32,489 nt of DNA from Clostridia bacterium (GTDB taxonomy: Bacteria; Bacillota; Clostridia; Lachnospirales; Anaerotignaceae): NCBI GenBank assembly GCA_029098265.1, contig JAQXNZ010000050.1:1-32489 (forward strand), given 5' to 3'. Below the pieces are notes generated by a model, which did not search any database, was not told the origin of the DNA, and saw only the letters and a program-made list of their open reading frames with translations. Shown here one piece after another: positions 1-32,489 of the stretch. Positions within the stretch are counted from its first letter, which is position 1. Each line of letters opens with the position of its first letter. Position numbers and translations under genes: made by a program.

Positions 1-13
1 CCGATGGAATAGC

Positions 14-136
14 CATTCATGCATTAATTTAAACAAGTCGAAAACCTGTTTTCTAGTACCGCAAAGATGTGCGGACGCGAAGCGGTTTTGCTTTAGCAAA
101 ATACTGACTATACTTAGTGTCGACTTTGTCGACACT
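14..136 (-). repeat. Hairpin-array repeat, copy A
   Basis: Read on the minus strand, this segment follows the terminator of the Cys-rich gene and carries tight hairpins: a 9-bp stem AGTGTCGAC/GTCGACACT with a 3-nt loop (116-136), a 7-bp stem TTTTGCT/AGCAAAA with a 2-nt loop (86-101), CCGCA/TGCGG (59-74), and a GAAAAC/GTTTTC stem (40-53) followed by an AT-rich tail to about 14. The first hairpin, the GAAAACAGGTTTTCGACTTG block and the tail recur at 23575-23635 in the opposite strand sense but in the same position relative to the upstream gene. Copy A carries about 60 extra bases between the two shared hairpins. There is no coding potential. It looks like a dispersed intergenic repeat family; the family itself is not recognised. 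Confidence 0.7.
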
Positions 137-138
137 CT

Positions 139-165
139 AAAAGGCGGACATTTTGTCCGCCTTTT
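139..165 (-). terminator. Intrinsic terminator of the Cys-rich gene (bidirectional)
   Basis: An 11-bp stem AAAAGGCGGAC / GTCCGCCTTTT with a 5-nt loop lies about 20 bp past the stop codon of the leftward gene. A-tract and T-tract flanks allow it to work in both directions. Confidence 0.85.
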
Positions 166-186
166 GTTGTATGCTTGCTAATGGTT

Positions 187-996
187 TCAGCAGTCTTTTG
201 TGCAGTTGTTGTTAAGCTCGCCCAATGTGGGAGGGCAGAACATATCCGAAGGGAAGGAGAGACTATTGAAGAAGTCACATACATTGGCTGTGCCTTCCGT
301 GCCTCTGCATTCATCGGGAACACAGCAGCCATGATTGCGCACTATCATGTTGACAGGGCGGAAAAGTCTGATGACTGCGAACAATCCGATTGTTACGCAT
401 ACAGCAGTGGGTATCTCCGAAGGGCCTTCTTCACAGCCGCATTCACAGCTGCACTTGGGTGTAAGCTTAAGCTCTGCCGCAAGACCTGCCGCCTTGGCTT
501 CAACGGAAACAAAGGGTCCCGATGAAGTGGATATGCCGTCGACGTTGATGAGGTCTGTTGTCATTGCCGTTCCGCTGCCTACCGAGCCGAAGAGTGTTAC
601 CTGTGTAACAAATACGCTGGTGGCTCTCTTACAGCTTATGAAGTTGCATTCGGAGTCACGGAAGGTGAGAGTATAGCAGAATACAAATTTGATTTCAATA
701 TCCCAGAAGCCTGTTCTGAAGGCGTTGGGTCTTTTCTTTGTTATCAGTATTTTGCAGATAGTAAGATCGTCCATCGTTACCGAGGCGGCGTTGATGGGCG
801 GAACTATTATATCTCCCTCCTGGATAATTTCACTGCAGGAAGATGTGCTTCTGGCGCAGCGGGCCGGACCGAGTATACAAGGCGTCAGACATATCTGCTT
901 CCGGCACTGGTCAAAAATCTTAAAGGCGATTATGCAATCTTCTGTAACTGAATTTGACTGCACGGAGCTGTTTAAATTGTTATCACAGCATGACAT
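187..996 (-). CDS. Cys-rich protein, probable spore-associated (coat-like) protein
   Basis: This gene encodes 269 residues with about 24 cysteines (9%), including a KCSCECGC cluster, GCCVPDEC, and Cys pairs at both termini. There is no signal peptide and no clear membrane segment. The middle (around GFWDIEIKFVFCYTLTFRD and TLFGSVGSG) is beta-rich in character and resembles a conserved clostridial protein type I recall only loosely. Start ATG at 996 is preceded by GGGAGG at good spacing. A sigma-K-like promoter just upstream suggests mother-cell expression late in sporulation, which with the cysteine content suggests a cross-linked coat or exosporium component. That role is inference; no named coat family is claimed. 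It is divergent from ftsQ and followed by a strong terminator. Confidence 0.7.
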   Translation of the reverse strand: MSCCDNNLNSSVQSNSVTEDCIIAFKIFDQCRKQICLTPCILGPARCARSTSSCSEIIQEGDIIVPPINAASVTMDDLTICKILITKKRPNAFRTGFWDIEIKFVFCYTLTFRDSECNFISCKRATSVFVTQVTLFGSVGSGTAMTTDLINVDGISTSSGPFVSVEAKAAGLAAELKLTPKCSCECGCEEGPSEIPTAVCVTIGLFAVIRLFRPVNMIVRNHGCCVPDECRGTEGTANVCDFFNSLSFPSDMFCPPTLGELNNNCTKDC

Positions 997-1025
997 TATT
1001 AATGCCTCCCATATTTTATATGCTA

Positions 1026-1052
1026 TATAATATGAATAAAAAAAGAATGGGT
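1026..1052 (-). promoter_or_regulatory. Sigma-K-like promoter for the Cys-rich gene
   Basis: Read leftward, AC (1052-1051), 16 bases, then CATATTATA (1034-1026) matches the known sigma-K consensus AC-N16/17-CATANNNTA. Transcription would begin about 20 bases before the ribosome site. No comparably good sigma-A promoter was seen for this gene. The motif is short, so chance occurrence in AT-rich DNA is possible. Confidence 0.45.
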
Positions 1053-1151
1053 GAGTGCAAAAGAGCTTATTTTATTGACAGGCATATATTTTTGCGATTA
1101 TACTACACAGGAACGGAACGCAAATATAGGTCATGGAATAGGGTGACAGCA

Positions 1152-2363
1152 TTGAAAGAAATAAGATTTTCATTTGATATAGATGATGATAATTCTCCTA
1201 AAAAAACCGAAGCCGCAGGAGATTATGCGCCCTGTGACAACAGAGAGGATTCGGAGTACTATGCGGAATATGATGAATATGATGAGGATACGGAAGACGG
1301 GACAGCCGTATATGAGTTTGAGAAGAACAAGACAGGTGCCGCTGAAAGGGGCAGTGCGGCTGACGACATATCCGATATGCAGCAGGATGAGCCTGAAGAT
1401 TACGGAACCGATGAAGAAAAAGAAATAGCCGTATACGAATTTGAAAAGGGAAAGACAAAAAAGAATACTGCAAACAGCACTGAAAAGAAGAAGCCTGCCG
1501 CCAAAAGGAATGAAGTGGCTGAAAATGCCAAGCCTGAGAAAGTCAAAACAGAGGATCAGGAGTCTAAAGATGAAGAATTTACGGCTGATGAGGACTGGGA
1601 CGACTTTGAGGACATTTTTGAGGATAAAAGGAGCAAAAGATATAAGGGCGTGCATCTGCCCCTAAAGAAAATAGTCATAGCCGCAGTATGTATTGCTGGA
1701 GCGACGGCAATAGTCCTTGCTTCTCCGATATTTGCCGTTAAAAACATAGATATTAATGAAATGAACTATTTTACTAAAGAGGAGATATGCTCAAAAATAG
1801 GCCTTTCAGAGGGCGATAACGGCGTTTTCTACAATAAGGGCAGGGCGGAAAAGCTGCTGATGAGCGATAAATATATATCATCGGCCGATATTTCCTTTAA
1901 AATGCCCGATACTATGGTTATAGAAATAAACGAGAATAAAATATGCGGATATATTTCCTATCTCGGTAGCTATCTGTATGTTGATAAGGAAGGCAGGGTA
2001 ATAGACATAAAGAGCGAAACTACGGAAAAACTGCCTATAATAGAAGGGCTTAGCTTTGACTCCTTTACTCAGGGTGAGGTAATACCCGTTAAAAACAAGG
2101 AAGCCTTTGAGGCGGCGCTTATAATATCGAGGGCCATGTCCAAATATGATATAATCGAAAAGGCTGTCAGCATAAATGTAGCGGACACATCAAACATATA
2201 TGCCTATATAGACAACATCAAGGTGCTTCTGGGTGATACATCAAGAATGGAGGAAAAAATCAAGACCATGTCAGAGGCCGTGGGCGAAATACCCGAGGGA
2301 GACAGGGGAACGCTGGACCTCAGAGATTTGGATAAACCCATAATATTCAAGTATTCAACATAA
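1152..2363 (+). CDS. ftsQ: Cell division protein FtsQ/DivIB
   Basis: This is a bitopic divisome protein that links early FtsZ-ring factors to septal wall synthesis. The product is 403 residues from a TTG at 1152, chosen because AGGGTGA lies just upstream and the longer open frame (from 954) would overlap the divergent Cys-rich gene and its promoter; GTG at 1143 is the alternative. Order: a long, very acidic and Lys-rich cytoplasmic tail (about 170 residues) carrying two copies of AVYEFEKxKT, one membrane helix (IVIAAVCIAGATAIVLAS), a POTRA-like segment (AVKNIDINEMNYFTKEEI...), then the beta domain ending in LDLRDLDKPIIF. The cytoplasmic tail is much longer than in typical DivIB. ftsZ lies 180 bp downstream with its own promoter, and no ftsA is between them. 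Confidence 0.88.
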   Translation: MKEIRFSFDIDDDNSPKKTEAAGDYAPCDNREDSEYYAEYDEYDEDTEDGTAVYEFEKNKTGAAERGSAADDISDMQQDEPEDYGTDEEKEIAVYEFEKGKTKKNTANSTEKKKPAAKRNEVAENAKPEKVKTEDQESKDEEFTADEDWDDFEDIFEDKRSKRYKGVHLPLKKIVIAAVCIAGATAIVLASPIFAVKNIDINEMNYFTKEEICSKIGLSEGDNGVFYNKGRAEKLLMSDKYISSADISFKMPDTMVIEINENKICGYISYLGSYLYVDKEGRVIDIKSETTEKLPIIEGLSFDSFTQGEVIPVKNKEAFEAALIISRAMSKYDIIEKAVSINVADTSNIYAYIDNIKVLLGDTSRMEEKIKTMSEAVGEIPEGDRGTLDLRDLDKPIIFKYST

Positions 2364-2417
2364 TATGTGAAGAAAAAGTGTATACCTTAAAAATTTCTTT
2401 AAAAATTTAAATTTTTA

Positions 2418-2446
2418 TTGAATATTAATCAAAAACAATATACAAT
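2418..2446 (+). promoter_or_regulatory. Sigma-A promoter of ftsZ
   Basis: TTGAAT (2418-2423), a 17-base spacer, and TACAAT (2441-2446) sit in AT-rich DNA about 100 bases before the ftsZ start. This gives ftsZ expression independent of ftsQ. Confidence 0.7.
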
Positions 2447-2543
2447 GTAATATGAGTAATTTGAGTAAAACAGGATAATTACGTTTATTTTACTTTAAAA
2501 TAAGGATAATTTACATATACGGGACAAGTTTAGGAGGATTACA

Positions 2544-3695
2544 ATGGCCGGAATAGAATTTGATATGAATAACACCAATGTTGCGCAGATAAAGGTTGTA
2601 GGCGTAGGCGGCGGCGGAAATAATGCCGTTGACAGAATGATAGCGGACAACATGACCGGAGTTGATTTTATATCTATAAATACAGATAAACAGCAGCTTG
2701 ACAGATCTCTTGCCCAGACAAAAATTCAGATCGGCGAAAAGCTTACAAGAGGTCTCGGCGCCGGCGGAAACCCTGAGGTTGGTGAAAAGAGTGTTGACGA
2801 GACAAAGGACGAGATTGCTAATGCGTTCAAGGATGCCGATATGGTATTCGTAACAGCAGGTATGGGCGGCGGCACAGGCACAGGTGCGGCTCCTAAGGTT
2901 GCAGGCATTGCCAAGGAAATGGGCAAGCTCACAGTCGGCGTTGTTACAAAACCTTTCCTTTTCGAGGGCAAAAAGAGAATGTCCAATGCCGAAAAGGGAA
3001 TTGCAGAGCTTAAAAAGAATGTAGATACACTTGTTATCATTCCCAACCAGAAGCTTTTAAGCATAATCGACAAAAAGACAACTATGGTAGAGGCTTTCAG
3101 AAAGGCCGATGAAATATTAAGACAGGGTGTTTCGGGCATTACAGACCTTATTTCAAGCCCCGGAATTATCAACCTTGACTTCGCCGATGTAAGAACAATT
3201 ATGTCTGATAAGGGTATCGCTCACATGGGCATCGGTATCGGAACAGGCGAAAACAAGGCAGAAATGGCTGCCAAGGCCGCTATTTCCAGCCCTCTGCTTG
3301 AAACTACGATTGCAGGCGCTAAGTATGTGCTTATCAATATCTGCGGTGATGCAAACCTCGGACTGCTTGAGGCAGGAGAGGCCGCAAGCCTTATTTCAGA
3401 GGCCATTGACCCTGAGGCTGAAATTATCTTCGGCACAACCCTTAATGAGGAGCTTGAGGATAAGGTTATCGTTACTGTTATCGCCACAGGCCTTGATTCC
3501 AACGGCATAGTAGATGACAGCCTTGCCAAGAAGCCTGAGCCCAAGACAGAGGCAAAGCCTGAGGAAAAACCCGCAGAGGCTAAGGAAGAAGCACCTGCTT
3601 CACAGCCTGATGTTGTTTCATATATCGACAATGACGGTGAAAAGGTAGAGCTTGATATCGAGATACCCAGCTTCCTTAAACGCAAAAAAATGTGA
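2544..3695 (+). CDS. ftsZ: Cell division protein FtsZ
   Basis: This is the tubulin-like GTPase that polymerises into the cytokinetic Z-ring. The 383-residue product has the nucleotide-binding [13 protein letters not shown] near residue 20, the tubulin signature [10 protein letters not shown] (108-117), and the catalytic T7 loop NLDFADV (210-216). A Pro/Glu/Ala/Lys-rich linker (about 325-360) leads to the C-terminal conserved peptide [14 protein letters not shown], the docking site for partner proteins. The start ATG follows TAGGAGG by a good distance. It has its own promoter at 2418 and is followed by an intrinsic terminator at 3709. Length and motifs are all typical. Confidence 0.98.
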
Positions 3696-3708
3696 TTTAT
3701 GGATTTTC

Positions 3709-3742
3709 AGCTGCTCTGATTTTATCGGGGCAGCTTATTTTT
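3709..3742 (+). terminator. Intrinsic terminator after ftsZ
   Basis: An 11-bp stem AGCTGCTCTGA / TCGGGGCAGCT (two G-U pairs) with a 5-base loop is followed by TATTTTTAT. It begins 14 bases after the ftsZ stop and partly insulates the next gene. Confidence 0.75.
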
Positions 3743-3758
3743 ATAGGGAGGGGATTAT

Positions 3759-4667
3759 ATGAAATACCTGATAATAGGAACAGGAGGAACCGGCGCAGCC
3801 ATAGGAGGATTTCTTGCGTCCGACGGCAGAGACGTATCCTTTGTGGCAAGGGGCGCACATCTTGCGGCCATGCGTGAAAAGGGGCTTGTGCTTGATTCCG
3901 GCATAAAGGGACGTATTGAACTGAAAGATGTAAAGGCCTTTGAGGGAAAGGATATTTCCGAAAAATATGACGTAATATTCGTATGTGTCAAGAGCTATTC
4001 CCTTGATGAAATTGTACCTGCAATTAAGGCCGCCGCCCATGAGGATACAATTGTTATTCCTGTGCTAAATATGTTCAAAACAGGAGCAGAACTTAAAGTA
4101 AAGCTTCCCGATGTAAAGTTCCTTGAGGGCTGTATATACATAAGCGCCTTCATAAGTGAGCCCGGATGTGTATCACAGGTAGGCAATGTATTCAAAGTAT
4201 TTTTCGGCAATCCTTATAACGAGAATGTTAAGGACGAACTTATGGATCAGGTTGAAAAGGAGCTTGCTTCGGCAGGCATATTATCAGGTATATCCGATGA
4301 TATTTTAAGGGATACCTTCAAAAAATTCTCCTTTATATCGGCCTTTGCTGCCGCTGGCGCTTATTACGATGTAGACGCAGGCGCAATCCACAAAGAGGGA
4401 GAAATAAGAGAATTTTACAAATCCCTTGTAAGGGAAATAATAGAGGTCGGAAAGGCTATGGGCGTAAATACCAGCCCCACGCTGTTTGAGGAGGATATGC
4501 AGACCATAGACTCTTTCGGTGATGATATAAAGACATCCATGCAGAGAGATATAGAAGCGGGCAAAAACTCCGAAATAGACACCCTTGTGTTCAATGTTGT
4601 CCGTCTCGGCAAAAAATACGGCATCAGCACTCCCTGCTATGAGAGAGCGGCTTCAAAATTCGCCTGA
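3759..4667 (+). CDS. Ketopantoate reductase (PanE/ApbA) family oxidoreductase
   Basis: This 302-residue NAD(P)H-dependent enzyme has an N-terminal Rossmann fold starting GTGGTGAAIGGFLA (residues 7-20). FVCVKSY carries the family lysine, the C-terminal helical domain includes TFKKFSFISAFAAAG, and the family-typical DIEAGKNSEIDTL is near the end. In true 2-dehydropantoate 2-reductases an Asn near the second lysine contacts substrate; here that stretch reads FSFISAF, so substrate may differ. No pantothenate genes are nearby. GGGAGGGG precedes the ATG. No promoter was seen between it and ftsZ, so it probably depends on read-through of the ftsZ terminator or on an unrecognised promoter. Confidence 0.85.
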   Translation: MKYLIIGTGGTGAAIGGFLASDGRDVSFVARGAHLAAMREKGLVLDSGIKGRIELKDVKAFEGKDISEKYDVIFVCVKSYSLDEIVPAIKAAAHEDTIVIPVLNMFKTGAELKVKLPDVKFLEGCIYISAFISEPGCVSQVGNVFKVFFGNPYNENVKDELMDQVEKELASAGILSGISDDILRDTFKKFSFISAFAAAGAYYDVDAGAIHKEGEIREFYKSLVREIIEVGKAMGVNTSPTLFEEDMQTIDSFGDDIKTSMQRDIEAGKNSEIDTLVFNVVRLGKKYGISTPCYERAASKFA

Positions 4668-4764
4668 TTTAGGCTTAATAAGACATTTTACAGCTTAGGC
4701 AATCTGACCGAAGCTGTTTCTGTAAAAAAGCTGTTATACAGCCTGTAAATCGGAAAAATACAAA

Positions 4765-4804
4765 ATTAAAAAGAGGGCAAAAGATTTAAATATCCTTTGC
4801 CCTC
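4765..4804 (-). terminator. Intrinsic terminator of the XRE regulator gene
   Basis: The stem GAGGGCAAA / TTTGCCCTC (4773-4804) is followed, reading leftward, by a T-rich run (TTTTTAATTTTG). It lies about 50 bases past the regulator's stop codon. Confidence 0.8.
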
Positions 4805-4852
4805 ATATACAGCAGTAAAGCTCAGACATTGCAATTACGCCCCTTTTAATAA

Positions 4853-5620
4853 TCAGACCTGTTTAGGGTCATTTATAGTACATACAATATATCCTATTAC
4901 TTCATCCACATCGTTTTCAACACATCTGAATTTACCATCTCGTATGCTGTAGTATTTTGTGATTCCGTGTTCGGTTTTTCTTTTGGCGATAAAAATGTTA
5001 CCGCCTCTTATTATAATGCTGTTTTCATTGCCTATGGGATTTCTGTCGTTGGCGACAAGAAGTATTTCGTATGGAGTATATAGCGGCATATAATTTTCAC
5101 AGGAAAGCTGAAAACCAATGAATACTTTTGAGGAAATGTCTTTATCAAGAAAGCTTATATCAATACTATCAAAATCATTTGTAGGTTTTAAGCATCCGTT
5201 GTTCTGGCACAGCGGATGCATTACATTTATTATTCTTTTGCCCTCATGCCCCTTTTCCAGAGCTGCCTGATGATTTATAAACCACTTAATCAGATGCAGA
5301 GAATTTTTTGACAGAGTTCTCGACTTTACTATTGCATCTCTTGTCATTTCATTTATGGTTTCTGCTCCTACAAGCTCATCTATACTTACTCCGAGGGCTA
5401 TTGCAAGCTTTACTGCTGTAGACAGCTTGCAGTCCTGAGAATTTCCGTAAAGGAAAGTATTAATAGTGGAAAAAGGAACGTCTGAAGCTTCCGAAATCTC
5501 TCTGATTGTTATATCTTTATCGTCGATATATTTAAAGAGATTATTCCTGAATGCAGATATGTAATCGTTTCGGTCGGACGATAATTTCTGCGAAATTTGG
5601 ATTAATTTTTCTTTGTCCAT
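4853..5620 (-). CDS. XRE-family regulator with degenerate S24-like C-terminal domain
   Basis: This 255-residue DNA-binding protein has an N-terminal helix-turn-helix (about residues 20-80: ITIREISEASDVPFSTINTFLYG, then LSTAVKLAIALGVSIDEL). A linker is followed by a C-terminal region from about 165 (FQLSCENYMPLYTPYEILLVAND... IFIAKRK... VIGYIV) that follows the layout of LexA/CI-type S24 domains. The usual catalytic Ser in the SMxP motif is replaced (NYMP), so self-cleavage is doubtful and the domain may be a dimerisation or ligand sensor. AGGAGG precedes the start, the gene has a strong promoter at 5732-5760 and a terminator of its own. It is divergent from the small DUF6514-like gene, a possible target. 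It is not obviously phage-borne. Confidence 0.85.
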   Translation of the reverse strand: MDKEKLIQISQKLSSDRNDYISAFRNNLFKYIDDKDITIREISEASDVPFSTINTFLYGNSQDCKLSTAVKLAIALGVSIDELVGAETINEMTRDAIVKSRTLSKNSLHLIKWFINHQAALEKGHEGKRIINVMHPLCQNNGCLKPTNDFDSIDISFLDKDISSKVFIGFQLSCENYMPLYTPYEILLVANDRNPIGNENSIIIRGGNIFIAKRKTEHGITKYYSIRDGKFRCVENDVDEVIGYIVCTINDPKQV

Positions 5621-5731
5621 AGTATTTATACCTCCTTCAAATAGTGCTAAAGTAATGTTATCCTAGTAAATAGATAGGAAGCTTGCTTTAGGTGTGAAAG
5701 GGGCCTTATATATTGTAATTACTATGATTAT

Positions 5732-5760
5732 ATTTTAAGGGATTATATATTGATTGTCAA
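5732..5760 (-). promoter_or_regulatory. Sigma-A promoter of the XRE regulator gene
   Basis: Read leftward, TTGACA, a 17-base spacer and TAAAAT form a near-consensus promoter about 110 bases upstream of the start codon. The long leader contains a TCCTA-N9-TAGGA dyad (5661-5679) that could be an operator for autoregulation; this is a guess. Confidence 0.7.
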
Positions 5761-5793
5761 TTTTTATGACATAAACAATGAAAATTACGCTAT

Positions 5794-5821
5794 AAAAATG
5801 CGGACGAAATTTCGCATTTTT
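5794..5821. other. Hairpin in the divergent intergenic region
   Basis: A 9-bp inverted repeat AAAAATGCG / CGCATTTTT encloses CGAAATTTCG, itself a palindrome. It has the A/T flanks of a bidirectional terminator, yet it sits between two divergent genes where no transcript needs to end. It might insulate the two promoters or be an operator. Nothing else was recognised in the 313-base gap 5621-5933 apart from the promoter and dyad noted for the regulator. Confidence 0.5.
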
Positions 5822-5933
5822 GGACAATGACAAAAGCATAGCTGCAGAAACTAAAAACAGAAAGCAAGGCGAGGCCGGCGAAAATATTATATAAAAGCAG
5901 TTTATATTAAAATGGGGAGGAGTAGAAGGAGCT

Positions 5934-6173
5934 ATGAAGTACATGTATAAGTTAACGGAGGAAACTTTAAGTGATGATGACCTAGGAAGCTATAAAACCT
6001 ACGGAATAGAGTGTGTTGATAAGAGCAAGGGGGCAGTGCTCTACAAGGTGAGTGACGTATCGCCCAGCAGAAAACGAGTGGACGCCGCTGTCGATATATT
6101 CAACAGCATGGGCGTATCGCTCATACACGTTCCCGAAATATTGAGTGATATGATAGGCGGTGATAATGACTGA
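5934..6173 (+). CDS. Small DUF6514-like conserved clostridial protein
   Basis: This 79-residue acidic cytosolic protein has no signal or membrane segment. The pattern YGIEC....GAVLYKVSDVSPSRKRVDAAVDIFNSMGVSLIHVPEILSDMI matches my recollection of the DUF6514 family: a short beta strand, a DVS/DIS motif, a helix, then an xHL-type motif before an acidic end. Function is unknown. The start has an AGAAGGAG ribosome site. It is followed by a strong bidirectional terminator, so it is a single-gene unit, divergent from the XRE regulator. The family name is from memory and should be treated as tentative. Confidence 0.65.
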   Translation: MKYMYKLTEETLSDDDLGSYKTYGIECVDKSKGAVLYKVSDVSPSRKRVDAAVDIFNSMGVSLIHVPEILSDMIGGDND

Positions 6174-6248
6174 AAGAGAGAATTATAGCATAAGCTTATA
6201 AATAATATAACATCGGCAGTATATGCTGTTTTACAGATTGCGTCAGGT

Positions 6249-6287
6249 AAAAAAGGCTTTCCTTAATTATTAGGAGAGTCTTTTTTT
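6249..6287 (+). terminator. Intrinsic terminator (bidirectional)
   Basis: A 15-bp stem AAAAAAGGCTTTCCT / AGGAGAGTCTTTTTT, with G-U pairs and an 8-base loop, ends in a seven-T run. It lies about 75 bases after the small gene's stop. Confidence 0.85.
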
Positions 6288-6399
6288 ACGGAAAACAAAT
6301 CTAATACATAGAAATCAGCATAAAAATATATCATTTAATATCGGATAAATTACAAATAATGGCTTTATTTTAAATCTATAGATTAAAATTCTTAAAAAC

Positions 6400-6432
6400 A
6401 ACTTGTCTATACATATATACAAGTTATATAAT
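6400..6432 (+). promoter_or_regulatory. araR promoter with overlapping operator dyad
   Basis: TTGTCT (6403-6408), an 18-base spacer and TATAAT (6427-6432) form the promoter. An inverted repeat AACTTGT-N12-ACAAGTT (6400-6406 and 6419-6425) covers the -35 box and the spacer, so a bound repressor would block polymerase. The outer TTGT/ACAA resembles the known B. subtilis AraR operator half-sites, though the spacing is wider. Autoregulation of the whole ara operon is the simplest reading. Confidence 0.6.
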
Positions 6433-6465
6433 TGGTTTAAAAAAGAGGAGAAAGAGGGTGATATT

Positions 6466-7578
6466 TTGAATATAAACAACAAGTCAAAATACGCTGTTCT
6501 TGTCGATGACATAAAAAACGACATAAATGAGGGCAGAATTAAAAACGGTGATAAGCTTCCTTCTGAGCATGAGCTGGCGGAAATGTACGGTATGAGCCGC
6601 CATACAGTCAGAAAGGCGCTTTCCATTCTTGAAAATGAGGGCTTTGTCAGGGCGGAGCACGGCAGAGGAACCTTCTGCACTATAAGCGACAGGGGGAAGA
6701 AAAGGTCGAATACGGCGGCGGTAATAACTACATATATTTCCGATTACATATTCCCCAATGTCATAAACGGCGTGTACGATGTTATGACTAAAAACGGCTA
6801 CAATATAATACTCAAAAACACTAAAAACAGTATTAACACGGAAAGGAAATGCTTGCAGGATATTCTTGAAACGGGTGTGGACGGCGTAATAATAGAGCCC
6901 AGCAAAAGCCAGATATTCTGCCGTAATACGGAGCTGTATGACAGACTTGATGCAGAGGGTATACCCTATGTGTTTATTCACGGTATTTATCCGCAGATGC
7001 AGGACAAGCCTCATGTGGTAATGGACGATGAGGGAGGAGCCTATAAGCTGACACAGCACCTTGCTAAGCTGGGACACAAACGGATTGCGGGAATATTCAA
7101 GGCCGACGATTCGCAGGGAACAAAAAGGCACAGAGGATATGCAAGGGCACTCAAGGAATACGGCATAGAGTATGACCCTGAAACGGTTATATGGTATCAT
7201 ACTGAAGACAGAAAAATTAGACCGCAGGCAGCGGTTAAGTGTCTTACCGAAAAGGGCGTTACTGCCATAGTATGCTATAACGACCAGATAGCCGGGGCGG
7301 TAATTAAAGAATTGGGAAATATGGGCCTGTCTGTTCCCGATGACATATCTGTAACGGGCTTTGATAACTCTGCCATTGCAGAGGAACTGGGCATTACTAC
7401 TGCAGTACATCCCAAGGAAAAGATAGGCCGTGAAGCGGCGGAATTGCTTCTCAGGCTGATGGACGGAGCTGAATGCAGAAAGTCAATAAAACTGGATACC
7501 GATATTGTTATCAGAACTTCAAGCGGAAAACCGTCCGATAAGACTGCTTCCGATACAAAGACAGGCATTAAAGGCTGA
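6466..7578 (+). CDS. araR: Arabinose operon repressor AraR (GntR/LacI-type)
   Basis: This 370-residue repressor has an N-terminal GntR winged helix (DKLPSEHELAEMYGMSRHTVRKALSILENEGFVRAEHGRGTF, about residues 25-70 from this start) fused to a LacI/GalR-type sugar-binding domain (from AVITTYISDYIFPNVINGV; GHKRIAGIF; TAIVCYNDQIAGAVIKEL; DISVTGFDNS). This fusion defines AraR. The TTG start at 6466 follows AGAGGGTG; a longer frame beginning with TTG at 6403 is rejected because that codon is the promoter -35 box. L-arabinose is the expected inducer. araA follows after 62 bases without a terminator or a convincing promoter, so repressor and enzymes are likely one transcript. Confidence 0.9.
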   Translation: MNINNKSKYAVLVDDIKNDINEGRIKNGDKLPSEHELAEMYGMSRHTVRKALSILENEGFVRAEHGRGTFCTISDRGKKRSNTAAVITTYISDYIFPNVINGVYDVMTKNGYNIILKNTKNSINTERKCLQDILETGVDGVIIEPSKSQIFCRNTELYDRLDAEGIPYVFIHGIYPQMQDKPHVVMDDEGGAYKLTQHLAKLGHKRIAGIFKADDSQGTKRHRGYARALKEYGIEYDPETVIWYHTEDRKIRPQAAVKCLTEKGVTAIVCYNDQIAGAVIKELGNMGLSVPDDISVTGFDNSAIAEELGITTAVHPKEKIGREAAELLLRLMDGAECRKSIKLDTDIVIRTSSGKPSDKTASDTKTGIKG

Positions 7579-7640
7579 ATTAACCGCAAATCGTAAATTT
7601 ACACGTATTGCTTTAATATATTCAGAGAAGGAGAAATACC

Positions 7641-9137
7641 ATGGAACTTAAAAAGAATTACAAGTTTTGGTTTACACCCGGTTCTCAGACTCTTTACGGC
7701 GAAGAATGTCTGAGAGAGGTTGCCGAGCATTCGGCAGTCATAGTGGACAGCCTTAACAAAAGCGGAAAGCTTCCCTATGAGGTAGTGCTTAAACCGACGC
7801 TTATAGACTCTGCCACCATAAGAAGAACAATGAATGATGCCAACACCGATGATGAATGTGCAGGAATTATTACATGGATGCATACTTTCTCACCGGCTAA
7901 AAGCTGGATTTTAGGACTTAAGGAGCTGAGAAAGCCCCTGCTTCATCTTCATACACAGTTCTATAAGGAAATACCCTATGACACCATAGACATGGACTAT
8001 ATGAATACCCACCAGTCTGCCCACGGTGACAGGGAGTTCGGTCACATGGTCACAAGAATGGGAAAGAACAGAAAGGTAGTTGCGGGACATTGGTCAGATG
8101 AAGAAACCCAAAGACGCATCGGTGAATGGATGAGAAGTGCCGTAGGCGTTATAGAAAGCAGTCATATCCGCGTTCTCAGAGTGGCTGACAACATGCGTGA
8201 CGTAGCAGTTACCGAGGGTGACAAGGTAGAGGCACAGCTTAAATTCGGATGGCAGATAGATGCCTACAACGTAACCGATATAGCCGAGTATGTATATCAG
8301 GTTAAGGATGCCGAGGCGGAGGAGCTTACTGAAGAATACTATGACAAATATGACATACTCCTTGAGGGCAGAGATGAGGCTGAATTCAGAGCCCATGTAA
8401 AGGAACAGGCAAGAATAGAGATAGGTTTTGAAAGATTTATGAATGAGCTGGACTATCAGGCCATTGTTACCCATTTCGGAATGCTGGCGGGACTTAAACA
8501 GCTTCCCGGTCTTGCCATACAGAGGCTTATGGAAAAGGGCTACGGCTTCGGCGCCGAGGGTGACTGGAAAACCGCCGCTATGGTAAGGCTTATGAAGCTG
8601 ATGACGGCGGGAAAGCCCGATGCAAAGGGCACTTCCTTCATGGAAGACTATACCTACAGCCTTGTACCGGGAAAAGACGGAATACTTCAGGCACACATGC
8701 TGGAGGTTTGCCCGTCCATAGCATCGGCAAAGCCCACCATAAAGGTATGCCCTCTTTCAATGGGAAATAGGGAAGACCCTGCAAGGCTTGTGTTTACAGC
8801 CAAGGAGGGACACGGTATTGCGGCTTCGTTGGTTGATTTGGGAACCCGCTTCCGTCTTATAATAAATGATGTAGATTGTCTGCCCCTTGAAAAGCCCATG
8901 CCAAAGCTTCCCGTAGCCAGTGCTTTCTGGAGACCCGAGCCGAGCCTTATAACAGGCGCAGAGGCGTGGATACTGGCAGGCGGCGCCCACCATACGGCAT
9001 TTACATATGACCTTACAGCCGAACAGCTGGGCGACTGGGCTGAGGACATGGGTATTGAGGTCGTATATATAAACAAAGATACAACTATACACAGCCTTAA
9101 AAATGAGCTTAAATGGAATTCGGTATATTACAGATAA
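7641..9137 (+). CDS. araA: L-arabinose isomerase
   Basis: It converts L-arabinose to L-ribulose, the first step of arabinose use, in the cytosol with a divalent metal. The 498-residue length is standard. Family motifs include WMHTFSPAKSWI, GDREFGHMVTRMGKNRKVVAGHW, GYGFGAEGDWKTAAMVRLM (with a metal-binding Glu), SFMEDYTY (second Glu) and GGAHHTAFTYDLT (metal His). Start ATG follows AGAAGGAG. It is the first enzyme gene after araR and is 12 bases from araB. Confidence 0.98.
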   Translation: MELKKNYKFWFTPGSQTLYGEECLREVAEHSAVIVDSLNKSGKLPYEVVLKPTLIDSATIRRTMNDANTDDECAGIITWMHTFSPAKSWILGLKELRKPLLHLHTQFYKEIPYDTIDMDYMNTHQSAHGDREFGHMVTRMGKNRKVVAGHWSDEETQRRIGEWMRSAVGVIESSHIRVLRVADNMRDVAVTEGDKVEAQLKFGWQIDAYNVTDIAEYVYQVKDAEAEELTEEYYDKYDILLEGRDEAEFRAHVKEQARIEIGFERFMNELDYQAIVTHFGMLAGLKQLPGLAIQRLMEKGYGFGAEGDWKTAAMVRLMKLMTAGKPDAKGTSFMEDYTYSLVPGKDGILQAHMLEVCPSIASAKPTIKVCPLSMGNREDPARLVFTAKEGHGIAASLVDLGTRFRLIINDVDCLPLEKPMPKLPVASAFWRPEPSLITGAEAWILAGGAHHTAFTYDLTAEQLGDWAEDMGIEVVYINKDTTIHSLKNELKWNSVYYR

Positions 9138-9149
9138 GGAGGAGCACAG

Positions 9150-10832
9150 ATGAAGCATTATACAATAGGTGTGGACTTCGGAACCCTTTCGGGAAGAAGC
9201 GTGCTTGTGGACACTGATGACGGAACGGTCATTGCCTCCGCTGTAAAGGAATATACCAATGCCGTAATGGACGAATGCCTACCCGACGGAACAAAGCTGG
9301 GTATGGACTGGGCACTTCAGCATCCTATGGACTATATGGAGGTGCTGGAGGAAACGGTTCCTGCAGTGCTTGAAAAATCTGGAGTATCAAAGGACAGCGT
9401 AATAGGTATTGCCATAGACTTTACGGCCTGCACCATGATGCCGCTGGACAGCGAGGGCACGCCCCTTTGTCTTAAAAAGGAATATGAAAAAAATCCCCAC
9501 AGCTGGGTGAAGCTTTGGAAACACCACGCCGCCCAGGCTCAGGCCAACAGGCTGAATGCCAAGGCAGAGAAAATGGGCGAGGATTTTCTGAAGCGCTACG
9601 GCGGAAAAATATCCTCCGAGTGGATGCTGCCTAAAATAATGCAGATACTGGACGAGGCTCCCGAAATATATAATGATGCATACGCCTTCATGGAGGCCGC
9701 CGACTGGGTAATAATGACTATGACGGGAAACTGGGTCAGAAACAGCTGTACGGCGGGCTATAAAGCTATGTGGCACAAAAGAAATGGCTATCCGTCAAAG
9801 AAATTTTTTAAAGCCCTTGACGACAGACTAGAGAACGTAACGGATAAATTCAAGGGCGAAATAAAGCCCGTAGGCGAAAAGGCAGGAAGCCTGAACAAAG
9901 CAATGGCTGATAAAATGGGACTTAACGAGGGCATTGCTGTTGCGGTTGCAAATGTTGACGCCCATGTTTCTCTGCCTGCCGTAGGTGTTGCGGGCCCCGG
10001 AAAAATGCTGATGATAATGGGCACGTCTACCTGCGATATTCTGCTTGGTGAAGAAGAAAAAATTGTTCCCGGTATGTGCGGAGTTGTAGAGGACGGCGTA
10101 ATGCCCGGATACTTTGGATATGAAGCGGGACAGTCCTGCGTAGGAGACCATTTCGACTGGTTTGTCAGAAACTGTGTTCCCGAGGAATACAAAAGGGCCG
10201 CCGAGGAAAAGGGCATGAATATACACAGCTACCTCACCGAAAAAGCCGAGAAGCTGAAACCCGGTGAAAGCGGACTGCTGGCACTGGACTGGTGGAACGG
10301 AAACCGCTCATGCCTTGTGGACGTGGATTTGACAGGCGTTATGCTCGGAATGACACTGCTCACAAAGCCTGAGGAAATGTACAGGGCGCTTATCGAGGCC
10401 ACAGCCTACGGAAAGCGAATAATAATAGATACATTTGAAAAGAGCGGAGTGCCCGTCAATGAGCTTTATGCCTGCGGAGGCATAGCCAAGAAAAATCCCA
10501 TGATGATGCAGATATATGCCGATGTTACGGGCAGAGAAATATATATCGGAGCATCCGACCAGACACCTGCGCTTGGCTCGGCCATGTTTGCCGCCGTTGC
10601 TGCAGGCAAGGATAAGGGCGGATATGATACCATATATGAAGCCGCCGAAAAAATGGGTCATGTAGAGGATTATACATACGTTCCAAATCCAGAAAATATG
10701 AAGATATATAATAAGTTATATAATGAGTTCGTCATTCTGCATGATTATTTCGGCAGAGGCGAAAACGATGTAATGAAACGCCTTAAAGCAATTAAAAAAG
10801 AGGTTTCTGCAGGAGGTGCGTCTAATGCTTGA
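9150..10832 (+). CDS. araB: L-ribulokinase
   Basis: It phosphorylates L-ribulose to L-ribulose 5-phosphate with ATP. The 560-residue FGGY-family kinase has both actin-fold halves: [14 protein letters not shown] at the N-terminus, [16 protein letters not shown], and in the second half [12 protein letters not shown] and [31 protein letters not shown] precedes the ATG. Its last codons contain the ribosome site of araD, and the two reading frames overlap by 8 bases, indicating translational coupling. Confidence 0.97.
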
Positions 10833-11517
10833 ACAGCTTAAAAAAGAAGTGCTTGATGCCAATCTTGAGCTGGTAAAAAGAGGACTTGTGCTCTATACAT
10901 GGGGCAATGCCAGCGCCATAGACAGGGAAAGCGGCCTGGTAGTTATAAAGCCCAGCGGCGTAGACTATGACGTTATGAGGGCCGAGGACATGGTCGTTGT
11001 TGACCTGGACGGAAATATAGTCGAGGGAAAACTCAGACCTTCATCGGATACACCGACACATCTTGAGTTATATAAAGCCTTTAAGGAGGTCGGCGGCATT
11101 GTGCATACCCATTCCACATGGGCTGTAGGCTGGGCTCAGGCATGTCAGCCGATACCCTGCTACGGAACTACTCAGGCCGACTACTTTTACGGCGAGGTGC
11201 CTTGTACCAGACCTCTTACGGAGGAAGAAACAAACACTGCCTATGAGAAGAACACAGGGCTTGTTATAAAGGAAGCCTTTGAGGGAAAGAACCCCATATA
11301 TGTACCGGGTGTACTGTGTGCCAATCACGGACCCTTTGCATGGGGAAAGAACGCTGCCGATGCGGTGTATCATGCGGTGGTGCTTGAGGAAACGGCAAAA
11401 ATGTCTGCCGTTACAAGAATAGTAAATCCGCAGGCAAAGCCCGCACCTCAGTATGTGGTGGACAAGCATTTTTTGAGAAAGCACGGCAAAAATGCCTATT
11501 ACGGACAAGGAAGATAA
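10825..11517 (+). CDS. araD: L-ribulose-5-phosphate 4-epimerase
   Basis: It interconverts L-ribulose 5-phosphate and D-xylulose 5-phosphate, feeding the pentose phosphate or phosphoketolase routes. The 230-residue zinc enzyme of the class II aldolase family has [11 protein letters not shown], the phosphate-binding KPSGVDY and SSDTPTH, the zinc-binding HTHSTWA, the TQADYFYG Asp region, a further zinc His in NHGPFAWG, and a C-terminal YYGQ tyrosine. The ATG at 10825 is preferred over GTG at 10816 because the GTG overlaps the AGGAGG ribosome site. Confidence 0.97.
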
Positions 11518-11520
11518 GAA

Positions 11521-12795
11521 ATGAGAATACAGGCGGAAAGCTTTGCGGGAAAATGTTCCTGCGGCAGAGAGCATAACATACAAGTTAAAGAAATCTATAT
11601 AGAAAGCGGAGCATCGGACAGGCTTTGCGAAATGCTTGCCGACGGGGAACTGTCACGCTTTGAAAACCCCGTGGCAGTCTGTGACAAAAACACGGAGAGG
11701 GCAGCTAAAAGCCTTACAGACAGACTTCGGAACAGATGCGAGATTATATGTCTCGACCCCGAGAACCTACATGCGGACAACGTACATGTTGACGTTTTAG
11801 AAAAAAGCATACCAAATAGCTGCGGACTTATCATAGCCATAGGCAGCGGCACGGTGCATGATTTGAGCCGTTTTGTTTCATATGGCAGGGGAATACCGTT
11901 TGTTTCCGTACCGACTGCGGCCAGTGTGGACGGCTTTGTTTCCACAGTGGCGGCAATGACGTGGAATGGCATGAAAAAGACCTTTCCCGCACAGGCACCG
12001 CTTTATGTATTTGCCGATACGGATATATTTTCAAAGGCACCCTATAGGCTGACCGCTTCGGGAGTGTCCGACCTGCTGGGAAAATATACGGCACTGGCAG
12101 ACTGGAAGGCGGCACACCTTGTTACGGGAGAGTATATATGTGATAGGATAGTTTCACTGGAGGAAAAGGCTGTTAAAGAGGTTGTTGACAATATAGAAGC
12201 CGTAAGAAACGGCAGTGCGGAAATATGCGAAAAGCTCATGTATGCTCTTATTCTTTCGGGTCTTGCCATGCAGATGACAGGTAATTCCAGACCTGCCTCG
12301 GGTGCGGAGCACCATATATCCCACCTTATCGAAATGGAGGTCATAAACGGCCCTGTCGATGCAATGCACGGCGAAAAGGTATCGGTGGGTCTTATGCTTT
12401 GTCTGGACTATTATCACCGTCTGTCGGAGGACATCAGGGCAGGCAGGGCAAAAGCCGCAGACTATGACGGCACTGACACGGAAAGGGCAAAGGAAGTCTT
12501 TGCGAAAAAAGGACTGCTCGACGGCTTTTTACAGGAGAACACACCTGACCCACTTTTGACGGTGGACAGGGAAAGACTTGAGAACAGCTTAAACTCATTG
12601 GCGGATATAATTGACGGACTGCCGACCGCCGACGAAATTAAAATTATATTAAACAAGGGCGGCTGTACTGCCGCCCTTGAAGATATCGGTATGAAAAGCT
12701 CAGATGCCGAAAAGCTCATAAGCCTTTCGCCCTTTGTAAGAAACCGCTTGACAATAAACAGGCTCTCTAAGCTTATCGAGAGAAATCAGCCTTAA
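11521..12795 (+). CDS. araM: sn-glycerol-1-phosphate dehydrogenase (AraM type)
   Basis: This 424-residue iron-alcohol-dehydrogenase-fold enzyme is predicted to reduce dihydroxyacetone phosphate to sn-glycerol-1-phosphate. NAD(P) contacts are in IAIGSGTVHDLSRF and VPTAASVDGFVS. The metal ligands expected of the family are visible: Asp in GVSDLLGKYTALADW, His in SGAEHHISHLIE, and His in DAMHGEKVSVGL. In B. subtilis araM lies in the ara operon and its product supplies archaeal-type glycerol phosphate; the same placement is seen here, 3 bases after araD. How this links to arabinose use is not established. Its 3' end overlaps the convergent MATE gene by 23 bases, with no terminator. Confidence 0.92.
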   Translation: MRIQAESFAGKCSCGREHNIQVKEIYIESGASDRLCEMLADGELSRFENPVAVCDKNTERAAKSLTDRLRNRCEIICLDPENLHADNVHVDVLEKSIPNSCGLIIAIGSGTVHDLSRFVSYGRGIPFVSVPTAASVDGFVSTVAAMTWNGMKKTFPAQAPLYVFADTDIFSKAPYRLTASGVSDLLGKYTALADWKAAHLVTGEYICDRIVSLEEKAVKEVVDNIEAVRNGSAEICEKLMYALILSGLAMQMTGNSRPASGAEHHISHLIEMEVINGPVDAMHGEKVSVGLMLCLDYYHRLSEDIRAGRAKAADYDGTDTERAKEVFAKKGLLDGFLQENTPDPLLTVDRERLENSLNSLADIIDGLPTADEIKIILNKGGCTAALEDIGMKSSDAEKLISLSPFVRNRLTINRLSKLIERNQP

Positions 12796-14149
12796 GCTTT
12801 GCCATATAGCTGTTGAAAAAGAAGTATGTAACTATAGTCGTTATGACGTTTGATACGGCCTCTGCGGCGTATATTCCCCATACTCCGAAAAACATCGGGA
12901 ATATGAGGGCAAATGGCATGAGAAGAAATATCTTTCTCATAAGGCCGAATATGAACGAGTATTTTACATTGCCCATTGATACGAAGGAGTTCTGATTTAT
13001 CATCTGCATGCCCAGTACAAATACGGTTGAAAAGGATACCCTTATGGCCTTTGAAGCTATTTCTGTAAGGGCCGGGTCGGGCGTAAACAGAGCCGCAATC
13101 CTGCCGGGGAAAAATACATATACAAACCACACTGTGAAAGCACAGGCAAGAGAAAGTATTCTTGCGGATATTATTGTCTCATGTATTTTGGGATAATCTC
13201 TGGCGCCTATGCTGTAGCTTATTATCGGCTGTGAACCCTGTACAAGTCCTTTCAGCGGCATAAAGAAAAACTGCTGCATGGTGGCTATTATGGACAATGC
13301 GGCAATATGGGTGTCGCCGAGACCTGCCGGACTGTATTTGAGAAGCAGTCTGTTGAGAACTATTACGACAACGCTTTCGTTTATCTGGAATATGAAGTTG
13401 GAAAGACCCAGCACACAGCCACTGCGCATGAGCGCTCCGTTGGGCTTAAGCCTGCTTTTATTCATTCTGAGCACAGGAGTTTTTCCGCAGAGGAAAGCCA
13501 TGACCCATAGGGCTGATACAAGCTGGGATATGACCGTTGCAACAGCGGCACCTTTTATGCCCATGTTTAAGCCGAATATGAGTATTGGGTCAAGTATTAT
13601 ATTGACAACCGCACCGCAGACAACGGAAATCATGCCTGTGCGGGTATAGCCCTGGGAGTTTATAAAGTAATTCATGCCGAGACTGACCTGTCCGGCTACG
13701 GTGCCGATAAGATAAATGCTCATGTATTCCTTGGCAAAGGGCAGGGTATTCTTACTGCCGCCGAAAAACATCAGCAGAGGCTCCAAAAAGGCATAGGTAA
13801 CAGCCATAAGTATGATGCCCGTAACAACAAGCAGGGTAAAGCTTCCGTTTAAAAGCTTTTCTGCGTCATCGTTGCGCCCCTCGCCCATTTTTATGGTGGA
13901 CAGGGCGGAGCTGCCGCTGGCTATCAGCAGGCTAATGGCGGTATTGAGCATTATAAGCGGAAAGCACAGACCGAGTCCCGCAAGGGCATCGGTGCCTATA
14001 GAGGGTATGTGGCTTATGTACATACGGTCTATGACGTTGTAAAGGGCACTGACAAGCTGGGCAGCCGCCGCGGGTACGGACAGGCGTATAAGCAGTCTTG
14101 TCACTGTCGTGTTTTTCAGCTGTGCTTCAAGGGATTCGGATTTCATCAT
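12773..14149 (-). CDS. MATE-family multidrug/cation antiporter
   Basis: This 458-residue polytopic membrane protein has about 12 hydrophobic helices in two related halves. The first half begins LIRLSVPAAAAQLVSALYNVIDRMYISHI and the second GLSNFIFQINESVVVIVLNRLLL, with the family-typical GLVQGSQPIISYSIGA. These proteins export drugs or metabolites against a sodium or proton gradient; the substrate is unknown. The ATG at 14149 is chosen because AGGAAAG lies upstream and the extra N-terminal residues of the longer frame are polar and unrelated. It has its own promoter at 14246-14275. Confidence 0.93.
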   Translation of the reverse strand: MMKSESLEAQLKNTTVTRLLIRLSVPAAAAQLVSALYNVIDRMYISHIPSIGTDALAGLGLCFPLIMLNTAISLLIASGSSALSTIKMGEGRNDDAEKLLNGSFTLLVVTGIILMAVTYAFLEPLLMFFGGSKNTLPFAKEYMSIYLIGTVAGQVSLGMNYFINSQGYTRTGMISVVCGAVVNIILDPILIFGLNMGIKGAAVATVISQLVSALWVMAFLCGKTPVLRMNKSRLKPNGALMRSGCVLGLSNFIFQINESVVVIVLNRLLLKYSPAGLGDTHIAALSIIATMQQFFFMPLKGLVQGSQPIISYSIGARDYPKIHETIISARILSLACAFTVWFVYVFFPGRIAALFTPDPALTEIASKAIRVSFSTVFVLGMQMINQNSFVSMGNVKYSFIFGLMRKIFLLMPFALIFPMFFGVWGIYAAEAVSNVITTIVTYFFFNSYMAKLKADFSR

Positions 14150-14245
14150 TATACCATCTTTCCTATATAATTCGTATGTTAAGATGTATGCAATTTGTTC
14201 ACTCGGCAAACCTGCAAAAGAGCATAAGCCGAAGCTGACGGATAT

Positions 14246-14275
14246 AATATACTATGAAATCGATTTTAGTGTCAA
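14246..14275 (-). promoter_or_regulatory. Sigma-A promoter of the MATE gene
   Basis: Read leftward, TTGACA (14275-14270), an 18-base spacer and TATATT (14251-14246) lie about 100 bases before the start codon. Confidence 0.65.
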
Positions 14276-14413
14276 CAGGGCAAAATCGGGGTAAAATTAT
14301 AGAATTCTGTTCATAAATTACAATACTTTAATGAAAATGTAAAAAATTTTTGACTGAAAAATGCCGTAAAACAGGCTGTTTCGGTTTTATTTAAAAAAAT
14401 AGTTAATTTTATC

Positions 14414-14445
14414 GGTTGACAGCATGTATGTACAACCGTTATTAT
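14414..14445 (+). promoter_or_regulatory. liv-cluster promoter with overlapping dyad operator
   Basis: TTGACA (14416-14421), an 18-base spacer and TATTAT (14440-14445) form a strong promoter. A dyad GGTTG (14414-14418) and CAACC (14433-14437), extended inward by ACA and TGTA, covers the -35 box and the spacer. The layout suggests repression by a regulator; no candidate regulator is adjacent. Confidence 0.6.
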
Positions 14446-14617
14446 TACTTATAGAGCAAAAATTATATTATTTTGTCTGCTTTTATATCAGATTGTAACA
14501 GCAATTATATATATGATTATATGAAAAGAGGACAAATTAAGAGGATTTCTGCTTGGTTTTAAGGGAAAATCAACAAAACAGACGGGGCAAAAGCCGCGTT
14601 CTGAGAGGAGGAAGGGT
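14446..14617 (+). other. Untranslated leader of the liv cluster
   Basis: This leader is about 165 bases, between the promoter and livH, and no open frame with a ribosome site was seen. I did not recognise a known riboswitch or a terminator/antiterminator pair in it. The ribosome site GAGGAGGAAGG closes it. The rest of the 468-base gap (14150-14413) holds the MATE promoter and AT-rich DNA with a small AAACAG-G-CTGTTT hairpin near 14370. Confidence 0.4.
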
Positions 14618-15514
14618 ATGTTTCTACAGCAAATTATCAATGGATTGACCATTGGTAGCACCTATGCCCTGGTAACAATAGGCTTCAACATGGTCTATGG
14701 TGTACTGGAGCTTACAAACTTTGCCCACAGTTCGTTCTACATGCTGGGCGCGTACATATCGCTATTTACGATGACCTCTTTATGGGGAAGGGTCACCAGA
14801 GAAGGCTTCTTTATCGGTCTTATATGCAGTATAATCATAACGGGCTGTCTCGGTGCCGCTATGGATAAGGTATTCCTTGAGCCGATACGAAAACGTAAAG
14901 GAGCAGGCATTACGGCGCTTCTGAGTACCGTTGGTATACAGACAGCCATCAACAACTCCGTACTCCTTATATTCGGAACCGTTCCCGTAGAGTTCCCCGA
15001 CGTTTTCCAGCTCGGAAAATTCTATATCGGATCAAATACTGTTGTTCAGAGAATACAGATAGCTATATTTGTACTTGCCATCGTGCTTATGCTTATACTC
15101 AGCTATCTTGTTTATAAAACAAAGCTCGGCGCAGGTATGAGAGCCATATCTCAGAATGCGACGGCAGCTCAGATAATGGGTGTTAACGTAAACCATGTTA
15201 TTACGATTACTTTCTTTATCGGTACTGCTATAGCCGCCATATCCGGTACTATGATGGGCGTATACTATCAGAGAGTTGATACGCTTATGGGTGCCAGCGT
15301 AGGTCTTAAGTCATTCGCAGCGGCGGTTCTCGGCGGCATGGGCTCAGTTCCCGGTGCCGTATTCGGCGGATTTGTAATCGGTATACTCGAAACGCTTTTC
15401 GCAGCCTATGTAAGCAGCGGCTACAGAGATGCGGTAGCATTCGTAATACTTATGGTTGTTCTTATTGTAAGGCCTTCTGGCTTCTTCGGTCAGAAATCCG
15501 TAAATAAAGTCTAA
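14618..15514 (+). CDS. livH: Branched-chain-amino-acid-type ABC permease LivH
   Basis: This 298-residue inner-membrane permease pairs with LivM to form the channel of a LivJ/HMGF-type importer. It starts MFLQQIINGLTIGSTYALVTIGFNMVYGVLELTNFAHSSFYMLGAY, a hallmark of the family, and has about 8 hydrophobic helices plus the conserved GAGMRAISQNATAAQIMGVN cytoplasmic loop that docks the ATPases. The start has a GAGGAGG site. It is the first gene of the cluster. Substrate cannot be told from the permease; LivH-type systems also carry urea, amides and other small solutes. Confidence 0.95.
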   Translation: MFLQQIINGLTIGSTYALVTIGFNMVYGVLELTNFAHSSFYMLGAYISLFTMTSLWGRVTREGFFIGLICSIIITGCLGAAMDKVFLEPIRKRKGAGITALLSTVGIQTAINNSVLLIFGTVPVEFPDVFQLGKFYIGSNTVVQRIQIAIFVLAIVLMLILSYLVYKTKLGAGMRAISQNATAAQIMGVNVNHVITITFFIGTAIAAISGTMMGVYYQRVDTLMGASVGLKSFAAAVLGGMGSVPGAVFGGFVIGILETLFAAYVSSGYRDAVAFVILMVVLIVRPSGFFGQKSVNKV

Positions 15515-15530
15515 GGGGAGGGTGAAGAAA

Positions 15531-16583
15531 ATGACAGCAGCTCCCAAAAACGATAAAAAAGGTTTATGGACAAGAATTATTGAAGTATGGGCTAAGAACA
15601 GCAGGCTTATTTCTTTGATATTTCTTATATTAGCAATATTATTCCCTATAGTTTTCAATAAGCAGTACTATATAACGATAGCAATCAACTGTCTTATATT
15701 CTCAATACTTTCGCTTTCACTGAACCTTATCACAGGCTATATGGGAATCACATCCCTCGGTCATGCGGCATTCTTCGGTGTAGGCGCATATACTGCGGCA
15801 ATACTTTCCACAAGAATGGGCTTCGGCTTTATCGCCACAGCCATTCTCGGTACAGTATTTGCGGCTGTATTCGGAGTTCTTCTGGGACTTCCCACACTCC
15901 GTATCAAGGGCAGATACCTTGCCATAGTTACACTGGGCTTCTGTGAGATAATGCGTATTATAGAACTCAACTGGATGAGCCTTACAAGAGGACCTCAGGG
16001 TATATCAGGTATCCCTAAGGTAAGCATTTTCGGCCTTCAGTGTGTTAAGCCCATACAGAAGTATTATGTTGCGCTTGTTCTTCTTATTATAACGGTGCTT
16101 GTAATAATGGCTATAATGAATTCCCGTATGGGACGTGCCATCAGTGCCATCAGAGATGATGAAACCGCTGCTGACGCCATGGGAATTAACGTATTCAAAT
16201 ATAAAATAATGGTATTCTCAATATCTTCTGCACTTGCAGGTCTTGCGGGCGCTTTCTATGCTCATTACATGGGCTTTATCGACCCCAACGCCTTCAACTT
16301 CGACCAGTCGATACTGATACTTTCGATGACCATTATGGGCGGTATGGCAAGCATACCCGGAAGTATATTCGGTGCCAGCGTACTGTCCATACTTCCCGAG
16401 GTACTTCGTGTAGTTAATGACTACAGACAGATTGTATACGGCTTGCTCCTTGCAATAATGGTAGTTTGGAAGCCCAACGGAATACTCGGCGGCTTCAACC
16501 TTAAGCACATAAAGCAGAGACTTGATCTTGAGAAATTAAAGAAAAAGGGCTCTGAGGAAAAGGAGGCTGAGAACAATGTCTGA
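15531..16583 (+). CDS. livM: Branched-chain-amino-acid-type ABC permease LivM
   Basis: This 350-residue partner permease has a charged N-terminal tail, then about 9 helices. Family motifs are LSLNLITGYMGITSLGHAAFFGVGAYTAAIL, the LPTLRIKGRYLAIVTLGFCEIMRI segment and the ATPase-docking SRMGRAISAIRDDETAADAMGIN. The ATG at 15531 is preferred to GTG at 15522 because that GTG abuts the AGGGGAGGG ribosome site. It starts 16 bases after livH and overlaps livG by 8 bases. Confidence 0.95.
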   Translation: MTAAPKNDKKGLWTRIIEVWAKNSRLISLIFLILAILFPIVFNKQYYITIAINCLIFSILSLSLNLITGYMGITSLGHAAFFGVGAYTAAILSTRMGFGFIATAILGTVFAAVFGVLLGLPTLRIKGRYLAIVTLGFCEIMRIIELNWMSLTRGPQGISGIPKVSIFGLQCVKPIQKYYVALVLLIITVLVIMAIMNSRMGRAISAIRDDETAADAMGINVFKYKIMVFSISSALAGLAGAFYAHYMGFIDPNAFNFDQSILILSMTIMGGMASIPGSIFGASVLSILPEVLRVVNDYRQIVYGLLLAIMVVWKPNGILGGFNLKHIKQRLDLEKLKKKGSEEKEAENNV

Positions 16584-17364
16584 GATTATATTAAAAGCAG
16601 AAAATGTTACCCAGCGTTTCGGAGGACTTGTTGCTGTAAATAACATAAACTTTGAACTCAGAAAGGGCGAGATTGTCGGTATAATCGGTCCCAACGGCGC
16701 CGGCAAAACGACATTCTTCAACGATATTACGGGTGTGTATATGCCCACAGAAGGAAAAATAACCTTCAAGGAGCATGACATCACAGGCAAAAAGCCCTAT
16801 GAAATCACAGCGCTCGGTATGGCAAGAACATTCCAGAATATTCGTCTTTTCTACAGAATGACGGTTATGGAAAATGTAATGGTGGGAATGCACACAAGAA
16901 CAGACGCCAACCTTGTTGACTGTATTCTCCGTTCACCCAAGCATAGAAAGACGGAGAAGGAAGCAGAAAAGAGAGCGCTTGAGGTGCTTGAGCTTACAGG
17001 ACTTCTTGATTACAGGTATCAGTATGCCACATCGCTTCCCTACGGACTTCAGAGAAGACTTGAGATAGCCAGAGCAATGGCATCAAATCCCGATGTACTT
17101 CTTTTCGATGAGCCTGCGGCAGGCATGAACGAACAGGAGACAGCCGACCTTATGGAATTCATAAGGAAACTCCAGAGCATGGGATATTCAATACTTCTTA
17201 TCGAGCACGATATGAAGCTTGTTATGAATATATGCGAACGCTTATATGTACTTGACCACGGAAATCTTATAGCCGAGGGTCTGCCAGAAGACATTAAGGC
17301 AAATCCCAAGGTTGTAGAGGCTTATCTCGGAGCGGGAGGTGTGATTACTGATGAAGATGCTTGA
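16576..17364 (+). CDS. livG: ABC importer ATPase LivG
   Basis: This 262-residue nucleotide-binding subunit drives uptake through LivH/LivM. Walker A is GPNGAGKTT (residues 38-46), the signature region is LPYGLQRRLEIARAMA (the usual LivG variant of LSGGQ), Walker B is VLLFDEPAAGM, and the switch His is in LIEHDMKLVM. It overlaps livM at its start and livF at its end, so the four transport genes are translationally coupled. Confidence 0.96.
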   Translation: MSEIILKAENVTQRFGGLVAVNNINFELRKGEIVGIIGPNGAGKTTFFNDITGVYMPTEGKITFKEHDITGKKPYEITALGMARTFQNIRLFYRMTVMENVMVGMHTRTDANLVDCILRSPKHRKTEKEAEKRALEVLELTGLLDYRYQYATSLPYGLQRRLEIARAMASNPDVLLFDEPAAGMNEQETADLMEFIRKLQSMGYSILLIEHDMKLVMNICERLYVLDHGNLIAEGLPEDIKANPKVVEAYLGAGGVITDEDA

Positions 17365-18064
17365 GGTAAAAAATCTTGAGGTAAACTACGGAGCCATTAA
17401 GGCTGTTAAGGGAATCGACTTCCATATCAACGAGGGCGAGATAGTTACTCTTATAGGCGCCAACGGTGCAGGAAAAACAACAACAATGAACACTATCATC
17501 GGGGTTGTTAAGGCCGCAGGCGGACAGATTCTTTTCCAGGACAAGGATATTACAAAGATGAACTCATCCGCAATCGTTAAAAGCGGAATTGCTCTTTCAC
17601 CCGAAGGAAGACAGATATTCCCCAGAATGACTGTCTATGAAAACCTTGAGATGGGAGCATACTCCGTTGATAAAAAGTATGTTAAAGAGGGTGTTGAGCA
17701 GGCATACGAGCTTTTCCCCAGACTTAAGGAAAGAGAAAAGCAGGTTGCAGGAACACTTTCCGGCGGTGAACAGCAGATGCTTGCCGTAGGCAGAGCGCTT
17801 ATGTCAAAGCCGAAGCTGCTTATGCTTGACGAGCCTTCGCTTGGTCTTGCTCCAATAGTAGTTGAGGATATTTTCCGTCTTATACTCAGGATAAGAAAGA
17901 TGGGTACAACAATACTCCTTGTTGAGCAGAACGCAAGAATGGCCCTCAGTATTTCTGACAGAGGCTATGTTCTTGAAACAGGTAAAATAGTACTTACTGA
18001 CGATGCCAAGAAGCTTCTTACCGACCCTAAGGTAATAGACGCTTACTTCGGAGGTCTTGAGTAA
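17351..18064 (+). CDS. livF: ABC importer ATPase LivF
   Basis: This 237-residue second nucleotide-binding subunit of the importer has Walker A GANGAGKTT, signature LSGGEQQMLAVGRALM, Walker B LLMLDEPSLGL and LLVEQNARMALSISDRGYVLE. It starts inside the last codons of livG (14-base overlap) with a GGGAGGTG site. The first ATC-hydrolase-like gene starts 41 bases after its stop with no terminator between. Confidence 0.96.
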   Translation: MKMLEVKNLEVNYGAIKAVKGIDFHINEGEIVTLIGANGAGKTTTMNTIIGVVKAAGGQILFQDKDITKMNSSAIVKSGIALSPEGRQIFPRMTVYENLEMGAYSVDKKYVKEGVEQAYELFPRLKEREKQVAGTLSGGEQQMLAVGRALMSKPKLLMLDEPSLGLAPIVVEDIFRLILRIRKMGTTILLVEQNARMALSISDRGYVLETGKIVLTDDAKKLLTDPKVIDAYFGGLE

Positions 18065-18105
18065 TAAAAAGCAAACAGAACAGCATTATGAAGGAGGTAA
18101 TACCG

Positions 18106-18600
18106 ATGGAATACAAAAACGAAGCTAAAATCAACAATCCTGTAGTAAACGGATTGAGAGACATCTGTGCAAGACGTGCATCAACAATCAGCTATATGAT
18201 TGACGAAGCCAAAAAGAGAGGCATTGATGACGAGTTTGCCTGGAATGCAATATATAAATACGGCGAAGATATCGGCAAAGAAATGTATGCCGAAATGAAG
18301 GATCCCACAGACATGGTTGAATTCTCAAAGCATTTCGGAACAGGTCACCATACGGATATTTATGAAATGGAGACAGTTGCCAGCGATGAGACAAAGCTCT
18401 ATATTGATTTCCATTACTGCCCCTATGTAGCAGAATGGATTAAGCAGGGCAGAACTCCCGAAGAAATGGAAAGACTCTGCAAAATTGCCATGGAGGGCGA
18501 CAGAGCAATCGGCGATACTTTCAGCGCATTCAAATTCACACTCGGCAAGACAATTGCCCAGGGCTGTGATGTTTGTCAGATAAGATTTGACAAAAAGTAA
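18106..18600 (+). CDS. ATC-hydrolase-family protein, first paralog
   Basis: This 164-residue soluble protein resembles the L-2-amino-thiazoline-4-carboxylate hydrolase family. Its C-terminal half has FHYCPYVAEWIKQG, LCKIAMEGDRAIG and LGKTIAQGCDVCQIRF, with cysteines at 105, 125 and 157 that are shared with the second paralog downstream and could be catalytic or bind metal. Named family members open the thiazoline ring during cysteine production, but most relatives are untested, so the real substrate here is open. The ATG at 18106 follows AAGGAGG; an ATG at 18088 lies upstream of that site. There is no signal peptide. It is part of the liv transcription unit. Confidence 0.8.
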   Translation: MEYKNEAKINNPVVNGLRDICARRASTISYMIDEAKKRGIDDEFAWNAIYKYGEDIGKEMYAEMKDPTDMVEFSKHFGTGHHTDIYEMETVASDETKLYIDFHYCPYVAEWIKQGRTPEEMERLCKIAMEGDRAIGDTFSAFKFTLGKTIAQGCDVCQIRFDKK

Positions 18601-18622
18601 TAAAACAAGTCAGTAGGCTTTT

Positions 18623-18646
18623 CCGACAGGAGCGTGTATCCTGCGG
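18623..18646 (+). other. Intercistronic hairpin between the two paralogs
   Basis: A stem CAGGA/TCCTG with a 7-base loop is extended by CCG/CGG across one bulged base. No T-run follows, so it is more likely an mRNA processing or stability element than a terminator. Confidence 0.4.
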
Positions 18647-18698
18647 CAGGGCTTAAATAAAATTATAAACTGTATTTAAATTAAGGAGGAACCATAAA

Positions 18699-19199
18699 AT
18701 GTCAAAGATCAACAACAAACCCACTATCAATGAGGAGAAGGTAAATATCAATAGAAATGCCATTGAGCACAGAGCAACATGGACAGGTCTTACATATGTA
18801 GAAGGCGTTAAAGCAGGTCTTCCCATTGAGGGAGTTATAAGAGAGGCTGTTTCAAAGACAGGCGCTTTCCACGGTGCAAACTATCTTGCTCAGACAGAGA
18901 AACCCGAAGAAGTATGCAGCTTTGCAAAGGCTTTCCTTCCCGAGCTCGGTCTTAAGACATTCGAGATGGATGTTGTTAAGAGTGATGCTGATAACCTTGA
19001 GATAGAGTTCCATTACTGTCCTCTCCTTGCCGCATGGCAGAAACAGGGCTTCGACGATGCTACATGTGCTAAGCTCTGCGACATCGCAATGGACGGCGAC
19101 AGAAATATTGCTAAAGCTATGGGATATGACTTTGAACTCGGCAAAACAATTGCTAACGGAGATCCCATCTGCGAAGTAAACTTCAGAAAGAAAAAATAA
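18699..19199 (+). CDS. ATC-hydrolase-family protein, second paralog
   Basis: This 166-residue paralog of the previous gene has FHYCPLLAAWQKQG, LCDIAMDGDRNIA and LGKTIANGDPICEVNF, with cysteines at 107, 127 and 158 at nearly the same spacing. The N-terminal halves differ more, apart from a shared middle (AFHGANYL... versus EFSKHFGTGHH...). Two adjacent, diverged copies suggest either a hetero-oligomer or two steps on related substrates. It has its own AAGGAGG site, a 98-base gap to the upstream paralog, and a perfect palindrome before the next gene. Confidence 0.8.
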   Translation: MSKINNKPTINEEKVNINRNAIEHRATWTGLTYVEGVKAGLPIEGVIREAVSKTGAFHGANYLAQTEKPEEVCSFAKAFLPELGLKTFEMDVVKSDADNLEIEFHYCPLLAAWQKQGFDDATCAKLCDIAMDGDRNIAKAMGYDFELGKTIANGDPICEVNFRKKK

Positions 19200-19217
19200 T
19201 TTAACGGAACATGTTCA

Positions 19218-19241
19218 GGTATGCGGCTTAAGCCGCATACC
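19218..19241 (+). other. Perfect 24-bp palindrome before the DhaK-like gene
   Basis: GGTATGCGGCTT is followed immediately by its exact reverse complement. In RNA this gives a 10-bp stem with a 4-base loop. Only short A/T runs follow, so it is a weak terminator at best; it may protect or separate the mRNA segments, or bind a dimeric regulator. Confidence 0.6.
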
Positions 19242-19270
19242 GTAAAAAGGTTATTTGGAGGAGGTAAGCT

Positions 19271-20278
19271 ATGAAGAAAATTATCAACAAGCCGGAAAAC
19301 TTCGTTGACGAGACAATGGAGGGTATCATCCTTGCCTACGGCGACAAAGTAAAATTATTAAACGGCGACAAGAGAGTGCTCCTGACAAACCAGCCTGTTA
19401 AACCGGGCAAGGTCGGCATTGTTACAGCCGGCGGAAGCGGACACCTTCCCACATTCCTCGGATATGTAGGACAGGGACTTATCGACGGATGTGCTGTCGG
19501 CAACGTATTCGCTTCACCCTCTGCTCAGAAAATGGCTGATATGATTAAGGCCTGCGACTACGGCAGCGGTGTTCTTTGCCTTTACGGAAACTACGGCGGA
19601 GACACAATGAACTTTGAAATGGCATGTGAGACAGCGGAGTTTGACGATGTTACAACAGCTCAGATTAGAGTTCGTGATGACATAGCATCAAGCCCCGTTG
19701 AAAACGCTGATAAACGCCGCGGTGTTGCCGGACTTTTATACGCTTATAAAGTAGCAGGCGCAGCCGCAGAGAAGATGATGTCCCTTGACGAGGTAGTTGC
19801 TGTTACGGAAAAGGCTCTTGCAAATATAAAGACAATGGGCGTTGCAACAACACCCTGTATCGTTCCCGAGGTAGGCAAACCCACATTCTCAATTGGCGAG
19901 GATAAGATTGAAGTAGGTATGGGTATCCACGGCGAACCCGGTATCGAAGTAAGAGACATGATGACAGCTGACGAAATAGCTGAACTTGTTCTCGGCAAGA
20001 TTACAGACGAAATGCCCCTTGCAGAAGGCGACGAAGTATCTGTACTTGTAAACGGTCTGGGCGGAACACCCCTTGAGGAGCTTCTTATCGTTTATCGTAA
20101 GGTTGCTATGCTTCTTAAGGATAAGGGCGTAACTGTTGTTATGCCCCATATCGGAGAGTATGCTACATCTATGGAGATGGCAGGACTTTCAATCACTGTA
20201 TTCAAGCTTGACGCAGAGCTTAAAGAGCTTCTTTTAAGCCCCGCATCAACTCCTTTCTACACAAATTTAAATAAGTAA
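19271..20278 (+). CDS. dhaK: DhaK-like ketone kinase, substrate-binding subunit
   Basis: This 335-residue protein matches the DhaK subunit of dihydroxyacetone-type kinases. Active-site residues are retained: His58 in GGSGHLPTFLGYVG, Asp111 in YGNYGGDTMNFE and His220 in GMGIHGEPG, which align with E. coli His56, Asp109 and His218; the last covalently holds the ketone as a hemiaminal. The GHLPTFLGY form differs from the GHEPAHAGY typical of true Dha kinases, so another keto or aldehyde substrate is plausible. DhaL follows 14 bases later. DhaM, the phosphotransferase-system partner, is absent, so the phosphoryl donor is unclear; ATP bound by the DhaL partner is the obvious candidate. Confidence 0.9.
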   Translation: MKKIINKPENFVDETMEGIILAYGDKVKLLNGDKRVLLTNQPVKPGKVGIVTAGGSGHLPTFLGYVGQGLIDGCAVGNVFASPSAQKMADMIKACDYGSGVLCLYGNYGGDTMNFEMACETAEFDDVTTAQIRVRDDIASSPVENADKRRGVAGLLYAYKVAGAAAEKMMSLDEVVAVTEKALANIKTMGVATTPCIVPEVGKPTFSIGEDKIEVGMGIHGEPGIEVRDMMTADEIAELVLGKITDEMPLAEGDEVSVLVNGLGGTPLEELLIVYRKVAMLLKDKGVTVVMPHIGEYATSMEMAGLSITVFKLDAELKELLLSPASTPFYTNLNK

Positions 20279-20292
20279 GCGGGAGGCAAGTT

Positions 20293-20910
20293 ATGAATTA
20301 CGAATCTTTAAATAAAATAATCGCCACCATCAGCGATGTTATGACAGAGAGCAAGGATTACCTTGTTTCTCTCGACCAGCAGAACGGTGACGGCGACCTT
20401 GGTATATCAATGGCTTCGGGCTATGAAGCCGTTAAAAACTACGTTGCTTCTTCTGAAGAAAGAGACCTGGGAAAACTGCTTATGAAATGCAGCTCGGTAT
20501 TCAATGAGGCCGCTCCTTCTTCACTGGGAACAATCACTTCCTTCGGCTTCATGGGAATGGCAAAGGCTCTCAAGGGCAAGGAGGACGCAAGCTTTGAGGA
20601 GTGCATTGACGCTCTCGATGCAGGCCTTAACAAAATAATGGAAAAGGCTAAATCCAAACCCGGTGAAAAGACTATTCTTGACGCCCTTTATCCCGCAATT
20701 GAGGCTCTTAAGGCCAACAAGGACGGAGATAAGCTTGCTGCACTCAAGTCTGCTGCGGATGCTGCCGCTGAGGGAAGCGAAAACACAAAGAACATGCGTT
20801 CAGTACACGGCAGAGCTGCTTACTATGCAGAAAAGAGCATAGGAACACTTGACGGCGGTTCTGTTGTAGGAAAACTTATATTTGAGGCTATTTATAAAAG
20901 CTATTGCTGA
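20293..20910 (+). CDS. dhaL: DhaL-like nucleotide-binding kinase subunit
   Basis: This 205-residue helical-barrel protein partners DhaK. The Mg-nucleotide Asp triad is kept: Asp28, Asp33 and Asp35 in LDQQNGDGDLG, with spacing as in E. coli Asp30/35/37. The His normally following (GDGDHG) is Leu36 here, and the TSGP-type phosphate loop reads APSSLGTITSFG, both departures from the canonical form. The C-terminal HGRAAYYAEKSIGTLDGGSVVG keeps the family pattern. Start ATG follows GGGAGG. It is coupled with DhaK upstream and lies 20 bases before the Fe-S lyase gene. Confidence 0.88.
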   Translation: MNYESLNKIIATISDVMTESKDYLVSLDQQNGDGDLGISMASGYEAVKNYVASSEERDLGKLLMKCSSVFNEAAPSSLGTITSFGFMGMAKALKGKEDASFEECIDALDAGLNKIMEKAKSKPGEKTILDALYPAIEALKANKDGDKLAALKSAADAAAEGSENTKNMRSVHGRAAYYAEKSIGTLDGGSVVGKLIFEAIYKSYC

Positions 20911-20930
20911 TTAAATTAGGAGGGGTTCGT

Positions 20931-22202
20931 ATGGACAGAAGTCTCTATGAGAACTATCTGGAGATACTTTCTAGCGAACTTATACCGGCGCTGGGCTGTA
21001 CTGAGCCTATTGCGATAGCATACGCTGCGGCAAAGGTCCGTGAAACACTCGGATGTATGCCGGAATCGATACATGTGGACTGCAGCGGAAACATCATCAA
21101 AAACGTAAAGGGTGTTACCGTTCCCAATTCAGGCGGTCTTAAGGGTATCGATGTTGCGGCTGTGCTTGGCGTAGTAGGCGGAGCAGCTGACAAACAACTT
21201 GAGGTTTTAAATTCGGTAACAGGAGAGGACATTGAAAAAACAAAAGAGCTTGTTGCCGAAAATTATTGCACCTGCGGCATTGTTGAGGGTGAAGAAAACC
21301 TTGACATAATTGCCGAGGCAAAAGCCGGTAATGAGAGTGCGTTAGTTGAGATTAAAACGTATCACACCAACATAGTTAGAATTGAGAAAAACGGAGAAAC
21401 GATATTTAAGAAGGACGAAAACGGCGACGGTAAAAAGACCGTTGACAAGAGCAAACTCAATGTAAAGGATATACTCAGATTTGCAGACGAGGTTGCCATT
21501 GAGGATATTAAGCCCATAATCAAACGTCAGATAGATGTAAATACAGCTATCTGCGACGAGGGACTGAAAGAGGAGTTCGGCGCACAGGTAGGCCGTACTA
21601 TTCTTAAGTACAACGATTCGTCCGATGTAAGGGTAAGAGCCAAGGCTATGGCTGCCGCAGGAAGCGATGCCCGCATGAGTGGCTGCGCAATGCCTGTTGT
21701 TATCAACTCGGGCAGCGGAAACCAGGGACTTACCGTATCAATACCCGTTATCGTATATGCCGAGGCAAAGGGCAGCAGCGATGAGGAGCTTTACAGAGCC
21801 CTTGTTGTTTCAAACCTTATATCACTTCATCAGAAGAGATATATCGGAAACCTTTCGGCCTACTGCGGAGCAACCAGCGCAGGATGTGCTGCTGCCTGCG
21901 GTATTGCATATCTTGACCACAGTTCTTACGAGGTAATCTGCGGTACGATAATCAATTCTATCTGCACTATCGGCGGAATGGTATGCGACGGAGCAAAAAG
22001 CTCATGCGCAGGAAAAATCGCTTCGGCTGTTGAAACCGGAATGCTTGCATATACAATGGCAAGGGACGGAAGCGTATACGGAAGCGGCGAGGGTCTTGTA
22101 GGCGACAATATCGAGGAGACCATAAAGAACATCGGACGTATGGGCAGAGACGGTATGAAATCCACTGACTTAGAGATATTGAATATTATGATAGGCAATT
22201 AA
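20931..22202 (+). CDS. CyuA/serine-dehydratase-like Fe-S lyase (UPF0597 type)
   Basis: This 423-residue protein resembles the L-cysteine desulfidase / L-serine ammonia-lyase alpha family, which uses a labile [4Fe-4S] cluster to eliminate from L-cysteine or L-serine, giving pyruvate, ammonia and (from cysteine) sulfide. It begins with the hallmark ELIPALGCTEPIAIAYAAA (Cys23), and has GSGNQGLTVSIPV, SAYCGATSAGCAAACGIAYL and TIGGMVCDGAKSSCAGKIASAV, which supply the other cluster cysteines. The ATG at 20931 has a GGAGGGG site; the longer frame overlaps dhaL and lacks one. As the last enzyme of the unit it likely releases central metabolites from the imported compound. Cysteine versus serine cannot be decided by eye. 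Confidence 0.88.
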   Translation: MDRSLYENYLEILSSELIPALGCTEPIAIAYAAAKVRETLGCMPESIHVDCSGNIIKNVKGVTVPNSGGLKGIDVAAVLGVVGGAADKQLEVLNSVTGEDIEKTKELVAENYCTCGIVEGEENLDIIAEAKAGNESALVEIKTYHTNIVRIEKNGETIFKKDENGDGKKTVDKSKLNVKDILRFADEVAIEDIKPIIKRQIDVNTAICDEGLKEEFGAQVGRTILKYNDSSDVRVRAKAMAAAGSDARMSGCAMPVVINSGSGNQGLTVSIPVIVYAEAKGSSDEELYRALVVSNLISLHQKRYIGNLSAYCGATSAGCAAACGIAYLDHSSYEVICGTIINSICTIGGMVCDGAKSSCAGKIASAVETGMLAYTMARDGSVYGSGEGLVGDNIEETIKNIGRMGRDGMKSTDLEILNIMIGN

Positions 22203-22235
22203 TAATATTTTTTATGATATTTTTTGAAATATCTA

Positions 22236-22263
22236 TTGGAAAATATTAATTTTATGTTACAAT
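22236..22263 (+). promoter_or_regulatory. Separate promoter for the binding-protein gene
   Basis: TTGGAA (22236-22241), a 16-base spacer and TACAAT (22258-22263) sit in AT-rich DNA between the lyase and the binding protein. It would let the binding protein be made in excess of the permease. Confidence 0.5.
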
Positions 22264-22278
22264 TGTAATATGCACCCG

Positions 22279-22305
22279 ATATAAAATATCAGTGATATTT
22301 TATAT
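22279..22305 (+). other. Perfect AU-rich hairpin in the binding-protein leader
   Basis: ATATAAAATATC and its exact complement GATATTTTATAT are separated by AGT, giving a 12-bp stem with a 3-base loop near the predicted 5' end of the transcript. A 5' stem like this is a known way to stabilise abundant mRNA; that role is inferred. A second small hairpin GATATTT/AAATATC lies at 22216-22233. Confidence 0.55.
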
Positions 22306-22337
22306 AGAAAACAAAACAATTTAAGGGAGGTAACATT

Positions 22338-23525
22338 ATGAAAAAATTTTTAGCATGTGCTCTTGCAGCAGTTATGTGCTTAGGCGCATTTGCAGGTTGT
22401 TCAAGCAGCAGCAAACCCGCTGAAGAGAACAAGGAAGCTACAGAAGAAGCTTCTACAGATCCCGTATACTTTGCATGGTACGGACCTATGACAGGCGACA
22501 GCAAACAGTACGGCGATACAGAGAAATGGGCTGTTGAAGCAGCTGTTAAGAAAGTAAACGAAGAGTGGGGCGGACTCCTTGGCGGACGTCAGCTCGTTGT
22601 AGATTTCTATGATGACAAGAACGACGCTAAAGAAGCTGTTACAATCGCTAACAAAGTTGTAGGCGAGGGCAAATATACAGCTGCCATCGGTGGATTCGGT
22701 TCAACACCTACAATGGCTGCAGCTCCCATCTATGAGGAGAACCACATCATTAACTACTCACCCACATCATCACACGCCGACTATTCATCACTCGGTATAT
22801 ACATGTTCAGAAACACACCTACACAGGCTCTTGAAACATCAGCTTATGCTGACTATGTACATGACAATCTCGGTATCAACACAGTATGTATCCTCAACGT
22901 AAACGACGACTGGGGTAACAACATTGCAAAGATATTCACAGAGAGATTTGAAGAGCTCGGCGGACAGGTTCTCAGCACAGAGACATACCTTCCCAACCAG
23001 ACAACAGACTTCACACCTATGATTTCAAAGGCTAAAGCTTTAGATCCCGAAGCATTCTTCCCTGTAGCTTACTATCAGGATTCTGCTAACATCTTAAAGC
23101 AGGCTGACGGTCTTGACTGGCATCCTCAGATGATTCTTTCAAGCTCAACACTTAAACAGGAACTCCTTGACCTTGCAGGCGACCTTGCAAACGGATGCTT
23201 CTTAATGAACTGCTACACACCTGACATCGACACAGAAGCTTTCAAAGAAGTTATCGGTGCTTATGAGGCAGAAACAGGCAAAGCAGGAGACGCTTTCGTA
23301 ATGCAGACATACGATGTTGTTATGCAGCTTGCTACAGCAGTTGAACAGGCCGGCACATCCGATCCTGAGGCTGTTAGAGACGTTCTTGACGGCATGACAT
23401 ACGAAGCTCTTGCAGGCGAGTACACAATGAACGAAGTCGGCGATGCTGTTAGATCATTACAGCCCATCAGAGTTATCGACGGCGCATTCGTTAACATCGC
23501 TAACGGAGACCCTTCAGCTGAATAA
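22338..23525 (+). CDS. Branched-chain-amino-acid-type substrate-binding lipoprotein (LivJ-like)
   Basis: This 395-residue extracellular lipoprotein captures the solute for LivHMGF. A lipoprotein signal MKKFLACALAAVMCLGAFAGC puts the lipid on Cys21, followed by a Ser/Glu linker and a type I periplasmic-binding fold (YGPMTGDSKQYGD; AAIGGFGSTPTMAAAPIYEE; INYSPTSSHADYSS; VCILNVNDDWGNNIAK; FFPVAYYQDSANILKQ). Codon choice is strongly biased (for example ACA, CTT, TTC, AAC), unlike the araM or MATE genes, which points to very high expression. It lies at the end of the cluster rather than beside livH, with its own promoter. The ligand is unknown. Confidence 0.93.
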   Translation: MKKFLACALAAVMCLGAFAGCSSSSKPAEENKEATEEASTDPVYFAWYGPMTGDSKQYGDTEKWAVEAAVKKVNEEWGGLLGGRQLVVDFYDDKNDAKEAVTIANKVVGEGKYTAAIGGFGSTPTMAAAPIYEENHIINYSPTSSHADYSSLGIYMFRNTPTQALETSAYADYVHDNLGINTVCILNVNDDWGNNIAKIFTERFEELGGQVLSTETYLPNQTTDFTPMISKAKALDPEAFFPVAYYQDSANILKQADGLDWHPQMILSSSTLKQELLDLAGDLANGCFLMNCYTPDIDTEAFKEVIGAYEAETGKAGDAFVMQTYDVVMQLATAVEQAGTSDPEAVRDVLDGMTYEALAGEYTMNEVGDAVRSLQPIRVIDGAFVNIANGDPSAE

Positions 23526-23548
23526 TTCAGATACATAACAAAAAAATT

Positions 23549-23574
23549 GAGCGGCTTTTAAGCCGCTCTTTTTT
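23549..23574 (+). terminator. Intrinsic terminator of the binding-protein gene
   Basis: The stem GAGCGGCTT / AAGCCGCTC with a short TT/TA loop is followed by six Ts. It is 23 bases past the stop codon. Confidence 0.9.
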
Positions 23575-23640
23575 AGTGTCGACAGAGTCGACACTAAGTC
23601 GAAAACAGGTTTTCGACTTGATTAAATTAATGTATGAAGT
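23573..23640 (+). repeat. Hairpin-array repeat, copy B
   Basis: This directly abuts the terminator T-run. Two perfect hairpins share their base: TTAGTGTCGAC/GTCGACACTAA with loop AGA (23573-23597), and AAGTCGAAAAC/GTTTTCGACTT with loop AG (23596-23619). Then comes GATTAAATTAATGTATGAA. The second stem and tail match the reverse complement of about 16-53, and the first stem matches 116-136 with one change in the loop region. As in copy A it follows a gene terminator. Copy B lacks the roughly 60 bases found between the two stems in copy A. Confidence 0.75.
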
Positions 23641-23656
23641 CCGGCAGGTTCTCAAA

Positions 23657-23802
23657 TTCCCTACGGGAACGCCTACGGCGCCGCGACTTTCACGCGGTTT
23701 GTACACCTGACACTGCACACGGCTTGTGTCTTAGGACTTCTCCGAGGTGAAGAGCGCGGTCTCCGCATTGGTTTAAAGCCTCAGAAAACCTTCCCGGTTT
23801 TC
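23657..23802 (+). repeat. String of small tight hairpins, non-coding
   Basis: Three hairpins abut without spacer: TTCCC-TAC-GGGAA (23657-23669), CGCC-TAC-GGCG (23670-23680) and CCGCG-N7-CGCGG (23681-23697). GACAC/GTGTC (23709-23730), GCGG-TCT-CCGC (23756-23766) and GAAAACC-N5-GGTTTTC (23784-23802) follow. No open frame with a ribosome site is present. The GC-rich, short-loop style differs from the AT-rich intergenic DNA elsewhere in the window and resembles copy A of the repeat. The rest of the gap (23803-23874) shows nothing recognisable. Confidence 0.6.
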
Positions 23803-23874
23803 CGAACTTTTCCCGGTTATTGTAGCTAATATTGGGTGATTTCAAATAATTAGTTGAGCTATTTTACAGTCTGA

Positions 23875-23899
23875 GAGCGGCTTACAGCCGCTCTTTTTT
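23875..23899 (+). terminator. Second, near-duplicate terminator
   Basis: GAGCGGCTTACAGCCGCTC followed by six Ts and AGTGT is almost the same as the terminator at 23549 including its AGTGT tail. No rightward gene needs it here; it appears to be a duplicate bordering the inserted hairpin region. Confidence 0.8.
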
Positions 23900-23917
23900 A
23901 GTGTTAATTTTATGGCG

Positions 23918-25042
23918 TCAGTCGGCGAACCTTTTTGCATGCTCACTTACAGCCTTGCTTATAACATGACCCTTTTCGCAAATAAAGTCATACAGCTCTG
24001 CGTCAAAGCCCTCTTTGGGATATACTGAAAATATATCCTCAAGGGGTTTTTCTATTTCGCCGTGGAATACGGCAAGGGCCTTTTCGAGTATTCCGCCCTT
24101 TGTGGCATGGCAGGAATTATTGTATTCTATCTCATCTTCGGTCAGAAGCTGTGCGGATTGAAGGAATATGTCAATCTGGGGAATAAGTATTTCCCTGCCG
24201 AGTGCTTCCGACATACCGTTTTCTCTGTAATGCTCAAGCATGCCTTCCATCCAGCTTTTAATTAATTCTCCGAGAACATCGTCAAGTCTGCCGTCGAATA
24301 AAGGTGAACAGGGTAAAGCACTGTCTATGTGTCTGTCATTCTGCTTGAGGAATGAGTGTCTCATGGCAGAGGCAATATCGCTGTAGGCTGTATCAACACC
24401 TGCTTTTTTAAGTCCTCTGCTCACGGAAATGGCTAATTCCTCAGATATATGACTGCTTACAAAGCCGCCGAGCATGGTGTTGAAATTGTCAGCCGGTACC
24501 GATACAGTATAGCCTATGGGTGAGAAAAACTCCTTAAGGCGTTCAAGATTTTCCTCGGGCCATTCATGTCCCACAGGAAAATTGAGTATTGTATAGCTTT
24601 CCTTTGAAATATCTCTGTCCTTCAGCTTTGCCGCCATATTGGGCAGTATATTTACAACATTTATATCACTGCCTACGGTGTCTATATAAAATTTGCCGTC
24701 GGGATTGGGCGGAAAGGCATAGAGGTCGGGAAGGGGCTTATTTTCTTTTCTCAAAGCCTCGTAATAGGGCGCCAGTATGTCCCTTGCCATTGCCTTGGCG
24801 GCTGACGGCGGCGGCGCAAAAAATATCATATCGGGTCGGAAGCTGTCTAACATATTATAATAGTCCGCACACTGCACGGGAAAGCCCATGGCACGGGATT
24901 TTTTCTCCGTTGTGGAAGCCGTTGCCGTGGCGGCAATGATGTTTTTGCTGAGGTCTTCACCTATGGCGTTGTGATAGCAGGGCTTGAGATAACTCATAAG
25001 AAAGCCCATGCCTATTACGGCGATTTTAGGTTTATTATTCAT
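23918..25042 (-). CDS. Pyrroline-5-carboxylate-reductase-like NAD(P)-binding protein
   Basis: This 374-residue predicted oxidoreductase has an N-terminal Rossmann segment (KIAVIGMGFLMSYLKPCY), a loop FFAPPPSAAKAM, and a helical C-terminal half ending in HATKGGILEKALAVF, which resembles the TPGGTT-type signature of ProC. It is about 100 residues longer than usual P5C reductases and lacks the normal GGTT, so the reaction is uncertain. Start ATG at 25042 follows AAAGGAGG at proper spacing; the longer frame is rejected. It is convergent with the liv cluster and divergent from the small Cys-rich gene. No clear leftward terminator was found after its stop. Confidence 0.65.
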   Translation of the reverse strand: MNNKPKIAVIGMGFLMSYLKPCYHNAIGEDLSKNIIAATATASTTEKKSRAMGFPVQCADYYNMLDSFRPDMIFFAPPPSAAKAMARDILAPYYEALRKENKPLPDLYAFPPNPDGKFYIDTVGSDINVVNILPNMAAKLKDRDISKESYTILNFPVGHEWPEENLERLKEFFSPIGYTVSVPADNFNTMLGGFVSSHISEELAISVSRGLKKAGVDTAYSDIASAMRHSFLKQNDRHIDSALPCSPLFDGRLDDVLGELIKSWMEGMLEHYRENGMSEALGREILIPQIDIFLQSAQLLTEDEIEYNNSCHATKGGILEKALAVFHGEIEKPLEDIFSVYPKEGFDAELYDFICEKGHVISKAVSEHAKRFAD

Positions 25043-25073
25043 ACTTGCAATCCTCCTTTTATGTATATATACT

Positions 25074-25102
25074 ATAATAGCATTATGGTTTGTCTGCGGC
25101 AA
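25074..25102 (-). promoter_or_regulatory. Promoter of the P5CR-like gene
   Basis: Read leftward, TTGCCG (25102-25097), a 17-base spacer and TATTAT (25079-25074) lie about 30 bases before the start codon. Confidence 0.5.
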
Positions 25103-25138
25103 TAGCGGATAAAAAATAGCTTATCAGGAGAATAAATA

Positions 25139-25291
25139 ATGGAAAATAAAGAATGCCCGTGCAAAAAGAAAAGCTGTGAAAGACACGGCAAATGTGACGA
25201 ATGCAGAAAACATCATGCCGATTCAAAAAGACAGATACCTGTGGCCTGCGAAAGAAAGAAAAAAGGTCTGTTTTCGGCTTTGGGTTTATAA
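25139..25291 (+). CDS. Small Cys/His-rich clostridial protein (50 aa)
   Basis: ATG at 25139 follows AGGAG by 8 bases and opens a 50-residue frame. Its layout is CPCKKKSCERHGKCDECRKHH (Cys/His at 6, 8, 13, 16, 19, 22, 25, 26) then VACERKKK with a further Cys and a short hydrophobic tail. The C-x-C-x4-C-x2-H-x2-C-x2-C-x2-HH spacing strongly suggests a zinc- or metal-binding module. I recall similar small proteins across Clostridia, function unknown. It is basic and probably cytosolic. It is easily missed because of its length. It is divergent from the P5CR-like gene, 195 bases upstream of zapA. Confidence 0.75.
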   Translation: MENKECPCKKKSCERHGKCDECRKHHADSKRQIPVACERKKKGLFSALGL

Positions 25292-25411
25292 TATCCATGA
25301 TTCATAGAACTTCTGTTTTAAGCGGAATTTTTCGATAGAGCACGCAGGTGTTTGGAAAGCAGTACTGAAAACGAAAATATCTTTCAAAAACTTAAAATTT
25401 TATAAAAGCTA

Positions 25412-25440
25412 TGGAGAATTTTATATTACTATGATATACT
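25412..25440 (+). promoter_or_regulatory. Promoter of the zapA operon
   Basis: TGGAGA (25412-25417), a 17-base spacer and TATACT (25435-25440) lie about 45 bases before the zapA start. The -10 box is good; the -35 box is 4 of 6. Confidence 0.45.
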
Positions 25441-25486
25441 GTTTCTATTAATATGTTTTGATAAAGTGTTTTGAGGTGAACGGCAA

Positions 25487-25942
25487 ATGGCTGAAAAAAA
25501 TCATGTTCAGGTTATGATAGAGGGCAAGCTGATGACGCTTGTGGGTACTGACAGCCCGGAATATATGAAGAGCGTAGCCGAGTACATAGATAACAAAAAT
25601 AAGGAACTCCGTTCCGGTGAAAACGGCAAAAGAATGAATGTGGCCATGGCCTCCATACTCACTTCCATAAATGTAGCCGATGACTTTTTCAAGGAAAAGG
25701 AACGCAGAGAGAGCCTTGAGCGAGAGCTGGAGAATATGAAGCAGAAGCTCGAGGACAATGAGAGAGAACTTGATGAGGCAAGAAAGGAAATAGAACAGCT
25801 TAACCGTGATATTTATATTCTGAAAGACGATATGAACATGCTTGCGGAGGAAAAGGCTCAGGTAGAGGATCAGCTTGACGAATATTTTGTGGCATTGGAC
25901 GCCAGCAAAAATATCACACACAAAAACAGAAACAGACAATAA
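25487..25942 (+). CDS. zapA: Cell division protein ZapA
   Basis: ZapA cross-links FtsZ filaments and stabilises the Z-ring. The 151-residue product opens with the ZapA domain (VQVMIEGKLMTLVGTDSPEYMKSVAEYIDNKNKEL, then NVAMASILTSINVADDFFKEK). A long, charged coiled coil (about residues 65-145) then makes it roughly half again as long as E. coli or Bacillus ZapA. It has a GAGGTGA ribosome site and starts a run of four rightward genes concerned with division and wall. The extra coiled coil is common in clostridial ZapA, from memory. Confidence 0.9.
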   Translation: MAEKNHVQVMIEGKLMTLVGTDSPEYMKSVAEYIDNKNKELRSGENGKRMNVAMASILTSINVADDFFKEKERRESLERELENMKQKLEDNERELDEARKEIEQLNRDIYILKDDMNMLAEEKAQVEDQLDEYFVALDASKNITHKNRNRQ

Positions 25943-26029
25943 CTATAAGGGCGAGGGTTAGGCGTGCTAACATTATAATTCAGCAGCACAATTTTAATCC
26001 CGCCCTGTTGAATTATTTGGAGGAATATT

Positions 26030-28450
26030 ATGATGAAACCGGAACTTCTTTCACCCTGCGGAAATACGGAAGCTTTGAGAGCGGCGGTCAATAACGGCGC
26101 TGATGCGGTATATCTGGGCGGAAAGGATTTCAGTGCAAGACGCTATGCAGGCAATTTTTCTTTGGAGGAATTGAAGGAAGCCTGCGATTACTGCCATGTA
26201 AGAGGAGTAAAGGTATACGTTACGGTAAATACACTGTATAAGGACAGCGAGCTTACAAAATTCATTAATTTTGTAAAGGAGCTGTATATGATGGGTGTTG
26301 ACGCCCTTATCGTTCAGGATACCGGTGCGGCAAATCTTATTAAGCGCTCATTCCCCGATATGAAGATAAACGCCAGCACACAGCTTACGGCAAATACAGC
26401 CGAGGACGTGAACTTCCTCTACAAAAACGGCTTTGACAAGGTAATACTGAGTCGTGAGCTTTCTTTGGAGGAAATAAAGAAAATAAGACAGTCCACCGAG
26501 GCGGAGATAGAATGTTTTGTCCACGGTGCTCTTTGCGTTTCCTTTTCGGGTCAGTGCATAATGAGCAGTATTTTGGGCGGAAGAAGCGGCAACAGAGGCT
26601 GCTGTGCCCAGACCTGCCGTCTGCCCTACAGCCTTTATAAGGACTTTGACAAGGTGTCCGAGGGATATTTAATGAGCCCCAAGGATATAGAAACCCTTGA
26701 AATACTTCCTCAGCTTATTGAGGCAGGCATAAATTCCTTCAAGATAGAGGGAAGAATGAAAAATCCCGAGTATGTGGCAGGAGTGACAGCCATATACAGA
26801 AAATATATAGATATGTACTTTGATGACCCCGAGGGATATGCGGTTGATAAAAATGACCTGAAAACACTGCTTCAGCTTTTCAACAGGGGCGGCTTCACCA
26901 ACGGGTATTTTACCTCTCCTTCGGGCAGTGAAATGATGAGTGCCGAAAGACCCAAGGCATGGGGACTTAAAGCTGGAATAATCGATGTGTATGACTCAAA
27001 ATACGGCAGAGCGTCCATAAGAACAAGGGAGCCCCTTGTGCCGGGTGACGGCATAGAGGTATGGACAAAGACCGAGCCCCATGCGGGTTGCGGTATATCA
27101 AAGCCGTCTAGGGCAGGACAGGTCATAAGCGTTATGGTCAAGGGCGATATAGCCAAAAACGATGTTGTTTATAAAACCCATGACAAGGCACTTATGGACA
27201 GCATGAAAAAGACATACGAGAAGGACACAAGAAAAACGCCTATATACGGCAAGCTGACAGTTAAGGATGGCACACCTGCCATGCTTAAGCTGTGGCTTGA
27301 AAAGGGCGTAAGCATTTCGGCAGAGGGTTCTGTACCGCAGAAGGCGGAAAACAGACCTGTAACGGAAGATGTTCTCAGAAAGCAGATAAGCAAAATGGGC
27401 TCAACACCCTTTGAGCTTGAAAAGCTTGACATCATACTGGATGACGGGATATATATAGATATAAAGGCACTTAATGAGCTGAGAAGGACGGCCTGCGACA
27501 AGCTGGCTGAAAAGCTTATGTCCAAGAACAGACATAAGGAGCCTGATTTTGTGGCTTTCCCTGAGACAAGCGTCAGCGGAGTTAAGAAAAACAAAAAGCT
27601 GACCGTAAAGGTAAAAAATAAAGGTCAGTTCAATGCGGCTGTGGGCTGTGAAGGCGTTGATACGATATACTTTGAACTCTGTGAGGAGTTTGAGGAGGAT
27701 TTTGAAAATATTATTAAAAAGGCCCATGACAACGGAGTAAAGCTGTATGCCGCCTTCCCGAGAATATACAGACAGAGAGCCGAGGAGGTATACGGTGACT
27801 TTGTATCAAAGCTTGCAAACAGCATGACAGACGGATTTTTGGTAACCTCAGCGGGACTGTTTGATATGGTAAAGAGCTTCGGCAAAAATGCTGCTGTAGA
27901 CTACAACATGAATGTTTTCAACAATGAAGCGGTAGAGTATTATAAGCACAGGGGCGCCGAAAGGATAACCATGTCGGTGGAAATGAATGTTAAGGAACTT
28001 AATTCCGCCGCCGATGATGACTGTGAGACCGTTGTATACGGCTATCTGCCGCTGATGACGACAATGCAGTGCCCTATCGGAAACTATGCAGGCGGAAAAA
28101 CCAACGGAGTGTTCTGCAAAGAACGCTTCTCGGAGGCAAGGTTTGTGCTTAAGGACAGAAAGGACGTAGCATTCCCGCTTCTGCCCGACTGTAACCTGTG
28201 TGTATGCCAGATACTGAACAGCAAACCGCTGTTTACGCTGAAATTCTATGATGAGGTTCTTGAAACGCCTGCCGGGTATGTGCGACTTGATTTTACAAGG
28301 GAAACAGCAGGTGAAACGGCGGAAATAATCAGGGCATACGCAGAAATGACCGAGAACCCGAAGCGTCCCGGACAGTATGCCAAGGCTCTGCTTAACAGAA
28401 TGGCTAAAAAAGCCGTGACCAAGGGCCATTTCTTCAGAGGAGTTGAGTAA
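26030..28450 (+). CDS. U32-family peptidase with C-terminal extension (RlhA/YdcP-like)
   Basis: This 806-residue protein has an N-terminal TIM-barrel-like U32 domain (PELLSPCGNTEALRAAVNNGADAVYLGG at 4-31). The family signature ECFVHGALCVSFSGQCIMSS (161-180) is followed by RGCCAQTCRLPY; Cys169, 176, 192 and 196 could bind an iron-sulfur cluster. A collagenase-like domain (SFKIEGRMKNPEYVAGV) and a long C-terminal region (about 400-806, DUF3656-like from memory) follow. Despite the name, E. coli relatives act in RNA hydroxylation, so a tRNA/rRNA modification role is as likely as proteolysis. The start has GGAGG. It lies 87 bases after zapA and abuts the FtsW/RodA gene. Confidence 0.9.
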   Translation: MMKPELLSPCGNTEALRAAVNNGADAVYLGGKDFSARRYAGNFSLEELKEACDYCHVRGVKVYVTVNTLYKDSELTKFINFVKELYMMGVDALIVQDTGAANLIKRSFPDMKINASTQLTANTAEDVNFLYKNGFDKVILSRELSLEEIKKIRQSTEAEIECFVHGALCVSFSGQCIMSSILGGRSGNRGCCAQTCRLPYSLYKDFDKVSEGYLMSPKDIETLEILPQLIEAGINSFKIEGRMKNPEYVAGVTAIYRKYIDMYFDDPEGYAVDKNDLKTLLQLFNRGGFTNGYFTSPSGSEMMSAERPKAWGLKAGIIDVYDSKYGRASIRTREPLVPGDGIEVWTKTEPHAGCGISKPSRAGQVISVMVKGDIAKNDVVYKTHDKALMDSMKKTYEKDTRKTPIYGKLTVKDGTPAMLKLWLEKGVSISAEGSVPQKAENRPVTEDVLRKQISKMGSTPFELEKLDIILDDGIYIDIKALNELRRTACDKLAEKLMSKNRHKEPDFVAFPETSVSGVKKNKKLTVKVKNKGQFNAAVGCEGVDTIYFELCEEFEEDFENIIKKAHDNGVKLYAAFPRIYRQRAEEVYGDFVSKLANSMTDGFLVTSAGLFDMVKSFGKNAAVDYNMNVFNNEAVEYYKHRGAERITMSVEMNVKELNSAADDDCETVVYGYLPLMTTMQCPIGNYAGGKTNGVFCKERFSEARFVLKDRKDVAFPLLPDCNLCVCQILNSKPLFTLKFYDEVLETPAGYVRLDFTRETAGETAEIIRAYAEMTENPKRPGQYAKALLNRMAKKAVTKGHFFRGVE

Positions 28451-28457
28451 AAGCTCA

Positions 28458-29906
28458 ATGTATGACTTTTTAATATTAATCAGCAGATATTTTTTTGTTG
28501 CATATATAGCGATATTTATATTTGCCGGGCTCATATATGTTGTTGACGAAAGAAAGAATCGCAGGGACAGACTGGTTTATGTTATATCCCTGCAGAAAAC
28601 AATGCTTATACTTATGCATATCACCGCCTACGCCATTCTGGCATGGAAAAGGGACGGCGGCGGAATTGATGTTACTGTATTGATATACGGTGCGGCGGCA
28701 CTGGCATATATTTTTATTTCGTCATTTCTTCTGCGTTCGGTGTATAAGCATGGCTGTCCTCTTATTTGGAACTGTATGTATTTCCTGATGGACGCCGGAC
28801 TTATAATGTTACAGAGGCTTAATCCGACGCTGGCGGGAAAACAGCTTGTATGGATGACGGTCAGTGCGGCTGTTATAATGACACTGCCGCTTATACTTAA
28901 GATACTTCCAAAGCTTGAAAAATTTGAAATAGTATATTTTATAGCTTCGGTGGTTCTTATTCTGCTGCCTTTTGTTTTCGGCAATGAGGAATACGGTTCG
29001 CTGAACTGGATAAGTATAAAGGGCATAGGCTTCCAGCCTTCGGAAATAGTGAAATTTTCATTCCTGCTGTATGTGGCGTGTGTATTCCGAAAGCCGCTGG
29101 ATATGAAAAAGCTGTGTATAGTTACGGGCTTTGCGGTGTTCATTGTCCTTTGTCTTGTTCTTCAGAAGGATTTGGGCGGCGCCCTTATATTCTCGGTGAC
29201 ATACATACTTCTTCTGTATATTACAACGAGCAATGCCCTGCTGCTTCTGGCGGGCTTCGGAGGAATGGCACTGGCATCTTTGCTGGCATATAAGCTTTTC
29301 GGACATGTCAGAGTAAGGGTTGCCACATGGCTTGACCCCTGGAGGGACGCAGGAGATACGGGCTATCAGATAACCCAGTCGCTGTTTGCCATAACCACAT
29401 GGGGATTTTTAGGCAGCGGACTGACGAGAGGTATGCCCGGAAAAATACCCGTTGTGGAAAGAGACTTTATTTTCTCGGCAATATGCGAGGAAATGGGTAC
29501 TCTGTTCGCTATGGGAATAGTGTGCATATATATACTGCTTTTCCTGAGGGGCATGATAATAGCCGTCAGGGCAAAAAAGAGATTTTACAGTATACTTTCC
29601 GCAGGCATAGTCATTATGTTCTCTTTCCAGACCTTCCTTATAATCGGCGGAGTTATAAAACTTATACCCTTGACGGGTGTAACACTTCCGTTTGTAAGCT
29701 ACGGCGGAAGCTCGATATTAGTCAGCGTTGCCCTTATGGGTCTTTTGCAGTGGGCAAACGGTACGCCTGCCGAGAAGCGGGGCGGAGACAATGACTCGGA
29801 AGCGGAGAAAAATACAAATAACATTAAAGATAACAAACACACTAAAGAAAAGAAACCTGCATCGGCAGGACACATAAAGAGAAAGGCTAAACAGCTTATC
29901 GGGTGA
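28458..29906 (+). CDS. FtsW/RodA/SpoVE-family glycan polymerase
   Basis: SEDS proteins polymerise peptidoglycan strands together with a class B PBP, encoded next here. The 482-residue product has an extra-long N-terminal membrane region, then the family core (GNEEYGSLNWISIKGIGFQPSEIVKFSFLL, GAFIFSVTY-like QKDLGGALIFSVTYILLL, GDTGYQITQSLFAITTWGFLGSGL, DFIFSAICEEMGTLF, LPFVSYGGSSILVSVALMGLLQW), with about 12 helices and a Lys/Asp-rich cytosolic tail. ATG at 28458 is used; TTG at 28443 is possible but touches the ribosome site GAGGAG. FtsW, RodA and SpoVE are not separable by eye. It overlaps the PBP ribosome site. Confidence 0.92.
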   Translation: MYDFLILISRYFFVAYIAIFIFAGLIYVVDERKNRRDRLVYVISLQKTMLILMHITAYAILAWKRDGGGIDVTVLIYGAAALAYIFISSFLLRSVYKHGCPLIWNCMYFLMDAGLIMLQRLNPTLAGKQLVWMTVSAAVIMTLPLILKILPKLEKFEIVYFIASVVLILLPFVFGNEEYGSLNWISIKGIGFQPSEIVKFSFLLYVACVFRKPLDMKKLCIVTGFAVFIVLCLVLQKDLGGALIFSVTYILLLYITTSNALLLLAGFGGMALASLLAYKLFGHVRVRVATWLDPWRDAGDTGYQITQSLFAITTWGFLGSGLTRGMPGKIPVVERDFIFSAICEEMGTLFAMGIVCIYILLFLRGMIIAVRAKKRFYSILSAGIVIMFSFQTFLIIGGVIKLIPLTGVTLPFVSYGGSSILVSVALMGLLQWANGTPAEKRGGDNDSEAEKNTNNIKDNKHTKEKKPASAGHIKRKAKQLIG

Positions 29907-29911
29907 TAAAA

Positions 29912-31705
29912 ATGCATAACGGTATGAAAACAAGCATGAAAAGGGTATTCTGGATACTGGTCGTTCTGTTTTTGCTTATCCTTGGGACGTTGGTAAAGCT
30001 TGAGGCTTTTGACAGACAGACCATAGCCTCCAACAGCTATAACGCAAGGCTTGGCTACGGAAACGAGGACTTCAAAAGAGGCTCGATATACGATACCAAC
30101 GGCAATGTTATGGCGGAAAGCGTTGATTACGGCAACGGCTATGAGAGGGAATATCCCTACGGAAAATCGGCGGCGCATATAACCGGCTATACGGGAGCGG
30201 GTGCGGCAGGAATTGAAGCCGTAGAAAACTTTAACCTTATGGGCTTGGACAATGAGGTAAGCCAGAGGGTCAAAAACCTGTTTTCGGGCGGTGATTTGAC
30301 GGGCGACGATGTATACCTGACAATAGATATGGACATACAGGAGCTGGCATACAGCCTGCTTGGAAAGAACAAGGGTGCGGCGGTTGTAATGGACCCCACA
30401 ACGGGAAGTGTTATAGCAATGGCTTCCACACCTTCCTTTGACCCCAATACGGTCAGGGACGACTGGGCAGAGCTTGCCTCCAATGAGGACAGCCCCATGC
30501 TGAACAGGGCAACCCAGGGACTTTATCCGCCCGGCTCAACCTTCAAAATAGTAACGGCTCTGACATCGCTCAGAAATATAAACAATATAGAGGACTTCCG
30601 TTTCCAGTGTGAAGGAGAGACTGATATCGGAGACAAGACAATACATTGCTTCAATTCAAAGGCTCATGGTGTACTTTCCATAGATGATGCAATGGCATAT
30701 TCCTGCAACTCGGCCTTTGCTACATTGGGAAATGAAGCCGGCGGAGGAAAGCTAAGGGAAACGGCTGATTCTTTGCACATGAATTCGGACATAAGCTTTG
30801 ACCTGCCTCTTTCGCAGACTATTATGTCACTGACAAGAATGTCTAGCAAGAGCGAGCTGGCTGAAACATCCATAGGACAGGGCAAAACTCTCGTAACGCC
30901 CCTTTATATGGCAATGCTTGTTTCCTCGGTAGCCAATGACGGAGTTATGATGCAGCCCTACATGGTCGAAAAAATAACCGACGGAAACGGAAACACAAAG
31001 AAAACTACGGTTCCCCAGGTATATGATACCGTGATGACAGCTGAGGAGGCCGACAGACTGACACAGATGCTTGTGGAGGTCGTAAACAGAGGAACAGGTA
31101 CAGCTGCAAAGCTTAGAGGCTATCAGGCGGCGGGCAAGACAGGTACGGCAGAAAATGCCCGAGAGTACGACCACAGCTGGTTTGTAGGCTTTGCACCTGC
31201 GGACAATCCCAAGGTAGCCGTAGCGGTAATACTGGAGAATGTCAGCGGTTCAGCAAGAGCAACGCCCATAGGCGGCAGACTTATGCAGGCGGTGCTTGAT
31301 AAGCAGGACAGCGGAAAGATAAGCGGAAGCAACTATACATATACACCTCCCGCATCAAATGAGGATACTCACGGTGATGACATCAACAGTGACCAGAAGA
31401 ACATTGATGATACGGTACTTCCCGAGGACGATTATGTAATCGGCAGCGATGTTATCGGAGCGAACGGGGAAGGTGGAGGAATGAATACGGAAAACGGCGG
31501 CCTTAACGGCGGGGACGGACAAAACGGCCAAAGCCCCGGCAGTGAAAGCCCTCCCGGTGACAGCAGCGGAAACGGTGAGGGAGGCACAGGCGAGACACAG
31601 GGCGGTCAAACAGGAAATGAAAACGGCGAAGGAAGCGGACAGACGTCCGCTTCCGGAAACTATAAAGATGAAGACGGACACTATCTGACGGTAGTGAATA
31701 AATGA
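29912..31705 (+). CDS. Class B penicillin-binding protein (PbpA/FtsI-type transpeptidase)
   Basis: This 597-residue membrane-anchored DD-transpeptidase cross-links peptidoglycan made by the neighbouring SEDS protein. One N-terminal helix (VFWILVVLFLLILGTLV) is followed by a short dimerisation region (FKRGSIYDTNGNVMAES) and the transpeptidase domain with STFK (Ser209), SCN (264-266) and KTG (409-411). The last 130 residues are a Gly/Asn/Glu/Ser-rich, probably disordered extracellular tail. The absence of a large N-terminal domain is as in the small PbpA-like proteins paired with FtsW/RodA proteins in Gram-positives. ATG at 29912 follows GGGTGA, which overlaps the SEDS gene's stop. A terminator follows. 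Confidence 0.95.
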   Translation: MHNGMKTSMKRVFWILVVLFLLILGTLVKLEAFDRQTIASNSYNARLGYGNEDFKRGSIYDTNGNVMAESVDYGNGYEREYPYGKSAAHITGYTGAGAAGIEAVENFNLMGLDNEVSQRVKNLFSGGDLTGDDVYLTIDMDIQELAYSLLGKNKGAAVVMDPTTGSVIAMASTPSFDPNTVRDDWAELASNEDSPMLNRATQGLYPPGSTFKIVTALTSLRNINNIEDFRFQCEGETDIGDKTIHCFNSKAHGVLSIDDAMAYSCNSAFATLGNEAGGGKLRETADSLHMNSDISFDLPLSQTIMSLTRMSSKSELAETSIGQGKTLVTPLYMAMLVSSVANDGVMMQPYMVEKITDGNGNTKKTTVPQVYDTVMTAEEADRLTQMLVEVVNRGTGTAAKLRGYQAAGKTGTAENAREYDHSWFVGFAPADNPKVAVAVILENVSGSARATPIGGRLMQAVLDKQDSGKISGSNYTYTPPASNEDTHGDDINSDQKNIDDTVLPEDDYVIGSDVIGANGEGGGMNTENGGLNGGDGQNGQSPGSESPPGDSSGNGEGGTGETQGGQTGNENGEGSGQTSASGNYKDEDGHYLTVVNK

Positions 31706-31743
31706 ATGGACAGGACTTTAAAAAGGTGTATGTCCATTTTTTG
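31705..31743 (+). terminator. Intrinsic terminator after the PBP gene
   Basis: The stem AATGGACA / TGTCCATT with an 18-base loop is followed by six Ts; it starts at the stop codon of the gene. Confidence 0.75.
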
Positions 31744-31764
31744 TTTATCGGCATCACGATGACG

Positions 31765-32414
31765 AGGCTTTAAATTGATTGTTATACACACTCCGAGTGC
31801 GTGACTTTAGGCTTTCCGAAGCATAGGCTTCTAATTTCCGTTTTTTCGCTGTCCCAGCGAGTGCACGCAGGGGAAGGAGACCATTCAGAGTTGCGAAGCC
31901 CATTGTCTCCTGTCCTCTGTTCGCTTGTCTTGCATTGTTCGCTACCGTTCGCAATTCTGCGCAGCTCACAGAAAGTCGCTCTCCCTGCATCTGCCACAGG
32001 CAGTGGTCGAGCTTGTTTCCCCCAACGTCCCCCAATCCCTTTTGGGCGACGCTTTAAACCCAAACCAACCTGACTTTTGGATAGCTAAATAACACTTATA
32101 CATTCGCGAACTTCGCCCGCGGGACGGTTTTACAAACCATATCGCTATGTATTGCCTAGAAATATATGTTTAGACTTATGACTGCTGTGCACAACAGTAA
32201 CCCGGACGTAGGTCGGGAATGTATTGCCGTGAACTGGCTAAATAAATTTTCGCCTTGTTTGGGTTTGGAGCGTGTCCAAGAAAAGAGAGGGGGATTGGGG
32301 AGAGGAAACTGCGGACTTCGCAATTTAAGCTGTTGCCTCTCCCCAAGGTATTAGCGCTCGCCAGAGCGCAAAGGACAATACATTGGAGTGTGTATAACAA
32401 TCGACTTGAAGCCT
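31765..32414. repeat. 650-bp non-coding element with 30-bp inverted ends
   Basis: The ends 31765-31794 and 32385-32414 are inverted repeats matching at 27 of 30 positions, with a perfect 18-bp core GATTGTTATACACACTCC. Nested inside are further inverted matches: CCCCAATCCC (about 32030-32039) with GGGATTGGGG (about 32290-32300), and AAACCCAAAC (about 32056) with GTTTGGGTTT (about 32257). Local hairpins include TCGCTG-TCC-CAGCGA and GGGGAGAGG/CCTCTCCCC (about 32296-32345). Frames on both strands lack ribosome sites and look like chance. It could be a non-autonomous mobile element (MITE-like) or the gene for a large structured RNA whose ends pair; no known class is recognised. Confidence 0.65.
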
Positions 32415-32455
32415 AGGCTTCGGTAAACCTATAAATTAAAATTTAATACTATATG

Positions 32456-32484
32456 TTGAAATGCAATTAAAAAAGCGGTATACT
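32456..32484 (+). promoter_or_regulatory. Strong sigma-A promoter firing off the right edge
   Basis: TTGAAA (32456-32461), exactly 17 bases, and TATACT (32479-32484). The gene it drives lies outside the window. The 32415-32455 stretch is AT-rich with a palindrome GAAGCCTAGGCTTC at 32408-32421. Confidence 0.6.
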
Positions 32485-32489
32485 ATTTA

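Follow-up and report, generated by a model that had tools for sequence, protein, structure and literature searches.

A probable mobile-type, non-autonomous intergenic repeat element with divergent hairpin units in a member of the Lachnospirales

Locus and boundaries of the element

Close to the right-hand end of the window (the whole stretch of 32,489 nucleotides that was analysed), a non-coding element of about 694 bp (31743–32436) follows the gene for a penicillin-binding protein (PF00905). The terminator of this upstream host gene (31706–31742, forward strand) was recognised by eye as the hairpin ATGGACA...TGTCCAT followed by six T residues; an automatic terminator scan listed none, the loop of the hairpin being too long for it. 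Its T-run abuts the element directly. On the other side, host sequence at 32437–32484 (forward strand) comprises a probable target TA and the downstream gene's promoter (TTGAAA-17-TATACT, 32456–32484). Both signals occupy conserved positions in two sister species (G001 and G003), in agreement with the initial annotation, which had placed the element between a terminator and a strong promoter.

The orthologous site in both sister species lacks the element. Judged from this comparison, the element at this locus is an insertion, since the two sisters are without it but retain the terminator and the promoter on either side. The right boundary follows from the same sites: TAAAATTT, which begins at 32437, is also present in the empty sites, and on the left copies begin at (TA)GTTTATCGGC. 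The 650 bp stretch first delineated, 31765–32414, therefore lies within the element, which is slightly longer. At most element ends a TA stands directly outside GTTTAT; the left flank of the window copy reads TT instead, and 30–80 bp of the intergenic sequence of the sister species is missing at the window locus.

The left inverted end (31743–31794, forward strand) contains short palindromes (GGCATCACGATG; ...TTATACACACTCC), and the right inverted end (32385–32436, reverse strand) is an inverted match to it. The inverted ends reported at the outset are well supported, with 27 of 30 bases matching between 31765–31794 and 32385–32414 and a top inverted-match score of 21 within 31765–32414, against a maximum of 16 and a mean of 10.5 in 300 dinucleotide shuffles; the match stretches to 57 nt at 77% identity (31738–31794 with 32385–32441). 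The consensus of the outer inverted end is TTTTA|GTTTATCGGCATCACGATGCC...TTATACACACTCC, made up of short palindromes that are sometimes in tandem. A conserved TTATACACA in the inverted ends (31782–31794 in the window, and in other copies) looks like a DnaA box (TTATNCACA), although the likeness may be due to chance. The only open reading frames of at least 80 codons within the element encode 90–93 residues and have no Pfam match, which upholds the original view that it contains no credible gene.

Copies in the genome and anatomy of the window copy

Searching the genome first with the stretch originally delineated and next with two further copies as queries located the element or parts of it in about 41 places, spread over many contigs in either orientation and totalling 16.2 kb or 0.76% of the 2.14 Mb assembly. 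The initial annotation had proposed such a count as a check, and its outcome is clearly positive. Many copies lie at contig ends, and the end of the window itself shares an identical overlap of 141 bases with contig C61, as expected for an assembly graph branching at a repeat; the actual count of insertions may be different.

Nine copies compared side by side have an outer inverted end and a shoulder hairpin on each side of a closed centre. The shoulder hairpins fall into three sequence types, alpha, beta and gamma, which are freely combined, and some hairpins have one strand from one arm type and the other strand from another. This mixing of arm types suggests exchange by recombination. Just inside a truncated element arm on contig C109 (L045, 1442–1849) lies a transposase fragment, named from its sequence as IS3-type; it was set aside as an apparent chance neighbour.

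The copy in the window is a mosaic too, and its left unit is broken. The left hairpin unit, of the alpha type (31858–31932, reverse strand), gives a partial match of 31.7 bits to covariance model R1 in cmsearch, an insert having replaced one strand of its stem. This inserted module of about 105 bp (31912–32016, forward strand, with boundaries set by eye) occurs alone elsewhere, twice in C151 and in C119, and in tandem in G002. Beyond it, the inner part of the left unit is of the gamma type (GCGTCGCCC; 31991–32072, reverse strand) and scores 24.8 bits with R1. The centre (32056–32266) is closed by the stem AAACCCAAAC/GTTTGGGTTT and has a mean column identity of 87% over 15 copies, across which the stem pairs are nearly invariant and thus lend little covariation support. 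The right hairpin unit is of the beta type and intact (32250–32356, forward strand); it scores 78.5 bits with R1, its sequence being among the rows from which that model was built. In its stem P1 (32295–32346, forward strand), which shows compensatory changes, 32295–32312 pairs with 32329–32346, the nested internal inverted match of the initial annotation. The proposed pseudoknot P2 (32274–32316, forward strand) would pair GTCC at 32274–32277 with the loop sequence GGAC at 32313–32316.

Two repeated modules were observed in association with the element. One, of about 100 bp (CCTCTGTTCGCT...CTGCCACCGGCAGCGGTCG), is found singly or as tandem copies here and in G002, G012 having a short match, and several element copies carry it within their shoulder hairpins; its sites are 31912–32016 in the window (the insert described above), L042 2058–2283, L044 2097–2188, L048 1–720 and L050 at about 1440–1545. 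The second, of about 90 nt (ACGCCTTAGCACACCCAACGG...GGCGTCTAA), lies in the hairpin loop of some copies, with sites in L017 (C58), L011 at about 4830–4940 (C189) and L046 at about 690–780.

Conserved fold of the hairpin unit

The core of the element is a pair of divergent hairpin units, each of about 75–90 nt and arranged as AGCGTNNCC, 5' strand of the stem, GGNNYTCGCAACTC and 3' strand of the stem. Covariation was assessed over 71 units from 17 genomes in an alignment fitted to the P1 stem. In all 12 of the P1 pairs tested both partners vary while pairing is preserved (93% of cells paired), and the structure of the whole unit is 94.5% paired, against 48–63% in slid controls. The pairing between loop and upstream segment, P2, is the more telling test, because the alignment was fitted to P1 and P2 pairing is absent from the search model. 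Over the 71 units 97.9% of P2 cells are paired, and sliding the P2 partner lowers pairing to 25–65%. The P2 pair 34–75 is GC in 22 cases, CG in 21, UA in 20 and UG in five, and two units of G080 also switch a second P2 pair (GGGC/GCCC). More than one P2 type occurs within six of the 17 genomes, which implies that the switches happened repeatedly. A loop-to-upstream pseudoknot is likely from these alignments, since P2 is 98% kept through repeated base-pair switches. Compensatory changes in the paired segments of homologues, which the initial annotation had singled out as informative, are present in P1 and P2 alike.

Adjacent units are divergent in 25 of 32 pairs (p of about 4 × 10−10 against an expectation of 25%, uncorrected for kinship within genomes), and the divergent arrangement is also found in complete or near-complete genomes of another family.

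Occurrence in relatives

When about 85,000 genomes were scanned with a degenerate DNA pattern, just three yielded the hairpin unit, a count that possibly leaves out the genome studied here. A covariance model of the unit matched 11 of 58 genomes of the family and 16 of 392 of the order, this genome included, usually in several copies; the relatives were sampled by species groups, and these fractions are not population frequencies. Units are numerous in G000, G003, G029, G289 and G328, and none was detected in the close relatives G002, G017, G011 and G035; the isolate Anaerotignum sp. MSJ-24 gives 20 matches to the model. A second covariance model gave two distant matches elsewhere in the class, each within a divergent pair. 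By these searches, the family is patchy and multi-copy in the Lachnospirales, the two distant matches coming from other Clostridia. The conserved part is the hairpin unit and not the inverted end, because the outer ends differ between species while the unit is retained.

In other genomes the genes beside the units are housekeeping genes, and no transposase recurs among the ten neighbouring proteins checked. Two elements queried against phages and plasmids gave no match, and in viral contigs there were three exact pattern matches and none with the central motif. Literature searches found no description of the repeat family.

Nature of the element

These observations are best explained if the element is one copy of a non-autonomous, mobile-looking intergenic family, a REPIN-like or MITE-like mosaic with a conserved core, an interpretation we regard as probable. 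The element is multi-copy, has inverted ends and no gene, and is absent from the orthologous site in two sisters; its core of divergent hairpin units is under strong pairing constraint and is common to other genera. An enzyme supplied in trans would recognise either the fold of the units or the inverted ends, and would move or copy the whole element into AT-rich sites, probably targeting the TA of TTTTA/TAAAA and in many cases landing immediately behind a transcription terminator. Homologous recombination between copies would then exchange arms and loops and produce the alpha, beta and gamma mosaics. The initial annotation had offered a large structured RNA or a MITE-like element; the MITE-like description is strengthened by the inverted ends, the roughly 41 places, the presence or absence between sisters and the lack of a gene.

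A less probable alternative is that the family is a class of structured non-coding RNA, in which the hairpin–pseudoknot units work as RNA and the element is their gene or carrier, with possible roles in stability, in termination or as a binding site for a protein or for an effector encoded by a transposon. The compensatory changes in P1 and P2 are in line with this, but fit DNA hairpins too; the loop CTTCGCAACTC is conserved and single-stranded, and both strands of the window copy fold far better than shuffled sequences (z of −8.4 and −6.4). Wobble pairs in P2 are exclusively U–G (six against no A–C), reflecting few independent events, whereas distinct classes of wobble in the stem number 24 G–U against 15 A–C (p = 0.2), with no significant strand bias. 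Base pairing is maintained in these sequences, and with no significant strand bias in stem wobble the data fit folded DNA as well as RNA. Against an RNA class stand the two opposed units in each element and a patchy multi-copy distribution that suits a repeat and not a housekeeping RNA. The covariance-model comparison with known RNA families that had been suggested was also negative: Rfam at gathering and relaxed thresholds gave no meaningful match in the window or related loci, the Clostridiales-2 match of 21 bits in L103 being far below the cut-off of 58.6 and amid many chance microRNA matches. Membership of the ROOL, GOLLD or OLE classes, to which the element had been likened, was rejected on the same grounds, with no match at the gathering score and none meaningful below threshold. 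The element resembles these RNAs in size and non-coding structure and differs in being multi-copy, two-fold symmetric and foldable on both strands. What survives of the structured-RNA proposal is the conserved structure, which is strong in the shoulder hairpin units.

It is also possible, if rather doubtful, that an insertion sequence, for instance a TA-targeting one of the IS630 kind, gave rise to the element as a classical MITE and that this autonomous parent has been lost, the hairpins being passengers or insulators against read-through. Like MITEs, it has inverted ends, no gene, many copies, AT-rich targets with a TA at most element ends (a probable TA target), and presence or absence between species. 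Unlike them, its conserved part is the inner hairpin unit, while the ends vary between species. The search for a mobiliser covered two transposase families, Y1 (RAYT/IS200) and IS630, and found no parent insertion sequence in either; the IS630 domain DDE_3 was unmatched in 14 genomes while control genomes gave matches, and no longer version enclosing a gene between the same ends was seen.

In REPINs, paired inverted REP hairpins form one unit. Movement by a Y1 (RAYT) transposase, with the two inverted REP hairpins as a single mobile unit, is very unlikely even though the twin inverted hairpins and many intergenic copies recall the general REPIN architecture (PMC3116915). Y1_Tnp was undetected in four unit-bearing genomes (G001, G029, G080 and G328, of which G328 is 99% complete in two contigs and G029 71% complete), and neither the 30 Y1 loci nor the Y1 copy of this genome, which carries a stop, has a unit within about 1.5 kb. 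Units of about 75–90 nt with a pseudoknot also contrast with REPs, a class of 20–40 bp tagged at one end with GTAG (PMC3733652). A Y1/RAYT partner was rejected because none was detected in these four genomes or near any unit. The sole Y1 genes found in this genome (L126, C94) and in G003 (L144) carry internal stops. REPINs and BIMEs share with the element two inverted hairpins with a spacer, intergenic location, many copies, absence of a gene and mosaic composites, but the element has larger units, covarying loop–upstream pairing, a conserved loop of 10–14 nt, long inverted ends and a structured centre.

CGTC-tagged REP elements, palindromic repeats without a dedicated transposase, are described in other phyla (PMC3733652), and the words Firmicutes and Clostridi- are absent from the text of that paper. 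The present units are likewise palindromic, lack a dedicated transposase and carry CGT(C/G) on their 5' side, but here the motif is about 20–35 nt from the stem, within the pseudoknot region.

We tentatively suggest that the divergent pseudoknotted hairpin pair could be the recognition core of an undescribed mobile element of the Clostridia, moved in trans by an enzyme that is unlinked to known repeat families and reads the fold of single-stranded DNA or RNA. If this is true, the Lachnospirales harbour a repeat family with a conserved, testable fold, nameless in Rfam and in the literature found, that breaks assemblies and inserts between terminators and promoters, and the fold offers a clear handle for finding the moving enzyme.

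Two minor observations concern units from MSJ-24. In several of them (G003:C3, C6) the match spans about 160 nt rather than 100, which suggests an insert in the loop, and the units in L049, L052 and L054 show linkage to a further repeated stretch, ...ACCTTTAAAAAGGTTCGACCTAAACTTTATAAAAATCATTT..., close to hairpins of the GGGGCTTTGCCCC type.
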